DNA from: Gelidibacter mesophilus DSM 14095
GTDB lineage: Bacteria > Bacteroidota > Bacteroidia > Flavobacteriales > Flavobacteriaceae
Direction of reading: 5' to 3'
Length of the DNA: 64,000 bases
NCBI RefSeq assembly: GCF_000423005.1
Contig: NZ_AUHD01000001.1
Location: 558,001-622,000 of the forward strand
A program made the position numbers and the translations under genes. Shown here piece by piece: positions 1-64,000 of this stretch. Position 1 is the first letter of the stretch; each line of letters starts with the position of its first letter. The notes under the pieces were generated by a model that saw only the letters and a program-made list of their open reading frames with translations, was not told where the DNA came from and did not search any database.

Positions 1-432
1 AGCGACCACAAAATAAAAATTGTCGAAACTAGAAGTGCCGATGAATTCTTAAGTTTATCGGAGCGTGTCAATTTTATAAATCAATTACATCCTGATCTGG
101 TGATTAGTTTGCACTGTAATGCCAGTCAAAATACAGATGCCAATGGTGTGGAAGCATTTTATTATGATAAGAATGAGCATCGCCAAACTTCCCATGACTA
201 CAGTAGAATTCTAGTTGAAAACCAGCTAGATCAATTCAATGATCGTGGTGAATTAAAAGCTGCTGGATTTTATATTTTGAAAAATGTAGATGTTCCTGCA
301 TTGGTATTGGAGCTCGGATTTATCAGCAACGCTAAAGACAAGGCCATTTTAACCAATGATAATCATCAAGAAACCATCGCAAAATCCCTTCACGAAAGTC
401 TATTAAAGATTAGGGAGTTTAAAAATAACTAG
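1..432 (+). CDS. N-acetylmuramoyl-L-alanine amidase, C-terminal part (5' truncated by window edge)
   Basis: The frame is open from the first base, so only the C-terminal ~143 residues are present. They match the end of an Amidase_3 (zinc amidase) domain: a SLHCNAS segment carrying a zinc-ligand histidine, a GVEAFYY strand, and VLELGFISN, whose glutamate is the usual catalytic residue of the E-x-GF-x-SN motif. The family cleaves the amide bond between MurNAc and L-alanine in peptidoglycan, in the periplasm. The protein ends shortly after the domain, with no SPOR or LysM tail. The N-terminal half and any signal peptide lie outside the window. A bidirectional hairpin follows the stop. Confidence 0.88.
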   Translation, partial: SDHKIKIVETRSADEFLSLSERVNFINQLHPDLVISLHCNASQNTDANGVEAFYYDKNEHRQTSHDYSRILVENQLDQFNDRGELKAAGFYILKNVDVPALVLELGFISNAKDKAILTNDNHQETIAKSLHESLLKIREFKNN

Positions 433-454
433 AGCCGTGATGTGTATCAATAAA

Positions 455-484
455 AAAGCCAATTCAAACTAATGAATTGGCTTT
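455..484. terminator. Bidirectional intrinsic terminator
   Basis: A 12-bp perfect stem (AAAGCCAATTCA paired with TGAATTGGCTTT) encloses a 6-base loop. It has an A-run on the left and T-rich sequence on the right, between the rightward amidase and the leftward acyl-CoA dehydrogenase gene. Confidence 0.8.
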
Positions 485-590
485 CCTTCGTTAAAAAAAT
501 TTGAGTTAGTCAAAATTTTAAAAACTTTATGTTGACAATAGATCGGATAGCCTAAGGCATTCGGACCAATGTTTAAAAAGTGATTGAATA

Positions 591-2396
591 CTAGAAACAA
601 TATTTGTTTTCAGCTTTTACTTTTTCTGCAATCGTTCTACGTAAATCTACAATATCTGGATAGTTTGCATATTTCACAAAACGCTTCAAGCCCATCAACA
701 ACATACGTTGTTCATCTCCTTCAGCGAATGAAATAATGCTTTCCTTACCATTTTTCTCAACAATAGAAACCGCATTATATAAATACAGCTTAGCCATTGC
801 TATTTGTATCTCTTGTTCTTTTTCACCAAAACGTTTGGCGTTTTTCTCAGTTCTTAAAATTGTCGATTCAGCCATATAGATTTCAATGAGGATGTCAGAA
901 GCCGCTAACAATAATTGTTGGTGGCTTTCTAAATCCGGACCAAATTTTTGAACTGCAGAACCTGCTACCATTAAGAAGACTTTCTTAAGCTTAGCAATCA
1001 TTTCTTTTTCTTCTGCAAACAACTCAGAATAATCAGGTGTGTCAAAAGAAGGGATGCCCATCAATTCATCAGCAACAGCCTGAGCCGGGCCCAATAAATC
1101 GACATGGCCTTTCATGGCTTTTTTGACCAACATGCCCACAGAAAGCATTCTATTGATTTCGTTGGTGCCTTCATAAATTCTTGCAATACGCGCATCTCTC
1201 CAAGCAGCTTCCATTGGGGTGTCTTTAGAAAAGCCCATTCCACCAAAAATCTGGATGCCTTCATCAGCGCAGTTTTGAAGATCTTCAGAAACCGCAACTT
1301 TTAAAATGGAACATTCTATGGCATATTCTTCAACACCTTTTAATTCTGCTTCTTGATGGGAGTTCCCAGCAGCATGACGCATGGCAATACGGTCTTCGAT
1401 ATTTTTTGCAGCACGATACGATGCCGATTCATCAGCATACGTATTGGTGGCCATTTCAGCCAACTTCAATTTAATAGCTCCGAAATCTGAAATTCTAGTG
1501 TTGAACTGCTTACGTTCATTAGCGTATTGAATAGCAGTTGTTGTGATTCTTCTTTGTGAATCCAAACAAGCAGCAGCCAATTTAATACGACCAATGTTTA
1601 GTGCATTCATGGCGATTTTAAAACCTTCACCACGACCTGCGAGCATGTTTTCTGCAGGAACAACAGTGTCACTAAAAAACACCTGTCGTGTTGAAGAGGC
1701 ATGAATACCTAATTTTTTTTCTTCTTCACCTAATGTGATCCCATTTTCAGGATCTTGTTCAACAATAAACCCAGTAATGTTTTTGTCATTTTCTATACGG
1801 GCAAAAACAATGAACAAGCTACAGAATCCCGCATTGGAGATCCACATTTTTTGTCCGTTGATTTTATAAGATTTTCCATCTTCAGAAAGTGTCGCCGTTG
1901 TTTTACCGGAATTTGCGTCAGAACCAGCGCCTGGCTCGGTAAGTGCGTAGGCACCAAACCATTCGCCACTCGCTAATTTTGGAACATATTTTTGTTTTTG
2001 CTCTTCGGTTCCGTAAAGTGTAATTGGCATTGTTCCAATTCCTGTATGGGCGCCAAATGCGGTGCTAAAAGACCCTGTACCACTAGAAATGTATTCACAT
2101 ACAATCATAGTAGACACAAATCCCATTCCCATTCCTCCATATTCTTCAGGCACAGATACACCTAAAAAGCCCATCTCGCCAGCTTTTCCCATCACTTCTT
2201 CGGTCAAGGCATAATCTTTCGCTTCAAAGCGTTCTTTGTGTGGAATAATCTCTCGATCATTGAACTCAATCACTGAGTCACGCATCATTTTCTGCTCTTC
2301 GTTAAAATCTTCTGGAGTGAAGACGTCTTCGCAGTTGGTTTCCTTCACGATGAACTGGCCACCTCTTAGTAATTCTTTTTCTTGTTGTGTTTCCAT
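591..2396 (-). CDS. Acyl-CoA dehydrogenase
   Basis: This is a flavoprotein of ~601 residues for the first oxidation step of fatty-acid beta-oxidation (acyl-CoA to trans-2-enoyl-CoA). Both family signatures are present: YALTEPGAGSDANSG in the middle domain and an FGGMGFSKDTPMEAAWRDAR segment followed by IYEGTNEINR. The glutamate of YEGT corresponds to the catalytic base of medium-chain acyl-CoA dehydrogenase. A C-terminal extension of ~170 residues makes it the long (VLCAD/ACAD9-like) form rather than the ~380-residue form. The start is the ATG giving METQQEK; an upstream in-frame TTG would add ten residues but lies in repeat-like spacer. It is last in the leftward operon with thiolase and FadN-like genes. 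Confidence 0.93.
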   Translation of the reverse strand: METQQEKELLRGGQFIVKETNCEDVFTPEDFNEEQKMMRDSVIEFNDREIIPHKERFEAKDYALTEEVMGKAGEMGFLGVSVPEEYGGMGMGFVSTMIVCEYISSGTGSFSTAFGAHTGIGTMPITLYGTEEQKQKYVPKLASGEWFGAYALTEPGAGSDANSGKTTATLSEDGKSYKINGQKMWISNAGFCSLFIVFARIENDKNITGFIVEQDPENGITLGEEEKKLGIHASSTRQVFFSDTVVPAENMLAGRGEGFKIAMNALNIGRIKLAAACLDSQRRITTTAIQYANERKQFNTRISDFGAIKLKLAEMATNTYADESASYRAAKNIEDRIAMRHAAGNSHQEAELKGVEEYAIECSILKVAVSEDLQNCADEGIQIFGGMGFSKDTPMEAAWRDARIARIYEGTNEINRMLSVGMLVKKAMKGHVDLLGPAQAVADELMGIPSFDTPDYSELFAEEKEMIAKLKKVFLMVAGSAVQKFGPDLESHQQLLLAASDILIEIYMAESTILRTEKNAKRFGEKEQEIQIAMAKLYLYNAVSIVEKNGKESIISFAEGDEQRMLLMGLKRFVKYANYPDIVDLRRTIAEKVKAENKYCF

Positions 2397-2435
2397 TGTA
2401 GTTAGATTAAAAGAGTCAAGAGTCAAGAACCATGA
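2397..2435. repeat. Heptamer-type direct repeat (GAGTCAA x2) between operon genes
   Basis: The spacer holds AGAGTCAAGAGTCAAGAACC, two adjacent copies of a heptamer. Similar words (AGAATCA)3 occur near 62107. The other flank of the neighbouring four-helix-bundle gene carries the related inverted words CTTGGTTCT and CTGATTCT. It looks like a dispersed intergenic repeat family; function unknown. Confidence 0.5.
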
Positions 2436-2789
2436 CTAAAAGTTTAGTCCTGATTGAAATCTTGAAATCATTTTTTGAATTTGTGTTATTTTTTGTTCTA
2501 GTTCTTTAAATTTTTCTTCTGATAAGTATTTTTCATTATATGCTACTATCAATTGTGTTTCCCATTCGAATGCTGAGCCTAAGCTGTCTTCAAGATATTT
2601 ATTAAAGTGTTTATCGGTGCTTTTACTCGATCCTTCAGATATATTTGATGGAATCGATATGGCACATCTATTCATTTGTGAAACCAAAACAAATTTTTCA
2701 AAATCAGGAAACGTCCGGGTTAATTTGTAATTTTCTTTAACCAAACTTATACCTTCCTCCCAAATTTTTAATTTTTTGAAGTTGTGCAT
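2436..2789 (-). CDS. Four helix bundle protein (23S rRNA intervening-sequence protein family)
   Basis: This 117-residue, almost wholly helical protein has the hallmark N-terminus F-K-K-L-K-I-W-E-E-G, the central segment QMNRCAISIPSNISEGSS, and a C-terminal helix ending EQKITQIQKMISRFQ. These fit the TIGR02436/S23 family of small proteins found both inside 23S rRNA intervening sequences and free in genomes, many of them in Bacteroidota. The molecular role is unknown; a nucleic-acid-binding scaffold is often suggested. It sits inside the beta-oxidation operon, between thiolase and acyl-CoA dehydrogenase genes, with spacers of 32 and 39 bases and repeat-like words on both sides. That suggests insertion of a mobile or dispersing module rather than a metabolic role. 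Confidence 0.88.
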   Translation of the reverse strand: MHNFKKLKIWEEGISLVKENYKLTRTFPDFEKFVLVSQMNRCAISIPSNISEGSSKSTDKHFNKYLEDSLGSAFEWETQLIVAYNEKYLSEEKFKELEQKITQIQKMISRFQSGLNF

Positions 2790-2821
2790 AGTCTTGCCTC
2801 TTGGTTCTAAAAATCCTGATT

Positions 2822-4012
2822 CTAATTAAGAAATTCAAATATCCCACAAGCACCTTGTCCGGTGCCAACGCACATGGTTACAGCACCATATTTTCCTTGC
2901 ATGTCGCGCTTGCGCATTTCGTCAAATAGCTGTACCGATAATTTTGCACCGGTACACCCAAGTGGATGGCCTAATGCGATGGCGCCTCCGTTGACGTTAA
3001 TGATGTCAGGATTAAGGTTCAGTTCTCTGATTACTGCAATGGATTGTGAAGCGAAAGCTTCGTTCAATTCAATCAGTTCCAAATCTTTCTGCTCTAGACC
3101 TGCCAATTTTAATGCTTTTGGAATGGCTTTTACAGGACCGATACCCATGATACGCGGTTCTACACCTGCTGCAGCATAATTGACCAAGCGCGCAATAGGT
3201 TCAAGATTCAATTCTTTTACCATCTCTTCACTCATAATCATGACAAAGGCAGCACCATCACTCATTTGTGATGAGTTACCTGCGGTTACACTTCCGTTGG
3301 CCGCAAATACTGGACGTAATTTGGCTAATGCCTCTAGATTTGTTCCGGCTCTTGGACCTTCGTCTTTGGTAACTGTATATGTTTTGGTAGCTTTTTTTCC
3401 GTTGGCATCCACATAAGTTTGATCAACTGTCATAGGCACAATCTGATCCTGAAAACGATTTTCTTTTTGCGCTTTTAAAGCTTTCATGTGCGAGTTGTAG
3501 GCAAATTCATCCTGATCTTCACGAGAGACTTTAAATTGGGTGGCAACGGCTTCTGCCGTATTTCCCATGCCCCAATAATAATCAGGGTGTCCCGCTTTTA
3601 CGGTATCATAGTTTAATTCTGGTTTATATCCTGTCATTGGGACTGCACTCATGCTTTCTGCACCACCTGCGATGATACAATGCGCCATTCCTGATTGGAT
3701 TTTTGCTGTTGCTATTCCAATAGTTTCAATGCCCGAAGCACAAAAACGATTGACGGTAACACCAGGCACATCCACACTATTCAGTCCAATTAATGAAATA
3801 AATCGCGCCATATTCAGGCCTTGTGAGCCTTCTGGCATGGCGTTCCCAACAATAACATCATCAATACGTGATTTGTCAAAATCAGGAAGCTCCTTCATCA
3901 TGTGCTGGATGGTTTCAGCAGCTAGTTCATCAGTTCTTTTAAATCGGAACACGCCTTTTGGTGCTTTACCAACTGCGGTTCTGTATGCTTTTACTATATA
4001 TGCTTGTTTCAT
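2822..4012 (-). CDS. fadA: Acetyl-CoA acyltransferase (thiolase)
   Basis: This 396-residue type II thiolase catalyses the last step of beta-oxidation, cleaving 3-ketoacyl-CoA with CoA to acetyl-CoA and a shortened acyl-CoA. Visible motifs are the nucleophilic cysteine in NRFCASGIETI (about residue 91), the NEAFA motif, the NGGAIALGHPLGCTGA block with the catalytic histidine, and the second cysteine in MCVGTGQGACG near the C-terminus. Length and motif order are those of the degradative FadA/AtoB family. It is the third gene of the leftward operon, after a FadN-like multifunctional enzyme, so a degradative role is more likely than biosynthetic acetoacetyl-CoA formation. Confidence 0.93.
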   Translation of the reverse strand: MKQAYIVKAYRTAVGKAPKGVFRFKRTDELAAETIQHMMKELPDFDKSRIDDVIVGNAMPEGSQGLNMARFISLIGLNSVDVPGVTVNRFCASGIETIGIATAKIQSGMAHCIIAGGAESMSAVPMTGYKPELNYDTVKAGHPDYYWGMGNTAEAVATQFKVSREDQDEFAYNSHMKALKAQKENRFQDQIVPMTVDQTYVDANGKKATKTYTVTKDEGPRAGTNLEALAKLRPVFAANGSVTAGNSSQMSDGAAFVMIMSEEMVKELNLEPIARLVNYAAAGVEPRIMGIGPVKAIPKALKLAGLEQKDLELIELNEAFASQSIAVIRELNLNPDIINVNGGAIALGHPLGCTGAKLSVQLFDEMRKRDMQGKYGAVTMCVGTGQGACGIFEFLN

Positions 4013-4026
4013 TTTCCTATCCCTAA

Positions 4027-4112
4027 CCCTTTCCGAAGGAAAGGGAACTGTTACGGGTAATTTAAGTTAAAATAGATTTTTTTTACATCACGTCTCCTTC
4101 CCTTTGGGAAGG
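4027..4112. repeat. Pair of intergenic hairpin repeats inside the fad operon
   Basis: The gap between the thiolase and FadN-like genes holds two G/C-rich hairpins: CCCTTTCC-gaa-GGAAAGGG at 4027-4045 and CCTTCCC-ttt-GGGAAGG at 4096-4112. The flanking words CCCTAACC and GGTTGGGATGGGC look like the outer parts of one inverted repeat. They are far more GC-rich than the surroundings and resemble dispersed REP-like elements of flavobacterial genomes. They could stabilise or attenuate the operon mRNA. Confidence 0.6.
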
Positions 4113-4126
4113 TTGGGATGGGCCTT

Positions 4127-6520
4127 TTAATTCCTCAACGGCTTTCCAGTCTTCAACATATGTTGAATTCTTTCCAAAGTTTTACGCTCTGTTGCCAAAG
4201 ACAAAAATGCTTCACGTTCTAAATCCAATAGATACTGTTCACTGACTTCAGTGGGTTCTGACAGGTCACCTCCAGCCATAACATAGGCTAATTTATTGGC
4301 GATTTTTTGATCATGCTCGCTAATATATTTGCTGTCTTCCATTGAATCTGTTCCAACTAAAAACATGCCTAAAGCTTGTTTACCGAGAACTTTGATGTCT
4401 GTACGTTTCACCGGTTGTGTGTAACCCGCATCCGCCATAATTTTAGCATAGGCCTTAGCAGTAGCTATTTGTCGGTCTTTATTGACCACCACAACGTCTT
4501 TTCCTTTTTGAAGAATTCCTAAATCGAAAGCTTCATAAGCAGAAGTGGCTACTTTTGCCATTCCGATGGTCAAGAAGTACTCCTGTAATATGTTCAATTT
4601 AACATCTCCTTTTTGAAACATATCCTGAGCACGGAGCGCCATCTCTTTTGATCCGCCACCACCAGGAATCACGCCAACGCCAAACTCGACGAGGCCGATA
4701 TAGGTTTCAGCGGCAGCAACTACTTTATCGGCGTGCATTGATAATTCACAACCACCACCAAGTGCCATTCCGTGAGGAGCCGCAACCGTTGGGATTGCAG
4801 AATAACGCATCCGCATCATAGTATCTTGAAAATATTTAATGGCAGCATTCAGTTCATCATATTCCTGTTCGGCGGCCATCATGAAAATCATACCAATATT
4901 GGCGCCAACAGAGAAATTTGCAGCCTGATTGCCAACAACCAATCCCGCAAAATCTTTTTCGGCAATGTCAATAGCCTTATTTAAACCCGCCAATACATCA
5001 CCACCAATGGTATTCATTTTGGATTGGAATTCCACGTTTAGGATGCCGTCTCCTAAATCTTCAACAACAACACCTGAATTCTTAAAGACTTCTTTAGATT
5101 TACGGATGTTATCTAAGATGATAAAGGCATCTTGTCCTGGGATTTTTTCTTGTTTTTTAGAAGGAATATCGTAAAAGAACGTACTGCCATCTTTAACGGA
5201 GTAAAACGATTTGTTTCCTGATTCCAACATCTCATTGACCCAAGCGGCGGGAGCTAATCCTTCAGCTTTCATCAATTCGATACCTTTTTCAACGCCTACA
5301 GCATCCCAAATTTGGAATGGTCCATGTTCCCAGCCGAAGCCAGCTTTCATAGCATCATCTATTTTATAAAGCTCATCGGTAATTTCAGGGATTCTGTTAG
5401 AAACGTATGCAAACATCGCGGCAAAATTCTTTCTATAAAAATCGCCCGCTTTATCTTTTCCTGAAATTAAAATTGGAAAACGATCAACAACTTTATCAAC
5501 GGTTTTTGTAAGCTCTAAAGTCGCAAATTTTGCAGATTTTCGATCTCTATATTCAAGGGTGTTCAAATCTAAGGTTCTGATCTCCTTGCCTTCTTTTTTA
5601 TAAAAACCTTGCCCGGTTTTACTTCCCAACCATTTGTTTTCCAGCATCGTGTTGATGAAATCTGGCAACTTAAAAAGCTCATGTGCTTCATCTTCAGGGC
5701 AGTTTTCATAAATGCCATTGGCAACATGTACCAAAGTATCCAAACCAACCACATCAACGGTTCTGAAGGTAGCCGACTTAGGACGACCAATTACAGGTCC
5801 TGTCAATTTATCAACTTCCTCCACGGTCAAATCCATTTCTTTAACTTGGTGGAAAAGGCTTTGAATTCCGAAAATTCCGATACGGTTTCCTATAAATGCG
5901 GGCGTATCTTTTGCGATAACTGACGTTTTCCCTAAAAATTTCTCACCATAATTATTCAAGAAATCCAATACATCCTGAGATGTTTTTGGTCCAGGAATAA
6001 TTTCAAATAATTTTAAGTAGCGCGCAGGATTGAAAAAGTGAGTTCCACAGAAGTGCTTTTGAAAATCTTCACTTCGCCCTTCGCTCATAAAATGAATCGG
6101 AATTCCTGACGTATTTGACGTAATCAAAGTACCTGGAGTTCTGTGTTTTTCAAGCTTTTCAAAAACTTGTTTTTTGATGTCCAAGCGTTCTACTACAACT
6201 TCCATGATCCAATCCACATTCTTAACCTTGGCAATATCATCTTCAAGATTACCAGTCGTTATCCTACTAGCAAAAGAGGGATGATAAATAGGAGAGGGCT
6301 TCGATTTTAGAGAAGCAGTTAAAGAATCATTAACAATTCTATTTCTAACGGCTTTGTCTTCTAAAGTTAGACCTTTAGCTTTTTCAGCATCATTCAATTC
6401 TCTTGGAACAATATCAAGAAGTAGTACATCAACGCCAATATTGGCAAAATGACATGCAATACCGCTTCCCATAATTCCGGAGCCAATAATGGCCACTTTT
6501 TTTATTCTACGTTTGCTCAT
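4127..6520 (-). CDS. fadN: 3-hydroxyacyl-CoA dehydrogenase / enoyl-CoA hydratase fusion (FadN-like)
   Basis: This 797-residue bifunctional enzyme performs the middle two steps of beta-oxidation. The N-terminal half is an NAD-dependent 3-hydroxyacyl-CoA dehydrogenase: Rossmann motif VAIIGSGIMGSGIACHFA, then ITSNTSG and CGTHFFNPARYLKLFEI. The second dehydrogenase lobe follows (FIGNRIGIF, GRPKSATFRTVDVVGLD). The C-terminal third is a crotonase domain with an ALGGGCELSMHAD oxyanion segment and GLVEFGVGVIPGGGG, where the glutamates act in hydration. Dehydrogenase-before-hydratase order is that of Bacillus FadN (YusL), the reverse of E. coli FadB. It starts four bases after the MarR gene stop, so the two are co-transcribed. 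Confidence 0.92.
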   Translation of the reverse strand: MSKRRIKKVAIIGSGIMGSGIACHFANIGVDVLLLDIVPRELNDAEKAKGLTLEDKAVRNRIVNDSLTASLKSKPSPIYHPSFASRITTGNLEDDIAKVKNVDWIMEVVVERLDIKKQVFEKLEKHRTPGTLITSNTSGIPIHFMSEGRSEDFQKHFCGTHFFNPARYLKLFEIIPGPKTSQDVLDFLNNYGEKFLGKTSVIAKDTPAFIGNRIGIFGIQSLFHQVKEMDLTVEEVDKLTGPVIGRPKSATFRTVDVVGLDTLVHVANGIYENCPEDEAHELFKLPDFINTMLENKWLGSKTGQGFYKKEGKEIRTLDLNTLEYRDRKSAKFATLELTKTVDKVVDRFPILISGKDKAGDFYRKNFAAMFAYVSNRIPEITDELYKIDDAMKAGFGWEHGPFQIWDAVGVEKGIELMKAEGLAPAAWVNEMLESGNKSFYSVKDGSTFFYDIPSKKQEKIPGQDAFIILDNIRKSKEVFKNSGVVVEDLGDGILNVEFQSKMNTIGGDVLAGLNKAIDIAEKDFAGLVVGNQAANFSVGANIGMIFMMAAEQEYDELNAAIKYFQDTMMRMRYSAIPTVAAPHGMALGGGCELSMHADKVVAAAETYIGLVEFGVGVIPGGGGSKEMALRAQDMFQKGDVKLNILQEYFLTIGMAKVATSAYEAFDLGILQKGKDVVVVNKDRQIATAKAYAKIMADAGYTQPVKRTDIKVLGKQALGMFLVGTDSMEDSKYISEHDQKIANKLAYVMAGGDLSEPTEVSEQYLLDLEREAFLSLATERKTLERIQHMLKTGKPLRN

Positions 6521-6524
6521 ATTA

Positions 6525-6977
6525 TTATAAACTATTTTCTTTTTGGTTGTAAATATTTTTGTTTGAAATCATATTATTGATTTTTTCAGCAACTTCATAA
6601 AAGTTTTTGATTTGTTCCTCAGAAACATTCTTGCGAATGGTTTCATTAAAAATCAGTACCTTTTCTCTAGAGTAGGCGCGTTTTTCTTTTCCAAAATCAG
6701 TGAGAAAAATCAAAACCCCACGGCCATCTTCAGGATTTGGACGACGTTCAATCAAGCCACGTGCTTCCATTGATTTTAATGTTCGAGACAAACTCGTGGC
6801 TTCCATTCCCATTTTGGGCCCCATAGATGTGGAAGGTGTTCCTTTTTCTGGGTCAATACTTAATAAAGCAAAGCCAGTTGCCATTGTGCTATCAAACTTG
6901 GATGCTTCTTCGTTGTACATTTTAGTAACCGCTAACCAAGTGGTTTTTAGAACATAATCAATGGTTTTATCTTTCAT
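6525..6977 (-). CDS. MarR family transcriptional regulator of the beta-oxidation operon
   Basis: This 150-residue winged-helix protein contains the MarR core GMEATSLSRTLKSMEARGLIERRPNPEDGRGVLIFLTDFGK: recognition helix (SLSRTLKSMEARGLI) followed by the wing with the D-x-R motif. It is the first gene of the leftward operon that continues with the FadN-like, thiolase and acyl-CoA dehydrogenase genes. It is therefore very likely the local regulator, released by acyl-CoA or a fatty-acid intermediate as in other MarR-type lipid regulators (inference). A 20-bp palindrome lies just upstream of the operon's -7 box, which fits autorepression. The start ATG is preceded by a 20-30 base leader. Confidence 0.92.
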   Translation of the reverse strand: MKDKTIDYVLKTTWLAVTKMYNEEASKFDSTMATGFALLSIDPEKGTPSTSMGPKMGMEATSLSRTLKSMEARGLIERRPNPEDGRGVLIFLTDFGKEKRAYSREKVLIFNETIRKNVSEEQIKNFYEVAEKINNMISNKNIYNQKENSL

Positions 6978-6995
6978 TGTAATTCATCTGATTTT

Positions 6996-7003
6996 CAAAT
7001 ATA
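6996..7003 (-). promoter_or_regulatory. -7 box of the marR-fad operon promoter
   Basis: Read on the minus strand this is TATATTTG, a perfect match to the Bacteroidota -7 consensus TAnnTTTG, 18 bases before the marR start codon. The neighbouring palindrome covers the region where the -33 element would lie. Confidence 0.7.
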
Positions 7004-7010
7004 CAAAAAT

Positions 7011-7030
7011 TTACTATGCGTGCATAATAA
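7011..7030. promoter_or_regulatory. Candidate MarR operator (20-bp palindrome)
   Basis: TTACTATGC-gt-GCATAATAA: the two 9-base arms match at 8 of 9 positions. The site begins 7 bases upstream of the -7 box and spans the -33 region of the marR-fad promoter, the classical place for a repressor to block RNA polymerase. The size and symmetry fit a MarR dimer site. Assignment to this MarR protein is by position only. Confidence 0.65.
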
Positions 7031-7094
7031 ATTTCATTTTTTTATTCTTGTTATTGTAAGGGCTGTTCTTTCTTTTAAAGCTATCAATTTTACA

Positions 7095-7121
7095 TTGGTT
7101 GATGGGTTCTTTGTACTTTTG
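7095..7121 (+). promoter_or_regulatory. Promoter of the LtaS-like sulfatase gene
   Basis: TTG at 7095-7097 and TACTTTTG at 7114-7121 (perfect TAnnTTTG) are separated by 16 bases. The start codon follows 30 bases later. The spacing is slightly short for the usual 17-23. Confidence 0.6.
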
Positions 7122-7151
7122 CGCTAATATTAATATTACAATTTATTTTGC

Positions 7152-9086
7152 ATGAAATTGTTCTTTAGAAAAGAGGAATACACGATTTTACTTTATCGCT
7201 TGTTTTTGGCTTATGTGTTTTATTTTGTTGCTCGGTTTTTGTTCTTCCTCTATAATTATGATGTTTTAGAAGTGCATTCTTTTGGTGAGTTTTTTAGGTT
7301 GTCTTACTATGGATTGGCGTTTGACACAGCCGCCATATTATACGTCAATAGTCTTTTTATTATTTTATCACTGTTGCCGCTTCGGTTTGCAATGTCATCT
7401 TGGTATCAGAAATTAGTATTTTATGTTTATTTCATTACCAACTTAATTGCCTACGCGCTTAATTATGTAGATTTTATTTACTACAAATTCAATTTCGCTA
7501 GAACCACTTTATCGGTGCTGGACGTGGTTAAAAATGAAGGCAACAAAACTGCCATGTTCTTTAGGTTTATGTTGAGTTATTGGCACGTGTATCTTCTCTT
7601 TTTTGGGGTAAGTCTGCTATGGATTTATTTGTACAGGCGTGTAAAGCTCCATCCGTTAGAATACAAATTGCCAACTAAGTCCTACTATATATCATCTTTT
7701 ATTGGCTTTGTGGTCATAGGTACTTTAATCGTAGGTGGTATCAGGGGTGGTGATTTTAGAAAAAGTACACGACCGATAAATTTGGTAGATGCCAGTAGGC
7801 ATGTTAAAAAGATGGAGCAGGCAGATTTGGTACTCAATACCACCTTTGCGTTTATACGAACCTTCGGAAAAAACAGCATTAAGAAAATAGATTATAAGGT
7901 GACTCCAGAAGAGATTCAATTTTACATTAAACCTATAAAGCAATACGATAACAATCCACCCTCAAAGCCAAATGTTGTGGTGATCATTACTGAAAGTATG
8001 GGGAGAGAATATTTAGCTTCTTTTAATAAAGATAGCGGTATTGATAACTATGTGGGCTATATGCCGTTTCTGGATTCCCTGGCGCAACACAGCCTTATTT
8101 TTCCAAATGCATTCGCCAATGGTTCAAAATCAATTCATGGAATGTCGTCCGTATTGTCTGGGATTCCATCTTTTGTGGATGCTTTTACGTCTTCAAGTTA
8201 TTCCAATCAGGAGATTCAGAGTTTGGTTTCTGTCTTGAACGATTTAAATTACGACACCTCTTTTTTTCACGGCGCTCCAAATGGTTCGATGGGGTTTTTA
8301 GGCTTTAGTAATATTTTGGGATTTGACCATTATTATGGCATGGAAGAATATGGCAACGACGACGATTTTGATGGCAGTTGGGGTATTTGGGATGAGCCTT
8401 TTTTACAGTTTATGAAAACGACTTTGGATGAAAAAGAGCAACCATTTTTTAGTACGGTATTTACAGTATCTTCTCACGAACCCTTCAAAATTCCTGAAAA
8501 ATATAATGAAAAATTTCCAAAAGGACATATTCAAATGCACCAACCTATTGGCTATACGGATTATGCCTTTCAGCAATTTTTTGAAGCGGCAAAAAAAGAG
8601 CCTTGGTTTGAGAATACCATTTTTGTGATCACTGCTGATCACCCCAATCAGGTGTATTATGAAGTGTATAATAAGGTCATCAATAGGCGAGCAGTACCAA
8701 TTTTGATTTATAAACCAGATGGGAGTTTGGCGGGAATTGAAGAGAAATTGGCACAGCAGATTGATGTTTATCCTACGGTATTGGATCTTATAGGATATAA
8801 AAAGCCTTTTAGAAGTTGGGGAAGAAGTTTAGTGTCAGAGGATGGGGTGGAGCCTTTTGCAATCAATCATAATGCCTCACAATACCACATGCTTAGAGGA
8901 AACTATATTTGTACGTTTGATGGTGAAGTGGCTACAGGATTTTACGATATTGACGATAAAAGTCTTGAGAATAATCTGATTGCCAATAAAACCCCTGAAA
9001 TGGAAGCGACTGAAAAGGCCTGTAGAGCATTTTTACAAGATTATTTTGAGCGTATTGTGGATAAAAAGTTGAGTTTAGATAAATAA
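7152..9086 (+). CDS. LtaS-like membrane sulfatase / phosphoglycerol transferase family protein
   Basis: This 644-residue membrane protein has five predicted N-terminal transmembrane helices, ending near residue 200, then an extracytoplasmic alkaline-phosphatase-fold domain of the LTA synthase/sulfatase family. Metal-site motifs are visible: VVVIITESMGREY near residue 280 (first ligand Glu), the NGSKSIHGMSS nucleophile region near 325, and VITADHPNQ near 493 (Asp/His ligands). The nucleophile position appears to be serine where LtaS has threonine. Bacteroidota lack lipoteichoic acid, so the substrate is probably another glycan or lipid headgroup (phosphoglycerol or phosphoethanolamine transfer); this is inference. 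It is monocistronic, diverging from the fad operon, with a terminator after it. Confidence 0.87.
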   Translation: MKLFFRKEEYTILLYRLFLAYVFYFVARFLFFLYNYDVLEVHSFGEFFRLSYYGLAFDTAAILYVNSLFIILSLLPLRFAMSSWYQKLVFYVYFITNLIAYALNYVDFIYYKFNFARTTLSVLDVVKNEGNKTAMFFRFMLSYWHVYLLFFGVSLLWIYLYRRVKLHPLEYKLPTKSYYISSFIGFVVIGTLIVGGIRGGDFRKSTRPINLVDASRHVKKMEQADLVLNTTFAFIRTFGKNSIKKIDYKVTPEEIQFYIKPIKQYDNNPPSKPNVVVIITESMGREYLASFNKDSGIDNYVGYMPFLDSLAQHSLIFPNAFANGSKSIHGMSSVLSGIPSFVDAFTSSSYSNQEIQSLVSVLNDLNYDTSFFHGAPNGSMGFLGFSNILGFDHYYGMEEYGNDDDFDGSWGIWDEPFLQFMKTTLDEKEQPFFSTVFTVSSHEPFKIPEKYNEKFPKGHIQMHQPIGYTDYAFQQFFEAAKKEPWFENTIFVITADHPNQVYYEVYNKVINRRAVPILIYKPDGSLAGIEEKLAQQIDVYPTVLDLIGYKKPFRSWGRSLVSEDGVEPFAINHNASQYHMLRGNYICTFDGEVATGFYDIDDKSLENNLIANKTPEMEATEKACRAFLQDYFERIVDKKLSLDK

Positions 9087-9088
9087 AA

Positions 9089-9113
9089 AAGAGCTTCGTT
9101 TTAAGAAGCTCTT
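9089..9113. terminator. Bidirectional intrinsic terminator
   Basis: A 9-bp perfect stem AAGAGCTTC/GAAGCTCTT with a 7-base loop and an A-run on the left lies between the converging sulfatase and acyl-CoA synthetase genes. On the minus strand the stem is followed by a U-run. Confidence 0.8.
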
Positions 9114-9117
9114 CTGT

Positions 9118-10890
9118 TTATGGTCTGTAAATTTTTTCGATAAGATCTTTATATTTTTCTTTAATCACCTTTCGTTTCATTTTCATGGTTGGGGTAAGAT
9201 GCCCGCCTTCAATTGACCAAACATCAGGGGTCAATTCAAATTTTTTGATGCGTTCCCATTTCCCAAAACTCTCGTTGGCTTTATCAATTTCCTCTTGAAT
9301 ACGTTCCAATACATCTTTTGAGCCTTCAATGGAATCATTATCTAGCTTAATATCTTTTTCTTTATGTTTGATCCAGTCCTTAATAAATTCAAAATTAGGT
9401 TGGATCAAAGCTGCAGGCATTTTTTCGCCTTCACCAATCACCATAATCTGTTCAATAAACCGGGATTGCTTCAATACATTTTCCAATAGTGCCGGAGCAA
9501 CATATTTACCACCTGAAGTTTTGAACATTTCTTTCTTACGATCTGTAATCTTTAAAAAACCTTCGGCATCTATTTCACCAATGTCTCCAGTGTGAAAATA
9601 ATCACCGGTCATCACTGACTTTGTTTGTTCTGGTTCATTAAAGTAGCCCATCATCACGTTTGGCCCTTTAACTAAAATCTCACCATCTTCAGCAATCTTA
9701 ACTTCAACATTATCGATAATCTTCCCAACAGTTCCTACCTTAAAACCATGGTTCCGCATATCATTTACTGATATTACCGGAGAGGTCTCTGTTAATCCGT
9801 AACCTTCCATGATTGGCATTTCAGCGGCTGCGAAGGTTCTTGTGAGTCGTGGTTGTAACGCGGCACTTCCAGAAACCATCATGTCCAAATTCCCACCAAG
9901 ACCTTCTTTCCATTTGCTGAAAATGAGTTTTCTCGCCAATTTCAGTTGTGTTTCATACCACCAGCCATTGGCGCCATAAGGTTCATATTTAAGACCCAAT
10001 TCTATGGCCCAAAAGAATAGTTTCTTTTTAATACCAGTCAATTCACTTCCTTTGGCTACAATTTTATCATATACTTTTTCATAAAGCCTAGGCACCGCAG
10101 TCATGACATTAGGTTTCACTTCCTGCAGATTTTCACTCATCTTCTCGATTGATTCTGCAAAATAAATTTCAACACCACAATATTGATAGAGGTACAAGAT
10201 CATCCGTTCAAAAACATGGCAGACCGGCAGAAAACTTAGAGCCTTTGATTTTCCATATTCAAAAGGCACTCGTTTCTTGCTGTCCAAAACATTGGAGACA
10301 AGATTGTTGTGAGAAAGCATGACCCCTTTTGGTTTTCCTGTTGTTCCAGAAGTATAGATTAAGGTCGCTAAATCGTCTGGTTTTACAGCGGCCATACGTG
10401 TCTCTACTTCAGTTTGATTGCTGTCATCTTTTCCTAATTCTAAAACTTCTTTCCAGCTTTTTTCAGCTTTGAGGTCGTCAAACGTATAAACAGCCTTTAA
10501 TTTTGTATTGGCTTTGATAGCATTGATTTTATCGAGAACTTCTTGATCAGATACAAAACATAATATCGATCCGGAATGATTGAGGATATATTCATAATCG
10601 GATTCAGAGATCGTAGGATAAATTGGTGTGTTTTGCGCTCCAATTTGCAAAATACCAATATCCATGACGTTCCATTCCGTTCTGTTATTGGAAGAAATGA
10701 CTGCTATTTTATCATTGGGTTGGATGCCCAATCGCAATAAACCTCTGCTTACGGCATTGGCTTGATCAATATATTCTTGGGTAGAAATTGAGGTCCATTT
10801 GCCGTTATATTTTGTAATAAGTGCTTTCTCAAGGTTATAATGTTTCAATTGATACCTTGGAAAATCAAAAATTCTGGTAACGTCAGTCAT
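9118..10890 (-). CDS. fadD: Long-chain fatty acid--CoA ligase (AMP-binding)
   Basis: This 590-residue ANL-superfamily acyl-CoA synthetase activates free fatty acids to acyl-CoA through an acyl-adenylate. Motifs in order are the phosphate loop TLIYTSGTTGKPKGVMLSH, the LPVCHVFERM segment, the adenine motif MEGYGLTETSPV, YFHTGDIGEID, and ITDRKKEMFKTSGGKYVAP with the hinge and catalytic lysine region. The length and the DRKKEMFKTSGGK variant match the bacterial long-chain FadD15/AMP-forming type. Its product feeds the beta-oxidation operon encoded just across the sulfatase gene, though it is a separate transcription unit. It is probably cytoplasmic or peripherally membrane-bound; no signal peptide is seen. 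Confidence 0.92.
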   Translation of the reverse strand: MTDVTRIFDFPRYQLKHYNLEKALITKYNGKWTSISTQEYIDQANAVSRGLLRLGIQPNDKIAVISSNNRTEWNVMDIGILQIGAQNTPIYPTISESDYEYILNHSGSILCFVSDQEVLDKINAIKANTKLKAVYTFDDLKAEKSWKEVLELGKDDSNQTEVETRMAAVKPDDLATLIYTSGTTGKPKGVMLSHNNLVSNVLDSKKRVPFEYGKSKALSFLPVCHVFERMILYLYQYCGVEIYFAESIEKMSENLQEVKPNVMTAVPRLYEKVYDKIVAKGSELTGIKKKLFFWAIELGLKYEPYGANGWWYETQLKLARKLIFSKWKEGLGGNLDMMVSGSAALQPRLTRTFAAAEMPIMEGYGLTETSPVISVNDMRNHGFKVGTVGKIIDNVEVKIAEDGEILVKGPNVMMGYFNEPEQTKSVMTGDYFHTGDIGEIDAEGFLKITDRKKEMFKTSGGKYVAPALLENVLKQSRFIEQIMVIGEGEKMPAALIQPNFEFIKDWIKHKEKDIKLDNDSIEGSKDVLERIQEEIDKANESFGKWERIKKFELTPDVWSIEGGHLTPTMKMKRKVIKEKYKDLIEKIYRP

Positions 10891-10959
10891 TAGTTATACG
10901 AAGTTTAGTGCGTGCAAAGTATGAAAATAAATAGGATATTCAAATGGCGACATAAAAAA

Positions 10960-10987
10960 AGGGGCTTTTTACAATTGAAAAACCCCT
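10960..10987 (-). terminator. Intrinsic terminator of purL
   Basis: On the minus strand AGGGGTTTTT pairs with AAAAAGCCCCT (one bulged base) and is followed by seven U residues, 27 bases after the purL stop. Confidence 0.75.
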
Positions 10988-11013
10988 CACTACATCTGAT
11001 TTAAAATTGAATG

Positions 11014-14000
11014 CTATTGATTTTCAATCCATTTACGCGCATTGACAAATGCTTCCAACCATGGCGACACTTCGTCTGTTCTGCCTTCATGATAATGTGG
11101 CCAGTTCCATTGAAACGTTGACCGCTCAATATGTGGCATCGTCACCAAGTGTCTTCCTGTTTTGTCACACATCATGGCCGTATTGAAATCTGAGCCATTA
11201 GGATTGGCGGGATAAGCGTCATATCCATATTTCGCTACGATGTTATACGTGTCTTCTGTGAGTGGAAGCTTAAACTTACCTTCTCCATGAGAAATCCATA
11301 CGCCCAATGTACTGCCCGCCATACTTGAAAGCATGACAGAATTGTTTTCTTGAATTTTCACGGAGCTAAAACCGCTCTCGTGTTTTTTTGAGGTGTTATA
11401 AGTGAGTTTTCCGTGGGTTTCATGTTCTGGATTGACCAGTTCTAATTCCATCCAAAGTTGTGCGCCATTGCAAATGCCTACAGAAAGTGTGTCTTGTCTT
11501 TTGAAGAAGTTTTTCAATGCAGTATTAGCTTTTTCATTGTATAAAAATGCACCGGCCCAGCCTTTCGCAGAACCTAGAACATCCGAATTAGAAAATCCGC
11601 CAACCGCACCAATAAATTGAATGTCTTCCAATGTTTCACGTCCTGAAATCAAATCGGTCATATGCACGTCTTTAACATCAAATCCTGCGAGGTACATGGC
11701 ATTTGCCATTTCACGTTCAGAGTTGGAGCCTTTTTCACGAAGAATGGCAGCCTTTGGACGTTTAGTGCCGCTAGGAATAACTGGTAATTTTCCTGTGAAA
11801 TATTCAGGAAATTTGTATGCCAACGGTTGGTTTTTATAATTATCAAAACGCTCTTTCGCCAATCCGCCTGCGGTTTGCTTCTGATCGAGTAGGTAAGAGG
11901 TTTTAAACCACATATCACGCAATCTAAAAACGCTCATCGTAAATACATCTTTTCCATTGATGATATTTAGGGAGTCGTCCTCTGTAGCATTTCCTATTTT
12001 TAAAAAACCAATATTTGATTCGGTCAATATTTTTTCTGCGGAAGCGTCTTTGGTTTGAAAAACAATCCCGGCATTTTCAGCAAAAAGTATTTTGAATGAA
12101 TCACTTTCACCAAGACCAGTCAAGTCCAATTCTGCACCTAAATTGTTGTCAGCAAAACACATTTCCAACAAGGTGGTAATCAGTCCGCCAGAAGCCACAT
12201 CATGGCCTGCAGTAATTTGACCTTCCTGAATAAGGGTTTGAATGGTATTGAAAACTGTTTTTACGTAGTCTGCATCTTGAACTTTAGGCGTTTCATTACC
12301 AATTTTATTTAAGATTTGTGCAAATGAGCTTCCGCCTAATTTGAAATTATCTTGAGAAAGGTTGATATAATAAATGCTACCTGCATTTTTCTTTAAAATA
12401 GGTTCAACGACATTGGTAATATCGTTACAGCTGGCAGCTGCAGAAATGATGACAGTTCCTGGAGAAATCACCTCTTCATTTGGATATTTCTGCTTCATGG
12501 AAAGGGAGTCTTTTCCTGTCGGAACATTAATGCCCAGATCAATAGAAAATTCAGAAACTGCTTTTACAGCGGCGTAAAGTCGCGCATCTTCACCTTCGTT
12601 TTTACAGGGCCACATCCAGTTGGCGGAAAGTGATACACTTTGCAAGCCATCTTTTAACGGAGCCCAGATGATATTAGTCAAGGCCTCAGTAATCCCATTT
12701 ATACTACCAGCAACCGGATCAATCAATCCGGAAATAGGCGAGTGGCCAATGGCGGTTGCAACGCCTTCTTTTCCTTTATAGTCTAAAGCCATAACGGCCA
12801 CATTGTTGAGTGGTAATTGTAGTGGCCCAACACATTGTTGTTTTGCAACTTTACCTCCCACGCAACGGTCTACCTTATTGGTAAGCCAATCTTTACAGGC
12901 TACCGCTTCTAATTGCAGCAATTGATCTAAATAATCGTAAAATTTATCTTTTTTATAAGTGACGGACTTGTAATTCCTGTTCACGGTTTTATCAGTCATG
13001 ACTGTTTTTGGAGAACTTCCAAACATGTCCTCCATTTCTAAATCCATTGGCTTTTGGCCTGTCGATTTAGATTCAAAAGTAAAGCGGTGATTTCCTGTGA
13101 CGTCTCCTACGGTATACATTGGTGAGCGTTCACGATCCGCTATTTTTTGGAGAGTTTCCAAATGTTTTTCAGCAATGACTAAGCCCATGCGTTCTTGGGA
13201 TTCATTACCAATAATTTCTTTGGCAGAAAGTGTAGGATCCCCAACCGGTAATTTATCTAAGTCAATTAGTCCGCCAGTGTCTTCTACCAATTCACTTAAG
13301 CAATTCAAATGCCCGCCAGCGCCATGATCATGAATGGAAACGATAAAATTCTCTTGGCTTTCAACCATTCCACGGACCGCATTGGCGGCACGTTTTTGCA
13401 TTTCCGGATTGGAACGTTGTACGGCATTTAATTCGATACCTGTTGAGAATTCTCCAGTATCTGCTGAAGAAACTGCTGCGCCACCCATTCCAATGCGGTA
13501 GTTTTCACCACCAAGGATCACTACTTTGTCACCAACTTTAGGCGTATCTTTTAAGGCTTGCTCTGCTTTTCCATAACCAATTCCACCCGCTTGCATGATC
13601 ACTTTATCATAGCCTAGTTTTCTTGCGCATGATGAGCTTGTTGAAGCATCTTGATTTTCATCATGTTCAAAAGTTAATACAGAACCGCAAATTAAAGGTT
13701 GCCCGAATTTGTTGCCAAAATCCGAAGCACCATTACTGGCTTTTATTAAAATATCCATTGGTGTTTGATACAACCAAGGACGTGCGTCCATTTTCTGTTC
13801 CCAAGGACGATTCTCTTCCAATCGCGAATAAGATGTCATATAGACAGCAGTTCCGGCTAAGGGCAAAGAGCCTTTTCCACCAGCGAGTCGGTCTCTGATT
13901 TCTCCACCAGAACCTGTGGCAGCCCCATTGAAAGGTTCCACCGTGGTTGGAAAATTATGGGTTTCTGCTTTTAATGAAATTACCGATTCATAATCCGTAG

Positions 14001-14703
14001 TTTGGTAGAAATCTGGTTTATCCGCCGTTTTAGGGGCAAATTGTTCAACAATTGGACCTTTCACAAAAGCAACGTTGTCTTTATAGGCTGAAACAATAGA
14101 ATTCGGATTTTTATTGGAGGTTTCCCTTATCATTTTGAACAGTGACTGCTCTTTTTCTTCCCCGTCAATAATAAAAGTACCATTGAAAATCTTATGACGG
14201 CAATGTTCACTATTAACCTGTGAGAACCCAAAGACTTCAGAATCGGTTAGTTTTCTACCGATTTTAGCTGAAACACCTTCTAAATAGTCAATTTCTTCGT
14301 CATTCAATGCCAAACCTTCTTGTTGGTTATAAGCCGAAATATCTTCGATATCAATAATTGGCTCCGGTTGGATATGAATGGTGAATGACTCCTGATCAAT
14401 CCCCTTGTATCTTTCAGAAATCATGGGGTCGAAGTCCTTGAAACCTTCAGCTACCGCTTGAAATTCTTCAATACGGATGATGTCCGATATGCCCATATTT
14501 TGGGTGATTTCAACAGCATTTGTGCTCCAAGGGGTAATCATTGCAGCGCGTGGACCAACAAAAAAAGCATCGAGAGATGCTTGTTCTATTTTAGGTTGGT
14601 TGCCAAATAACCATATCAGTTTATTGATGGTTGCTGTTGCTAATTCTTTTGTTGCTTGAACAGCAAATACTTTGCTGTTTTGGTTTCCGAAGAAATGAAT
14701 CAT
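11014..14703 (-). CDS. purL: Phosphoribosylformylglycinamidine synthase (fused synthetase and glutaminase)
   Basis: This 1229-residue cytoplasmic enzyme of de novo purine synthesis converts FGAR, glutamine and ATP to FGAM. It is the large single-chain type: an N-terminal PurS-like part, then the FGAM synthetase core (SLKAETHNFPTTVEPF, GAATGSGGEIRDR, HDHGAGGH, PTGKDSLSMKQK), and a C-terminal class I glutaminase. The glutaminase nucleophile is the cysteine of SVGICNGAQLWMELE (about residue 1078). The histidine and glutamate follow near the end (LVTMPHIERSTFQWNWP). Length is normal for the fused form found in Proteobacteria and Bacteroidota. It has its own -7 box and terminator, so is probably monocistronic. 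Confidence 0.96.
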   Translation of the reverse strand: MIHFFGNQNSKVFAVQATKELATATINKLIWLFGNQPKIEQASLDAFFVGPRAAMITPWSTNAVEITQNMGISDIIRIEEFQAVAEGFKDFDPMISERYKGIDQESFTIHIQPEPIIDIEDISAYNQQEGLALNDEEIDYLEGVSAKIGRKLTDSEVFGFSQVNSEHCRHKIFNGTFIIDGEEKEQSLFKMIRETSNKNPNSIVSAYKDNVAFVKGPIVEQFAPKTADKPDFYQTTDYESVISLKAETHNFPTTVEPFNGAATGSGGEIRDRLAGGKGSLPLAGTAVYMTSYSRLEENRPWEQKMDARPWLYQTPMDILIKASNGASDFGNKFGQPLICGSVLTFEHDENQDASTSSSCARKLGYDKVIMQAGGIGYGKAEQALKDTPKVGDKVVILGGENYRIGMGGAAVSSADTGEFSTGIELNAVQRSNPEMQKRAANAVRGMVESQENFIVSIHDHGAGGHLNCLSELVEDTGGLIDLDKLPVGDPTLSAKEIIGNESQERMGLVIAEKHLETLQKIADRERSPMYTVGDVTGNHRFTFESKSTGQKPMDLEMEDMFGSSPKTVMTDKTVNRNYKSVTYKKDKFYDYLDQLLQLEAVACKDWLTNKVDRCVGGKVAKQQCVGPLQLPLNNVAVMALDYKGKEGVATAIGHSPISGLIDPVAGSINGITEALTNIIWAPLKDGLQSVSLSANWMWPCKNEGEDARLYAAVKAVSEFSIDLGINVPTGKDSLSMKQKYPNEEVISPGTVIISAAASCNDITNVVEPILKKNAGSIYYINLSQDNFKLGGSSFAQILNKIGNETPKVQDADYVKTVFNTIQTLIQEGQITAGHDVASGGLITTLLEMCFADNNLGAELDLTGLGESDSFKILFAENAGIVFQTKDASAEKILTESNIGFLKIGNATEDDSLNIINGKDVFTMSVFRLRDMWFKTSYLLDQKQTAGGLAKERFDNYKNQPLAYKFPEYFTGKLPVIPSGTKRPKAAILREKGSNSEREMANAMYLAGFDVKDVHMTDLISGRETLEDIQFIGAVGGFSNSDVLGSAKGWAGAFLYNEKANTALKNFFKRQDTLSVGICNGAQLWMELELVNPEHETHGKLTYNTSKKHESGFSSVKIQENNSVMLSSMAGSTLGVWISHGEGKFKLPLTEDTYNIVAKYGYDAYPANPNGSDFNTAMMCDKTGRHLVTMPHIERSTFQWNWPHYHEGRTDEVSPWLEAFVNARKWIENQ

Positions 14704-14757
14704 TATGTCTTAGTTTATGCCTGACTTTTTGCGCAGACAGTTTGTATTTTGAAAGTG

Positions 14758-14765
14758 CAAAATTA
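14758..14765 (-). promoter_or_regulatory. -7 box of purL
   Basis: On the minus strand this is TAATTTTG, a perfect TAnnTTTG, about 55 bases upstream of the purL ATG. No good TTG was found at -33. Confidence 0.5.
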
Positions 14766-14803
14766 GTCTTTTTAAAGGATATTTTTTCACATTAAGTCAT
14801 AAA

Positions 14804-14848
14804 AAAAGCAACATCGGGCACTGAGCTTGTTGAAGTGATGTTGCTTTT
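14804..14848 (-). terminator. Hairpin terminator downstream of the RsmB-type methyltransferase gene
   Basis: AAAAGCAACATC pairs with GATGTTGCTTTT (12 bp). The 21-base loop contains the word CACTGAGCTTGTTGAAGTG, itself an imperfect inverted repeat (CACT...AGTG). The A-run on the left becomes a U-run for leftward transcripts. The loop resembles the GAGCTTGTCGAA word near 62080. Confidence 0.65.
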
Positions 14849-14948
14849 ATTGTTTTATGATTAATCGTGGATATTTGATCTTTGAGATGAAACGTTCAAC
14901 CTTGTGGCGGATTCAAATCATTATATTCTGTAACGAAAATAATTGGAA

Positions 14949-16160
14949 TTACTTTTTCTTTAAGAGTGCCATGTAAAACCCATCGAAACCAGAGGTGTGT
15001 GCAAGGACTTTTTCATCTTTTACAAAAGTAAATTCTTGTCCGTTTTCTGATGCTAAGAATTTTTTAACCTGATCTTGGTTTTCTGACGGTAATATAGAGC
15101 ATGTCGCATAGACCAATTTTCCACCAGATTTGACAATTTTAGAATATTGTTGCAGGATCTCTTGTTGGGTTTCCTTGATTTTGTCAATAAATTCTGGCTG
15201 CAGTTTCCATTTGGCATCCGGGTTTCTTCTGAGCACGCCCAAACCGGAACAAGGCGCATCAATCAACACACGATCTGCTTTGTCATATAATTTTTTGACT
15301 ACTTTGGTGGATTCTATCGTTCTTGTTTCAACATTAAAGACACTGTTACGCTTGGCTCTTCGTTTGAGTTCGTTAAGCTTATTGCCATAAATATCCAATG
15401 CAATCACCTGACCTTTGTTTTGCATTAAGGTAGCAATATGCAATGCCTTGCCGCCAGCACCTGCACAAGTATCAACTACGCGCATGCCAGGTTCTACATC
15501 GAGAAATTGAGCCACCAATTGTGATGAGGCATCCTGAACTTCAAAATGTCCGTTTTTAAAAGCTTCTGTTTGAAAGACATTGGCACGCTCTTTTAATTTC
15601 AGAGCATCAGGATAATTTGGTATAAAATCCGTCTCAATGTCTAAGTCAAACAAGACGGCCTGGAGCGCTTCTTTGGTTGTTTGAAGAGTATTCACTCTTA
15701 AAATAACTTCTGCCTGTTCATTTAAAGCACTGATTTCTTTAGTCCAAACCTCATTGCCTAATTCTTTTTCACCCAATTCATCCATCCAATCAGGAATGGA
15801 TTCCTTGAATTTTCTGGTTTTTGAAAGTTCATCAAATCGTCCTTTAATTTTTCGGGTTGGTGTGTTCTCAAAATAAGGCCAGTCAGGAAGTTTAATGCCT
15901 TTTAAAGTGGCCCAAACGGCAAACATTCTCCAAATATTATCTCTGTCAAACGGTTCCTTAACTTCAGCAATCTCAGCATATAAACGCTTCCATCTCACGA
16001 TATCATAAGTGGTTTCAGCAACAAACGCACGATCACGTGCACCCCATCGTTTATCTCGTTTTAGAAGTTGTTGAATAACTTTATCAGCGTATTGACCTTC
16101 GTTAAAAATGAGCATCAACCCATCAATAACTGCAAAACATATATTTCTGTGTAATCTCAT
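14949..16160 (-). CDS. RsmB/NOP-family rRNA (cytosine-C5)-methyltransferase
   Basis: This 403-residue SAM-dependent RNA m5C methyltransferase has an N-terminal helical NusB-like/RsmB-type region followed by the catalytic Rossmann domain. Motif I is DTCAGAGGKALHIATLM. Motif IV is DAPCSGLGVLRRNPDAKWKL with the PC cysteine, and motif VI is YATCSILPSEN with the TC cysteine nucleophile. The family modifies 16S rRNA or tRNA; the exact target cannot be read from sequence. The first ATG (MRLHRN) is supported by conserved-looking N-terminal residues before the internal methionine at 16. It has its own -7 box and terminator. Confidence 0.88.
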   Translation of the reverse strand: MRLHRNICFAVIDGLMLIFNEGQYADKVIQQLLKRDKRWGARDRAFVAETTYDIVRWKRLYAEIAEVKEPFDRDNIWRMFAVWATLKGIKLPDWPYFENTPTRKIKGRFDELSKTRKFKESIPDWMDELGEKELGNEVWTKEISALNEQAEVILRVNTLQTTKEALQAVLFDLDIETDFIPNYPDALKLKERANVFQTEAFKNGHFEVQDASSQLVAQFLDVEPGMRVVDTCAGAGGKALHIATLMQNKGQVIALDIYGNKLNELKRRAKRNSVFNVETRTIESTKVVKKLYDKADRVLIDAPCSGLGVLRRNPDAKWKLQPEFIDKIKETQQEILQQYSKIVKSGGKLVYATCSILPSENQDQVKKFLASENGQEFTFVKDEKVLAHTSGFDGFYMALLKKK

Positions 16161-16193
16161 TTTTCTAGTTATTTAGATTTGTCGTTATCTTGT

Positions 16194-16235
16194 GCGACTG
16201 CAAGCTTTATTATAAAAATTGCGACTGCAAAGTTA
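16194..16235 (-). promoter_or_regulatory. Promoter region of the rRNA methyltransferase gene with direct repeat
   Basis: On the minus strand the box at 16228-16235 reads TAACTTTG, a perfect TAnnTTTG. The 10-mer GCGACTGCAA occurs twice (16194-16203 and 16221-16230), 27 bases apart, one copy overlapping the -7 box. The repeat may be a small tandem duplication of the leader. Confidence 0.5.
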
Positions 16236-16313
16236 CGTTAAAATGCTACGAATGCGTGACTATTTTATTTTTTTTAGTCGTAAATCAAGTATCTTTCCGA
16301 AAAAAATGTGACC

Positions 16314-17363
16314 ATGAGAATTTTGACGTATTTATTTTTAGTGACAGCCATCATATCTTGTAAAAATAAAGAGGAAACTATTAAAAATAAAATAACATCA
16401 GTTGCTATAGAGGAAATATATATTGATAGTACGTTAAGTATTAGGGCACTTGATATAGCCTCTGATAAAAGCTTAGCTTTTGCGGCAAACAATGCTGTTT
16501 TCGGATTGTTTAACCCTCAAACTGAGGTATGGTCTACGGCAACACAACACTATGACAGTTTGAACTTGCAATTTAGAGCGGTGGCGAGAACAGCGAATGA
16601 CTTTTTTATGCTCAGTGTGGAAAATCCTGCCTTATTATTCAAGACGGGCGAAAATGGTGCCATGGAAGTGGTATATAAAGAGGTGCATGAAAAGGTGTTT
16701 TATGATGCCCTTAGCTTTTGGAACTCTGAAGAGGGCATTGCCATTGGTGACCCAACGGAGGACTGTATGAGTATTATCATAACGAGAGATGGAGGAGAGA
16801 CTTGGAATAAAGTGCCTTGTAACAATTTACCAAAAATCATGGAAGGTGAAGCCGCTTTTGCTGCGAGCAACACGAATATTGCTATTGTGGGCAATAAAAC
16901 TTGGGTGGCCACAGGCGGAAAAACGAGTAGGATTTTATTCTCTGGTGATAAAGGCGAGACCTGGGAGGCTTTTGAAACGCCGATGATCAATGGTGAAGCA
17001 ACAACTGGTATATATTCCATTGATTTTTGCGATGAGAATAATGGATTTGCGATTGGTGGTGATTATACAAAACCTGAAAACACTAAAGCTAATAAAATGA
17101 GAACGTCAGATGGTGGCAAAACCTGGTTGTTGGTAGGCGATGGAGCGGAACCAGGCTATAGAAGTTGCGTACAATATGTTCCGAATAGCGACGGAAAGGA
17201 ACTTGTGACCGTTGGTTTTAGGGGGATTGATTACTCTAATGATTCTGGCAGTACATGGACACATTTAAGTGATGAAGGTTTTTACACGCTGCGATTTTTA
17301 AATGATAGTGTAGCCTACGCTGCAGGGAAGGGGAGAATGGCGAGATTGAAATTTCAAAACTAG
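16314..17363 (+). CDS. BNR/Asp-box beta-propeller lipoprotein
   Basis: This ~349-residue exported protein has a lipoprotein signal (MRILTYLFLVTAIISC, lipobox I-I-S-C), so the mature protein is anchored by Cys16. At least four Asp-box turns (S/T-x-D-x-G-x-T-W pattern) are visible: TRDGGETW, SGDKGETW, SDGGKTW and NDSGSTW. This indicates a beta-propeller related to photosystem-II assembly-factor YCF48-like and sialidase folds. Such flavobacterial proteins are often labelled oxidoreductase without support. The function is unknown; a periplasmic or surface binding role is likely. The ATG two codons after a GTG was chosen because it begins the signal peptide cleanly. Confidence 0.8.
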   Translation: MRILTYLFLVTAIISCKNKEETIKNKITSVAIEEIYIDSTLSIRALDIASDKSLAFAANNAVFGLFNPQTEVWSTATQHYDSLNLQFRAVARTANDFFMLSVENPALLFKTGENGAMEVVYKEVHEKVFYDALSFWNSEEGIAIGDPTEDCMSIIITRDGGETWNKVPCNNLPKIMEGEAAFAASNTNIAIVGNKTWVATGGKTSRILFSGDKGETWEAFETPMINGEATTGIYSIDFCDENNGFAIGGDYTKPENTKANKMRTSDGGKTWLLVGDGAEPGYRSCVQYVPNSDGKELVTVGFRGIDYSNDSGSTWTHLSDEGFYTLRFLNDSVAYAAGKGRMARLKFQN

Positions 17364-17385
17364 AATAGAAATTTCAGAAAAAAAA

Positions 17386-17419
17386 TCCAAATTCCAAGGG
17401 TTTGATTTTGGAATTTGGA
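17386..17419. repeat. Inverted repeat between convergent genes (TCCAAATTCCAA type)
   Basis: TCCAAATTCCAA (17386-17397) is the exact inverse of TTGGAATTTGGA (17408-17419), a 12-bp stem with a 10-base loop. A further AATTTGGAGTTTTGAATTT tail follows. It sits between convergent genes and may act as a terminator, though no long U-run follows. Words of this kind recur between flavobacterial genes. Confidence 0.6.
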
Positions 17420-17436
17420 ATTTGGAGTTTTGAATT

Positions 17437-17889
17437 TTATTCCTTATCGTGTGGATTGCCTCGTCGCTTTTTATATTCATGGAGCATTTTGCGGTTAAAC
17501 TCATCCTCGGCCGTTCTCAATTGTAGAATTTTCTTTGCTGGTAATACTTTTTGGTTCACTAGACTTTCTATAAAATCAATACGTAAGTGTTCTCTTTCTC
17601 TTTCAAATTTTATAAGATCATTCAGCATGATCTTGGCCTGTGCTTCAGAAATGTCTTCTGAAATTTGCTTACGCTTTTCGTAGCCCAGTCGTCTTTGCAT
17701 ATCTTTTTCAGTCTCATACGCATTATAAATGGGCCAAAACTTTTGTGCCTCTGTTTGGGTAAGCGCCAAACGCTCCGTAATAAAGGCAACTTTAAGCGAC
17801 TTAATTTTTTCTCTTTTATTTGAGTCTTGTGAGAATGTTGACCAAGAGGTCAATAACACCACCACTAAAACGATCATTATTTTTTTCAT
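17437..17889 (-). CDS. Spy/CpxP-like periplasmic protein linked to an ECF sigma factor
   Basis: This 150-residue exported protein has a signal peptide (MKKIMIVLVVVLLTSWSTFSQ) and a helical, charged mature part. The LALTQTEAQKFWPIYNAYE stretch resembles the LTxxQ motif region of Spy/CpxP-type periplasmic proteins. In Flavobacteriaceae, similar genes downstream of ECF sigma and anti-sigma genes are annotated as sensor of ECF-type sigma factor. Its start codon overlaps the preceding gene's stop by four bases, giving a tight sigma, membrane protein, periplasmic protein operon. A role in sensing envelope stress is inference from that order. Confidence 0.72.
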   Translation of the reverse strand: MKKIMIVLVVVLLTSWSTFSQDSNKREKIKSLKVAFITERLALTQTEAQKFWPIYNAYETEKDMQRRLGYEKRKQISEDISEAQAKIMLNDLIKFEREREHLRIDFIESLVNQKVLPAKKILQLRTAEDEFNRKMLHEYKKRRGNPHDKE

Positions 17890-18398
17890 TTTTCAAATAT
17901 TAAATCTTCAATAGAAGTATTGTTAAGAAGATAACTTTCCAAAGACTCTTCTGTAAGTGTATTAGAGACAAAATTGTCTAAAACTAGGTCTTCTTCATTT
18001 AAAAGTGAAGCAATGTCATAAATGTTGAGGTTTTCATCATTCAAATAATCTTCAATAGAAGCAGTTTCAACCTGGTTAATGGATAGACTGTCTGGCGATT
18101 TTGTAAAAACCGTAAGCATCAAAACCAAAGAGGCCGCAATGCCTGAAGCGTAGGCTGCATTTCGCAAAGACATAAATGATCTTACTTTTGGTTGTTTTTC
18201 GTTTGTAAGACGTGTTTGCAATTGGGCATCAAAATTTTCAAAATAGTTTTCTGGAACGCTATGGCCAGAATTTTTTATTGCCGCCATTTCTTTTTGAACA
18301 TTGATTTTAGCAAATAAACGCTCATCAAAACTTTCAAAATAGGAATCGGGTGTTTTAAGACCTGTTTCATTTATATTATGTAAACTCCTTTTTTTCAT
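17886..18398 (-). CDS. Membrane-anchored putative anti-sigma factor
   Basis: This 170-residue protein carries one transmembrane helix near residues 88-108 (AAYASGIAASLVLMLTVF). The N-terminal half would be cytoplasmic, with two similar GL/PDSYFESFDERL and VPENYFENFDAQL repeats, and an acidic C-terminal part (EDYLNDENL, LLNEEDLVLD) would be periplasmic. No zinc-binding anti-sigma motif is present. The position directly after an ECF sigma gene and before a Spy-like exported protein makes an anti-sigma role likely. The two FES/FEN-FD repeats could be the sigma-binding part. I do not recognise a named family. Confidence 0.62.
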   Translation of the reverse strand: MKKRSLHNINETGLKTPDSYFESFDERLFAKINVQKEMAAIKNSGHSVPENYFENFDAQLQTRLTNEKQPKVRSFMSLRNAAYASGIAASLVLMLTVFTKSPDSLSINQVETASIEDYLNDENLNIYDIASLLNEEDLVLDNFVSNTLTEESLESYLLNNTSIEDLIFEK

Positions 18399-18431
18399 GC
18401 TATTACTAGGACTATCAATTAAGTAAAAGGT

Positions 18432-18974
18432 TTAATCATTGGTTAAATAAGCTTCAATCTTTTTTACGGCAATATGATAAGAGGCTTTTAAAGCGCCTTC
18501 ACTTGTCTCTAATATTTCAGACATTTCTGAATATTTTAAATCATCAAAATAACGCATATTAAAGACGAGCTTTTGTTTTAGGGGTAATGTTGCGATGGCT
18601 TTTTGTAACTTTAACTGAATATCGATGCCTTCAAAATAAACATCTGCCTGAAGATTTTCAATGGTTTGCTGTTGCAATTCTTCGCTGGTAATGCTTTTTA
18701 ATCTCGCATTCGTTTTGAGATGTGTGATGGCTTCATTGGTTGCAATCCGATACATCCAAGAGTAGAGTTTACTTTCGCCTTTAAAACTGTGGATATTTTT
18801 ATAAATCTTAATAAAAGTATTCTGCAATACGTCATCAGCATCATCGTGGCTCATCACTATTTTTCGTATGTGCCAATATAAACGTTCCTTGTAGAGGTTA
18901 AGCAACTCTTTAAAGGCCGTTTCTTTGGTCTTTTCGGATGTTAATCTTAAAATGAGTTCCTCGTCGTGGTCCAC
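18432..18974 (-). CDS. RNA polymerase ECF-type sigma factor
   Basis: This 180-residue sigma-70 family factor has region 2 (YKERLYWHIRKIVMSHDDADDVLQNTFIKIYKNIHSFKGESKLYSWMYRIATNEAI) and region 4 (ALPLKQKLVFNMRYFDDLKYSEMSEILETSEGALKASYHIAVKKIE) with little between them, the ECF layout. The start is a GTG (M-D-H-D-E-E); no in-frame ATG lies close upstream. The next two genes, a single-span membrane protein and an exported Spy-like protein, are probably its regulators. The target regulon cannot be read here. Confidence 0.9.
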   Translation of the reverse strand: MDHDEELILRLTSEKTKETAFKELLNLYKERLYWHIRKIVMSHDDADDVLQNTFIKIYKNIHSFKGESKLYSWMYRIATNEAITHLKTNARLKSITSEELQQQTIENLQADVYFEGIDIQLKLQKAIATLPLKQKLVFNMRYFDDLKYSEMSEILETSEGALKASYHIAVKKIEAYLTND

Positions 18975-19125
18975 AAAAACGTTTTTTAATAAGACTGCTG
19001 AAGATATAAAAAGTTTAATCGAATTTGTTAAAAAATATTTCTAGAAATTCATTGCTGATAATCAATTGATTAAGTGAAATATAATCGTTAAAAAGCATAT
19101 ATTATCGATGAATTGTATTTTTTTC

Positions 19126-19156
19126 TTGTTTTATATTGTGAAAAGTAATATGTTTA
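19126..19156 (+). promoter_or_regulatory. Promoter for a candidate small RNA
   Basis: TTG at 19126-19128 and TATGTTTA at 19149-19156 (7 of 8 to TAnnTTTG) are separated by 20 bases. No open reading frame follows, but a hairpin with a strong U-run ends about 90 bases downstream. Confidence 0.45.
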
Positions 19157-19162
19157 CAGTCC

Positions 19163-19249
19163 CTAACTAACTTTATCAGTTGATGCTCCCAAGCATTGAC
19201 AACCAGAAGAAAAGGATGCGCTTTGGTAGTGGCATCCTTTTTTTTATTA
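19163..19249 (+). ncRNA. Candidate small noncoding RNA with intrinsic terminator
   Basis: Between the promoter-like element and a strong terminator lies an ~87-base stretch with no ORF. It shows a short hairpin ATGCT-ccca-AGCAT (19183-19196), with GTT/AAC extending the stem across a bulge, a purine-rich linker, then AAAGGATGC paired with GCATCCTTT (19211-19240) followed by eight or more U residues. The layout (promoter, hairpin, linker, terminator) is that of a small RNA. An alternative is that the hairpin only terminates leftward transcription of the ABC exporter gene. No Rfam family is assigned by me. Confidence 0.45.
19211..19248 (+). terminator. Strong rho-independent terminator
   Basis: A 9-bp perfect stem AAAGGATGC/GCATCCTTT with a 12-base loop is followed by a run of T residues on the plus strand. 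No plus-strand protein gene precedes it, which supports a small transcript. Confidence 0.7.
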
Positions 19250-19257
19250 GTGAAACC

Positions 19258-19295
19258 CACAACCCGGTAGCGGAACATATTGTAATATGTTGGTT
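19258..19295. repeat. Palindromic intergenic element
   Basis: AACATATT-gt-AATATGTT (19274-19291) is a perfect 8+8 inverted repeat. It is extended by CAACC and GGTTG arms, with a one-sided bulge (cggtagcgg) on the left. The element lies between the exporter gene's stop and the candidate small RNA. It does not match a terminator, having no U-run. Its nature is unknown. Confidence 0.5.
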
Positions 19296-19415
19296 GGGCT
19301 ATTCTCGATTTTGGGCAGGATCGGGTTCTAAATCAAAAAGATAGAAGGGTTTAGAGGGTCAAAATAAGTAATATAATATTTTCTTAAGAGTGTAGTTTCG
19401 GTGGTTTCTTAATGG

Positions 19416-21242
19416 CTACTCAAAGCTCTGCATGTCTACAAGCATTTTGTAAACTCCTTTTTTCTCTATAAGTTCATTGTGTTTGCCTTGCTCAACGATT
19501 TCACCTTTTTGCATCACGATAATTTCATCAGCATTTTGGATGGTTGACAATCTATGGGCAATAACAATAGAGGTTCTGTTGCGCATCATGTTTTCCAAGG
19601 CTGACTGGACCAAACGTTCGCTTTCTGTGTCAAGGGCCGAAGTAGCTTCGTCTAAAATCATAATTGGTGGATTTTTAAGAACTGCTCGCGCAATGCTTAA
19701 GCGTTGTTTTTGACCTCCAGATAATTTATTCCCAGAATCACCAATATTGGAGTTGATGCCGAAAGGTAAATCATTAACAAATTCCCACGCGTTAGCAATT
19801 TTTAAGGCATCTATCACTTCTTCATCGGTGGCATCTTGCTTACCAATTTTAATATTGTTTTTTATAGTGTCATTGAACAATATCGAGTCTTGAGAGACGA
19901 CGCCAAGCATGCGTCTTAGTGATGTTATGGAAAGGTTTTTAATATCTACGCCGTCAATGGAGATTCTACCTTCATTCACGTCATAAAATCTTGTGATGAG
20001 ATTGGCAATAGTGCTTTTTCCGCTTCCAGACTGACCTACCAGTGCTACAGTTTTTCCTTTAGGCACCTTTAGGCTGAAGTTTTTGAGAACTAAATGATCC
20101 TCATATTTGAAGGAGATATTATCAATCAAGACGTCCGATTCAAATTCATTTTTGATTACTGGATCCTCAATTTCCTTGATGGTGTTTTCCGTTTCTAAAA
20201 ATTCTAGAATTCTATTGGCTGCACCATCGCCCTTTTTAACGCCATAGCTTGCCTTGGCAATCGCTTTTGCAGGGGTGAGAATGTTGTAGGCCAAAAGGAT
20301 ATAGCCAATAAAGAACGTAGGATCCATGGATTGGTCTATAAATACCAAATAACCACCAAAAACCAAAAGAATCCCAATTACTATAATTCCGAGAAATTCG
20401 CTCATTGGAGACGCCAAATTTTGACGGTTTAGCAAAGTGTTGGAATAATGGTAATAGCGTTCATTGGAATCTTCAAACTTTTTTGCGAACACCTTTTCCA
20501 CATCAAAGGCTTTGATTATCCGTAATCCGGTCATGGTTTCTTCAAGAATGGATAAGAAAACACCCTGTTCTTCTTGAACTTTTAAAGATCCTTTTTTCAG
20601 TGATTTACCAATTTTTGAGATGATGATGCCTGATATCGGTAAAAAGACAAAAACAAACAAAGTTAACTTGGCGCTCATCATCAACATCACCACCAACGAG
20701 AATAAGATGGTCAAAGGTTCTCTGACAATCATTTCCAACACCGCTAAAAACGAATTTTTCACTTCATCCACATCGGCGCTAACACGAGAAATTGTATCGC
20801 CTTTTGATTTTTCGGAATAAAAGGCGAGCGGTAAGGTGACTATTTTATCAAAAAGCACATTTCTGATGTCTTTTAAAACGCCATTTCTCAAAAATGTGAT
20901 ATAATACATGGCGAGATAATTGAAAACGTTTTTCAGTAAGAACATACTAATGATCACGGATACCATGAGCATTAGAACTTTGAAATCGCCATACTTTTCA
21001 ATTTTATCAACAATAAAAAAGTTAAGGTAATCTTCCATATACCCCTTAATGTTCAAGAGTCCCTCGTAGGTAGGTTCTATGAAAACTTCTCGTTTTTCAC
21101 TGAAAATAACTTTTAATACAGGAATTAAAGCAACGAAAGAAAGCGTGCTAAAGAGTGCATAAAGGATGTTGAAAAAAATGTTGAGATAGGCATATTTTTT
21201 ATACGGAATAATAAACCGATAAAACTTTTTTAAATTCTCCAT
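19416..21242 (-). CDS. ABC transporter, fused permease and ATPase (MsbA-like)
   Basis: This 608-residue half-transporter has an N-terminal six-helix exporter domain (residues ~20-320) and a C-terminal nucleotide-binding domain. Walker A is VALVGQSGSGKSTIAN, the Q-loop lies near GVVSQDSILFNDT, the signature is NKLSGGQKQRLSIARA, Walker B is PIMILDEATSALD, and the switch histidine is in IVIAHRLST. The arrangement matches the lipid-exporting MsbA/multidrug group; lipid A flipping is possible but cannot be decided. Its start codon abuts the stop of the phosphosugar mutase gene (TAA then ATG), so both are co-transcribed. Confidence 0.9.
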   Translation of the reverse strand: MENLKKFYRFIIPYKKYAYLNIFFNILYALFSTLSFVALIPVLKVIFSEKREVFIEPTYEGLLNIKGYMEDYLNFFIVDKIEKYGDFKVLMLMVSVIISMFLLKNVFNYLAMYYITFLRNGVLKDIRNVLFDKIVTLPLAFYSEKSKGDTISRVSADVDEVKNSFLAVLEMIVREPLTILFSLVVMLMMSAKLTLFVFVFLPISGIIISKIGKSLKKGSLKVQEEQGVFLSILEETMTGLRIIKAFDVEKVFAKKFEDSNERYYHYSNTLLNRQNLASPMSEFLGIIVIGILLVFGGYLVFIDQSMDPTFFIGYILLAYNILTPAKAIAKASYGVKKGDGAANRILEFLETENTIKEIEDPVIKNEFESDVLIDNISFKYEDHLVLKNFSLKVPKGKTVALVGQSGSGKSTIANLITRFYDVNEGRISIDGVDIKNLSITSLRRMLGVVSQDSILFNDTIKNNIKIGKQDATDEEVIDALKIANAWEFVNDLPFGINSNIGDSGNKLSGGQKQRLSIARAVLKNPPIMILDEATSALDTESERLVQSALENMMRNRTSIVIAHRLSTIQNADEIIVMQKGEIVEQGKHNELIEKKGVYKMLVDMQSFE

Positions 21243-22970
21243 TTAACTGAGATTCATGTCTTTTAAAATACCGTCAATTTTTTTCTGCAATTGGCTTTCC
21301 ACTGAAGCATATGCTTCTTCGGAGGACAAAGCGGCATTAACGCTGATGTAAAATTTTATCTTAGGTTCAGTACCACTTGGTCGCAACGCTATTTTACTAC
21401 CATCTTCAGTATAATAAATAATAACGTTTGATTTTGGGATATCGATAGCTTCGTCTTTATTGGAAATAAAATTCTTAGCCTTTGACGTTTGGTAATCCTC
21501 AATTCGTGTCACTTTAGAGCCATTGATCGCTTTTAAAGGGTTTTCTCGGGCATCAATCATCATTTGCTTGATTTCTTGAGCGCCTTCCATTCCTTTTTTG
21601 GTGATTGCCACGAGGTGTTCTTTATAAAGCCCGTGAGATACAAATAACTGCAATAATGTTTTATAGAAAGAACTGCCATCAGTTTTAGCCTGTGCGGCAA
21701 TTTCGCAAGCCAATAGGGTAGAGGTCACGGCATCTTTATCACGCACAAAATCACCTACCATATAACCAAAACTCTCTTCGCCACCACCAATAAAGTCGAG
21801 CTCAGGGAAATCCTTGATCATTTTGGCAATCCATTTAAAACCGGTGAGGCCTTCTTTATATTCAACACCGTATGATTTTGTCAAAACCTCCACCATTGGT
21901 GTCGAAACAATCGTCGAGCCCACAAATTCGTTGCCATCCAACTTCCCTTGTTTTTTCCATTGTTTTAATAGGAAATCGGTCATTACTAACATGGTCTGGT
22001 TGCCATTGAGAAGAATTAAGTTGCCTTCCAAATTTCTAACTGCAACCCCTAAGCGATCACAATCAGGATCTGTACCTATGACAATATCTGCATTTGTTTT
22101 TTCAGCCAATTCCAATGCCATCTTTAAAGCTTCTGGCTCTTCTGGGTTTGGTGATTTAACCGTTGGGAAATCACCATTTGGTTCTTGCTGTTCCTTAACA
22201 AGGTGAACATTGTTATAACCCGCGCGTTTAAGTGTTTCAGGAACTGTGGTTATGGAGGTACCATGGAGTGAGGTAAAGACAACAGTCACGTCGTCTTTTG
22301 ATTTTTGCGTTGTAAAGTTGGCATTTTTTACCGAAGCATTGATAAAGGCGTCATCTACTTTCTTCCCAATAATCTCAATGTAGTTGTCCTTAGCTTTAAA
22401 ATTGATTTCAGAATAATCCAAACTGTTAATTTCATCCACAATGGCAGCATCTTGTGGTGGTACCAATTGGCCACCATCTTGCCAATACACTTTAAAACCA
22501 TTGTATTCTGGAGGGTTGTGAGAGGCGGTTAATACGATCCCACAGTGACAATCCAAATGTCTTACTGAAAATGATAATTCTGGCGTGGTGCGCAAATCTT
22601 CAAATAAATAAACTTGAATGTCATTCGCTGAAAACACATCGGCGACAACTTTTGCCAAGGACTTACTGTTGTGGCGACAGTCATAAGCAATCACCACTTT
22701 AGGAGTTTCATCAGGGAATTGTTGGTGTAAGTAATTGCTCAAGCCCTGTGTGTTTCTTCCAAGCGTATATTTGTTTATACGATTGGTGCCAACGCCCATA
22801 ATACCACGCATACCACCGGTACCAAATTCTAAATCCTTATAAAATGCTTCTTGGATTTCTTTGGGATGAAAAGCGATACTATCCTTAATTTTTTCCTGGG
22901 TTTCTTGATCAAAAGTTGGGGTTAGCCATGTATTGATGCGTTCTAGAATCTTTGGTTCAATGTGTATCAT
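21243..22970 (-). CDS. Phospho-sugar mutase (phosphoglucomutase/phosphomannomutase)
   Basis: This 575-residue alpha-D-phosphohexomutase interconverts hexose 1- and 6-phosphates through a phosphoserine. All four family loops are visible: the phosphoserine loop [18 protein letters not shown], the metal-binding loop [10 protein letters not shown], the sugar loop GGEESFGYM, and the phosphate loop [12 protein letters not shown]. The ~575-residue length is that of the PgcA-type mutase of Firmicutes and Bacteroidota. It is first in a two-gene leftward unit with the MsbA-like exporter, a likely link to envelope glycan supply (inference). A -7 box lies just upstream. Confidence 0.92.
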
Positions 22971-22995
22971 GGTGGTTATTTTAAGAGTTACATTA

Positions 22996-23003
22996 CAAAA
23001 CTA
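22996..23003 (-). promoter_or_regulatory. -7 box upstream of the phosphosugar mutase gene
   Basis: On the minus strand this is TAGTTTTG, a perfect TAnnTTTG, 25 bases before the start codon, inside the 59-base gap to the glycosyltransferase gene. Confidence 0.5.
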
Positions 23004-23029
23004 AACAAATGTTGACTGAATATAGGTTA

Positions 23030-23989
23030 TTATTTAGCAGATTGGAAATTTAATTCGTCATTAATAAGATAGCGTTTTTTGTCTTCTTTAGTTCGCAAAA
23101 TAATTTCACCCAAAAACCCAGCAATAAAAAATTGCGTTCCTATGATCATGGTAGAAAGTGCGACATAGAATTGAGGACGATCCGTAATTAATCTTCCAGT
23201 GGTATTTAAAAAGAGTTTATCAATGCCTAAATAGAGTGTGAAAGCAAGTCCTATAAATAACATAATGACACCCAAAGCTCCAAAAAGATGCATCGGCCGT
23301 CTTGCAAAACGAGAAAGGAACCAAATAGTCAGCAAATCGAGAAACCCATGAATAAACCGATTCATACCAAATTTGGTGCTTCCGTATTTACGGGCTTGGT
23401 GCAGTACAACTTTTTCACCGATATTTGAAAATCCAGCGTTTTTGGCTAAAACAGGAATGTAGCGGTGCATTTCGCCATTGACATCAATGTTTTTGACCAC
23501 ATTAATATTGTACGCCTTTAGGCCGCAATTAAAATCATTTAACTTGACGCCAGAGGTTTTACGTGCTGCCCAATTGAACAATTTGGAGGGCAAGTTTTTT
23601 GACACTACAGAATCATAACGTTTTTTCTTCCAACCGGAAACCAAGTCATAATGCTCTTTGGTAATCATGCTATAAAGCTCTGGTATTTCTTCAGGACTAT
23701 CCTGTAAATCAGCATCCATGGTGATGACGACATCGCCATTTGCTTTTTCAAATCCAGCATGAAGTGCTTGGGATTTTCCGAAATTTCGCAAAAATCGAAT
23801 TCCTTTTACACTGCTGTCTTGTTGAGATAATTTTTTAATAATCTTCCAAGAACCATCAGTGCTGCCATCATCAATAAAGATGATTTCATAAGAAAAATGA
23901 TTGGACTGCATAACTTTAGCAATCCAATCATATAATTCAGTTAACGACTCTTGTTCGTTGAGTAGTGGTATGACTACTGATATGTTCAT
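23030..23989 (-). CDS. GT2 family glycosyltransferase (polyprenyl-phosphate glycosyltransferase type)
   Basis: This 319-residue membrane-bound glycosyltransferase has an N-terminal GT-A domain: SVVIPLLNEQESL, IIFIDDGSTDGSW, the DXD-like VITMDADLQDSPEEIPEL, and RYIPVLAKNAGF. Two C-terminal transmembrane helices follow (MHLFGALGVIMLFIGLAF and a second near FFIAGFLGEIIL). This layout is that of GtrB/DpmA-like enzymes that load a sugar from a nucleotide sugar onto polyprenyl phosphate at the cytoplasmic face. The acceptor pathway is not shown by the neighbours. It stands upstream of the mutase and exporter genes in the same orientation. Confidence 0.88.
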   Translation of the reverse strand: MNISVVIPLLNEQESLTELYDWIAKVMQSNHFSYEIIFIDDGSTDGSWKIIKKLSQQDSSVKGIRFLRNFGKSQALHAGFEKANGDVVITMDADLQDSPEEIPELYSMITKEHYDLVSGWKKKRYDSVVSKNLPSKLFNWAARKTSGVKLNDFNCGLKAYNINVVKNIDVNGEMHRYIPVLAKNAGFSNIGEKVVLHQARKYGSTKFGMNRFIHGFLDLLTIWFLSRFARRPMHLFGALGVIMLFIGLAFTLYLGIDKLFLNTTGRLITDRPQFYVALSTMIIGTQFFIAGFLGEIILRTKEDKKRYLINDELNFQSAK

Positions 23990-24045
23990 TTTGGTGTGTT
24001 CAAGATGTAATCCTTCAAAAGTAACAAAATTACTTCAAAGCCGTT

Positions 24046-24561
24046 TTATTCTTTTTTCATTATCAAACCTGCAATAAGACCATAAATGAGACCAAAAAGA
24101 CCACTCAATGCTAACCATAAAGCACTTGAAATGGCAGGATTTGTTAGCATTTCGACAAACTTCATTCCTTGGTCAACCATTTCTTGAGTCATATCAGGGT
24201 TTTGCTCTAACATATTGTCTCGGGCTACATCCATCATTTGATTCATGAAATCTGGATCAATAATATAATTGAATATTAACGAATAAATTACAAAAACTAT
24301 AGCGCTTATAATTGCAATCAATACGCCCACCTTTAACGCTTCACTTAAGGATAACAGATTGCCATTTTTCTTTTTATATTGTGATACCGCATAAAAAATG
24401 ACAATTGGGAAAATAAGATAATAAATAGCTGTTGGCCATTGTGCGCCTTTTAGGGCTAATCCGGTGACATAAGTCAGTACTGAGATAACGACCATTACAA
24501 GTCCTAAAATCACGCCATAATTAATAGAGAATTTGCCAGGTGCTAGATTTTGTGTTTCCAT
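24046..24561 (-). CDS. DUF4199 domain-containing membrane protein
   Basis: This 171-residue integral membrane protein has four predicted helices (INYGVILGLVMVVISVLTYV, the AIYYLIFPIVIFYAV region, VGVLIAIISAIVFVIYSLIF, and a C-terminal ALWLALSGLFGLIYGLIAGLI). The layout with a soluble DPDFMNQMMD...MLEQNPDMT loop fits the DUF4199 family, which is nearly confined to Bacteroidota. No function is known for the family and none can be inferred here. A TATATTTG -7 box precedes it. Confidence 0.82.
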   Translation of the reverse strand: METQNLAPGKFSINYGVILGLVMVVISVLTYVTGLALKGAQWPTAIYYLIFPIVIFYAVSQYKKKNGNLLSLSEALKVGVLIAIISAIVFVIYSLIFNYIIDPDFMNQMMDVARDNMLEQNPDMTQEMVDQGMKFVEMLTNPAISSALWLALSGLFGLIYGLIAGLIMKKE

Positions 24562-24599
24562 AATATTTGGTTTAATTAGTTTGTTTATTAGTTAGTAAG

Positions 24600-24607
24600 C
24601 AAATATA
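24600..24607 (-). promoter_or_regulatory. -7 box of the DUF4199 gene
   Basis: On the minus strand this is TATATTTG, a perfect TAnnTTTG, 38 bases before the start codon. Confidence 0.5.
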
Positions 24608-24732
24608 GAAAAACGTTACAAAATAAGTTCCGTGAAGCGTGGAATGTTGGTGCTAGACACAGAATATTTTATAAATAAATTGAAACCTAATATTCACTCA
24701 ATAACTAAATGTAAAAAATAAAGCAAAATCTA

Positions 24733-24762
24733 TTGCATAGAAGTAAAAAATACTTAAATTTG
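24733..24762 (+). promoter_or_regulatory. Promoter of the ribosomal protein L31 gene
   Basis: TTG (24733-24735), a 19-base spacer, then TAAATTTG (24755-24762). Both elements match the Bacteroidota primary-sigma consensus exactly, with ideal spacing. Confidence 0.8.
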
Positions 24763-24799
24763 CACTTCCAAAAATTGAACGATATTAAAGTATTTAGAG

Positions 24800-25051
24800 A
24801 TGAAAAAAGGTATACATCCAGAGAATTATAGACTTGTAGCATTTAAAGATATGTCCAATGAAGACGTGTTCTTGACAAAATCTACAGCAGATACAAATGA
24901 AACTATTGACGTTGACGGGGTTGAGTATCCACTTGTAAAGATGGAGATTTCAAGATCATCTCATCCATTTTACACCGGTAAATCGAAATTAGTTGATACT
25001 GCTGGTCGTATTGATAAATTCAAAAATAAATACGCTAAATTCCAAAAATAA
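24800..25051 (+). CDS. rpmE2: 50S ribosomal protein L31 type B (zinc-independent)
   Basis: This 83-residue ribosomal protein begins [20 protein letters not shown] and contains [24 protein letters not shown], the type B L31 signature. It has no cysteine at all, so it is the C-minus form that does not bind zinc. In organisms with both forms, the C-minus paralogue replaces the zinc form under zinc limitation; only one copy is visible here. It has a consensus promoter and a strong terminator, so it is monocistronic. Confidence 0.96.
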
Positions 25052-25070
25052 TTTAGTGTACATCATATTG

Positions 25071-25104
25071 AAAGCCTTCAGATATTCTCTGAAGGCTTTT
25101 TTGT
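25071..25104 (+). terminator. Terminator of rpmE2
   Basis: A 12-bp perfect stem AAAGCCTTCAGA/TCTGAAGGCTTT with a 5-base loop is followed by a T-run. Confidence 0.9.
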
Positions 25105-25270
25105 TTTCTATAATTAACTTACTTTTGGGCCTTGAAATTTATGCAATCGAAATAGTTGTACTTAGGGATGCTCATTTTTTGATTTATAACTAAGGATTTT
25201 TTTCTCTGCAACTTGTAATGTGACGTGGGTAATTTTTGATTTTTTGTTGAACTAACTTCTAACTTAATAC

Positions 25271-26446
25271 ATGAACTATATTCTTTTTGATGGTCCTTTT
25301 AGAACTCACCTTTTACCTTTTACCTACACACGACCCGTCGCTGATATTAGAATAGGTATTCTAACCATAAGAGAAAAATGGGAAATGCGATTAGGCTTTA
25401 CTACAACTACCATAACTGAGGACTATTTGTCAGAGCGATTTCCTATGGTAGAAATGGATCAAAATGTTCTGATCAATGCGTCGTATTTACCAAATGCTGA
25501 ACTGGTAAGTTTGGTTAAAAATTTAGCAGTAAACCAAGCTATTTTTAAGGACGACGATGTTATAGCTTTTTTTGCAAGTGATACCCAAGAAGATATCGAT
25601 TTTGAGGCGTTTGAGGCCATTGAATTTGAAGGTGAGGTTATCAAATTAGAGCATACTTGGGATATTTTTTCTAAAAATGGAGAGGCCATTCAAGAAGACT
25701 TTCAATTAATTACCAAAGGAAGACACTCACAACCTATTTCATCAAGTAACAGCATCATAGCAGCCCACAACATCTTTGTGGAAGAGGGAGCTACTTTGGA
25801 ATTTGTAACTCTCAATGCTTCACAAGGACCAATTTATATAGGTAAGAACACAGAGATAATGGAGGGCGCTATGATTAGAGGGCCTTTCGCTATCTGTGAA
25901 CATTCTATTGTTAAAATGGGGGCAAAAATTTATGGACCTACCACTGTTGGCCCATATTCGAAAGTAGGTGGTGAAGTGAACAACTCCGTTCTTTTCGCAC
26001 ATGCCAATAAAGGTCATGAAGGATTTTTAGGTAATTCTGTAATTGGTGAATGGTGCAATTTAGGTGCGGACACCAATACTTCAAATCTTAAAAATAATTA
26101 TGCCGAAGTAAAAATTTGGGATTATACTACTGAAAGTTTTGCAAGAACAGGTTTGCAGTTTTGTGGCTTAATGATGGGCGATCATAGTAAATGCGGTATC
26201 AATACCATGTTCAATACAGGCACTGTGATTGGCGTTAGTGCGAATATCTTTGGAAGTGGTTATCCTCGTAATTTTATACCTAGCTTTAGTTGGGGTGGTG
26301 CTTCTGGCTTTACAACCTATCAAACGAATAGGGCGTTTGATGTAGCCCAAAAAGTAATGTCTAGACGTCAAATAGAGTTCTGCGACGTTGACAAATCTAT
26401 AATGGATCATATCTTCGAGATCACCAGAAAATTCAGAAGGGATTAA
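25271..26446 (+). CDS. GlmU-family protein (putative sugar-1-phosphate nucleotidyltransferase/left-handed beta-helix)
   Basis: This 391-residue protein begins MNYILFDGPFRTHLLPFTYTRPVADIRIG, the N-terminal pattern of the Bacteroidota GlmU-family proteins. Its C-terminal half carries hexapeptide-like repeats (IYIGKNTEIMEGAMIRGPFAI, IVKMGAKIYGPTTVGPYS) and the GEWCNLGADTNTSNLKNNYAEVKIW segment typical of left-handed beta-helix transferases. It lacks the canonical GXGTRM loop of GlmU pyrophosphorylases, so activity on UDP-GlcNAc is not assured. A sugar-nucleotide role is likely. It is monocistronic, starting about 165 bases after the L31 terminator. Confidence 0.82.
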   Translation: MNYILFDGPFRTHLLPFTYTRPVADIRIGILTIREKWEMRLGFTTTTITEDYLSERFPMVEMDQNVLINASYLPNAELVSLVKNLAVNQAIFKDDDVIAFFASDTQEDIDFEAFEAIEFEGEVIKLEHTWDIFSKNGEAIQEDFQLITKGRHSQPISSSNSIIAAHNIFVEEGATLEFVTLNASQGPIYIGKNTEIMEGAMIRGPFAICEHSIVKMGAKIYGPTTVGPYSKVGGEVNNSVLFAHANKGHEGFLGNSVIGEWCNLGADTNTSNLKNNYAEVKIWDYTTESFARTGLQFCGLMMGDHSKCGINTMFNTGTVIGVSANIFGSGYPRNFIPSFSWGGASGFTTYQTNRAFDVAQKVMSRRQIEFCDVDKSIMDHIFEITRKFRRD

Positions 26447-27005
26447 TTTGTTTATTGTAATCCACTAAGGCTCGATAAAGAATTGGGCTCACTTCGCTTT
26501 TAAAATCTAGAATCTAGAAGTAAGACCTGATTGTATTTTATTAATAAATTCTTGTTTTTTAGATTTATAATACAAAAAAAAGGAAGTTTTCATTGAGATA
26601 TTTTGAGACAGAAAAGACAAGTCTTATTTCTTTTTTTATTTTGACACTCCTAAGTCAGTTGATTTTTATCTTATACTAATGACTTTAAGCCTAAAATTTC
26701 TCTTGAACAGTTTGCTTCAAAAGGGTTTTAAATCTTAGAAAAGCTTATAGCCAACTTTCGGTTAAATTAAGAGGAATTAGGAAATCTTAACAAAGTTGTC
26801 GTGCTTTTATTTTAGCCAATTCATGGCTTCAATATGTGCTTTTTTAATTAGCCCATTCGTCTAAGTGAGATTTGCGATTTTTTTCAAACAATTGCGTAAC
26901 TTTGTGCTTCCAAATCAAATAGTAAGGTAAACCATAAAGTTTACTTTTCAAAAATGAAGTTGTTTTATATAAGACACTTCTGTTTTTAAAGAATAAAGAC
27001 AGGTT
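26447..27005. other. Non-coding gap of 559 bases
   Basis: No convincing gene or structural RNA is seen. The left part holds degenerate repeat words (AATCTAGAATCTAGAAG, then AGACCTGATT) similar to other heptamer spacers in the window. The right end carries the mtaB promoter. The middle is AT-rich with no conserved hairpin. Confidence 0.5.
26872..26904 (+). promoter_or_regulatory. Promoter of mtaB
   Basis: TTG at 26872-26874 and TAACTTTG at 26897-26904 (perfect TAnnTTTG) are 22 bases apart. The start codon follows ~100 bases later, giving a fairly long leader. Confidence 0.6.
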
Positions 27006-28331
27006 ATGAGAAAAAAAGTAGCGTTTTATACTTTAGGGTGCAAACTGAATTTTTCAGAAACTTCTACCATCGCCAGGACTTTCGTGAATGAAGGTTTTGA
27101 TCGTGTAGAGTTTAATGAAGAAGCGGATATCTATGTGATTAACACCTGTTCTGTGACTGAAAATGCCGATAAACGCTTTAAATCTATCGTCAAGCAAGCC
27201 CAAAAGATCAACCCAGATGCCTTTGTGGCCGCAATAGGTTGTTATGCACAATTAAAACCTCAGGAATTGGCAGATGTTAATGGTGTCGATTTAGTACTTG
27301 GTGCTACAGAGAAGTTTAAGATTATCGATTATTTGAATGACCTTTCTAAAAATGACATGGGAGAAGTGCATTCCTGTGAGATTGAACATGCTGATTTTTA
27401 TGTAGGAAGCTATTCTATTGGCGATAGAACACGCGCATTTTTAAAAGTACAGGACGGTTGCGATTATAAATGCACCTATTGTACGATTCCCTTGGCACGT
27501 GGTATTTCGCGCAGTGATACTATGGAAAGCGTGATTGCGAATGCTAAAGAAATTGCCAATCAGGATATCAAGGAAATTGTTTTGACCGGCGTCAATATTG
27601 GCGACTATGGTAAAGGGGAATTCGGAAATAAAAAACACGAACATACTTTTTTAGATCTTGTTAAAGAATTGGATAATGTGGAGGGTATTGAGCGTTTGCG
27701 TATTTCGTCCATTGAGCCTAACTTATTAAAAAATGAAACCATTGATTTGGTGTCGAAATCGAGGGCTTTTGTTCCTCATTTTCATATTCCATTACAGAGC
27801 GGGAGTAATGCTATTCTCAAAAGCATGAAACGGCGCTACATGAGGGAACTTTATGTTGATCGTGTGGCCAAAATTAAGGAGGTCATGCCACACGCTTGTA
27901 TTGGCGTTGATGTTATTGTTGGTTTTCCTGGCGAAACTGATGCCCATTTTTTAGAGACCTATAATTTCTTAAATACACTAGATATTTCGTATTTACATGT
28001 CTTTACCTATTCTGAACGCGATAATACAGAAGCTGCAGAAATGGACAATGTAGTTGCAAAAAATGTGAGAGCAAAACGCAGTAAGATGTTACGAGGGCTG
28101 TCTGTTAAAAAGCGTCGTGCGTTTTATGAAAGCCAAATAGGAACAATACGAAGTGTCTTGTTTGAAAGCGAAAATAAAGAAGGTTATATCCATGGATTTA
28201 CTGAGAACTATGTCAAAGTAAAAACCCCTTGGAATCCGGAGTTGGTAAATACGATACATGATATAGAACTTACGAAAATTGCTAACGATGGCATTGTAAG
28301 ATTTGAATTTGTCTCCGTCTGCTCTCAATAA
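27006..28331 (+). CDS. mtaB: tRNA (N6-L-threonylcarbamoyladenosine-37-C2)-methylthiotransferase
   Basis: This 441-residue radical-SAM methylthiotransferase converts t6A to ms2t6A at position 37 of ANN-decoding tRNAs. The N-terminal UPF0004 domain has cysteines in TLGCKLNFSE, VINTCSVTENADKR and AIGCYAQLKP, which bind one Fe-S cluster. The radical-SAM motif is VQDGCDYKCTYCTIPLARG (CxxxCxxC). A C-terminal TRAM-like domain follows (residues ~370-435). The N-terminal TLGCKLN rather than TxGCQMN favours MtaB over MiaB. It is monocistronic in context. Confidence 0.93.
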   Translation: MRKKVAFYTLGCKLNFSETSTIARTFVNEGFDRVEFNEEADIYVINTCSVTENADKRFKSIVKQAQKINPDAFVAAIGCYAQLKPQELADVNGVDLVLGATEKFKIIDYLNDLSKNDMGEVHSCEIEHADFYVGSYSIGDRTRAFLKVQDGCDYKCTYCTIPLARGISRSDTMESVIANAKEIANQDIKEIVLTGVNIGDYGKGEFGNKKHEHTFLDLVKELDNVEGIERLRISSIEPNLLKNETIDLVSKSRAFVPHFHIPLQSGSNAILKSMKRRYMRELYVDRVAKIKEVMPHACIGVDVIVGFPGETDAHFLETYNFLNTLDISYLHVFTYSERDNTEAAEMDNVVAKNVRAKRSKMLRGLSVKKRRAFYESQIGTIRSVLFESENKEGYIHGFTENYVKVKTPWNPELVNTIHDIELTKIANDGIVRFEFVSVCSQ

Positions 28332-28658
28332 ATACATTTTTTCAAATCGACTTTTGACCTCTGTTTATTTTCAGCTCAATGTGTTTGCTTGATATGGATT
28401 TTTATGGACTTCGTTAGGATTGTTTTATTCTTTTTCTCCCGTGTTTTTAATACTTAAAACGGTGTTCTTGTCTTCGCAAAAAATTTATTATTCAAAAAAT
28501 TGCGATGTGGAAGTGTTGTGGGAATTATGGTTAAAACTTGGCTCATTGAATCCACAACGCGCTCCTTGTCTGTCTTTTTTACCATTTATCCTATATTTTT
28601 TATTAGACGGTTTCTTATCTATAATTTTAGCCCTGATCCCAAAGCTATTAATTTGTAA
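28332..28658. other. Non-coding gap of 327 bases
   Basis: No gene is supported. A weak inverted pair, GTTGTGG and CCACAAC around 28513-28556, is the only structure I notice. A hydrophobic reading frame beginning at a TTG near 28420 has no family features. Confidence 0.4.
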
Positions 28659-29168
28659 ATGAAAATTTCAGTACACCTACTTTTCCTTTCCTTTTGTTTT
28701 TTGTTGTGTTCTGGCTGCTCTGACAAAGAGGTAGCCAGCCCTGTCATTGGGTCTTGGAAATTGACAACATGGACCGTGGGTATTCCGATGGATTTGAAGA
28801 ATCATTCGGTATATAGTACCAATCTTTTGGATCAAACAACATGTCATGTCAATGAAGTCTTGAGCTTTGATAGCAATGGCACCATCACATCAGCTGACAC
28901 GTTTAATCCTGAAATCACCATCAGCTTAAAAGATGGTACTTCTGATGATTATATCGTTAAAGAGATGTGTGCTGATGGTTCAATAGGGTTTACTGCCGAT
29001 TATATGGCTGTTGATGACGACAAAGTAGAATTTAACAATGTCATGGGTATTTTGGAGAATGAGAAATTGACCGTTGTTTACGAAAGTGCCGTAAAAATCT
29101 ACAACGAAGGATTGACTGAAATTATTGATCTAAAAGATCTGACTCTTGTTTACGAGAAAATCAAGTAA
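28659..29168 (+). CDS. Lipocalin-like lipoprotein
   Basis: This 169-residue lipoprotein has signal MKISVHLLFLSFCFLLCSGC with lipobox C-S-G-C. The mature start VIGSWKLTTWTVG is the GxW-type opening of lipocalin-like domains. Later strands (NEVLSFDSNGTITSADTFNP, KVEFNNVMGILENEKLTVVYE) fit the pattern of small flavobacterial lipocalin-like proteins. It is probably anchored in the outer membrane facing the periplasm; the ligand is unknown. It stands alone between MtaB and a convergent small gene. Confidence 0.68.
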   Translation: MKISVHLLFLSFCFLLCSGCSDKEVASPVIGSWKLTTWTVGIPMDLKNHSVYSTNLLDQTTCHVNEVLSFDSNGTITSADTFNPEITISLKDGTSDDYIVKEMCADGSIGFTADYMAVDDDKVEFNNVMGILENEKLTVVYESAVKIYNEGLTEIIDLKDLTLVYEKIK

Positions 29169-29170
29169 AA

Positions 29171-29199
29171 AAAAATCCGAAACAAGGCTTCGGATTTTT
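29171..29199. terminator. Bidirectional terminator
   Basis: An 11-bp perfect stem AAAAATCCGAA/TTCGGATTTTT with a 7-base loop lies between two converging genes. A further T-run follows on the plus strand. Confidence 0.85.
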
Positions 29200-29205
29200 A
29201 TTTTT

Positions 29206-29502
29206 TTAGATTCTAATACCTACTGGAAGCATTTTTTTGTATTTTCTGTTTTTTCTTAAAAATCTAGCTATTTCAGGGCTGGTTGGAACAACACTAATAT
29301 TACGTTCAGAAATGTTTTCAAAAACCAAGGTTAAAAAATCGGTTTCAAAATCTTCAGAAGTAACGCACTCAGGAATAAATAATTTAGTTAGAAAAATTTT
29401 ACGGTCTTGAAGAGAATATTCTATCTTCGCTAAATCGTCCTCAACTTTAAGTTCAAATTGACGTAAGAAGTCATTGTCAACTAATTCTGCTGCATCAATC
29501 AT
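29206..29502 (-). CDS. YjdJ-type GNAT domain protein with degenerate acetyl-CoA loop
   Basis: This 98-residue protein matches the small YjdJ/Acetyltransf_CG GNAT family in layout. An early strand DDLAKIEYSLQDRKIFLTKLFIPE is followed by a helix, then NISVVPTSPEIARFLRKNRKYKKML, equivalent to the family's V-P-x-C-P-x-(VI)-x-(YF)-x-x-x-(HN)-P-x-Y ending. The GRGIG acetyl-CoA pyrophosphate loop expected between them is replaced by VTSEDFETDFL, with no glycines. Catalysis is therefore doubtful; a ligand-binding or regulatory role is possible. It is monocistronic. Confidence 0.6.
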   Translation of the reverse strand: MIDAAELVDNDFLRQFELKVEDDLAKIEYSLQDRKIFLTKLFIPECVTSEDFETDFLTLVFENISERNISVVPTSPEIARFLRKNRKYKKMLPVGIRI

Positions 29503-29710
29503 AATCGTATGTTTTATATTATTTCAAGGGGTTGGGAGGGGTGATCGCTACATTTTTATATAGCTTTGCGTCACAAATTTACGAAAAATTAACGTAACAT
29601 TGGCCTTCGTAATTGTTAAATACTTAGGAAATAAACCTTTACGGAGGCTTTAGTCGTTTAATCTGCTCAACTTGGCTTTTGTAATGGATTGGGCAAATTA
29701 AAATCAGCAA

Positions 29711-30379
29711 ATGGAGAAAGAAATTATCCCTGTTTATCTCATGCCTGGAATGGCTGCCAAACCGACCATATTTGATCGCATTAAATTACCTGCAGATCAA
29801 TTCAAAATTTACTGGTTGGAGTGGATGATTCCAGAAGAAAATGAAAGTTTGGAAGACTATGCGAAACGAATGATCCTAAAGATTGATCATGAAAATCCAG
29901 TGCTTCTAGGTGTGTCGTTTGGTGGAATTTTAGTTCAGGAAATGAGTAAGTTTATGAAAATAAGGAAACTGATAGTAGTGAGCAGTGTCAAGTCTCGCCA
30001 TGAACTTCCAAAACGAATGAAGGTTGCCAAATTTATAAAAGCTTACAAGTTCGCACCCACACAATTGTTGTCTAATTTGGACGTTCTAAAAAAATATGCC
30101 TTTAATGATACCATTTCAAAACGGATTGATTTGTACAAAACCTATCTTGCCGTTAATGATAAACGCTATTTAGATTGGGCTTTAAGAGAAATGCTGCTTT
30201 GGGATCAGGAAGAGCCCAACGCAGCAGCTATTTATATCCATGGAGATAGAGATGCCATTTTCACGCATTCCTGCGAAGGAAACTGCATTATTGTGAAGGA
30301 TGGCACGCATATCATGATCGTTACGAAGTATCAATGGTTTAATAAAAACCTTCCACAATTAATAACAGGCTCCAATTGA
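29711..30379 (+). CDS. Alpha/beta hydrolase
   Basis: This 222-residue cytoplasmic alpha/beta-fold protein has the nucleophile elbow LLGVSFGGILVQEM (Ser in G-x-S-x-G), an upstream oxyanion-type strand VYLMPGMAAKPTIFDRI, the acid candidate in IHGDRDAIF, and a C-terminal histidine in KDGTHIMIV. The order Ser-Asp-His is complete, so an active esterase or acyl hydrolase is likely. The substrate cannot be told. The size is at the small end of the family because the cap region is short. Confidence 0.8.
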   Translation: MEKEIIPVYLMPGMAAKPTIFDRIKLPADQFKIYWLEWMIPEENESLEDYAKRMILKIDHENPVLLGVSFGGILVQEMSKFMKIRKLIVVSSVKSRHELPKRMKVAKFIKAYKFAPTQLLSNLDVLKKYAFNDTISKRIDLYKTYLAVNDKRYLDWALREMLLWDQEEPNAAAIYIHGDRDAIFTHSCEGNCIIVKDGTHIMIVTKYQWFNKNLPQLITGSN

Positions 30380-30406
30380 TTCCTGTTGAATTATTTTTTA
30401 CATTTA
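30376..30406 (+). promoter_or_regulatory. Promoter of the transglycosylase-cardiolipin synthase unit
   Basis: TTG (30376-30378), a 20-base spacer, then TACATTTA (30399-30406), 7 of 8 to TAnnTTTG, ending 15 bases before the start codon. Confidence 0.5.
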
Positions 30407-30421
30407 TAAAAAATTAAGAAA

Positions 30422-31351
30422 ATGAAAATTATTAAGAATTTACTTGCTATTGTTGGTCTCGTCTGTATTTCTGGGTTGTTCATATTCGCTGTACAGAAGC
30501 CGGACGATAAAGAGGTGGTACCAGTCCAAAAAATGATCAATGATTATAATGTTTATGCATTAAAGTTGCCCGATGGTCTTAATTTTGCAGGAGAACCAGT
30601 GCCATTATCTATTCCTGATGTTTACGAGCGAATGGACAAAGAACTCTTGGTAAATACCTATTGGCAATCAAATGGACTTTTGATGTTTAAACGCGCCCAA
30701 AAGTATTTCCCAATTATCGAGCCTATTCTAAAAAAACATGGTATTCCAGATGATTTTAAATATTTGGCAGTTATAGAAAGCGGATTGACCAATGCTGTTT
30801 CTCCAGCAGGAGCAAGGGGTGTTTGGCAAATTATGCCAGCCACAGGAAAGGAAAATGGACTTGAAGTCAATGATAACGTGGATGAACGCTATCATTTGGA
30901 AAAATCTACTGAAGTTGCTTGTAAATATTTATTGCAATCAAAAAACAGTCTTGGGTCTTGGACCTTGGCTGCTGCGGCTTATAATGCAGGCAATGCAGGG
31001 GTTTCACGACGATTAAAAGAACAAGGGGTAACTGATTATTATGATTTATTATTAGGGGAAGAAACAGGACGTTATATGTTTAGGATTGTGGCTTTAAAGG
31101 AAATTTTAAAGAATCCAAAAACCTATGGCTTCAACTTTGAAGAAGATGATCTCTACTCCAATATTCCAACGTTTAATGTTACAATAGATACTGAAATTGC
31201 AGATTTTACAGTCTTTGCAAAAGAATATGGCATTAACTATAAAATTCTTAAAATCCATAATCCATGGTTAAGAGAGCCTCATTTGAATAATAAATCTAGA
31301 AAAAAATATACTATCGAGATTCCTGAAAAGGGCTATTATTCTAAATCCTAA
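30422..31351 (+). CDS. Lytic transglycosylase (SLT family, MltD-like)
   Basis: This 309-residue exported peptidoglycan lyase has an N-terminal signal or anchor segment (IIKNLLAIVGLVCISGLFIFAV). The SLT domain contains FKYLAVIESGLTNAVSPAGARGVWQIMP, with the catalytic Glu in ESG and the S-x-A-G-A-x-G-x-W-Q-x-M motif, then AAAAYNAGNAGV. The C-terminal ~70 residues (FNVTIDTEIADFTVFAKEYGINYKILKIHNPWL) look like a degenerate LysM-like unit. It cleaves MurNAc-GlcNAc bonds to 1,6-anhydro products. Its stop overlaps the cardiolipin synthase start (TAATG), so the two are translationally coupled. Confidence 0.9.
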   Translation: MKIIKNLLAIVGLVCISGLFIFAVQKPDDKEVVPVQKMINDYNVYALKLPDGLNFAGEPVPLSIPDVYERMDKELLVNTYWQSNGLLMFKRAQKYFPIIEPILKKHGIPDDFKYLAVIESGLTNAVSPAGARGVWQIMPATGKENGLEVNDNVDERYHLEKSTEVACKYLLQSKNSLGSWTLAAAAYNAGNAGVSRRLKEQGVTDYYDLLLGEETGRYMFRIVALKEILKNPKTYGFNFEEDDLYSNIPTFNVTIDTEIADFTVFAKEYGINYKILKIHNPWLREPHLNNKSRKKYTIEIPEKGYYSKS

Positions 31352-32808
31352 TGTTGGCATTTCTCTCGAGTAATATTTGGGTTATCCTAATAGCAATCAA
31401 CTATTTATTAGTCATCTTGGTTGCATTTACAATAGTCACTAAGAACATAAATCCAACCAAAACGGTATCTTATATTATCGTTTTGGTTTTTTTTCCGTTT
31501 TTTGGGTTGATTGTCTATTACCTTTTTGGACAGGAATATCGAAAAAATAAAATCTTCAATAGAAAGCACATTCTCAATCAAAAAGTGATTACTGATGTCA
31601 GCAGGCGCCTTGAACCTAATAGACAGGAAATGAAGGATCTTAAAGATGATCTTTTAGATGATAAAATAAGACTCGTCAAACTTCTTCATAGTAGTGAAAA
31701 TTCCCCTTTAACCATTAATAATGATATTACAATCATTAAAAACGGAGAGAACAAGTTCAAATTACTTTTGGCCGACTTAAGAAAAGCCAAAGAGCATATA
31801 CACATGGAATATTACATCCTTCGTGATGATAAGATTGGAACACAAATTATAGATGTTTTGTGTGAAAAAGCAGAAGCAGGTGTTACTGTCAGGTTGAGTA
31901 TAGACGATGTGGGAAGTAGTGTTTCTAGAAAAAACAAAAGGAGGATGATTAAAAGCGGTGTACAATGGTTTTCTTTTATGCCCGTTCTCTTTCCTGGTTT
32001 TACAGGAAAAATGAATTATAGAAACCACCGAAAAATAGTAATTATTGATGGACAGATAGGCTATATTGGCGGCATCAATGTTTCAGATACTTATGTGAAT
32101 TATGATAATTCTGAAAAGTACTGGAGGGATACACATCTAAAGATAGTTGGGGAATCTGTGAAATCTCTGCAAATTCACTTTTTGATGAATTGGGAATTTG
32201 TTTCCAATAAAAAGATTGAAATGGAAGAGAGCTTTTTCCCAAAAGGAGATTGCAAAGAATGTGTTGCTGTTCAAATTGCTGCCAGTGGCCCTGATACGGA
32301 TTGGGCCAATATCATGGAAGTTATTTTTACAGCCATAGTTACGGCCGAAAAGTATGTGTATTTAACAACGCCTTATTTTATTCCTAACGATCAAATTATT
32401 ACAGCACTCCAGGTGGCTTCTAAAAGCGGCGTAGACGTTCGGCTTATTATACCGAAGGATTCAGATTCATGGACGGCAAAACACGCCACAAACTCCTACA
32501 TTGAGTGTCTTCTCGAGGCCGATATTAAGATATACAGATACTGCAAAGGTTTTATCCATGCCAAAACAATGGTTGTGGACGATGTGTTTGCAACCGTTGG
32601 TACCACAAACATGGATTACCGAAGTTTCAATATCAACTTTGAGATCAATGCGATTATCTATAATGAGAATAAAACTTTGGAGTTAAAATCGCACTTCTTT
32701 GAGGATCTCCAAGAAAGCGAAGCTATAGATAAAGAAAGATGGTTGAACCGTCCACAACTTGAAAAGTTGAAAGAATCCTACTGCCGTCTTTGGGCACCAC
32801 TATTATAG
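31351..32808 (+). CDS. cls: Cardiolipin synthase
   Basis: This 485-residue phospholipase-D superfamily enzyme condenses two phosphatidylglycerols, or PG with another donor, to cardiolipin. Two N-terminal membrane helices (residues ~5-25 and ~33-60) precede two PLD domains. Their HKD motifs are HRKIVIIDGQIGYIGGINV near residue 226 and HAKTMVVDDVFATVGTTNMDYRS near 405. Length and the two-helix anchor match ClsA-type enzymes. The start codon overlaps the transglycosylase stop by one base, linking cell-wall and membrane-lipid functions in one transcript. Confidence 0.94.
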   Translation: MLAFLSSNIWVILIAINYLLVILVAFTIVTKNINPTKTVSYIIVLVFFPFFGLIVYYLFGQEYRKNKIFNRKHILNQKVITDVSRRLEPNRQEMKDLKDDLLDDKIRLVKLLHSSENSPLTINNDITIIKNGENKFKLLLADLRKAKEHIHMEYYILRDDKIGTQIIDVLCEKAEAGVTVRLSIDDVGSSVSRKNKRRMIKSGVQWFSFMPVLFPGFTGKMNYRNHRKIVIIDGQIGYIGGINVSDTYVNYDNSEKYWRDTHLKIVGESVKSLQIHFLMNWEFVSNKKIEMEESFFPKGDCKECVAVQIAASGPDTDWANIMEVIFTAIVTAEKYVYLTTPYFIPNDQIITALQVASKSGVDVRLIIPKDSDSWTAKHATNSYIECLLEADIKIYRYCKGFIHAKTMVVDDVFATVGTTNMDYRSFNINFEINAIIYNENKTLELKSHFFEDLQESEAIDKERWLNRPQLEKLKESYCRLWAPLL

Positions 32809-32817
32809 GTTGTTTTT

Positions 32818-33516
32818 TTAACGGTTATGTGTTGAAAGACTAATTTGACTGTTGCTATTTTCGGAGGATAACATTTGGTAAATTTCTTGGTTGGCCTTAT
32901 CCACAAACATCGTTTTGGTTGAGGTTTCTATGTTTTTTAAAAAGAATTTTCTGTCAATACTAGAAATCTGTTTGTTTTCATTGATATAAAAGCATGCCGG
33001 TACACCAAAGGAATGTTTATAGACTGCAAGCGCATTGTTGGAGATATTATGGCGTTCATCAGCATACGTTACAATGACATTTTTATTGTAATTCTTGGAT
33101 TTCTTTTTTGCAATACTCTTCGTGTTCCAATATAAGACAATGATGTCTACCTTGCCTCTGTATATATCGGCAAGAGCGTTGATGGTTTTTATTTCTTCTT
33201 TGGTCTGAATGATCGCAGAATTTTTGGTAATTAGCAAAAACGGTCGTTCTATTTTAGCTGTTTGAAGGTTGCCTCCCGATACTTTACTGAGTTTTAAATC
33301 AGAAATATAGGTGTTTTTTAAATGTTTTATTAAGAGGGAATCAAACAGGATATCTACTTCATTTGGCGTATCATTTTTAATGGCGAAATCAGACTTCACA
33401 TTAAATTTTTTTAAATGCTGGGCAAGCGCATCATCAAAATACACTTTTTCCTCTTGAGCAAAGAGCAGAGGAATGTAAGTAATAAGTAAAAGTATAAGTA
33501 GTTTTCTAAGGACCAT
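32818..33516 (-). CDS. Exported thioredoxin-like protein without catalytic cysteines
   Basis: This 232-residue secreted protein has signal peptide LRKLLILLLITYIPLLFAQ. The central part (FLLITKNSAIIQTKEEIKTINALADIY, KVDIIVLYWNTKS, NVIVTYADE, then FGVPACFYINENKQISSIDRKF) follows the strand order of TlpA/redoxin domains. The GVPACFYIN segment sits where the cis-proline G-V-P-x-x-F-x-I-D motif lies. No CxxC is present, only a single cysteine next to the cis-Pro loop, so disulfide chemistry is unlikely. It converges on cardiolipin synthase with a nine-base gap. The function is unknown. Confidence 0.55.
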   Translation of the reverse strand: MVLRKLLILLLITYIPLLFAQEEKVYFDDALAQHLKKFNVKSDFAIKNDTPNEVDILFDSLLIKHLKNTYISDLKLSKVSGGNLQTAKIERPFLLITKNSAIIQTKEEIKTINALADIYRGKVDIIVLYWNTKSIAKKKSKNYNKNVIVTYADERHNISNNALAVYKHSFGVPACFYINENKQISSIDRKFFLKNIETSTKTMFVDKANQEIYQMLSSENSNSQISLSTHNR

Positions 33517-33929
33517 TGGCCGAGGTTTTTGTTAAGGATGAGCAACTTAGGCTTTATTTAAAACATTCTCAAATCTTCTCGATAAGCGCTTAAAAAACCA
33601 TGTTCATCTCCATAAAAAAGCACTTCATATAGAAGTGCCACGAATTTTATGAATTACTAAAATAATTCTAGAGTATTTTAAAATTATCAGGATGCTCTTT
33701 ATTAAATGCTTCAAGATTTAAAAAAAAACAATTTCAGAGTTGTAAATTGCTAAAAACAGTTTTTTAGAATTGTTTTTTGATAATGAGCTTCACTACAAAT
33801 ATGCCTTTTTTGCGGAGAAATGAGACAATAAATATTATATGAATTTTTCTAGCTAATATTTTTTATTGATTCTGATTTCTTGTCTCTTACTCTTAACTTT
33901 CAAAATTTATTATAGTTATGCGATTGATT
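33517..33929. other. Non-coding gap of 413 bases containing a terminator
   Basis: This is very AT-rich sequence with no reading frame of note. The only clear element is a leftward intrinsic terminator at 33614-33638. The sequence between it and the ATP-grasp gene would be an unusually long 3' untranslated region or the remains of lost sequence. Confidence 0.5.
33614..33638 (-). terminator. Leftward terminator distal to the ATP-grasp gene
   Basis: On the minus strand GCACTTC pairs with GAAGTGC (5-base loop) and is followed by six U residues. It lies ~290 bases beyond the ATP-grasp stop codon. Confidence 0.65.
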
Positions 33930-34994
33930 TCAATTTTTGTGTTTGACCAAATCAATAATTTCATCAGTAAATTTCCCAAAGAAACCTTGGCCTGCATATT
34001 GGGCGAAAAGTATTGTTTGTCCTTGCGTATTTATTTCAATACATCTCCAATTATTGTTTTTGTCCAAGCACATATCTAGGCTGACCAATCTGCATAGCGG
34101 AATATGATTTGCTATACTAATTGCATTTTTATTAAGTTCCTCAAAATGAGGGATAACAACATCTTTGAATCTGACTCTACTATTGGGATGTTCCAAGTAC
34201 TTTACAGCATATTTGTTCACAGCATATTCATTAAGAGATCCATCTTCCTTAATATTGCATACGATGCCATTGCCAGTAAGATTGTCTAGTCCGCCATCTA
34301 TCCCAAAACGTATGGAGTTATTTAAAACCTCAAACACGCCTGCTTTAGTTCTGTATAAACAGGTTCTTATAGAATTAATTCCAGAATTTATAGAATTTAA
34401 ATAATCATTTTGCAAAATTAATTCTTGAAAAACGAGATGTTTGTTTTTTTTCATTCCATGTAAGAGCCCTGAAAAATTCTTTATCATTTCCACTCCCGCA
34501 CCTCCTTTAGTATCTTTGCTAGGCTTTACAATAATGGGGAAAGAAATCTTTAAATTTTTTAAAAAAGCGTCAATATCTTCTATTATCTGCATATTCGAAT
34601 CATAATAGATATTGTCTATTTTATGAAAATAGGATTTTGGAAAAAAATTTTTATTATCAAACCATTTTTCATAAATATTTTTGATATCAAAAAACATTAA
34701 TTCTTTATAAATGTTTAACTTCGATTCAATCAAAGCAGCGAAAATGTTTTCAGGTACAATATTATAATCTATTTTGCCAGATAGATTATAACAAAGGATA
34801 AATGTTTTATGTTCAACTTTCAATCCTAAAACTGACCATTTTTCTTTATACTTTTTAATAATATCGCCATCAAGTCTATTAATAAATAAGACTTTATTTA
34901 CATTTTTATTCCTAGCTTCAAATGCTTGAGTCCTATCATAGTAATAATATCTAAATCTCAAGAATTCTACAATTTTCTTTATTTTGTTTTTCAT
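33930..34994 (-). CDS. Sugar-transfer-associated ATP-grasp protein
   Basis: This ~354-residue protein carries an ATP-grasp fold: FPIIVKPSKDTKGGAGVEMI (glycine-rich ATP loop with lysine), LVFQELILQ, SIRTCLYRT, FGIDGGLDNLTGNGIVC, and LVSLDMCLDKNNNWRCIEINTQGQ with the metal-binding E-I-N. The pattern fits the ATPgrasp_ST family linked to polysaccharide or capsule loci, and more loosely YheC/D-like ligases. The ATG giving MKNKIKKIVEF was chosen; an upstream GTG would add 23 residues. The gene is isolated in visibly more AT-rich sequence than its neighbours, with long gaps on both sides, so recent transfer or decay of a larger cluster is likely. Confidence 0.72.
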   Translation of the reverse strand: MKNKIKKIVEFLRFRYYYYDRTQAFEARNKNVNKVLFINRLDGDIIKKYKEKWSVLGLKVEHKTFILCYNLSGKIDYNIVPENIFAALIESKLNIYKELMFFDIKNIYEKWFDNKNFFPKSYFHKIDNIYYDSNMQIIEDIDAFLKNLKISFPIIVKPSKDTKGGAGVEMIKNFSGLLHGMKKNKHLVFQELILQNDYLNSINSGINSIRTCLYRTKAGVFEVLNNSIRFGIDGGLDNLTGNGIVCNIKEDGSLNEYAVNKYAVKYLEHPNSRVRFKDVVIPHFEELNKNAISIANHIPLCRLVSLDMCLDKNNNWRCIEINTQGQTILFAQYAGQGFFGKFTDEIIDLVKHKN

Positions 34995-35440
34995 TTTTTG
35001 CACGGAATATTTAATAAAATTTTCGATACTTTCAATAATAATCTTTTTAGTAATTACTAACACTTTTTGAACTCAAATGAGATAATCTACTATTGTAAAT
35101 ATAACTTTTTTTCATGAAGGTATGATTAGCTCATTCAAATTTGTTGTCTAACGAAGATGGTGGCTATTGAAAATTCAATATTTACTTAATAACGAATGTT
35201 GCATCAGGAAATCAAAATTATTAAATATTGATTTGCAGAGATTGTTAGATTTTTGATATAATAATGGTAACGATATTGGTGATGAGAGCTTCTTTTTAAT
35301 ATGGCCTTGTAGTGAGTGTTCTTATGATATGGTAAGTTGTTAGATAAAAAGATTTGTAACTTATTATCACTACTATTCGAGAGTTGCGTTCTCTCTCCTT
35401 TTTGAATAGCTTAATAAAATATTGTATGAGACTTTGAAAT
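34995..35440. other. Non-coding gap upstream of the ATP-grasp gene
   Basis: AT-rich sequence with no supported gene. A possible minus-strand -7 box TATATTTA (35096-35103) lies 33 bases before the alternative GTG start. A weak GAGAG/CTCTC hairpin at 35379-35395 is followed by TTTTTG but has no upstream plus-strand gene to serve. Confidence 0.4.
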
Positions 35441-36004
35441 TTAACGTCTTCTTCCCTGTCTATTTCCTCCGTAATGTTGATTAGGCATTTGTGCTTTTTT
35501 CATGCTGTCCTTCATCATTTTAATCTGATCAGCCAACATGTTACGCTTATCTAATTTTTGAGCTTCACTCAACAACATTTTAGCCTCTTGCGGTCTTCTT
35601 TTACTAAATGCAATTCCTGCTAGGTTTAATTTTGCCATGGCCATGTCGTGGTCCATAGCCAAGCCAAAGGTTAGGGCTTTTTTGAAATATTTTTCAGCTT
35701 CATTCATGTTGGTTTGAGATACCATAATACCATGAAGGTAATTATAATAACCTTCTTGTTTTTTGACCAAAGCACTAGAGGGGTTTTTAATTTTATCCAA
35801 CCATTTTTTGGCGCCAACAAAATCTTGTTTTCGCAATCTTAAAAAAGCTAAGAGGATAAATTCATTTTTAAAATATAGAAACACAAAAATTGTAGAAAGT
35901 AAAATCAACATAATGCCATTCCCAATATACCCTTCTGTAAATTGATAGATGGAAAAAGCAATGATCAACGCGGTAATAACGAGTTTAATATTTTTATTAT
36001 ACAT
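35441..36004 (-). CDS. Membrane-anchored TPR protein
   Basis: This 187-residue protein has two N-terminal transmembrane helices (IKLVITALIIAFSIYQF and NGIMLILLSTIFVFLYF). A cytoplasmic helical part follows, with TPR-like pairs: FVGAKKWLDKIKNPSS, EGYYNYLHGIMVSQTNMNEAEKYFKKALTFG, and MAKLNLAGIAFSKRRPQEAKMLLSEAQKLD. The tail is basic and Gly/Arg-rich (HYGGNRQGRRR). It follows the DUF6263 gene with a two-base gap, so the pair is co-transcribed. A scaffold role is plausible; no enzyme motif is seen. Confidence 0.7.
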   Translation of the reverse strand: MYNKNIKLVITALIIAFSIYQFTEGYIGNGIMLILLSTIFVFLYFKNEFILLAFLRLRKQDFVGAKKWLDKIKNPSSALVKKQEGYYNYLHGIMVSQTNMNEAEKYFKKALTFGLAMDHDMAMAKLNLAGIAFSKRRPQEAKMLLSEAQKLDKRNMLADQIKMMKDSMKKAQMPNQHYGGNRQGRRR

Positions 36005-36006
36005 GA

Positions 36007-36882
36007 TTAATTTAATATTTTATAAGTAATTGTAGATGTTATTTTAGTTGGAATGGTCATATCTGCGGCGTTCACTTGTGTGTCTCCACTATAAACACCC
36101 TCAACCGTAATATTTTTAAACAATCCTGTTTTTGAATTGGCAATAACAGATGTTTTTTGGGTGCCTACGAGCACCATTGTAACGTTTTCATCAATGTTTG
36201 ACATCGTGGTATTGGCATTTCCAGAAACACTAAAACTATCGGCATCATAAGCCGTTAAAGTCCATGTGTTTTTGGATTCTAAGTCTCCCTGATAAATATT
36301 CTCCCAAGTGTCATTCACTTTTACGGATTGAGCAGGTAAAAAATAGGTCATCTGCTCAAAACTGTTAGAAAGTGCTGCACTTCCAAATTGTTTTTCAAAC
36401 TGTGCCTTATTGGCCTCAATGGATTCTTTATCCGTTATATCAGCTGCTTTGAACATGGAGGCAATCAAATTCTCACCTCCAGAAATGGATCGGATCTTTC
36501 CAGTTTTTTCCATGATCATGATTACCGGAATGTTTAGAGTGCCTCTAAACATTTTGGAAGTGAGATCGCTATCATCTTCATTGGCCGTATCTGCATTCAG
36601 CAATTCGCCAAGTGATGGTGAACTCATGGTCATTTTCATCTGTTTGAAAATCATTTCTAAAGTAATAAGATTTTGGTCCACTTTAATCACCTTAAACTGC
36701 ATAGCGCTTTTGAGATTATTATTGATCACTTGATCAACACCATTGATGTCTTGAATAATATGCTGTTTTGCCTGCTGTTCAACATTAAAAGAGTCATTTA
36801 CCTTAAGGTCATATTGAAGTGCTTTTTGAGCGTTTACGGCCAAGGAAGAAAGAATAAAAAACAAAAGTGTAATGGTCTTCAT
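36007..36882 (-). CDS. DUF6263 family exported protein
   Basis: This 291-residue secreted protein has signal peptide TITLLFFILSSLAVNAQ and a mature beta-rich chain. It contains KALQYDLKVNDSFNVEQQAKQHI, MIMEKTGKIRSISGGENLI, FLPAQSVKVNDTWENIYQGDLES and a closing TKITSTITYKI strand, the pattern of the Bacteroidota DUF6263 family. The function is unknown; periplasmic or outer-membrane-facing location is inferred from the signal. It is the first gene of a two-gene leftward unit with the TPR membrane protein. Confidence 0.72.
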   Translation of the reverse strand: MKTITLLFFILSSLAVNAQKALQYDLKVNDSFNVEQQAKQHIIQDINGVDQVINNNLKSAMQFKVIKVDQNLITLEMIFKQMKMTMSSPSLGELLNADTANEDDSDLTSKMFRGTLNIPVIMIMEKTGKIRSISGGENLIASMFKAADITDKESIEANKAQFEKQFGSAALSNSFEQMTYFLPAQSVKVNDTWENIYQGDLESKNTWTLTAYDADSFSVSGNANTTMSNIDENVTMVLVGTQKTSVIANSKTGLFKNITVEGVYSGDTQVNAADMTIPTKITSTITYKILN

Positions 36883-37048
36883 GTATCGAATTAGAGAGTC
36901 TTATATCAGAGCACAAAGAAACTAATTTTTTTTAAGTTGACATTCATATATTTGGTGTAATTAATGCTGTTAGACCTATATTTGAGCTGACTTTTAAGGG
37001 AGCAGAATTATGTGAAGAAAATTTCACAAAAATATTTCAATATTAGAT

Positions 37049-37078
37049 TTGTCAAAGTAAAAAGTCTTTGTATATTTG
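37049..37078 (+). promoter_or_regulatory. Promoter of rpmH
   Basis: TTG (37049-37051), a 19-base spacer, and TATATTTG (37071-37078). This is an exact match to the Bacteroidota primary-sigma promoter in both elements and spacing. The leader to the rpmH ATG is ~64 bases. Confidence 0.85.
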
Positions 37079-37148
37079 CCCGCAGTTTTGGAGAGAAGAT
37101 CCGGACAATATTTTAGACTATACAAGATTATTTTAAAGATATAAAAAA

Positions 37149-37310
37149 ATGAGCAAAAGAACGTTTCAACCATCAAAGAGAAAGAGAGTAAACAAACACG
37201 GCTTTAGAGAAAGAATGGCTTCTGCTAATGGTAGAAAGGTCCTTGCTCGTAGAAGAGCTAAAGGAAGAAAAAAGATATCTGTTTCTTCAGAAACAAGACA
37301 TAAAAGATAA
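37149..37310 (+). CDS. rpmH: 50S ribosomal protein L34
   Basis: This 53-residue, strongly basic ribosomal protein reads [19 protein letters not shown] then [22 protein letters not shown], the universally conserved L34 pattern (K-R-T-x-Q-P-S, HGFRxRM, GRxVLxxRRxKGR), and ends SSETRHKR. It has a consensus promoter and a terminator of its own. In many bacteria rpmH lies beside dnaA and rnpA; here it stands upstream of carB instead, a normal arrangement for this group as far as I know. Confidence 0.97.
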
Positions 37311-37334
37311 TGATTAACAATTATTAATAATTAG

Positions 37335-37364
37335 AGGTGTTACTTAGGTGTAACGCCTTTTTTT
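37335..37364 (+). terminator. Terminator of rpmH
   Basis: AGGTGTTAC pairs with GTAACGCCT (9 bp, one G-T pair) around a 6-base loop, followed by seven T residues. Confidence 0.85.
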
Positions 37365-37475
37365 GTACCTAATTCATACTTATTTTTGTGCGGGTAAAAT
37401 TAAAATCCTTCGCAAATATCTTAAATATCCACACATATTTTTAACTTTTAGAACACTGAAAAATACCTCAACACA

Positions 37476-40328
37476 ATGCCTAGAAACAAAGACATAAAAT
37501 CTGTACTTATTATCGGATCGGGACCAATCGTTATCGGACAAGCTTGCGAGTTTGATTATGCTGGAACCCAAGCATTACGCTCACTTCGAGAAGACGGTAT
37601 AGAAACCATCCTGATCAATTCAAACCCGGCAACTATCATGACTGATCCTACTATGGCAGATCATGTCTATTTATTGCCGCTTACTACAAAATCAATCATT
37701 AAGATCTTAAAGGAACATCCACAAATTGATGCCGTTTTGCCTACCATGGGGGGGCAAACAGCTCTTAATCTATGTATTCAAGCAGATGAAAAAGGAATCT
37801 GGAAAGATTTTGATGTTAAACTGATTGGTGTAGATATCAAAGCGATAAATATTACTGAAGATCGGGAAGAGTTTAAGGAATTAATGGCGCAAATAGGTGT
37901 GCCAATGGCCCCTCAGGCTACCGCAAAATCTTATTTGGAAGGCAAGGAAATTGCTCAAGAATTTGGTTTTCCTTTAGTTATTAGAGCTTCTTTCACGCTT
38001 GGTGGAGAAGGGGCATCCTTTGTGCATACTGAAGATCAGTTTGATGAATTGTTGACTCGTGGTTTGGAAGTTTCACCTATCCATGAAGTTATGATTGACA
38101 AAGCGTTGATTGGATGGAAAGAATATGAATTAGAGTTATTGCGCGATAGAAATGATAATGTGGTAATTATCTGTACTATTGAGAATATGGACCCAATGGG
38201 CATCCATACAGGGGACTCCATTACTGTAGCCCCAGCAATGACCTTATCAGACACTACGTACCAACGTATGCGAGATATGGCCATCCACATGATGCGCAGC
38301 ATTGGCGATTTTGCTGGTGGATGCAATGTGCAGTTTGCAGTGAGTCCAGATGAAAATGAAGAGATAATTGCCATTGAAATTAATCCGCGTGTTTCTCGTT
38401 CTTCGGCATTGGCGAGTAAAGCTACAGGATATCCCATTGCAAAAGTTGCTGCAAAATTAGCTATTGGATATCATTTGGATGAACTATACAATCAAATTAC
38501 GAAATCTACTTCTGCGTTATTCGAACCAACTTTGGATTATGTGGTCGTGAAGATTCCGCGTTGGAATTTTGATAAATTCGAAGGTGCAGACAGAACTCTC
38601 GGGCTTCAAATGAAAGCTGTGGGAGAGGTTATGGCTATTGGTCGCTCTTTCCAGGAAGCACTGCATAAAGCGACGCAATCCTTGGAAATTAAGCGTAACG
38701 GACTTGGTGCTGATGGCAAAGGATATAAGAGTTATGACCAGGTTATTGAAAAGCTAACTCACGCGAGTTGGGATCGCGTATTCGTAATTTATGATGCTAT
38801 TCAAATGGGAATTCCGTTGAGCCGGATCCATAATATTACGAAGATAGATATGTGGTTTTTGAAACAATATGAGGAATTATATCATCTTCAAAAAGAAATT
38901 TCAACCTTCACCATTGATACTATTGAACATGATTTATTGTTGGAGGCGAAGCAGAAAGGCTATGGCGATAGACAGATTGCTCACATGTTGAAATGTTTGG
39001 AAAGTCAAGTTTACACAAAACGTGATGAGCTTAATATCAAACGGATCTATAAATTGGTTGATACCTGTGCTGCTGAGTTTGAAGCACAGACACCTTATTA
39101 TTATTCTACTTTTGAAAACAGAGCAGAAACCGCTGATGGTACCATAATATCGGGCAATGAGAGTGTGGTGTCTGACAGAAAAAAGATAATTGTTTTAGGT
39201 TCAGGTCCTAACCGAATTGGCCAAGGTATTGAGTTTGATTATTGTTGTGTCCACGGTGTTATGGCAGCTTCTGAATGTGGCTATGAAACCATCATGATCA
39301 ATTGTAATCCTGAAACGGTTTCTACAGATTTCGATATTTCTGATAAATTGTATTTTGAACCTGTGTTTTGGGAGCATATTTATGACATTATTCGTCATGA
39401 ACAACCAGAGGGGGTAATTGTGCAACTAGGTGGACAAACGGCGTTAAAACTTGCTGAAAAATTGGATCGTTACGGGATCAAAATCATCGGAACAACTTAT
39501 AAGTCTTTGGACTTAGCTGAAGATAGAGGTAGTTTTTCAAAATTATTAAAAGAAAACAATATTCCTTATCCAGAATTTGATGTTGCGACTACCGCAGATG
39601 AAGCTTTGGCAATTGCAGATGTTCTTGATTTTCCTATTTTGGTGCGTCCTTCTTATGTTTTAGGAGGTCAAGGCATGAAAATAGTGATCAATAAGAAGGA
39701 GTTAGAGGAGCATGTCGTCAATTTACTGCGAAGAATGCCAGATAACCAATTGCTTTTAGACCGTTATCTAGCCGGAGCTATTGAAGCTGAAGCTGATGCT
39801 ATATGTGATGGTGAAAATGTATATATCATTGGTATCATGGAGCATATTGAGCCTTGTGGTGTCCATTCTGGAGATAGTAATGCCACTTTGCCACCTTTCA
39901 ATTTGGGTGAATTTGTGCTGCAACAAATAAAAGATCACACTAAAAATATTGCTTTGGCATTAAATACAGTAGGATTGATCAACGTTCAATTTGCAATTAA
40001 GGATGATATCGTTTATATTATTGAAGCCAATCCAAGAGCATCCCGAACGGTTCCGTTTATTGCAAAAGCCTATGGAGAACCGTATGTTAATTATGCAACA
40101 AAAGTGATGTTGGGAGCTAAAAAGGTTACAGATTTTGACTTCAATCCAAAGTTGGAAGGATTTGCCATCAAACAACCGGTGTTTTCATTCAATAAGTTCC
40201 CTAATGTGAACAAACAATTGGGCCCAGAAATGAAGAGTACAGGAGAAAGCATCCTGTTTATTGATAGTTTAAAAGATGACGAATTTTATAATTTATATTC
40301 GAGACGTAAAATGTATTTGAGTAAGTAA
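37476..40328 (+). CDS. carB: Carbamoyl-phosphate synthase large subunit, without C-terminal MGS domain
   Basis: This 950-residue enzyme forms carbamoyl phosphate from bicarbonate, ammonia and two ATP, for pyrimidine and arginine synthesis. The two homologous ATP-grasp halves are clear: SVLIIGSGPIVIGQACEFDYAGTQA and GGQTALNL in the first, IIVLGSGPNRIGQGIEFDYCCVH and LGGQTALKLAEKL in the second. Each has an E-I/A-N-P-R-x-S-R-(S/T) motif (AIEINPRVSRSSAL, IIEANPRASRTVPF). It stops after about 950 residues, where E. coli CarB (1073) continues into the MGS-like domain that binds UMP and ornithine. That allosteric domain is missing. The small subunit CarA is not in the neighbourhood. Confidence 0.95.
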   Translation: MPRNKDIKSVLIIGSGPIVIGQACEFDYAGTQALRSLREDGIETILINSNPATIMTDPTMADHVYLLPLTTKSIIKILKEHPQIDAVLPTMGGQTALNLCIQADEKGIWKDFDVKLIGVDIKAINITEDREEFKELMAQIGVPMAPQATAKSYLEGKEIAQEFGFPLVIRASFTLGGEGASFVHTEDQFDELLTRGLEVSPIHEVMIDKALIGWKEYELELLRDRNDNVVIICTIENMDPMGIHTGDSITVAPAMTLSDTTYQRMRDMAIHMMRSIGDFAGGCNVQFAVSPDENEEIIAIEINPRVSRSSALASKATGYPIAKVAAKLAIGYHLDELYNQITKSTSALFEPTLDYVVVKIPRWNFDKFEGADRTLGLQMKAVGEVMAIGRSFQEALHKATQSLEIKRNGLGADGKGYKSYDQVIEKLTHASWDRVFVIYDAIQMGIPLSRIHNITKIDMWFLKQYEELYHLQKEISTFTIDTIEHDLLLEAKQKGYGDRQIAHMLKCLESQVYTKRDELNIKRIYKLVDTCAAEFEAQTPYYYSTFENRAETADGTIISGNESVVSDRKKIIVLGSGPNRIGQGIEFDYCCVHGVMAASECGYETIMINCNPETVSTDFDISDKLYFEPVFWEHIYDIIRHEQPEGVIVQLGGQTALKLAEKLDRYGIKIIGTTYKSLDLAEDRGSFSKLLKENNIPYPEFDVATTADEALAIADVLDFPILVRPSYVLGGQGMKIVINKKELEEHVVNLLRRMPDNQLLLDRYLAGAIEAEADAICDGENVYIIGIMEHIEPCGVHSGDSNATLPPFNLGEFVLQQIKDHTKNIALALNTVGLINVQFAIKDDIVYIIEANPRASRTVPFIAKAYGEPYVNYATKVMLGAKKVTDFDFNPKLEGFAIKQPVFSFNKFPNVNKQLGPEMKSTGESILFIDSLKDDEFYNLYSRRKMYLSK

Positions 40329-40354
40329 GAACTTCATAACATTTATGGTAAGAG

Positions 40355-40388
40355 CCATCAACATTGATTTTGTGTTGATGGTTTTTTT
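40355..40388 (+). terminator. Terminator of carB
   Basis: CCATCAACA/TGTTGATGG, a 9-bp perfect stem with a 9-base loop, then seven T residues. Confidence 0.88.
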
Positions 40389-41100
40389 ATGCAATGGAGG
40401 GAATGCTCATTAGGTACAAAAGTCCAATTAATATGGCAATCCCAAAACTAATCAGGGTTCCAATTAGTATATACTCTGTCAACTTACGTTCCTTTGATTC
40501 TTTAAGATCGCCAAACCGGAATACAGATTTAGCGGTGATCAGAAATCCTACAGCTTCCCAATGATTTAAGATCACGAAAACAAAAACCAGTACACGTTCT
40601 AAAATTCCTATATATTTTCCTGCATCTTTAAGTGATTCATTGCCTTCAGTTAGCTTTGAAATATTCCATTTTAAAAAGATGGTCTTCATAATGATGGATA
40701 CGGGAATGGTTAAGAACAATATACAGGTTAGGAGCAGAAGTGTTTGATCTGTAATTATGGCATCCAAATCAACAGTATTTGCTTCAAAAATCCAATAGAC
40801 AGCTAAAATGACCAGAATGTGTAACACTTGATCTACAAAGAATAATATCCGAATGGTCTTTTTCTTTTGGAGAGTGAGCTTTAAAGCGTCAATGATAAAA
40901 TGTGAGATACCAATGATTAGAATTAATGGCCATTTTGAAACATCCCATAGAATGAGAAACAATAAAACGATATGGATGAGTACATGCAGATAGAGCTTTG
41001 GTGATTTTAATTTTTTCTCCTCCTTTTCTTTGACCCAAGAATAGGGTTGAAGGAAGAAATCTCCAATAAGATGTGCGAGGATAATTTTTATCAGTATCAT
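40387..41100 (-). CDS. DUF3307 domain-containing membrane protein
   Basis: This 237-residue integral membrane protein has about seven predicted helices. It begins with the DUF3307 signature AHLIGDFFLQP (H10, D14), continues with LHVLIHIVLL (H39, H43), then GISHFIIDALKL (H67, D71). The spaced intramembrane His and Asp residues look like a metal site or active site rather than a plain transporter, recalling membrane-bound metal hydrolases; this is inference. Its start overlaps the stop of the SatD-family HTH gene by four bases, so the two are translationally coupled and probably work together. Expression should be controlled by the dyad array upstream of that gene. Confidence 0.82.
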   Translation of the reverse strand: MILIKIILAHLIGDFFLQPYSWVKEKEEKKLKSPKLYLHVLIHIVLLFLILWDVSKWPLILIIGISHFIIDALKLTLQKKKTIRILFFVDQVLHILVILAVYWIFEANTVDLDAIITDQTLLLLTCILFLTIPVSIIMKTIFLKWNISKLTEGNESLKDAGKYIGILERVLVFVFVILNHWEAVGFLITAKSVFRFGDLKESKERKLTEYILIGTLISFGIAILIGLLYLMSIPSIA

Positions 41101-41714
41101 GCGAGTAGCTGTGTTATTTTTTGACGATAAAGTTGTTCCAATTGCATAATGAGGTCCATATGCGCGCGTTTCTGCCTTCCGCTCACAGCATTTTGATTGA
41201 TGCCAATATGCTTACCAAGTTCTTCTTGAAGCGCCTGTGGTTGCTCCATATGTAATTTCACAATTTCAGCAGAATTAGGCGTCCAATCATCCATGATGGC
41301 TAAGGCTAGTTTAAAGTATAAATTAACTTCTTGATCAAATTTTTGGTTTGTGGTCTTGATTTTTAGATTGACTTTTTCTTTTTTTAAGTTTTCTAAAGTC
41401 TCGCCAGAAAATTGAAATGCTTCGCCGTTGGATTCTACAATACTTTTTCCACTAAATGTTTTTACGCCTATACCTATAGCTATTCTTACATCCAATCCTT
41501 TTATGGTTTTTATACAGGCTTTAATGTATATGGCCGCTTTAAGACTTTCAGCAATATCCTCTAGTTCCAATTGAAAGCTGTCGCCTCTATATATTTCCCA
41601 TTGAGCATCGTTTTGGGCACATGCGGCTAATGCTTCTCTTAAGGTAGAAAGCCATAGTTCAGGATTCTTGATGGATCTTGATTTTATAATGTCCCCGGTC
41701 AAAATACTTGTCAT
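41097..41714 (-). CDS. SatD-family protein: cyclase/palm-like N-terminus plus HTH
   Basis: This 205-residue protein is of the SatD type. The N-terminal ~120 residues resemble a class III nucleotidyl-cyclase/polymerase palm. They show SILTGDIIKS (D-I-x-x-S with Asp8), YRGDSFQLEL (Gly-Asp45 turn), VRIAIGIGVKTFSG (R-I-x-I-G-I-x), and NGEAFQFSGETLENL (compare G-x-x-V-N-x-A-x-x-L). The C-terminal part (ALQEELGKHIGINQNAVSGRQKRA) is a sigma-region-4/TrpR-like helix-turn-helix. So it may read or make a nucleotide and bind DNA. It overlaps the DUF3307 gene downstream, and four 28-bp spaced dyads lie directly upstream, probably its own operators. The function of the family is not established. Confidence 0.75.
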   Translation of the reverse strand: MTSILTGDIIKSRSIKNPELWLSTLREALAACAQNDAQWEIYRGDSFQLELEDIAESLKAAIYIKACIKTIKGLDVRIAIGIGVKTFSGKSIVESNGEAFQFSGETLENLKKEKVNLKIKTTNQKFDQEVNLYFKLALAIMDDWTPNSAEIVKLHMEQPQALQEELGKHIGINQNAVSGRQKRAHMDLIMQLEQLYRQKITQLLA

Positions 41715-41742
41715 ATCCGCTTAGTTTGAAAGTTGTCTTTAC

Positions 41743-41846
41743 TATCATCTCTATAGATGATAAATTATATTATCATATTTATATGTGATATTATTTATTA
41801 TCACTTTTTTAGATGATATTCAAATATATCATTTATTTCTAAGATA
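41743..41846. promoter_or_regulatory. Array of four 20-bp dyads with exact 28-bp period (operator array)
   Basis: Four units start at 41743, 41771, 41799 and 41827. Each begins TATCA and has an 8-4-8 dyad: TATCATCT-ctat-AGATGATA (perfect), TATCATAT-ttat-ATGTGATA (7 of 8), TATCACTT-tttt-AGATGATA (6 of 8), and TATCATTT-attt-CTAAGATA (degenerate). The spacers are 8-base AT-rich stretches. The array fills the gap upstream of the SatD-HTH gene and behind the thioesterase stop. Such spacing suggests cooperative binding of a dimeric HTH protein, most likely the adjacent one. Confidence 0.8.
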
Positions 41847-41852
41847 TACAAG

Positions 41853-42407
41853 TTATGGAATCGCAACCTTAACTTTGTAATCTTCTAAAATATGTAAATA
41901 ATTCTCTGAAGAAAAGTTTTTCTCTTTAAACTCTTTTCGTCTTAAGCGTTTCATATCATTACGTTTTAAACATTTTAAAAAGCGTCTGATTTCTTGTTTG
42001 TCGTTTAAAATGAGGCCTGGAACTTCTACAGATTTACCATCATCATCTTTGGCAACCATAGTAAAATATGAAGAATTACAATGTTTTATGGCACCTGTTC
42101 TAATGTTTTCAGCTTCTACTCTAATCCCAACCACCATAGAGGTATTTCCTACATAATTAATAGAGGCTTTCATGGTCACCAACTCTCCAATCTCAATGGG
42201 ATTTAAAAAATCAACGGTATCTACAGAGGCTGTAACACAATAGGTTTTGGAATGTTTTGAAGCACATGCAAAGGCAATCTGATCCATTAGATTAAGAATA
42301 TAACCGCCATGAATCTTTCCGTTAAAATTGGAATTGGAGGGTTGCATCAATTCAGAAATTAAGATTCTTGAGGCATCTACTTCTTTATAGTTGGATTGGT
42401 CTGTCAT
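41853..42407 (-). CDS. Acyl-CoA thioesterase (hot-dog fold)
   Basis: This ~184-residue protein has a single hot-dog domain of the acyl-CoA hydrolase (YciA/BFIT-like) family: SNFNGKIHGGYILNLMDQIAFACASKH with the catalytic-region Asp, then CVTASVDTVDFLNPIEIGELVTMKASINYVGNTSMVVGIRVEAEN and HCNSSYFTMVAKD. The family releases fatty acids from CoA. The C-terminal ~40 residues are lysine/arginine-rich and look like an extension. The chosen ATG follows the rmuC stop by one base; an ATG four codons earlier would overlap rmuC. Coupling to rmuC is by position only. Confidence 0.87.
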   Translation of the reverse strand: MTDQSNYKEVDASRILISELMQPSNSNFNGKIHGGYILNLMDQIAFACASKHSKTYCVTASVDTVDFLNPIEIGELVTMKASINYVGNTSMVVGIRVEAENIRTGAIKHCNSSYFTMVAKDDDGKSVEVPGLILNDKQEIRRFLKCLKRNDMKRLRRKEFKEKNFSSENYLHILEDYKVKVAIP

Positions 42408-42408
42408 T

Positions 42409-43794
42409 TTATTCGTCATCAATGGCGCGTTTTAAAAGTTTCTCGTTTTGTTGTTTGCTGGCCTTGGCACCTAGTGCTTTTAGGGTTTCCACCCGTTTGA
42501 TCAAGTTTCCTTTTCCTGTTAATTTGACCATTGCACTTTCATAAGATTTTTGAACAGTGCCTATCTGAGTGCCAACCTTGACCAGTTCTTCAGTCAAATT
42601 CACAAAGGAATCATACAGACGTCCTGCTTGTGTGGCAATTTCTATGGCGTTCGCCTTTTGCTTTTCGTTTTGCCACATACTGTCTATCGTTTTTAAAACG
42701 GCAAGTAGTGTAGTTGGTGTGACAATAATAATATTTTTCTCAAAGGCATCGCTATACAAGGCGGGGTATTCCATAGAAGCAATGGCAAAAGCAGATTCGA
42801 TAGGAATGAACAACAACACAAAATCAGGGCTTTCCATATCATAGAGTTGGTGGTAATTTTTTTCGCCCAATTCACGTACTCGTTTTCTAACCGATATCAG
42901 ATGGTTTTTTAAATGTAAGGTGCGTTCTGATTCATCAATTTCATTGATATAGCGTTCATAAGCCACTAAAGATACTTTTGAGTCAACAATCATCTTTTTA
43001 TCTCCAGGCAGAGAAATGACCACGTCCGGCATCACGCGTTTACCATCGTCCGTAGTAAAACTTCGCTGTATAAAATATTCACTATCTTTTTGTAAACCAC
43101 TGCGTTCCATAACACGTTCCAAAACCAATTCCCCCCAATTACCTTGCATTTTGGTGTCGCCTTTTAGTGCTTTGGTTAAATTGGTAGTCTCTTTGCTCAT
43201 TTGCTCGTTGAGCTCTTTAAGACCAAGAATCTGCCTGCGTAAATCAGCGCTCCTGGTGATGTCTTCCTTATTGGTTTCCTCGACACGTTTTTCAAAATGT
43301 TGAATTTTTTCCTGTAATGGTTTTAAAATGGCGTCAATGTTTTCTTTGTTCTGAACCGTGAATTTACTCGATTTTTCATCAAGGATCTTATTGGCTAAAT
43401 TTTCAAATTCCTTCGAGAACTTTTCCTGTAACTTTTCAACCTCCGCTTTTTGTTCCTGATTTTTTAAAGCAAGATTTTCAAAGTCTGAATTCTTACGTGC
43501 CAGCTCCGTATTTAGAAATTCCTTTTCACTACGGATAAATTCGCGATCATTTTCCACTTTGCTCAGGTTTTCCTTTAGCGACAGAAGCTGAACTTCATTT
43601 TGTTGTTCCATTCTTTGAGCTTCTAAAGTAAACTGCGCTTTTGAATCTTGTAACTGTTGTTGAAGATTAATAATACGTTCTTCAAGCGTACTTTGTTGGC
43701 CTTTACTTTTGAGTTTGCTAATGGTAAAACCAATATAAGCGCCAATACCGCTAGAAATAAGAATGGAAATAATGAGGATGATGCTGTCGTTCAT
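42409..43794 (-). CDS. rmuC: DNA recombination protein RmuC
   Basis: This 461-residue protein has an N-terminal membrane helix (IILIISILISSGIGAYIGFTI), a long coiled coil (residues ~35-180, rich in E, Q, K and L heptads), and a C-terminal RmuC nuclease-like domain. The domain begins MQGNWGELVLERVMERSGLQKDSEYFIQ and continues MPDVVISLPGDKKMIVDSKVSLVAYERY. The D-V-V-I and D-S-K residues match the PD-(D/E)xK core described for the family. RmuC limits inversions at short inverted repeats and restricts foreign DNA in some bacteria. It lies upstream of the thioesterase gene in one leftward unit. Confidence 0.92.
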   Translation of the reverse strand: MNDSIILIISILISSGIGAYIGFTISKLKSKGQQSTLEERIINLQQQLQDSKAQFTLEAQRMEQQNEVQLLSLKENLSKVENDREFIRSEKEFLNTELARKNSDFENLALKNQEQKAEVEKLQEKFSKEFENLANKILDEKSSKFTVQNKENIDAILKPLQEKIQHFEKRVEETNKEDITRSADLRRQILGLKELNEQMSKETTNLTKALKGDTKMQGNWGELVLERVMERSGLQKDSEYFIQRSFTTDDGKRVMPDVVISLPGDKKMIVDSKVSLVAYERYINEIDESERTLHLKNHLISVRKRVRELGEKNYHQLYDMESPDFVLLFIPIESAFAIASMEYPALYSDAFEKNIIIVTPTTLLAVLKTIDSMWQNEKQKANAIEIATQAGRLYDSFVNLTEELVKVGTQIGTVQKSYESAMVKLTGKGNLIKRVETLKALGAKASKQQNEKLLKRAIDDE

Positions 43795-43964
43795 TTAAAA
43801 AATCAATTTTATCAAAGATAGATTTTTTTTGACTGACGATTGCTGAAGAACTGTTTTTAGGTAGTGAATGAAAATTGGAAGCATGAGGCACAGTCTTGGA
43901 AACTTAGAGCATTCTGATTTTTATAAATAAAAAATACAGAATTCTGTGCATAGACCAATGAAAT

Positions 43965-44759
43965 TTATTTTCTCACCTTAAATGAGCCCGAATTTTCATC
44001 GAATACAATGAGATCTTCAGGAAATAAAGATTTAAATGTGCCATTCGATATGAGATGACATGGCTGTCCTGAAACGACTTTATTGTTGGTCATTACAATC
44101 ATCGTGTCACATAGCTGTATGGCCAAATCAATTTCATGAGAAGAAAATAAAATGGTTTTACCCGTTTCTTTAGTTAATTTCTGAAGTAGTTTTAGGATAT
44201 AGGCTTTATGGTACATGTCAAGATGCGTGGTGGGCTCGTCCAAAATTATCAAGTCGGTATCTTGGGCCATCGCGCGGGCAATCATCACTTTTTGAAGTTG
44301 TCCGTCGCTTAATTCAAAGCATTTTTTGGTTTTTAAAGCTTCAATATTGGTCTGATCTATTGCTTTATTAGTGATCTCAATATCATTTTGGGATAAATTT
44401 CCCACCCAATTGGTATAAGGTTGTCTTCCTAACGCAACCAATTCAAAAACGGAAAGATTTTTTGAAGTGATTTGTTCCGTCAACACAAGGCTCAGTTGTT
44501 TGGCTAAAGCTACCGGCTCGTAATCGGATAGGAGTTGAGAATTTATATAAACTGCACCGTGCAACGGTTCTTGAACATTGGTCAAAGTACGTAATAGCGT
44601 TGATTTACCAATACCGTTAGCACCTACCAAACCTACGAGTTGCCCTCTTTCTAATGTAATATTGATAGCATCAGCTATCACATTCTCCTTTTTTTTGGAA
44701 GTATAACCAATAGTAAGGTTTTTGGTTTCAAGAACGATATGTCGCTGTCCTGTTGTCAT
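43965..44759 (-). CDS. Metal-complex ABC importer, ATPase subunit
   Basis: This 264-residue ABC ATPase is of the FecE/BtuD/HmuV type: Walker A LVGLVGANGIGKSTLLRTL, signature CFELSDGQLQKVMIARA (the Q-L-Q-K-V variant), Walker B TDLIILDEPTTHLD and the switch histidine in ILFSSHEIDLAI. It energises import of an iron-siderophore, haem or cobalamin complex delivered to the periplasm by a TonB receptor. It is the last of three same-strand genes (binding protein, permease, ATPase), with a 125-base gap before it filled by repeat-like sequence. The substrate is not readable. Confidence 0.9.
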   Translation of the reverse strand: MTTGQRHIVLETKNLTIGYTSKKKENVIADAINITLERGQLVGLVGANGIGKSTLLRTLTNVQEPLHGAVYINSQLLSDYEPVALAKQLSLVLTEQITSKNLSVFELVALGRQPYTNWVGNLSQNDIEITNKAIDQTNIEALKTKKCFELSDGQLQKVMIARAMAQDTDLIILDEPTTHLDMYHKAYILKLLQKLTKETGKTILFSSHEIDLAIQLCDTMIVMTNNKVVSGQPCHLISNGTFKSLFPEDLIVFDENSGSFKVRK

Positions 44760-44884
44760 GGATTTAATTGTATGCTTCTAATTATTTTATCGGTACTATT
44801 CCTCAATCCTCGATCTTCAATCCCCAATTCTCAGTCTTTGGTCCTTCAATCGTCTGTCACCCTTCACCTGTCAGGATTATCCCT
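44760..44884. repeat. Repeat-like spacer within the ABC importer operon
   Basis: The gap between the ATPase and permease genes is made of short pyrimidine-rich degenerate words (CAATCCTC, GATCTTCAATC, CAATTCTCAGTC, CCTTCAATCG) typical of decayed dispersed repeats, with CACCTGTCAGGAT near the right end. No gene or terminator is seen. Confidence 0.45.
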
Positions 44885-45907
44885 CTAAAAAAACATTTTC
44901 CGTTTTCTTACCAGTAACCAGATCACCACAGGTGCGCCAACCAAAGAGGTAATGGCATTAATAGGCAGCGTATAATCACTAGTTGGCAATTGTGCAATAC
45001 TATCACAAATGAGCATCACAATCGCTCCAAAAAGAAAGACTGCGGGCAACAAGGTTTTATGGTTCGAGGTCGGGAAGATTTGGCGGGTTATATGCGGAAT
45101 CGCCAAGCCAATAAACGCAATCGGACCTGCAAATGCCGTAATTGTCCCTGCTAATAAGCTCGTCGCTATTATAATGATAAGCCGGCTTTGTTTTAAGTTT
45201 AAACCAAGGCTTTTGGCATAATTCTCACCTAATAAAAGCGTGTTCAATCCTTTTATGCTAACGATGGTCATCAAAATACCGGCTAAATAAATTAAAAAGA
45301 AAATGAAAAGCTCGCTCCAGGACAAGTTTCCCAAACTCCCAAAACCCCAAAAAATATATTGTTGTAATTGTTCCGCCGAACTAAAATAGGAGAGTACACT
45401 GACTACTGCTGAAGTGATGCTTCCAAACATTAAACCTATGATAAGAATAGCCATGGTATCTCTAACGCGTAAAGAGACTAATATAACCGCCAATAACACT
45501 AAGAAACTTCCTAAGCTTGCCGCAATAACAATGCTCCATTTGGACATCAATACACTCGCCAATACACCTCCAAACAAACCAGATCCCAAGATGACCAGAG
45601 CCACACCTAAACTAGCACCAGAACTGATACCTAAAACAAATGGTCCCGCCAAAGGGTTTCTGAATAAAGTTTGCATCAACAATCCCGAAATCCCTAAGCC
45701 TGAACCCACCAAAATAGCGGTAAACGCTTTGGGTAAACGATAATCCTGAACGATGTATTGCCACGATTCATTTTCTATATTACCAATTAAACTCCCAGAA
45801 ATAGCTTTGATAGGAATGGATACAGACCCTAAACTAATGTTTACGAAAAAACAAATGATAAGCAACGCTATCAATGTTAAGAATGGATATGTATAGTTGT
45901 TGTTCAT
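44885..45907 (-). CDS. Metal-complex ABC importer, permease subunit (FecCD family)
   Basis: This 340-residue permease has about ten transmembrane helices, the BtuC/FecCD architecture. Typical segments are YRLPKAFTAILVGSGLGISGLLMQTLFRNPLAGPFVLGISSGASLG and FAGPIAFIGLAIPHITRQIFPTSNHKTLLPA, which includes the coupling-helix region contacting the ATPase. It forms a homodimeric channel with the adjacent ATPase and receives substrate from the lipoprotein-type binding protein encoded just upstream. A GC-richer hairpin separates it from that gene, which could adjust the expression ratio. Confidence 0.92.
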   Translation of the reverse strand: MNNNYTYPFLTLIALLIICFFVNISLGSVSIPIKAISGSLIGNIENESWQYIVQDYRLPKAFTAILVGSGLGISGLLMQTLFRNPLAGPFVLGISSGASLGVALVILGSGLFGGVLASVLMSKWSIVIAASLGSFLVLLAVILVSLRVRDTMAILIIGLMFGSITSAVVSVLSYFSSAEQLQQYIFWGFGSLGNLSWSELFIFFLIYLAGILMTIVSIKGLNTLLLGENYAKSLGLNLKQSRLIIIIATSLLAGTITAFAGPIAFIGLAIPHITRQIFPTSNHKTLLPAVFLFGAIVMLICDSIAQLPTSDYTLPINAITSLVGAPVVIWLLVRKRKMFF

Positions 45908-45917
45908 AAATTTGAGA

Positions 45918-45946
45918 CCTGATAGGTTTCTAAAACCTGTCAGGTA
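45918..45946. repeat. Dispersed hairpin repeat (ACCTGATAGGTTT type)
   Basis: ACCTGATAGGTTT (45918-45930) and AAACCTGTCAGGT (45934-45946) pair at 12 of 13 positions around a 3-base loop, between the binding-protein and permease genes. The motif resembles the AGACCTGTCAGGTTTTT hairpins scattered in Bacteroidota. Within an operon it may protect the upstream mRNA from decay. Confidence 0.65.
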
Positions 45947-45959
45947 TGAACTAAATGGA

Positions 45960-47105
45960 TTATTTCAAACGTTCAAAAAAATAAGCTTCATAACCTTCCA
46001 ACAATTCAGGATGGGCGATTTTAATTAAATCTTTTAAAACCAAATCTGGTCGGGACATGCCCATTTCAAAATATAATACACCACCCGTTTTGCCTGTAGT
46101 ATTCACAAATGAGTACACCTCCTTATTTTGGAAAGCTTTGAACTTGGTATAATGGGCGTTTGCTTTTTCGATAGCTTCTAAACTTGAATAATAAGATGGA
46201 CTAATCCAAATATCGGCGTCTTTGGCCTTATCAAAAACCTTCTCAAAATTGAGAGAAAGACTGCCTTTGTCTGTTGTTTCGCTCCATAGGTAATTGGTGT
46301 TCGCATCTTTTAGAAGAATGCCTTCAGAACTGGTCCCACTTGGTAAATACCATATATCCTTATACATAGCACCACTCAATATAGTTGGTTTTTGAGTTAC
46401 ATTTTGGGCAATCTTTTTGGCATCTAAATAATTGGTTTCAATTGATCTAAAAATAGAATCGGCTTTCTTTTCTTTATTGTAGAGAACTCCAAAAAACTTG
46501 AGCCATTCTGCTTTTGCCAATGGCGAAGCTTCTACCCAGTCCCCATTAAATACCACAGGGATTCCCGCTTTTTGTATATTGTCAAAGGTTTTGTTGTTAC
46601 CATCAATTCCAAAGCCAATCACCAAATCAGGTCTTAATTCCAAAAGGACTTCGGTATTGATGCTTTCATTTTTGCCCAATTCCCTTACGGCACCTTTATC
46701 AATAAGGGCTCTTGTTTTTTCAGAAGACACATATTTTGAATCCGGAAAACCGACCAGAGTGTTCTCCACATTTAACAATTCTAACCCTGGAATATGAGTA
46801 GTGGAAGTGACCACTATGTTTTCAATTGGAGTGATCAAAATACCGTCAAAATCATCCTTATTTAAAGTGATTTTAGCAGCCATTTCTTTGTTGACCAACG
46901 CATATCGAAAACTCTTATCGGATTTTGGCCATGGATTATTTATTTCCAAAACTTTAAAATCCTGATACTCTTGGATTGTAAAACCTTTAGCATAGGAAAT
47001 TGAGGTGTTTGTGGTGGTTATAGTTGGCAATTGAGGCGTCGGTTTTTTATCTTCTTTACAGTTTAAAAGAACCAGATACACTAATAAAATTGAGAGTTTT
47101 TTCAA
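45960..47105 (-). CDS. Metal-complex ABC importer, substrate-binding lipoprotein
   Basis: This 381-residue periplasmic binding protein of the BtuF/FecB class III type has a lipoprotein signal MKKLSILLVYLVLLNC, so it is membrane-anchored. Characteristic segments are IENIVVTSTTHIPGLELL, LVGFPDSKYVSS, ELRPDLVIGFGID, GIPVVFNGDWVEASPLAKAEWLKFFGVL and WISPSYYSSLEAI, then VYSFVNTTGKTGGVLYFEMGMSRPDLVLKDLIKI. It captures a siderophore, haem or cobalamin-like ligand and hands it to the permease. It is first in the three-gene operon. I found no cobalamin riboswitch in the leader. Confidence 0.88.
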   Translation of the reverse strand: MKKLSILLVYLVLLNCKEDKKPTPQLPTITTTNTSISYAKGFTIQEYQDFKVLEINNPWPKSDKSFRYALVNKEMAAKITLNKDDFDGILITPIENIVVTSTTHIPGLELLNVENTLVGFPDSKYVSSEKTRALIDKGAVRELGKNESINTEVLLELRPDLVIGFGIDGNNKTFDNIQKAGIPVVFNGDWVEASPLAKAEWLKFFGVLYNKEKKADSIFRSIETNYLDAKKIAQNVTQKPTILSGAMYKDIWYLPSGTSSEGILLKDANTNYLWSETTDKGSLSLNFEKVFDKAKDADIWISPSYYSSLEAIEKANAHYTKFKAFQNKEVYSFVNTTGKTGGVLYFEMGMSRPDLVLKDLIKIAHPELLEGYEAYFFERLK

Positions 47106-47322
47106 AACATTTATTTTTCACCTCAAAAATAGGATTATTTAATTGAATATATAACCCCTCCTAGGTTTTTAAACCGGTGCAGTCTGCAAGTATTATGAGC
47201 TATGGGATATCGACAATCGTATGCTATATTCTTGAGAACATGTCCTATTTTATATTACTTTCTGCTTATAGCAGTGGTTGCTCTGGAACTCTAAATGTTG
47301 GCCATATGGCTGGACTCAAAAA

Positions 47323-47346
47323 AAAAGCCGCTCTACAGCGGCTTTT
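47323..47346 (-). terminator. Terminator downstream of the S41 protease gene
   Basis: On the minus strand AAAAGCCGCT/AGCGGCTTTT forms a 10-bp perfect stem with a 4-base loop, followed by a long U-run. It lies 15 bases beyond the end of the in-frame remnant described for 47361-47468. Confidence 0.88.
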
Positions 47347-47360
47347 AGCATATTTAAAAA

Positions 47361-47468
47361 TTAGTATTCCAACACTTTCGGATTTGCGAAATCTTAAAAT
47401 TGAACTTTCGCGCTATTGTAAAGGTCACTTTCTCCGTTCCACAATGCGTTAATATTCATCGTAGATAT
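47361..47468 (-). pseudogene. In-frame remnant following the S41 protease stop codon
   Basis: After the protease TAA the same frame continues ISTMNINALWNG, then ESDLYNSAKVQF, a second TAA, DFANPKVLEY and a third TAA, 15 bases before the terminator hairpin. The amino-acid content is protein-like, and the position against the terminator suggests an ancestral C-terminal tail, or the end of a lost gene, broken by two stop codons. It could also be chance in a 3' untranslated region. No start codon context is needed if it is read-through. Confidence 0.35.
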
Positions 47469-48944
47469 TTATTGAAATTTTCTAAAAACAGAAATGTTTT
47501 CATCCAGATCAATATACATTTCATTATCCGATATTTTCAGATCAACATGGTCTTTAATTGGTGCTGGATTTCTATCAATTGAAGGGAATGCGCGTCCACT
47601 GCCCGTAATATCAGCAATAGCTTTTGCTAGAAAAGGCTCTGTTGTTTCTCCTAAAGTGCCAAGATTATTTACAGATTCTCTCATTCTGAACTGCTCCATA
47701 TCATTTAACAAACCATTTGGTGGTACACGGACATCATTTTTATTTACAGAGAGGGCCACTAAAGGTTGCAGTGCATAGGTATGTCTAGGATTTGCGTTTT
47801 GACGCGTAAAATTATCAGAGTCATATAGCGTAACAGAAGCTTGGGATTTCCCAGTTGTTCTATCCCCAATTTGGACAACCGTAATATAAGGAGCGAGACT
47901 GTTAATAATCAGCTCGCTGGCCGAAGCTGTGCGGTTGGTAGTCAATACATAAACTTTATCCAAATTTAGCGAATTGATTGCACCACCGGAATTGGCGTCA
48001 TTATTTTTAAAATTGTACAGAGTGTTTTCGGCTTGTAAATTTTCATTCCAAACAAGCTTAGAAAAAACCTCGCCATTAAATTGACCGGTAATCATACTGC
48101 CTAAAAGTGCAGCTGTATTTACAGATCCACCGCCATTATATCTTAAATCTAACACCAAATGCTGTACGCCAGCCGATTTAAATTGACCGAAAGCTTCATT
48201 TAATTGAGCGTCATAATTACTCGTAAAACTAGTATACATTAAATAACCAATTTTAGAACCGTTAATATCCAATACTTTGGAGGTGTGAACAGGATTTTCA
48301 GTATACGGTTTCTTGGTCAATGTTGCTGATTCTGAAGTTGAGTCAACACTATCATCATCTTGATCTGCGGTTCCATTGCTATTATAGTTGGCAAAATTTA
48401 TCGTATAAGTATCATTACTTAACAAATCGTTGAAATTCTCAACCGTCATCGGAACGCCATCAATAGCGTTAAACGCCTGTCCGCGCTTTAAACCAGCGGC
48501 GCTTGCTTCACTATCGTTCAATACCAAACGGATAACACCAAACACTTTGCTATCACTTCCAGGCTGATAATAATAGTTAGACTCTAAACCATTGCTCTTG
48601 AAAACACCTTGAAACTGCTGCTCTAAGGCAATATAGTCTGGGGTTATAAAGCTAAAACGGTCAACGACTTCTCTTTGAAAAATGAGACTTTCAAACAAAT
48701 CTTCTGGTTCCTCAAATCCGTTGATATAGGTAGTATAAGCCTCATCTGTTGCAAATCGGTCATCTGCTAAGTTTGGAATTTCGGCCTTGTAGAGATAAAA
48801 AATATTCATTGCGGTCCAGACAAAATCATTGACTTCATCTTTAACGACTGCTGGAGGCGCAGGGTCGTCGTCTTTATCTTTTGAACAGCTTACATTTAAG
48901 CTAAATACAACAAGTGCAAAAAGGGCAAATTTTAAAACTTTCAT
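47469..48944 (-). CDS. S41 family C-terminal-processing-type peptidase (lipoprotein)
   Basis: This 491-residue exported serine protease has lipoprotein signal FALFALVVFSLNVSC and a short linker rich in D, P and K. A helical N-terminal domain is followed by a PDZ-like domain (FGVIRLVLNDSEASAAGLKRGQAFNAIDGVPM). The S41 catalytic domain has the strand LVLDLRYNGGGSVNTAALLG, the nucleophile serine in TNRTASASELIINSL, and the general-base lysine candidate in RTTGKSQASV. It is probably attached to the outer membrane, periplasm-facing or surface-exposed. A strong terminator and an in-frame remnant follow. The substrate is unknown. Confidence 0.9.
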   Translation of the reverse strand: MKVLKFALFALVVFSLNVSCSKDKDDDPAPPAVVKDEVNDFVWTAMNIFYLYKAEIPNLADDRFATDEAYTTYINGFEEPEDLFESLIFQREVVDRFSFITPDYIALEQQFQGVFKSNGLESNYYYQPGSDSKVFGVIRLVLNDSEASAAGLKRGQAFNAIDGVPMTVENFNDLLSNDTYTINFANYNSNGTADQDDDSVDSTSESATLTKKPYTENPVHTSKVLDINGSKIGYLMYTSFTSNYDAQLNEAFGQFKSAGVQHLVLDLRYNGGGSVNTAALLGSMITGQFNGEVFSKLVWNENLQAENTLYNFKNNDANSGGAINSLNLDKVYVLTTNRTASASELIINSLAPYITVVQIGDRTTGKSQASVTLYDSDNFTRQNANPRHTYALQPLVALSVNKNDVRVPPNGLLNDMEQFRMRESVNNLGTLGETTEPFLAKAIADITGSGRAFPSIDRNPAPIKDHVDLKISDNEMYIDLDENISVFRKFQ

Positions 48945-49098
48945 TGGGCTTTTATTTTATTTACAATTTATTGGTCGGTAATTTAACTCGAAATTTCCTT
49001 ACATTATTATAAAATCAAAATTATTTGTAACAAAATAGAATCTGCTCCGTCGTAAAGATAGAAACAGGTTTAACTCACTTGTTGTAAAACTAACCATA

Positions 49099-49608
49099 AT
49101 GACACAGACTGATTTCGTAAAATTAGTATTGCCTTTTAAGGATAAGATCTATCGACTTGCAAAAAGACTTTTGGTTTCAAATGAAGAGGCTGAGGATGCT
49201 ACACAGGAGATTTTAATAAAGTTATGGAACAACAAGAAAAAGATTGAAGATTATAGAAATGTTGAAGCTTTTTCAATGACGATGACCAAGAATTTATGTT
49301 TGGATCGGTTAAAATCAAAACAGGCCCAAAACTTAAAGATTGTCCATAGTAATTATGAAGATCATAACATTTCCTTACAGAAACAAGTTGAACTTAACGA
49401 TAGCCTCAATTGGGTTTCTAAGATTATGGAGGAGTTGCCAGAACAACAAAAAATAATTGTACAGCTCAGGGATGTTGAAGACTATGAGTTTGATGAGATT
49501 GCGAAGGTTTTGGAAATGAACGAAACCGCAGTAAGAGTGGCTCTATCAAGAGCAAGAAAGACAATACGAGAAAAATTGACTAATAAACATAATTATGGCA
49601 TTAGATAA
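49099..49608 (+). CDS. RNA polymerase ECF-type sigma factor
   Basis: This 169-residue sigma-70 factor has region 2 (FKDKIYRLAKRLLVSNEEAEDATQEILIKLWNNKKKIEDYRNVEAFSMTMTKNLCLDRL) and region 4 (LPEQQKIIVQLRDVEDYEFDEIAKVLEMNETAVRVALSRARKTIREKL). It differs from the other ECF factor in the window. Its stop overlaps the next gene, a putative anti-sigma factor, by 14 bases, and two DUF4252 genes follow, so all four form one operon. No canonical primary-sigma promoter is seen, as expected for an autoregulated ECF locus. Confidence 0.92.
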   Translation: MTQTDFVKLVLPFKDKIYRLAKRLLVSNEEAEDATQEILIKLWNNKKKIEDYRNVEAFSMTMTKNLCLDRLKSKQAQNLKIVHSNYEDHNISLQKQVELNDSLNWVSKIMEELPEQQKIIVQLRDVEDYEFDEIAKVLEMNETAVRVALSRARKTIREKLTNKHNYGIR

Positions 49609-50092
49609 TATAGAACAACTTTTAGAAAAGTATGATAACGCTGAAACAACTTTGGCCGAAGAAGCCAAAATAAGAGCCTATTTTTCTAGAGAGAATGTGC
49701 CTGCACATTTAGAATCTTATAAGTTATTGTTTCAATATGTGAAACACACAAAACAAGAACAGTTTACCAAAGACGTTCCATTACAACCTAAACGTACAAA
49801 AATGTACCAGTGGATTTCTGTCGCAGCGATTGCAGTTCTTATGGTAGGAGGCTATTTTCAAGTGCATCAAATGAATCAAAAAACCACTTTGGACGATTTG
49901 AGTCATGAACAATTGATGGCCTATAACCAAACTATTGAAGTCTTTAGCTTAGTGTCCTCAAAATTTAATAAAGGCACTGACAATTTAGAGGCTTTGAGTT
50001 TAGTGTCCTCCAAATTGAATGAAGGTGCTGAAAACCTAAGCTATATCAAAGAATTTAACAAAGCAACAAACAAAATTATTAAAAGCGAATAA
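49595..50092 (+). CDS. Single-span putative anti-sigma factor with tandem 17-residue repeat
   Basis: This 165-residue protein has a cytoplasmic N-terminal half (LEKYDNAETTLAEEAKIRAYFSRENVPAHL), one transmembrane helix (QWISVAAIAVLMVGGYF), and a periplasmic helical tail. The tail contains a tandem duplication, FSLVSSKFNKGTDNLEA then LSLVSSKLNEGAENLSY, also visible in the DNA with a 51-base offset. The overlap with the sigma-factor gene and the membrane topology support an anti-sigma role, with no zinc motif. The duplicated segment would face the periplasm, where it could meet the DUF4252 proteins. Confidence 0.7.
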   Translation: MALDNIEQLLEKYDNAETTLAEEAKIRAYFSRENVPAHLESYKLLFQYVKHTKQEQFTKDVPLQPKRTKMYQWISVAAIAVLMVGGYFQVHQMNQKTTLDDLSHEQLMAYNQTIEVFSLVSSKFNKGTDNLEALSLVSSKLNEGAENLSYIKEFNKATNKIIKSE

Positions 50093-50111
50093 CCTAATAA
50101 ATAAAGAAATT

Positions 50112-50738
50112 ATGAAAAATTTAAAAAACCTTCAGGCATATCTTCAAACTAAGACTGACCTGAGTAAAAAGACAGTTGTTTTATTGGCCATTATGATTGC
50201 GCCAATGGTATCATTTGGACAAAGCTTTTTTGATAAATATGAATCTATGAAGGGTGTTACATCCGGTGTGATCAGTCAAAAAATGTTTAAAATGATTGCC
50301 ACTATTGATGTGGATCTTGAAGATCCGGAAGCTCAAGGCTTTTTGGATATGGTCAAGAAAATTGAGAGTATTAAGGTGTTGAGTACTGGTGATGTAGGGA
50401 TTTCAAAAAGCATGGCGGCAGATACTGAGAAATATATTGGTAGTTCAAAATTAGACGAATTGATGCGCTTTAAAGATGGAAACCAGTCGGTGAAATTTTA
50501 TGTCAAAGAAGGTCGCGATGAAAATCATGTCAAAGAATTGTTGATGTATGTCAATGGTTTGAAAGAATTGACCAAAGATGCCAATATCGAAATCAATGGC
50601 GAAAAGAGAGAACTCGAAACTATTGTCGTCTCCATCATTGGTGATGTTGATTTGAGAGAGATTTCTAAGATCACAAGTAAAATGAACGTTCCAGGTGGTG
50701 AGCATCTTGAAAAAGCGGGAAAAGGTAAAAAACAATAA
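50112..50738 (+). CDS. DUF4252 domain-containing exported protein
   Basis: This 208-residue protein has a signal segment (VVLLAIMIAPMVSFGQ) after an unusually long polar N-terminus. A DUF4252 domain follows: FFDKYESMKGVTSGVISQKMFKMIA, MVKKIESIKVLSTG, then VKFYVKEGRDENHVKELLMYV and IVVSIIGDVDLREISKIT. The basic tail is KAGKGKKQ. The family is mostly found in Bacteroidota beside ECF sigma factors; the function is unknown. It is third in the sigma operon, 19 bases after the anti-sigma gene, and two bases before a second DUF4252 gene, pointing to a paired periplasmic product. Confidence 0.82.
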   Translation: MKNLKNLQAYLQTKTDLSKKTVVLLAIMIAPMVSFGQSFFDKYESMKGVTSGVISQKMFKMIATIDVDLEDPEAQGFLDMVKKIESIKVLSTGDVGISKSMAADTEKYIGSSKLDELMRFKDGNQSVKFYVKEGRDENHVKELLMYVNGLKELTKDANIEINGEKRELETIVVSIIGDVDLREISKITSKMNVPGGEHLEKAGKGKKQ

Positions 50739-50740
50739 TT

Positions 50741-51286
50741 ATGATCTCATTAGTCAAAAATTTTATAGGAATGGTGCTCTTGGTGGTAACGTTAAACAGT
50801 TGCAATCAAGGGCCATCCTTACAGAGTTATTATGTTGACAAGCAGGAGCAGCCTAACTTTCTTTCGGTAGATGTGCCACTTAGCATGTTAAATATTGATC
50901 CAGAACATCTGACTCAAGACCAGCAGGATGCCTATAAATCCATTCAAAAACTGAATCTGTTGGCTTATAGGATGAAATCGGAAAACCTTATAGAATATGA
51001 AGCTGAAATGGCCAAGGTAAATACCATCTTAGCTCATCCTAAATATGAAGAATTGATGCGAGGTGGTAATCCGGAAGATGGAAAATTTGTCATCAAAATT
51101 TTGGGAAAGGAAGATGACGTTGAAGAGTTTATTTTATTTGGAACTATTGAAAATAAAGGTTTTGCTATTGTCAGGATTTTGGGAAATGATATGAGTCCTG
51201 ATAAAATCATGACTTTAGCATCTGCATTGGATAAAGCAAATATTAACGAATCACAACTCGGCCAATTTACTGAATTTTTTAAATAA
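50741..51286 (+). CDS. DUF4252 domain-containing lipoprotein
   Basis: This 181-residue lipoprotein has signal NFIGMVLLVVTLNSC with lipobox L-N-S-C. The mature part has the DUF4252 layout: FLSVDVPLSMLNIDPEHLTQDQQDAYKSIQKLNLLAYRM, KYEELMRGG, KFVIKILGKEDDVEEFILFGTIENKGFAIVRILGNDM. It is a divergent paralogue of the preceding gene, but lipid-anchored and without the basic tail. It ends the four-gene sigma operon and is followed by a strong terminator. Likely envelope component of the sigma pathway's output or sensing branch (inference). Confidence 0.8.
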   Translation: MISLVKNFIGMVLLVVTLNSCNQGPSLQSYYVDKQEQPNFLSVDVPLSMLNIDPEHLTQDQQDAYKSIQKLNLLAYRMKSENLIEYEAEMAKVNTILAHPKYEELMRGGNPEDGKFVIKILGKEDDVEEFILFGTIENKGFAIVRILGNDMSPDKIMTLASALDKANINESQLGQFTEFFK

Positions 51287-51325
51287 TAGATTTTTGGATA
51301 AGCCTAAATTGAGGAATTCATAGGA

Positions 51326-51363
51326 AAAATCACCCAAGAGTGTTTAAACTTTTGGGTGATTTT
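51326..51363. terminator. Bidirectional terminator between the sigma operon and the purB unit
   Basis: A 12-bp perfect stem AAAATCACCCAA/TTGGGTGATTTT with a 14-base loop. The small membrane-protein gene on the minus strand ends inside the stem region. Confidence 0.8.
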
Positions 51364-51529
51364 CATTTTGATATAATTTGAAAAACATATATAAGACTAC
51401 GCTAATGAAACTTGCAAACAGTAGATATTTTATTACAAAATTATCAAGCACGTCAAAAACTCCAGCAACAAAAAAGCCGGAAGAAATGATTATTGTCAGT
51501 GCACGTCCTATATAATCTATGCGGGTCAT
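51344..51529 (-). CDS. Small two-helix membrane protein downstream of purB
   Basis: This 61-residue reading frame, starting three bases after the purB stop, encodes two hydrophobic helices (ALTIIISSGFFVAGVFDVL and FVIKYLLFASFISVVLYMFF) with a polar end NENHPKV. Its stop lies in the terminator stem, so it would be the last gene of a purB transcript. No family is recognised. The short spacing and good hydrophobic pattern support it, but its small size leaves doubt. Confidence 0.5.
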   Translation of the reverse strand: MTRIDYIGRALTIIISSGFFVAGVFDVLDNFVIKYLLFASFISVVLYMFFKLYQNENHPKV

Positions 51530-51532
51530 CTT

Positions 51533-52876
51533 CTATATTCCAGTGTAATTACTTGGTGTAATTTGTTTCAGTTCTTCCTTTATAGCGTTAGAAACTTCTA
51601 AAGTGTTAATGAAGTCTGCAATTGACTTTTGATTGATCTTGGTATTGGTTCGTGTCAAGCCTTTTAAAGCTTCATACGGATTTGGATAGGCTTCTCTTCT
51701 TAAAATAGTTTGGATGGCTTCGGCTACTACAGCCCAATTGTTTTCTAAGTCTTCCTGAAATTTTGGCTCGTTCAATACCAACTTGTCCAATCCTTTTAAA
51801 GTGCTCTTAAAAGCGATCAAAGTATGTCCAAAAGGCACGCCAACGTTTCTTAATACCGTACTATCGGTCAAATCCCGCTGCAATCGTGAAATAGGGAGTT
51901 TTGCTGATAAATGTTCAAAAATAGCATTGGCGATTCCTAAATTCCCTTCACTGTTTTCAAAATCGATAGGATTGACTTTGTGTGGCATGGCACTACTGCC
52001 AACTTCACCTTCTTTAATTTTTTGTTTAAAATAATCCATGGAGACATAGGTCCAGATATCTCTATCCAAATCTATGAGAATGGTATTGATGCGTTTGAGC
52101 GCATCAAACAATGCCGCCATATGGTCATAATGTTCAATTTGCGTGGTAGGGAAGGAGTGCTGCAAGCCTAATTTTTCTTGAACAAATTCGGTTCCAAAAG
52201 CTTTCCATTCAATAGTTGGGTAAGCAACTTTATGCGCATTGAAATTTCCGGTGGCGCCACCAAATTTTGCGGCACTAGGAATGTCATTCAGTAAATTGAA
52301 TTGCTCTTCCAAACGCACAGCAAATACTTCAATTTCTTTACCCAATCGTGTAGGTGATGCGGGTTGCCCATGGGTACGTGCCAACATTGGGATATTTGCC
52401 CATTCTTTTGAAAGCTCTTTAAGTTTTTTGACAACATTCATGTACTCAGGCACATAAACGTCATTCATCGCTTCCTTAATACTCAAAGGAACTGCAGTAT
52501 TGTTGATGTCTTGAGAGGTCAGTCCAAAATGGATAAATTCTTTGTAAGCATTTAAATTGAGCTTGTCGAATTTCGCTTTTATAAAATATTCAACCGCTTT
52601 AACATCATGGTTTGTGACCTTTTCAATGTCCTTGATTTCTAATGCATCTTCTGTTGAAAACTGAGTATAAATAGCTCTTAGGTTCTCAAATTTTGAAGTA
52701 TCAAAATCTTTTAATTGAGGCAATGGAATTTCGCATAAGGCAATAAAATACTCGATTTCTACTTGTACTCGATATTTAATGAGTGCTTCCTCAGAAAAAT
52801 AATTGGCTAAACTGTTGATTTTATTTCTGTATCTCCCATCAATTGGAGAAATGGCATTTAAAGTGGATAAGGACAT
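51533..52876 (-). CDS. purB: Adenylosuccinate lyase
   Basis: This 447-residue enzyme of the fumarase/aspartase superfamily acts twice in purine synthesis, on SAICAR and adenylosuccinate, releasing fumarate. The signature is GEVGSSAMPHKVNPIDFENSEGN (flexible loop with catalytic Ser). The region LARTHGQPASPTRLGKE carries the TxH motif, and the N-terminal part contains SPIDGRYRNKINSLANYFSE, which marks the E. coli-type PurB group of ~456 residues. It is separate from purL in this window. A small membrane-protein frame follows it closely. Confidence 0.96.
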   Translation of the reverse strand: MSLSTLNAISPIDGRYRNKINSLANYFSEEALIKYRVQVEIEYFIALCEIPLPQLKDFDTSKFENLRAIYTQFSTEDALEIKDIEKVTNHDVKAVEYFIKAKFDKLNLNAYKEFIHFGLTSQDINNTAVPLSIKEAMNDVYVPEYMNVVKKLKELSKEWANIPMLARTHGQPASPTRLGKEIEVFAVRLEEQFNLLNDIPSAAKFGGATGNFNAHKVAYPTIEWKAFGTEFVQEKLGLQHSFPTTQIEHYDHMAALFDALKRINTILIDLDRDIWTYVSMDYFKQKIKEGEVGSSAMPHKVNPIDFENSEGNLGIANAIFEHLSAKLPISRLQRDLTDSTVLRNVGVPFGHTLIAFKSTLKGLDKLVLNEPKFQEDLENNWAVVAEAIQTILRREAYPNPYEALKGLTRTNTKINQKSIADFINTLEVSNAIKEELKQITPSNYTGI

Positions 52877-53093
52877 TGATTGTGTTATTTGGTTGTGTTA
52901 AAAAGAAGTTGTAAAGATAGTAAAGTTAGTGAGAAGTAAGAAGCCAGAAGCTTGAAGTATCTTTGAATAAAACGTATGAAAAGTGGATTTATCCGAAATC
53001 TTGATGTTTGGGTTGATTCTAAATTTTGAGATAACATATATAGCATGGTCTCATGACCTTATGACCTTTGTTTTGGTTTCCGTGCTTTCTCCT

Positions 53094-53660
53094 TCAAACT
53101 TGTCTTATCTTATTCAAAATATGACGTGCGCGTGCTTTAAATCCAGAACTTTGCATCTGAAAATCTCGTTCTAAAAGGATTGCCAATTCTGGGTGGATCC
53201 AATCAAAGTCTTTTCCAAAAAGATAGAGTGCATTCATGGCATATGCTTTAGGAGCAATTTTTCCATCATTGATCAACCAATCAAAACAAACCTCAATAAT
53301 CCGCTCCTGATGCGTGTGGGTCAAAACATCTTGGAGGCTATTTGTGGTTTTTGAATAATAGGCTTTACTTAAATATTCACAAATTTTGGCAACCGGTCGC
53401 ACGGCGGAATCTAAATGAACATTATGCACGTGTTCAGTAAATTGATCTAAATGCGGAATAATACTTTCAAGTTTTTGGCCGCACATAAATTCCAGAACCC
53501 AAGCGGCCCTACACGAAATTAGGTCATCTACCATAAAAAGGATGTCCAGTAAATCAGGAATCAATTCGCGTTGCGAGAGAATTAAATTCGCATATTTTAA
53601 TCTGTTGGCACGTGAGTGGCTCACATAGTTTAATTCAGCATAAAGTTGGTCGGTAGTCAC
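53094..53660 (-). CDS. Alpha-helical HEAT-like protein of unknown function
   Basis: This 188-residue all-helical protein has repeated helix pairs (YANLILSQRELIPDLLDILFMVDDLISCRAAWVLEFMC, SAVRPVAKICEYLSKAYY, ERIIEVCFDWLINDGKIAPKAYAMNALYLFG, HPELAILLERDFQMQSSGFKARARHIL). This resembles HEAT-type or adaptor scaffolds. It shares no catalytic loop with lyases, although I recall homologues in related genomes being annotated as adenylosuccinate lyase because they sit by purB. No signal peptide, so it is cytoplasmic. It diverges from the haem-binding protein gene. Confidence 0.65.
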   Translation of the reverse strand: MTTDQLYAELNYVSHSRANRLKYANLILSQRELIPDLLDILFMVDDLISCRAAWVLEFMCGQKLESIIPHLDQFTEHVHNVHLDSAVRPVAKICEYLSKAYYSKTTNSLQDVLTHTHQERIIEVCFDWLINDGKIAPKAYAMNALYLFGKDFDWIHPELAILLERDFQMQSSGFKARARHILNKIRQV

Positions 53661-53677
53661 CAGTTTTCTTACTTTTA
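53646..53677 (+). promoter_or_regulatory. Promoter of the haem-binding protein gene
   Basis: TTG (53646-53648), a 21-base spacer and TACTTTTA (53670-53677), 7 of 8 to TAnnTTTG, 18 bases before the start. The -33 element lies inside the start of the divergent gene. Confidence 0.45.
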
Positions 53678-53695
53678 TGCCTAAAACTAATCAAA

Positions 53696-54169
53696 ATGAA
53701 GATTCTAAAAAAACTATTGCTTTTATTCCTGATCATTTTTATAGGGGCACAATTTTTTGGCCCTGAAAAAAATCTGGGAGATCTATCCTCTGTGGAGCCA
53801 TTTTTTAGTGATACAAATCCGTCAAAAGAGGTGGAAGCTATTCTTAAAGAAAGCTGCCTAGATTGTCATAGTGATGTGACGCGTTATCCTTGGTATAATA
53901 AAATAACACCCATAAATTATTGGTTGGCAGACCATGTTGCTGATGGAAAGAAACATTTTGATATGTCCGCTTGGGATGGGTATTCGATAAAAAAGAAAGA
54001 CCATAAGTTTGAAGAGCTTATTGAAATGGTAGAACAAAAAGAAATGCCATTAGAATCTTATACATTTACACACAAAGAAGCGAATTTGACCGATGCCCAA
54101 ATAGCTGCGGTTGTAGATTGGGGTAAAAAAGTGAGACTGAAATACAGCTTGGGACCGAGACCACAGTAA
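53696..54169 (+). CDS. Haem-binding domain protein (Haem_bd family)
   Basis: This 157-residue exported protein has an N-terminal signal anchor (LLLLFLIIFIGAQFFG) and a single c-type haem motif, CLDCH (CxxCH), in the context ILKESCLDCHSDVTRYPWYNKITPINYWLADHVADGKKHFDMS. This is the Haem_bd family, in which the W-x-x-D-H-V-x-x-G-(K/R) stretch is conserved. Probable periplasmic cytochrome-like electron-transfer or sensor role; no partner is encoded nearby. Cytochrome c maturation genes would be required and are not in this window. Confidence 0.86.
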   Translation: MKILKKLLLLFLIIFIGAQFFGPEKNLGDLSSVEPFFSDTNPSKEVEAILKESCLDCHSDVTRYPWYNKITPINYWLADHVADGKKHFDMSAWDGYSIKKKDHKFEELIEMVEQKEMPLESYTFTHKEANLTDAQIAAVVDWGKKVRLKYSLGPRPQ

Positions 54170-54183
54170 ACATCCAAATTCCC

Positions 54184-54203
54184 TGTCTGCCGAGAGGCAG
54201 GCA
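54184..54203. repeat. GC-rich hairpin repeat (TGTCTGCC-gaga-GGCAGGCA)
   Basis: An 8-bp stem with a 4-base loop (one G-T pair), flanked by CCAAATTCC and CAAATTCCAG, lies in the 70-base gap between the haem-binding and glycosyltransferase genes. Its base composition is unlike its surroundings. It resembles the CTGCCTGCCGACAGGCAG-type repeats I know from flavobacterial intergenic regions. Confidence 0.6.
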
Positions 54204-54240
54204 AATTCCAGATTTTTAGTTTCAAGCTCCGATGTATTCT

Positions 54241-55473
54241 ATGAAAAATAAATTACTTATCATTGGTCATGTATGGCCTGAACCCAGAAGTTCTGCAGCA
54301 GGGACCAGGATGATGCAACTCATAAAGGTCTTTCAAAAGAAGGATTACGAAATCATTTTTGCGAGTACCTGTGCCAAGAGTGCGAATGCTTTTGATCTTT
54401 CTGAAATTGGTGTTGTGCAGGCCAATATTGAGATGAACCATTCTAGTTTTGACCAATTTGTCAAGAGCTATCATCCAGATGTGGTACTTTTTGATCGGTT
54501 TATGACCGAAGAACAATTTGGATGGCGCGTCGCAGAAAATTGTCCAAATGCTTTAAGAGTCCTCGATACTGAAGATTTGCACTGTTTGCGAAAGGGGAGA
54601 CATCAAGCGTTTAAAGATGGAAATGAATTTGATAAATCTTATCTGTTCAATGACTTTTCAAAACGTGAGATGGCGAGTATTTATAGATCTGATCTGAGTC
54701 TGATTATTTCAGAAGTGGAAATGGCTATTTTAAAGACTGATTTCAGAATCCCTCATAATCTCTTGTTTTATCTACCGTTCCAACTCGATCTGATTTCTGA
54801 TCAAGAGATGTCTAAACTTCCCGAATATAAAAATCGAGCGCATTTTATAACCATCGGAAATTTTTTGCATGAGCCTAATTATAATTCCATTTTATATTTG
54901 AAAGAATCAATTTGGCCATTGCTCAGAGCGCATTTGCCTAATGCTGAATTGCATGTTTATGGTGCTTATGCCTCTCAAAAAGTAAATCAGTTACAGGATG
55001 TTAAAAGTGGGATTTTAATTAAAGGTTTCGCTACTGATGTGAACACGGTCATGGCCAACTCACGAGTGTGCTTGGCACCATTGCGCTTTGGTGCAGGACT
55101 TAAAGGAAAGCTTATTGATGCCATGAACAATGGAACACCTTGTATAATGACCTCTATTGCTGCCGAAGGGATGTTTGGAGAAATGCAACCGAATGGTTTT
55201 ATAGAAAATACACCAGAATTATTTGCAGAAAAAGCGGCGTTACTATACCGTAACGCGGCTATTTGGAACGACAAGCAGGATTTTGGATTTAGAATTCTCA
55301 ACGAGAGATTCGATAAAGCGATTTTTCAAAATCGATTTTTTACCACAATCAAAAATACCATTCAGCAGCTTCAAAACCATCGCCATAATAACTTCACCGG
55401 TGAAATGTTGCAGCACCATACACTTCAATCTACCAAGTATATGGCTAAATGGATTGAGGAAAAGAATAAATAA
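54241..55473 (+). CDS. GT4-like glycosyltransferase
   Basis: This ~410-residue GT-B-fold protein begins KNKLLIIGHVWPEPRSSAAGTRMMQLIK. The second lobe contains FITIGNFLHEPNYNSILYLKESIWPLL, AELHVYGAYAS, GILIKGFATDVNTVMANSRVCLAPLRFGAGLKGKLIDAMNNGTPCIMTSIAAEGM. The final segment is the donor-binding E-x7-E-like region of GT1/GT4 enzymes, with G-K-L-x-(D/E)-A. The substrate is unknown and no cluster partner is adjacent. The second ATG was chosen because its N-terminus begins the first beta strand; an ATG three codons earlier is equally possible. Confidence 0.85.
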   Translation: MKNKLLIIGHVWPEPRSSAAGTRMMQLIKVFQKKDYEIIFASTCAKSANAFDLSEIGVVQANIEMNHSSFDQFVKSYHPDVVLFDRFMTEEQFGWRVAENCPNALRVLDTEDLHCLRKGRHQAFKDGNEFDKSYLFNDFSKREMASIYRSDLSLIISEVEMAILKTDFRIPHNLLFYLPFQLDLISDQEMSKLPEYKNRAHFITIGNFLHEPNYNSILYLKESIWPLLRAHLPNAELHVYGAYASQKVNQLQDVKSGILIKGFATDVNTVMANSRVCLAPLRFGAGLKGKLIDAMNNGTPCIMTSIAAEGMFGEMQPNGFIENTPELFAEKAALLYRNAAIWNDKQDFGFRILNERFDKAIFQNRFFTTIKNTIQQLQNHRHNNFTGEMLQHHTLQSTKYMAKWIEEKNK

Positions 55474-55497
55474 TACTAATGGGGTAACCGCAACAGA

Positions 55498-56445
55498 TTA
55501 AATTTTCATAAGTATATAATCCGCAAAAAGATCTTTCGAGTCTGTCAGTCGGCCAGTAATCTTTAGGGCTGAGCCTTGCAAAATTCCGTTCAAAATCTGG
55601 TCGTTATATTTTCTGCTGGTTTCCATGTGAATTTTTTCACCTTTTTTAAAGGTGAAAGTTTTTTCTAAACTATTAATAGTCACGGTTTGATCTTTTGTAC
55701 TTACCAAAAAACTTCTGGCAATACCTTCGTCTTCGTTGTATTCTGGTTGGTGCTCAAAAGTCTCGATATCAAAATTGGCATCCAATTCTTTATTGATTCG
55801 TGCTAATAAATTCAGATTGAAGCGCTTAGTTATGCCCTGTGCGTCATTATAGGCAGGAAGAACAACGGATTTTGGCTTTATCAAATCCACACCCAATACA
55901 ACTTTATCTCCTATTTTTAAATTCTTATCTAATTTCTGAATAAATTCCTTTGCCCTTGCATCGGGAAGATTTCCAATATTTGAACCTAAAAATAAGACCA
56001 CAATTGGATGTTCAGCGGTCTTTAAACTACCTAGCACGTCAAAATAATCACCTTGCTTTGGCTCGGTCTGAACTTTTGGTAATTCTTTGTTAATGGATGT
56101 CTTTAATTGCTTTAGTGCATTATCAGATATATCAATAGGTGCATATCTGAAGTCATAATTTAAGTCGTCTAGGGCCTTCAATAATTGCTTTGTTTTTGTA
56201 CCATCCCCAGCACCTAATTCTACAAGTTCGAAAAATGTGGTTTTATCAAGTTTTAGAGCGTTTATGAGCTCTTTATTTTGATTTTTGAAAATATCAAGCT
56301 CCGCTTTAGTGAGATAATATTCTGGCATATTCATGATTTCGACGAACAGGGCGTCACCAATTTTATCATAGAAATATTTTGAAGATAGCGTTTTGTTTGA
56401 GGCACTCAAGCCAGCGTTGATGTCTTTCTGAAAGTTGTGGTTCAT
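55498..56445 (-). CDS. egtD: L-histidine N-alpha-methyltransferase
   Basis: This 315-residue SAM-dependent enzyme trimethylates histidine to hercynine, the first step of ergothioneine synthesis. The EgtD family pattern is clear: SSKYFYDKIGDALFVEIMNMPEYYLTKAE near the N-terminus, then motif I FELVELGAGDGTKTKQLL, APIDISDNALKQL, and FLGSNIGNLPDARAKEF. It starts three bases after the egtB stop, so the two steps are co-transcribed. The later C-S lyase (EgtE) is not in the window; a cysteine desulfurase-like enzyme elsewhere may supply it. Confidence 0.93.
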   Translation of the reverse strand: MNHNFQKDINAGLSASNKTLSSKYFYDKIGDALFVEIMNMPEYYLTKAELDIFKNQNKELINALKLDKTTFFELVELGAGDGTKTKQLLKALDDLNYDFRYAPIDISDNALKQLKTSINKELPKVQTEPKQGDYFDVLGSLKTAEHPIVVLFLGSNIGNLPDARAKEFIQKLDKNLKIGDKVVLGVDLIKPKSVVLPAYNDAQGITKRFNLNLLARINKELDANFDIETFEHQPEYNEDEGIARSFLVSTKDQTVTINSLEKTFTFKKGEKIHMETSRKYNDQILNGILQGSALKITGRLTDSKDLFADYILMKI

Positions 56446-56448
56446 ATA

Positions 56449-57597
56449 TTATTTTGCGAGTCTGATTCCTGAAAATTGCCATTGGGCGTGGGGATGGAAG
56501 AAATTTCTATAGGTGTGACGGCTATGGCCAGGTGCGGTTGCATTGGATGCACCACGCAACACCATCTGATTGATCATGAATTTGCCATTGTATTCGCCTA
56601 CGGCTCCTTTGGCCGTTTGAAATTTAGGATAAGGCAAGTAGGCACTATTGGTCCATTCCCAATGCGTACCCCAATTTAATTGATTTGAGGCGACTTCCCA
56701 TTCAAATTCTGTAGGCAATCGACAACCTTTCCATTGCGCATAGGCTGAGGCTTCATAAAATGAAATATGGGTCAAGACAGCATTCTTGTTGATGCTTTCT
56801 AAACCAGACAACGTATAATGGTGCCATTGCCTATTCGATTTTTTCCAATATAAGGGATGTTCTATTTTATTATCGTTGATCCAAAACCAACCTTCATCCA
56901 ACCAATATTTGGGTTGTTTGTAGCCATCATCGTTTATAAATGCCATAAAATCACCATAAGTGACAAGGCCGTTTGAAATTTCAAAGGATTCCAAAAACAC
57001 GCGATGCACGCCCAATTCGTTGTCAAAACAAAAATCATCGCTGGCATGACCAATGGTATAAATACCTTCATCAATGTTTAACCAATCTTCATTTTTATTA
57101 AAATGATTGACATAATTTTGATCATAAAGTTTTGGGTACAATGGGTTCAGTGCTAACGTATATTTGATATCTGAAAGCAATAATTCTTGATGTTGCTGCT
57201 CGTGATTGATTCCTAAAATGGTTAAGGATATGACGTTTTCATCAGTAGTTGATTCCAATAATTTTATCATCGCTTTATCCACATAAGTGCGAAAATCGTA
57301 AACGGCCTCAATTTTTGGGCGGGTCAACAAACCTCTGTTATCCCGTTCAATCCGTTCTCCAATGCTGTTGTAATAACTATTAAATAAAAACCCAAAATCC
57401 TTATTAAAAACCTTATGCTTAGGCACGTAATTTTTTAAAATCATCTCTTCAAAAAACCAGGATACGTGGGCGATGTGCCATTTGGGAGGACTTGAGAAAA
57501 TTGCAGATTGCGGCGTATAATCCTCAATCTGTAAAGGTTTACAAAGCGTTTCTGTGCGTTGACGGGTTTCGATGTATTTTTTAGTGAGTGAATTCAT
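56449..57597 (-). CDS. egtB: Ergothioneine biosynthesis sulfoxide synthase
   Basis: This 382-residue mononuclear iron enzyme forms the C-S bond between hercynine and a thiol (gamma-glutamylcysteine or cysteine). The N-terminal DinB-like domain supplies the iron histidines: PPKWHIAHVSWFFEE (H44 region) and the H-x3-H pair in ILGINHEQQHQELL (near residues 132 and 136). The C-terminal FGE-like domain has FCFDNELGVHRVFLESFEISNGLVTYGDFMAF, CRLPTEFEWEVA and VLRGASNATAPGHSRHTYRNFF. It is first in a two-gene unit with egtD. The absence of EgtA and EgtC nearby suggests the cysteine-using or a dispersed pathway. Confidence 0.92.
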   Translation of the reverse strand: MNSLTKKYIETRQRTETLCKPLQIEDYTPQSAIFSSPPKWHIAHVSWFFEEMILKNYVPKHKVFNKDFGFLFNSYYNSIGERIERDNRGLLTRPKIEAVYDFRTYVDKAMIKLLESTTDENVISLTILGINHEQQHQELLLSDIKYTLALNPLYPKLYDQNYVNHFNKNEDWLNIDEGIYTIGHASDDFCFDNELGVHRVFLESFEISNGLVTYGDFMAFINDDGYKQPKYWLDEGWFWINDNKIEHPLYWKKSNRQWHHYTLSGLESINKNAVLTHISFYEASAYAQWKGCRLPTEFEWEVASNQLNWGTHWEWTNSAYLPYPKFQTAKGAVGEYNGKFMINQMVLRGASNATAPGHSRHTYRNFFHPHAQWQFSGIRLAK

Positions 57598-57900
57598 AGC
57601 AGTTCTAAAGATACTAAGGATTTTATGGATTTGAAATAAAAATCTTAATAGGGAACGTTTTTATTGCAAATGAGTTACAGGTTGGGGCATCTGGGATGAG
57701 TGGAGATGAGATTCGTTATAAGGTTATCGCAGCAGTATTTTGAAGTTCTTCGCAAAAACCTGCGAGAGCTGCGGGAGATTAATAAAAAGGAAGAGGTCTT
57801 TAGTTAGGAGTTAATTGAACTTCGGGCGTGTGAAGTTTGGAATTTAAATCTCAGCAGTTATCGAAATAAATTATAGTTTTGCCACTTTAAAATTAGATCT
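57598..57900. other. Divergent gap between egtB and the ABC-F gene
   Basis: No gene is seen in these 303 bases. A minus-strand TATCTTTA box lies a few bases before egtB, and the ABC-F -7 box lies at the other end. The middle contains GCGAGAGCTGCGGGAG-like purine-rich sequence without clear pairing. Confidence 0.4.
57874..57881 (+). promoter_or_regulatory. -7 box of the ABC-F gene
   Basis: TAGTTTTG, a perfect TAnnTTTG, 19 bases before the start codon. No convincing TTG at -33. Confidence 0.5.
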
Positions 57901-59538
57901 ATGATTTCAGTCGATAATTTAGCTGTAGAATTTGGTGGGACTTCTTTATTTAGCGAGGTGTCTTTCACTATCAATGAAAATGATAAAATTGCCCTGATGG
58001 GAAAAAATGGTGCCGGTAAATCTACAATGATGAAAATTATTGCGGGCGAACAAAAGCCCTCCAAAGGCCACGTCCGTTTTCCAAAAGATGCGATCATTGC
58101 CTATTTGCCACAGCATTTGTTGACTGAAGATGCCTGTACAGTATTTGAAGAGGCTTCAAAAGCTTTTTCCCATGTATTTGAAATGCGGGATGAAATGGAG
58201 CAATTGAACACAGCTTTAGAAACCAGAACAGATTATGATTCTGATGACTACATGAAAATTATTCAGAAAGTATCAGATTTGGGTGAAAAATATTATGCTC
58301 TTGAAGATGTTAATTATGATGCTGAAGTGGAAAAGGCATTGGCGGGATTAGGCTTTAAGCGGGAAGATTTTACCAGAATGACCAGTGAGTTTAGTGGTGG
58401 ATTTCGTATGCGTATTGAATTGGCAAAAATATTGTTGCAAAAGCCAGATTTGATTCTTTTGGATGAGCCTACCAATCATATTGACATTGAGTCGGTAATA
58501 TGGCTCGAAGATTTCTTGCTCAACAAGGCGAATGCGGTGATGGTCATTTCTCACGATAAGGCTTTTATTGACAATATCACCAATAGAACGATTGAAGTGA
58601 CCATGGGGCGTATTTATGATTATAAAGCCAATTACTCCCATTATCTACAATTGCGTGAAGACCGACGTTCTCATCAGATTAAAGCGTACCAGGAACAACA
58701 ACGGTTTATTGCGGATAATATGGCATTTATTGAGCGTTTTAAAGGCACCTACTCCAAAACCAATCAAGTGAACTCACGAGAGAAGATGCTTGAAAAATTG
58801 GAAATTATTGAAGTGGATGATATTGATACGTCATCTTTGAAATTGAGATTTCCACCAGCACAACGTTCAGGAGATTATCCGGTAACTGTAAAAGATTTAT
58901 CAAAATCCTATGGTGAGCATGTTGTGTTTAAAAACGCCAATATGTCTATTTCAAGAGGCGAAAAAGTCTCTTTTGTAGGCCGAAATGGTGAAGGAAAATC
59001 TACTATGATCAAAGCCATTATGGGAGAAATTGAAGTGGAAGGAAGTTGCCATTTGGGCCACAATGTTAAAGTAGGCTATTTTGCACAAAATCAAGCCTCA
59101 CTTTTGGATGAAGGCTTGACAATTTTCCAGACCGTGGATGAAGTAGCACAAGGTGATGTCAGAACGCAAATTAAAAATATCCTTGGACGGTTTATGTTTA
59201 AGGGCGATGATATTGATAAGAAAGTAAGTGTGTTATCCGGTGGAGAAAAAACAAGATTGGCCATGGTAAAACTTTTGCTCGAACCTGTTAACTTATTGAT
59301 TCTGGATGAGCCGACCAATCACTTGGATTTAAAGTCTAAGGACGTTTTAAAAGAAGCACTTTTAGATTTTGATGGCACCTTGATACTGGTATCTCATGAT
59401 CGTGATTTTTTACAAGGTTTGTCACAAAAAGTTTTCGAATTTAAAGATCAAAGAGTTATTGAACATTTTGAGACGATAGATGATTTCTTGGTGAGAAACA
59501 GAATAGAGAATTTGAAAGAGATTGATTTAAAGAACTAA
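57901..59538 (+). CDS. ABC-F family ATPase (ribosome-associated)
   Basis: This 545-residue soluble protein has two complete ABC domains and no membrane segment, the ABC-F layout. Domain 1 has ALMGKNGAGKSTMMKII, FSGGFRMRIELAKILLQKP and DLILLDEPTNHIDIES. Domain 2 has SFVGRNGEGKSTMIKAI, LSGGEKTRLAMVKLL and NLLILDEPTNHLDLKS. The linker between them (residues ~245-320, LREDRRSHQIKAYQEQQRFIADNMAFIERFKGTY) is the P-site-tRNA-interaction region. Such proteins act in translation or antibiotic protection on the ribosome. The length and the short C-terminus suggest a YbiT/EttA-like housekeeping member. Confidence 0.93.
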   Translation: MISVDNLAVEFGGTSLFSEVSFTINENDKIALMGKNGAGKSTMMKIIAGEQKPSKGHVRFPKDAIIAYLPQHLLTEDACTVFEEASKAFSHVFEMRDEMEQLNTALETRTDYDSDDYMKIIQKVSDLGEKYYALEDVNYDAEVEKALAGLGFKREDFTRMTSEFSGGFRMRIELAKILLQKPDLILLDEPTNHIDIESVIWLEDFLLNKANAVMVISHDKAFIDNITNRTIEVTMGRIYDYKANYSHYLQLREDRRSHQIKAYQEQQRFIADNMAFIERFKGTYSKTNQVNSREKMLEKLEIIEVDDIDTSSLKLRFPPAQRSGDYPVTVKDLSKSYGEHVVFKNANMSISRGEKVSFVGRNGEGKSTMIKAIMGEIEVEGSCHLGHNVKVGYFAQNQASLLDEGLTIFQTVDEVAQGDVRTQIKNILGRFMFKGDDIDKKVSVLSGGEKTRLAMVKLLLEPVNLLILDEPTNHLDLKSKDVLKEALLDFDGTLILVSHDRDFLQGLSQKVFEFKDQRVIEHFETIDDFLVRNRIENLKEIDLKN

Positions 59539-59670
59539 TAGAGCGTTGGAAACGATCAGATAAATTTCATTTAGGCTCACTTCTTTAGATTTTTTTCGTT
59601 AAATTTTGCGCCTCAACACTAGTTTTTTAAATCTATACTTTTAGATTTTAATTTTGAACATCAAAAATTT

Positions 59671-60408
59671 ATGAGAAAAGCCATTAGGCACTTCATTAGC
59701 AAGATAGGAGCTTTTTTAAGAGAGAAATTTCATCAATATGATGTCACACTGCCCTATATCATCACCGTAGTTATTGCCTTAATTGTTGTGATTGGTGGAA
59801 TTAACTTATTTATTGAACTGACGGAAACGCTAAAGTCAGACCTACTGGCAGATTACGACCAAAAAATCACCGAATATGTAATAGCGCATCGGTCGCCCGC
59901 ACTTACCAAATATTTTGTTTTTGTAACCCACGTGGGTGATATTTATGGCTATGCCATCGTTTTGGGTATATTTGCCTTCATGTCTATTTTCGTATATAAA
60001 CGTTGGAAATATGCCGTGCAAATCGTTTTGGTTTTAGCGTTATCTGCCATTTCTAATCTTATTCTTAAAAGGTTCATAGACCGGGCAAGACCGGGAATTG
60101 AACACATGGTTTCAGTTGAAACATTAAGCTATCCTAGTGGGCATGCCATGAGTGCTATGGCATTTTATGGGTTTTTAATGTTTTTATTTTACAGATTTAA
60201 GATTCCTATCTTTTTAAAAATCACCGTCATTTTACTGTTGGCGGTACTTATTTTGAGCATCGGTCTTAGTCGTATTTACCTTGGTGTCCACTTTCCTTCG
60301 GATATTGCTGGTGGCTATATTGCCGGACTTATTTGGGTAATTTTTTGTGTGCTTTTATTTGATGTTATTGAAATATTTAGAAGAGATCCAAGTACACCTT
60401 CTATTTAG
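59671..60408 (+). CDS. PAP2-family membrane phosphatase
   Basis: This 245-residue membrane protein has about six helices and the full type 2 phosphatidic acid phosphatase motif set: K-R-F-I-D-R-A-R-P (motif 1), YPSGHAMSAMAF (motif 2 with His) and SRIYLGVHFPSDIAGG (motif 3 with the nucleophilic His and Asp). It dephosphorylates a lipid phosphate or undecaprenyl pyrophosphate on the outer side of the inner membrane; which one cannot be told. A basic amphipathic N-terminus (RKAIRHFISKIGAFLREKFH) precedes the first helix. Confidence 0.92.
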   Translation: MRKAIRHFISKIGAFLREKFHQYDVTLPYIITVVIALIVVIGGINLFIELTETLKSDLLADYDQKITEYVIAHRSPALTKYFVFVTHVGDIYGYAIVLGIFAFMSIFVYKRWKYAVQIVLVLALSAISNLILKRFIDRARPGIEHMVSVETLSYPSGHAMSAMAFYGFLMFLFYRFKIPIFLKITVILLLAVLILSIGLSRIYLGVHFPSDIAGGYIAGLIWVIFCVLLFDVIEIFRRDPSTPSI

Positions 60409-60525
60409 TAATACGGCAAAAGAAAAGCTTCATCACCAAAAAAATGTGAATACAAAGCCATTAAATTTTACGGAATAATTTAACTTCGTAGGAATGAATT
60501 GTTTCATCAGAATTCAGCTCTAGTT

Positions 60526-61089
60526 ATGGTAAATCAGCGTACGTTATCCAAAGAACAATCTGAGTCTCTTCTTGAGGTTTTAAAAGCCCGCTTTGAAAAT
60601 CACTCCAACCGACATAAGGATCTGGAATGGACTCCTATAGATAAGCGCTTAAAAACAAGTCCTAATAAACTGTGGTCGCTCAACGAAATGGAACGAACAG
60701 GAGGTGAGCCTGATGTTGTGGGCTATGAGCAATTGAACGATGTGTTTGTTTTTCAGGATTGTTCAGAAGAAAGCCCTAAAGGTCGCCGCAGTATTTGCTA
60801 CGATCGTAAGGGACTCGAATCAATAAAGGAACATCCACCAAAACACACGGCTATTGATATGGCAGAGAAAATGGGCGTTGAAATTTTAACTGAAGAAGAG
60901 TATCGAGCACTACAGCAACTCGGTACTTTTGATTCCAAAACATCCAATTGGTTAAAAACGCCATCAGACATTAGGGCATTGGGAGGAGCTATTTTTGCTG
61001 ATTTTAGATTTGGGCAGGTTTTTATATATCATAATGGTGCCCAATCTTATTATGCAGGACAAGGGTTTAGAGCTTCACTTAAAATTTAA
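60526..61089 (+). CDS. DUF4256 domain-containing protein
   Basis: This 187-residue cytoplasmic protein matches the DUF4256 pattern. It begins NQRTLSKEQSESLLEVLKARFENHSNRHKDLEW, continues LWSLNEMERTGGEPDVVGY, FVFQDCSEESPKGRRSICYDRKGLE and AEKMGVEILTEEEYRALQQLGTFDSKTSNWLKTP, and ends FRFGQVFIYHNGAQSYYAGQGFRASLKI. The function is unknown. The ATG start was chosen; a TTG nine codons upstream would add MFHQNSALV-type sequence that the family lacks. It is monocistronic between PAP2 and the sirtuin. Confidence 0.85.
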   Translation: MVNQRTLSKEQSESLLEVLKARFENHSNRHKDLEWTPIDKRLKTSPNKLWSLNEMERTGGEPDVVGYEQLNDVFVFQDCSEESPKGRRSICYDRKGLESIKEHPPKHTAIDMAEKMGVEILTEEEYRALQQLGTFDSKTSNWLKTPSDIRALGGAIFADFRFGQVFIYHNGAQSYYAGQGFRASLKI

Positions 61090-61274
61090 GACGCTTAATT
61101 TTTTCAACAATAAAGCTTGAACTTTATTATATTATTAACGTGAGAGTCTTTTCGAATTAAATGTCATTTTAAATTGTGTAAAAAGTATCTCACTTTCTTT
61201 TTGGGGTAAGGGATGCGTTTTGACATTGAGTATCTTGAGTTCGACTTGAATTTCTGATTGTTTCAATTTCAACT

Positions 61275-61949
61275 TCATTCCAGCATCCCAATAACCTTTT
61301 TTACTCCCGTTGTCGCAGTTTCGGCAATAACCGTTAAGTCACCCCCACTTTCCATTGCAGGCTTAGGGTCTATATAATAAATAGGCGTTCCTTCTGGAAC
61401 ATAATGCATTAATCCAGCTGCGGGATAGACTTGCATGGACGTACCAATAATGATTAAAATATCGGCAGTAGCGCAAAGTTCCATGGCAGTTTCAATCATG
61501 GGCACTGCTTCCCCAAACCAAACAATATGTGGTCTGAGTTGATGTCCACTTGGACAGACATCTCCTAGTTTAATATCATCTTTATGTTCATAATAACTGA
61601 GCTCATCCATGACATTTCTGACTTTTAATAACTCGCCATGTAAATGGATCACCTTGGAACTTCCGGCACGTTCATGTAAATCGTCCACATTTTGAGTAAT
61701 AATTGATACCTTATAATCCTTTTCTAGGCCTGCCAAATCAAGATGTGCAGCGTTAGGTTTTACGGTGAGCAACTGGCGTCTGCGCTGATTGTAAAAATCA
61801 AGAACAAGTTCAGGGTTGGCTCTAAATCCTTCAGGTGTCGCCACTTCCATTACATCATGACCTTCCCATAATCCGTCTGCATCCCTAAATGTTTTAATCC
61901 CACTTTCGGCACTGATGCCTGCGCCGGTTAATACTACAATATGTTTCAT
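61275..61949 (-). CDS. SIR2-family NAD-dependent protein deacylase, lacking the CxxC zinc pairs
   Basis: This 224-residue sirtuin removes acyl groups from lysines using NAD. Visible are VLTGAGISAESGIKTFRD (NAD loop), IITQNVDDLHERAG, the catalytic histidine in HLHGELLK (H104), PHIVWFGEAVPM and IIIGTSMQVYPAAGL. The Y53-x-x-R56 pair in DFYNQRRRQ is the class III signature for desuccinylase/demalonylase activity. The zinc ribbon is degenerate: only one cysteine (DVCPSGHQL) remains where two CxxC pairs are usual. The cytoplasmic link to acyl-CoA metabolism is plausible, since acyl-CoAs acylate lysines. Confidence 0.87.
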   Translation of the reverse strand: MKHIVVLTGAGISAESGIKTFRDADGLWEGHDVMEVATPEGFRANPELVLDFYNQRRRQLLTVKPNAAHLDLAGLEKDYKVSIITQNVDDLHERAGSSKVIHLHGELLKVRNVMDELSYYEHKDDIKLGDVCPSGHQLRPHIVWFGEAVPMIETAMELCATADILIIIGTSMQVYPAAGLMHYVPEGTPIYYIDPKPAMESGGDLTVIAETATTGVKKVIGMLE

Positions 61950-62106
61950 GTTTTTAGATTTTCTTTATTTATAGAATTTCTATGTGTTTATTAAATTGTC
62001 TTTTGTTTTAAGAACTCAAGGCATTAAATGTTCTTATTAAAAAATGTTTACTTCTTAAAGACCATCAAGATGTTTCGACAAGCTCAGCAATCCACGCTTT
62101 GCTCTT

Positions 62107-62138
62107 AGAATCAAGAATCAAGAATCAAGACTTGATTG
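62107..62138. repeat. Tandem AGAATCA heptamers with palindromic end
   Basis: AGAATCA occurs three times in a row and is followed by AGACTTGATT, so the last copy folds with the tail (AATCAAG/CTTGATT). The same words in degenerate form flank the gene at 2436-2789. Confidence 0.6.
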
Positions 62139-62317
62139 TTACTTATTGACGAACCATTGTTTTTGAATTTATAACAGTTCAAAACCAAAGTTTTTATTCA
62201 GATGTTTCGCGATACAATTAGCAAGACTCTTTTTTTAAAACTTGACAATCCTAACTTTGCTATTTCTTTTTCGAACAACAATGCTTAAAAATAAGTGCTG
62301 ATAAATGATGAACACAG

Positions 62318-62325
62318 TATCTTTG
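62318..62325 (+). promoter_or_regulatory. -7 box of the TrmH-family gene
   Basis: TATCTTTG, a perfect TAnnTTTG, 20 bases before the ATG. Confidence 0.55.
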
Positions 62326-62345
62326 TTTAAATATAAACTTTTTTG

Positions 62346-63008
62346 ATGACTCACCTCCAACTTTTAGAGCATTTAGAAACCTATCTTACCCCTGAGAGAA
62401 AAGCCCGCTTCGATACGGTGCTTCCAAACAGGACCAAGCATTTTACCGTGGCCACTGAAGATGTGTACCAATTGCATAACACGAGTGCAGTCATAAGAAG
62501 TTGTGATGTGTTTGGGATTCAGGAAGTGCATATTGTTGAAGAACGCAATTCCAAACGAATTGATAGGGAAATTGCGATGGGTTCCCAAAAGTGGGTGGAT
62601 TTGAAACGATTTCATACCGTTAAGGATTGTATCAAAAGCTTAAAAGAAAATGGATACCAAATAGTGGCGACTACACCACATGAGAATGACCAAGTGCTTT
62701 CGGATTTTGACATTAGTAAAAAGTCCTGTTTCTTTTTTGGTAGGGAGACAGAAGGTTTGTCTCAAGATGTTTTGGAGAATGCAGATTGCTATTTAAAAAT
62801 CCCGATGGTAGGTTTTACCGAGAGTTTGAATATTTCAGTTTCTGCAGCCATCATTTTACAGGACGTTACAAATAAATTACGACAGTCTAATGTGAATTGG
62901 CAGCTGACCAATCAGGAACAATTGGAAAAACGTTTTGATTGGATTTCAAAAACCTTAAAAAGTTATGATGATATTGTAGAGCGGTTTTATGAAAAGAAGA
63001 AAACCTAG
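62346..63008 (+). CDS. TrmH-family tRNA/rRNA 2'-O-methyltransferase
   Basis: This 220-residue SPOUT (SpoU) methyltransferase is probably tRNA Gm18 methyltransferase. Motif 1 is NTSAVIRSCDVFGIQEVHIVEE (Asn/Arg of motif 1). Motif 2 is SCFFFGRETEGLSQDVLENA and motif 3 is KIPMVGFTESLNISVSAAIIL, forming the trefoil knot SAM site. The short length without an RNA-binding L30e domain and the basic C-terminus match TrmH rather than RlmB. The ATG one codon after a TTG was chosen. Its stop overlaps the convergent gene by four bases. Confidence 0.9.
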   Translation: MTHLQLLEHLETYLTPERKARFDTVLPNRTKHFTVATEDVYQLHNTSAVIRSCDVFGIQEVHIVEERNSKRIDREIAMGSQKWVDLKRFHTVKDCIKSLKENGYQIVATTPHENDQVLSDFDISKKSCFFFGRETEGLSQDVLENADCYLKIPMVGFTESLNISVSAAIILQDVTNKLRQSNVNWQLTNQEQLEKRFDWISKTLKSYDDIVERFYEKKKT

Positions 63009-63781
63009 TTGCTTCTATTTTTGCTTCTGCTCAATACTTTGTACTCTTCGTAACATTCGCTAATAGCGTCCAGAATCTGGAGGTCATTGGCCGTTTGAAT
63101 GAATTCTTTGGAGTAATTGCATTGACTGACAATTTCATCCAAATCAACCCGGTCTACTTGTAATAAAACCATTAACATTTCACGATCAAAGCGAGAAGCC
63201 AGTAAATTTCTGATTTCATCGTCCTTTTTCATTTGTCTTAATTTACTCAGCTCATTGGGCTTCTTTCCAAACATGTTATATAGAAAGTCCGCTGGATTAA
63301 ATATTGCTCCCAAAACTTTATTGACTGCTCCTGTATTGCTTCCTGCTTCATAGCCAGCTGTTGATAGGCCTGAAATGCTGTATCTGTAATTGGTTTTAAC
63401 TGGCACTTGTTTGATATCAACTTCTAAAAAACCCGTAAGGCGTAATTGATTGACGACTACTTCTTCCAACGCCAGCGCTAGCTCTGTCATTTCAATCTTG
63501 GTTTCTCCAAATTTTAACCAGTCGTTCGTCACTCTTACTTTAATGGATTTATAACCCAAAAACGAAAAATGCAAAGTATCATTGGCATTGGCTTTAATCG
63601 TGAATTCGCCAAGATTGTTAGTAGTGGTCCCAATCACTTGATTTAAGTTGACAATGTTCACACTTTCCAAAGTTTCATTAGTACTCGTGCTGTATACCGC
63701 TCCTGATACAACGGTTGGTTCTTGTGCCAGACTCAGGGAGGAAATGAATAAAAAAGCAGTAAGTATTAGTAGGTGCCTCAT
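63005..63781 (-). CDS. Exported CarboxypepD-like regulatory domain protein
   Basis: This 258-residue secreted protein has signal MRHLLILTAFLFISSLSLAQ. A carboxypeptidase-regulatory/CNA-B-like beta-sandwich follows: VVSGAVYSTSTNETLESVNIVNLNQVIGTTTNNLGEFTIKANANDTLHFSFLGYKSIKVRV. This is the domain that also opens TonB-dependent SusC receptors. The C-terminal half (KTNYRYSISGLSTAGYEAGS and a helical DLQILDAISECYEEYKVL) has no barrel or plug, so it is a stand-alone member. The start was set at the signal-peptide ATG; an upstream extension of 20 residues lacks signal character. The role is unknown, probably outer membrane-associated. Confidence 0.78.
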   Translation of the reverse strand: MRHLLILTAFLFISSLSLAQEPTVVSGAVYSTSTNETLESVNIVNLNQVIGTTTNNLGEFTIKANANDTLHFSFLGYKSIKVRVTNDWLKFGETKIEMTELALALEEVVVNQLRLTGFLEVDIKQVPVKTNYRYSISGLSTAGYEAGSNTGAVNKVLGAIFNPADFLYNMFGKKPNELSKLRQMKKDDEIRNLLASRFDREMLMVLLQVDRVDLDEIVSQCNYSKEFIQTANDLQILDAISECYEEYKVLSRSKNRSN

Positions 63782-64000
63782 TGGTTTATTTAAGCGATAA
63801 AAATAAGAAACAAAACTCAGAAACGGGTCGAAACACTGCAAAATTGATATAATATTAACTTTAAGGAATTGGGGTTGCGAGTTATGAGTTATGAGATAAG
63901 AGTGATGCTGAGCGTTTGTTTGGGCTAGCTTGTTGTAAAATCAAACAGCATGCTTTTGGGAGAATGATGGACAAAGTAGTTTTCATAAATGGAAAATCCT
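63782..64000. other. Non-coding end of window
   Basis: No gene is visible. A short direct repeat GAGTTATGA-GTTATGAGA occurs near 63879. Confidence 0.4.

Follow-up and report, generated by a model that had tools for sequence, protein, structure and literature searches.

The satD locus of Gelidibacter mesophilus: a predicted cyclase-type palm with a helix-turn-helix, a periodic palindrome array and a membrane partner

The satD locus and the SatD family

The stretch of DNA considered here, to which we refer as the window, comprises 64,000 nucleotides of Gelidibacter mesophilus DSM 14095 (contig NZ_AUHD01000001.1, positions 558,001 to 622,000). On its minus strand it carries satD and, overlapping it by 4 bp, the gene for a membrane protein that we call the partner, with a series of palindromes and a putative promoter upstream of satD. 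The features are as follows, in positions of the window.

41097 to 41714, minus strand: satD, an open reading frame for a palm plus helix-turn-helix (HTH) protein of 205 aa (family PF16264 by way of its relatives; model pLDDT 91.9, pTM 0.90)
41340 to 41714, minus strand: predicted palm domain of SatD, residues 1-125 (model, structure and profile matches, conservation)
Within the palm, minus strand: strands at residues 2-10, 39-42, 46-51, 75-83 and 117-120, and helices at 19-32, 54-69 and 98-113 (AlphaFold model)
41160 to 41282, minus strand: sigma-70-region-4-like HTH, residues 145-185 (HTH families in relatives, model, association with half-sites)
Within the HTH, minus strand: recognition helix, residues 174-183, with candidate specificity residues 176 and 179, and 175 also associated (association with half-sites)
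40387 to 41100, minus strand: partner gene, an open reading frame for a membrane protein of 237 aa with a 4-bp overlap with satD (linkage, all-helical model)
40744 to 41097, minus strand: DUF3307 domain of the partner, residues 2-119 (PF11750, E 2.4e-29)
40447 to 40632, minus strand: universal partner module, residues 157-218, kept in all branches, haloarchaeal and alphaproteobacterial ones included
41743 to 41762, no strand assigned: putative operator palindrome TATCATCTCTATAGATGATA, nearest satD (exact match, 28-bp period)
41771 to 41790, no strand assigned: putative operator palindrome TATCATATTTATATGTGATA (sequence, 28-bp period)
41799 to 41818, no strand assigned: putative operator palindrome TATCACTTTTTTAGATGATA (sequence, 28-bp period)
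41827 to 41846, no strand assigned: putative operator palindrome TATCATTTATTTCTAAGATA, with one mismatch, overlapping the promoter (sequence, 28-bp period)
41821 to 41851, minus strand: putative Bacteroidota promoter of satD, TTG (41851-41849), 20 nt, TATATTTG (41828-41821) (match to the consensus only)

The satD reading frame begins with an ATG at 41714, and the motifs that had been picked out in its product by the original prediction, at residues 8-12, 44-45, 77-83 and 97-107, are all present there (D8-I-I-K-S12, G44-D45-S46-F47, R77-I-A-I-G-I-G83 and G97-E-A-F-Q-F-S-G-E-T-L107). Among 37 relatives that share 33-83% identity, D8, S12, R43, G44, D45, S46, Q48, G81 and G83 are invariant, as are E94-Q101, S103, G104 and W144. 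When the comparison was widened to 108 distinct proteins, these fell into a branch of 88 that resemble the window protein and a distant branch of 20 classical SatD proteins, whose motifs read GDVxxS ... TITLGDEFQG ... MMGxGLTxAR. The two branches align over their entire length (hhalign E 4e-31) and have D8, S12, G44, D45, Q48, G83 and G97 in common; K111 and W144 are nearly always kept in the classical branch, and K111 is near-universal. The conservation of D8 and D45, which the original prediction had singled out beforehand as a point on which it could fail, is complete in all 107 distinct relatives whose sequence extends over both sites, the sole sequence of the 108 without them being a truncated one that begins past both residues.

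The assignment to the SatD family, also part of that prediction, is upheld through the relatives, since PF16264 is matched by 35 of the 37 aligned sequences (best E 5e-11) and its cut-off is exceeded by orthologues at the same locus; in a Pfam search with the single protein, the window SatD itself falls below the threshold of the model. The window protein has the length of the PF16264 proteins, their succession of GDxxxS, GD.FQ and G motifs and their C-terminal HTH, and the GD-x-x-x-S and GD-[SE]-F-Q motifs of the family are found in its relatives as well. Searches of Pfam, NCBIfam, PHROGs and PADLOC with the window protein returned just weak HTH-like or sigma-like matches, a PADLOC match to Cmr1 being dismissed as sub-threshold noise. 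No relative came from a sequence search of solved structures, and no SatD was found in phage genomes with a query from the classical branch. We have seen satD in Bacteroidota, Alphaproteobacteria and haloarchaea; in the clade of the window its neighbours are carB, rmuC and a thioesterase gene, and neither these neighbours nor the PADLOC search gave any positive sign of an anti-phage role. The family is named after the sat operon of Streptococcus mutans. In the literature searched, which was covered in part, SatD appears only as an acid-tolerance name (PMC10326533).

A palm of the cyclase type

The AlphaFold2 model of SatD, built from the alignment (pLDDT 91.9, pTM 0.90), orders residues 2-120 as strand-helix-strand-strand-helix-strand-helix-strand, with further helices after them. 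The residues at the metal positions, D8 on strand b1 and D45 at the b2-b3 turn, are placed by the model such that they would lie near one another in space. Foldseek, run against solved structures, ranked GGDEF domains, class III adenylyl cyclases and GTP cyclohydrolase III highest, with the mCpol of Panoptes (9pd0) at rank 49. VIA-align gave Z values of 9.9 for the GGDEF domain of DosC (118 residues aligned, 2.7 A) and for bPAC, a light-activated adenylyl cyclase, 9.7 for Cmr2 and for GTP cyclohydrolase III, and 9.6 for Rv1264, all of which are to be read as tied. A search of viral structures returned GGDEF-like matches alone, none of them significant. The cyclase or polymerase palm first proposed by eye, for which a model lacking such a fold had been named as the other point of failure, is thus matched by a confidently predicted ferredoxin-like palm with likenesses to GGDEF, class III cyclase, Cas10 and GTP cyclohydrolase III structures, and we consider it very likely that the N-terminus of SatD has this fold.

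Profile-profile comparison (hhalign) of SatD with class III cyclases scored 45.8 with both pairs of aspartates in register; none of 60 column shuffles went beyond 18.3, and the reversed profile scored 11.8. With the palm alone the comparison had a probability of 92%, and the C-terminal part of SatD did not match the cyclase profile. Because the score lies so far above the shuffles and the palm-limited probability is of this order, the palm can be regarded as real and as probably homologous to the cyclase palms; the original prediction had allowed for convergence, which the comparison of profiles disfavours, and its two metal-position aspartates are both in register with those of the cyclases and universal in the family. 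The likeness to class III cyclases (PF00211) accordingly extends to palm topology, equivalent placement of the aspartates and profile similarity, but the b4-a4 region is shorter in SatD and a short HTH takes the place of sensor domains. The analogy drawn from class III motifs holds for the palm, the aspartate pair and the profile; it weakens at G-x-x-V-N-x-A-x-R, the Asn of which falls on position 101 of SatD (varying as Q, I, V or T) and the Arg on position 105 (E, R, D or K). Since these transition-state positions are not conserved, synthesis of ordinary cAMP or cGMP by SatD is doubtful.

GGDEF domains (PF00990) provide the top structural matches and share the GD[SE]F turn, and hhalign sets K111 of SatD on the Lys of the "AKxxGRN" end of GGDEF; the near-universal occurrence of this residue suggests a GGDEF-like phosphate site. 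The two differ in that the profile score is lower (29.5, as against 45.8 for the class III cyclases), in the DNA-binding domain of SatD, and in the replacement of the first Gly of GG[DE]EF, the turn reading RGDSF in the window and LGDEF in the classical branch. GTP cyclohydrolase III is a tandem enzyme of two palms. It has in common with SatD a palm with a metal site (VIA Z 9.7) but has no HTH. In one clade of Flavobacteriia with arrays of 29-bp period (Aureibaculum, Christiangramia, Ulvibacter), the palm of SatD has an insertion before strand b4.

Taken with the pair of aspartates, the fold makes it likely that the palm binds an NTP. As fold and conservation would have it, Mg-NTP would be held at D8 and D45, with K111 on the phosphates. 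One may instead suppose that the palm is a degenerate scaffold for dimerisation and SatD a simple autorepressor without a nucleotide ligand, given that catalytic residues besides the aspartate pair vary and that DNA binding by itself would account for the array and the helix co-variation described below. We consider this improbable, as D8, D45, G44, Q48, G83 and G97 are kept beyond what a scaffold would lead one to expect, and across branches that are otherwise little alike.

The palindrome array and the helix-turn-helix

The array upstream of satD in the window consists of four 20-bp palindromes that start every 28 bp (at 41743, 41771, 41799 and 41827). In 107 regions upstream of satD, self-matches of 5-mers numbered 974 at lag 28 and 524 at lag 29, with overtones at 56 and 58; lags on either side had about 60, and a control set of 260 upstream regions about 50. 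For inverted 5-mers the maxima are at 13 and 15 bp. When lags of 20-39 were tested, the best was 28 or 29 at 102 of 111 satD loci; among these are plasmids of Halorientalis, Natronosalvus, Sphingomonas and Agrobacterium (two haloarchaeal, two alphaproteobacterial), the arrays of which have half-sites quite unlike the others. The loci surveyed come from Bacteroidota, Alphaproteobacteria and haloarchaea. Clades differ in their period, some having 28 bp and others 29 bp. The tandem palindrome pattern is restricted to the region upstream of satD in all five satD genomes searched (that of the window and four related ones) and had no match in eight genomes of family members without satD; a reversed control pattern had none in the genome searches.

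Evidence that SatD reads this array comes from 74 arrays to which a half-site was assigned (automatically, some of the arrays being mixed). By normalised mutual information with the half-site, residue 179 of SatD is first among about 170-186 columns, and after stratification for palm identity it has an odds ratio of 22.2, as against 7.5 for the next column. On a tree made from the palm alone, 10 of 18 half-site changes share branches with changes of residue 179 (p 9e-6), residues 176 and 173 coming second and third in this respect. The pairs are K with TATTCC, E with TATCG or TATCT, Q with TATAAG, H with TATTAG, and S or G with TATCA, pairings that fit chemical sense, and two loci outside the main Lys clade (L025 and L012) also pair Lys179 with TATTCC. 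The mean association over the whole HTH is no higher than that of the palm (p 0.18), and the claim of co-variation is for this reason confined to positions of the recognition helix. Since the half-site tracks residues of that helix, SatD very probably binds the array in its own promoter, to judge from sequence comparison. The C-terminal HTH of the original prediction is real according to the HTH families found in relatives and the model, and the direct DNA output that it envisaged has gained strong sequence support from the array and the recognition-helix co-variation.

A few arrays combine half-sites. At locus L011 (1367-1497), two TATTCC and three TATCA palindromes lie upstream of satD in one 28-bp register, and the arrays at L047 and L050 look mixed too; it is plausible that all three are intermediates in a switching of operators.

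It could be argued that the repeats work at the RNA level, as hairpins in a leader, and not as DNA operators, as three of the four palindromes in the window would fall within the transcribed leader. This is hardly credible in view of the strict 28/29-bp period, the tight association with HTH residues 173, 176 and 179, the short, AT-rich arms and an Rfam search that found nothing.

In the window, the outermost palindrome sits in the spacer of the putative promoter, TTG-N20-TATATTTG, and the remaining three lie downstream of it, an arrangement that suggests repression of satD. The pattern TTG-N17-23-TAnnTTTG was found in 33 of 107 satD upstream regions, 26 times within the array, three times upstream of it and four times downstream. 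As the array overlaps the promoter both here and in relatives of the window, autorepression that is relieved by a change in nucleotide would be the likeliest sign of regulation, though an uncertain one, because in other clades the promoter pattern is often not found or lies elsewhere.

The membrane partner and the candidate switch

A gene on the same strand directly follows satD, usually overlapping it, in 124 of 125 loci (some of which represent one genome twice), the exception, L129, being a truncated locus. The DUF3307 domain of the partner, with conserved H10, D14, Q18, H39, H67, D71, Q91 and H94, is missing in the classical SatD branch, where the partner is often a protein of ~106 aa made up of the C-terminal module alone, for which Pfam gave no match. 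This module, marked by G165, E168, R169, K191, R195, Y210, G214 and S218, also follows satD in Halorientalis (with DUF3307) and in Natronosalvus, Sphingomonas and Agrobacterium plasmids. Because it recurs without DUF3307 in the classical branch, DUF3307 is an optional fusion, and the unit is that of array, satD and membrane module. The predicted model of the partner is all-helical and had no match in the PDB (best VIA Z 6.5, under the trusted level); rows for structures like ion channels were treated as helical coincidence, and searches of Pfam and of structures found no known nucleotide-binding domain in it.

Several further observations concern the partner and its distribution. The conserved H, D and Q residues of DUF3307 lie in membrane helices and are suggestive of a metal site, and the domain also matches phrog_2470, a family of phage membrane proteins. 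On a Halorientalis plasmid (L180, 3974-5391), satD and a DUF3307 gene overlap by 4 bp behind an array of 29-bp period, which suggests inter-domain transfer or great age of the unit. On the Agrobacterium plasmid pAt (L182, 3655-8549), the satD pair is near genes of toxin-antitoxin character (HEPN/nucleotidyltransferase, antitoxin and HipA-domain genes), and the annotated start of the partner seems too far downstream.

The reading that we favour is that of an autoregulated one-component switch, in which a palm that binds Mg-NTP would control satD and its partner; to the chain as a whole we give about an even chance. The C-terminal HTH would sit on the palindromes spaced 28 or 29 bp apart in its own promoter, the step with strong sequence support, and control would cover a single operon, satD and the membrane-protein gene that follows. 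The active sites of class III cyclases and GGDEF domains form between two protomers, and a nucleotide would for this reason most likely set the pairing of SatD dimers along the array. By analogy with those palm interfaces, the level or identity of the NTP could thereby be turned into cooperative occupancy of the promoter; that nucleotide binding regulates occupancy on DNA seems to us evenly poised. What the operon produces quite probably has its effect at the membrane, by way of the partner.

The main alternative to this nucleotide sensor makes SatD a synthase, with a cyclic or linear nucleotide from the palm gating the membrane partner, much as in mCpol/2TMb, and the HTH controlling expression only. 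In Panoptes, mCpol makes 2'3'-c-di-AMP, which restrains a membrane effector (PMC12657230). Like SatD, mCpol is a palm protein of small size that is always paired with a membrane protein (PMC12657230), but SatD has in addition an HTH and an operator array, and its partner is all-helical, with no b-barrel of the 2TMb type seen. The structural matches to Cmr2/Cas10 and, at rank 49, to mCpol, the obligate partner, the universal metal aspartates and the closeness of LGDEFQ in the classical branch to GGDEF can all be brought forward for a synthase. Against these, the mCpol profile is not matched (hhalign probability under 1%, a weak test with a profile of three short sequences), the class III Asn and Arg positions are unconserved, R or L stands in place of the first Gly of GG[DE]EF, the searches revealed no known nucleotide-binding domain in the partner, and the anti-phage families of PADLOC are unmatched, all of which makes a synthase somewhat unlikely and the autoregulated sensor the preferred account.

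A regular array, a DNA-binding protein and a membrane protein in one unit, present on several plasmids, also call to mind a centromere-like or anchoring site, as in plasmid partition, at which filaments of SatD would hold the DNA at the membrane by way of the partner and autoregulation would be secondary. The unit, however, is mostly chromosomal, beside the housekeeping genes carB, rmuC and thioesterase, occupies a single site per genome, is missing from many relatives and comes with neither an ATPase nor a filament protein, and we consider anchoring very improbable. A more tentative extension of the favoured sensor reading would see in array, SatD and partner a cross-domain signalling unit with the palm as the direct sensor of a transcription factor. 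Dimers of SatD would form a polymer on the array and trap nucleotides at the palm-palm interfaces between adjacent operators; the nucleotide state, read out as filament assembly on DNA, would then govern a membrane effector or transporter of a new type. We hold this to be possible but less likely than not.

Cyclase-HTH fusions and the SatD family name are already known. In the CHD-LuxR regulators of mycobacteria, a cyclase homology domain is fused to an HTH (PMC3466318). These are multi-domain proteins, and their likeness to SatD is that of a cyclase-type domain joined to an HTH. We know of no CHD-LuxR regulator that is paired with a membrane protein in a module of two genes or has a 28/29-bp array. 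The literature searched, which was covered in part, gave no description of the SatD palm fold, the operator array or the partner module.

The palm fold is best known in enzymes that make cAMP, c-di-GMP or cOA. If the reading favoured here is true, SatD would represent this fold turned into a minimal gene switch, one for which the DNA target, the single regulated operon and the specificity code (residues 176 and 179) could be read from sequence, and for which a single small protein and a 110-bp DNA would suffice to test binding, ligand and function directly.
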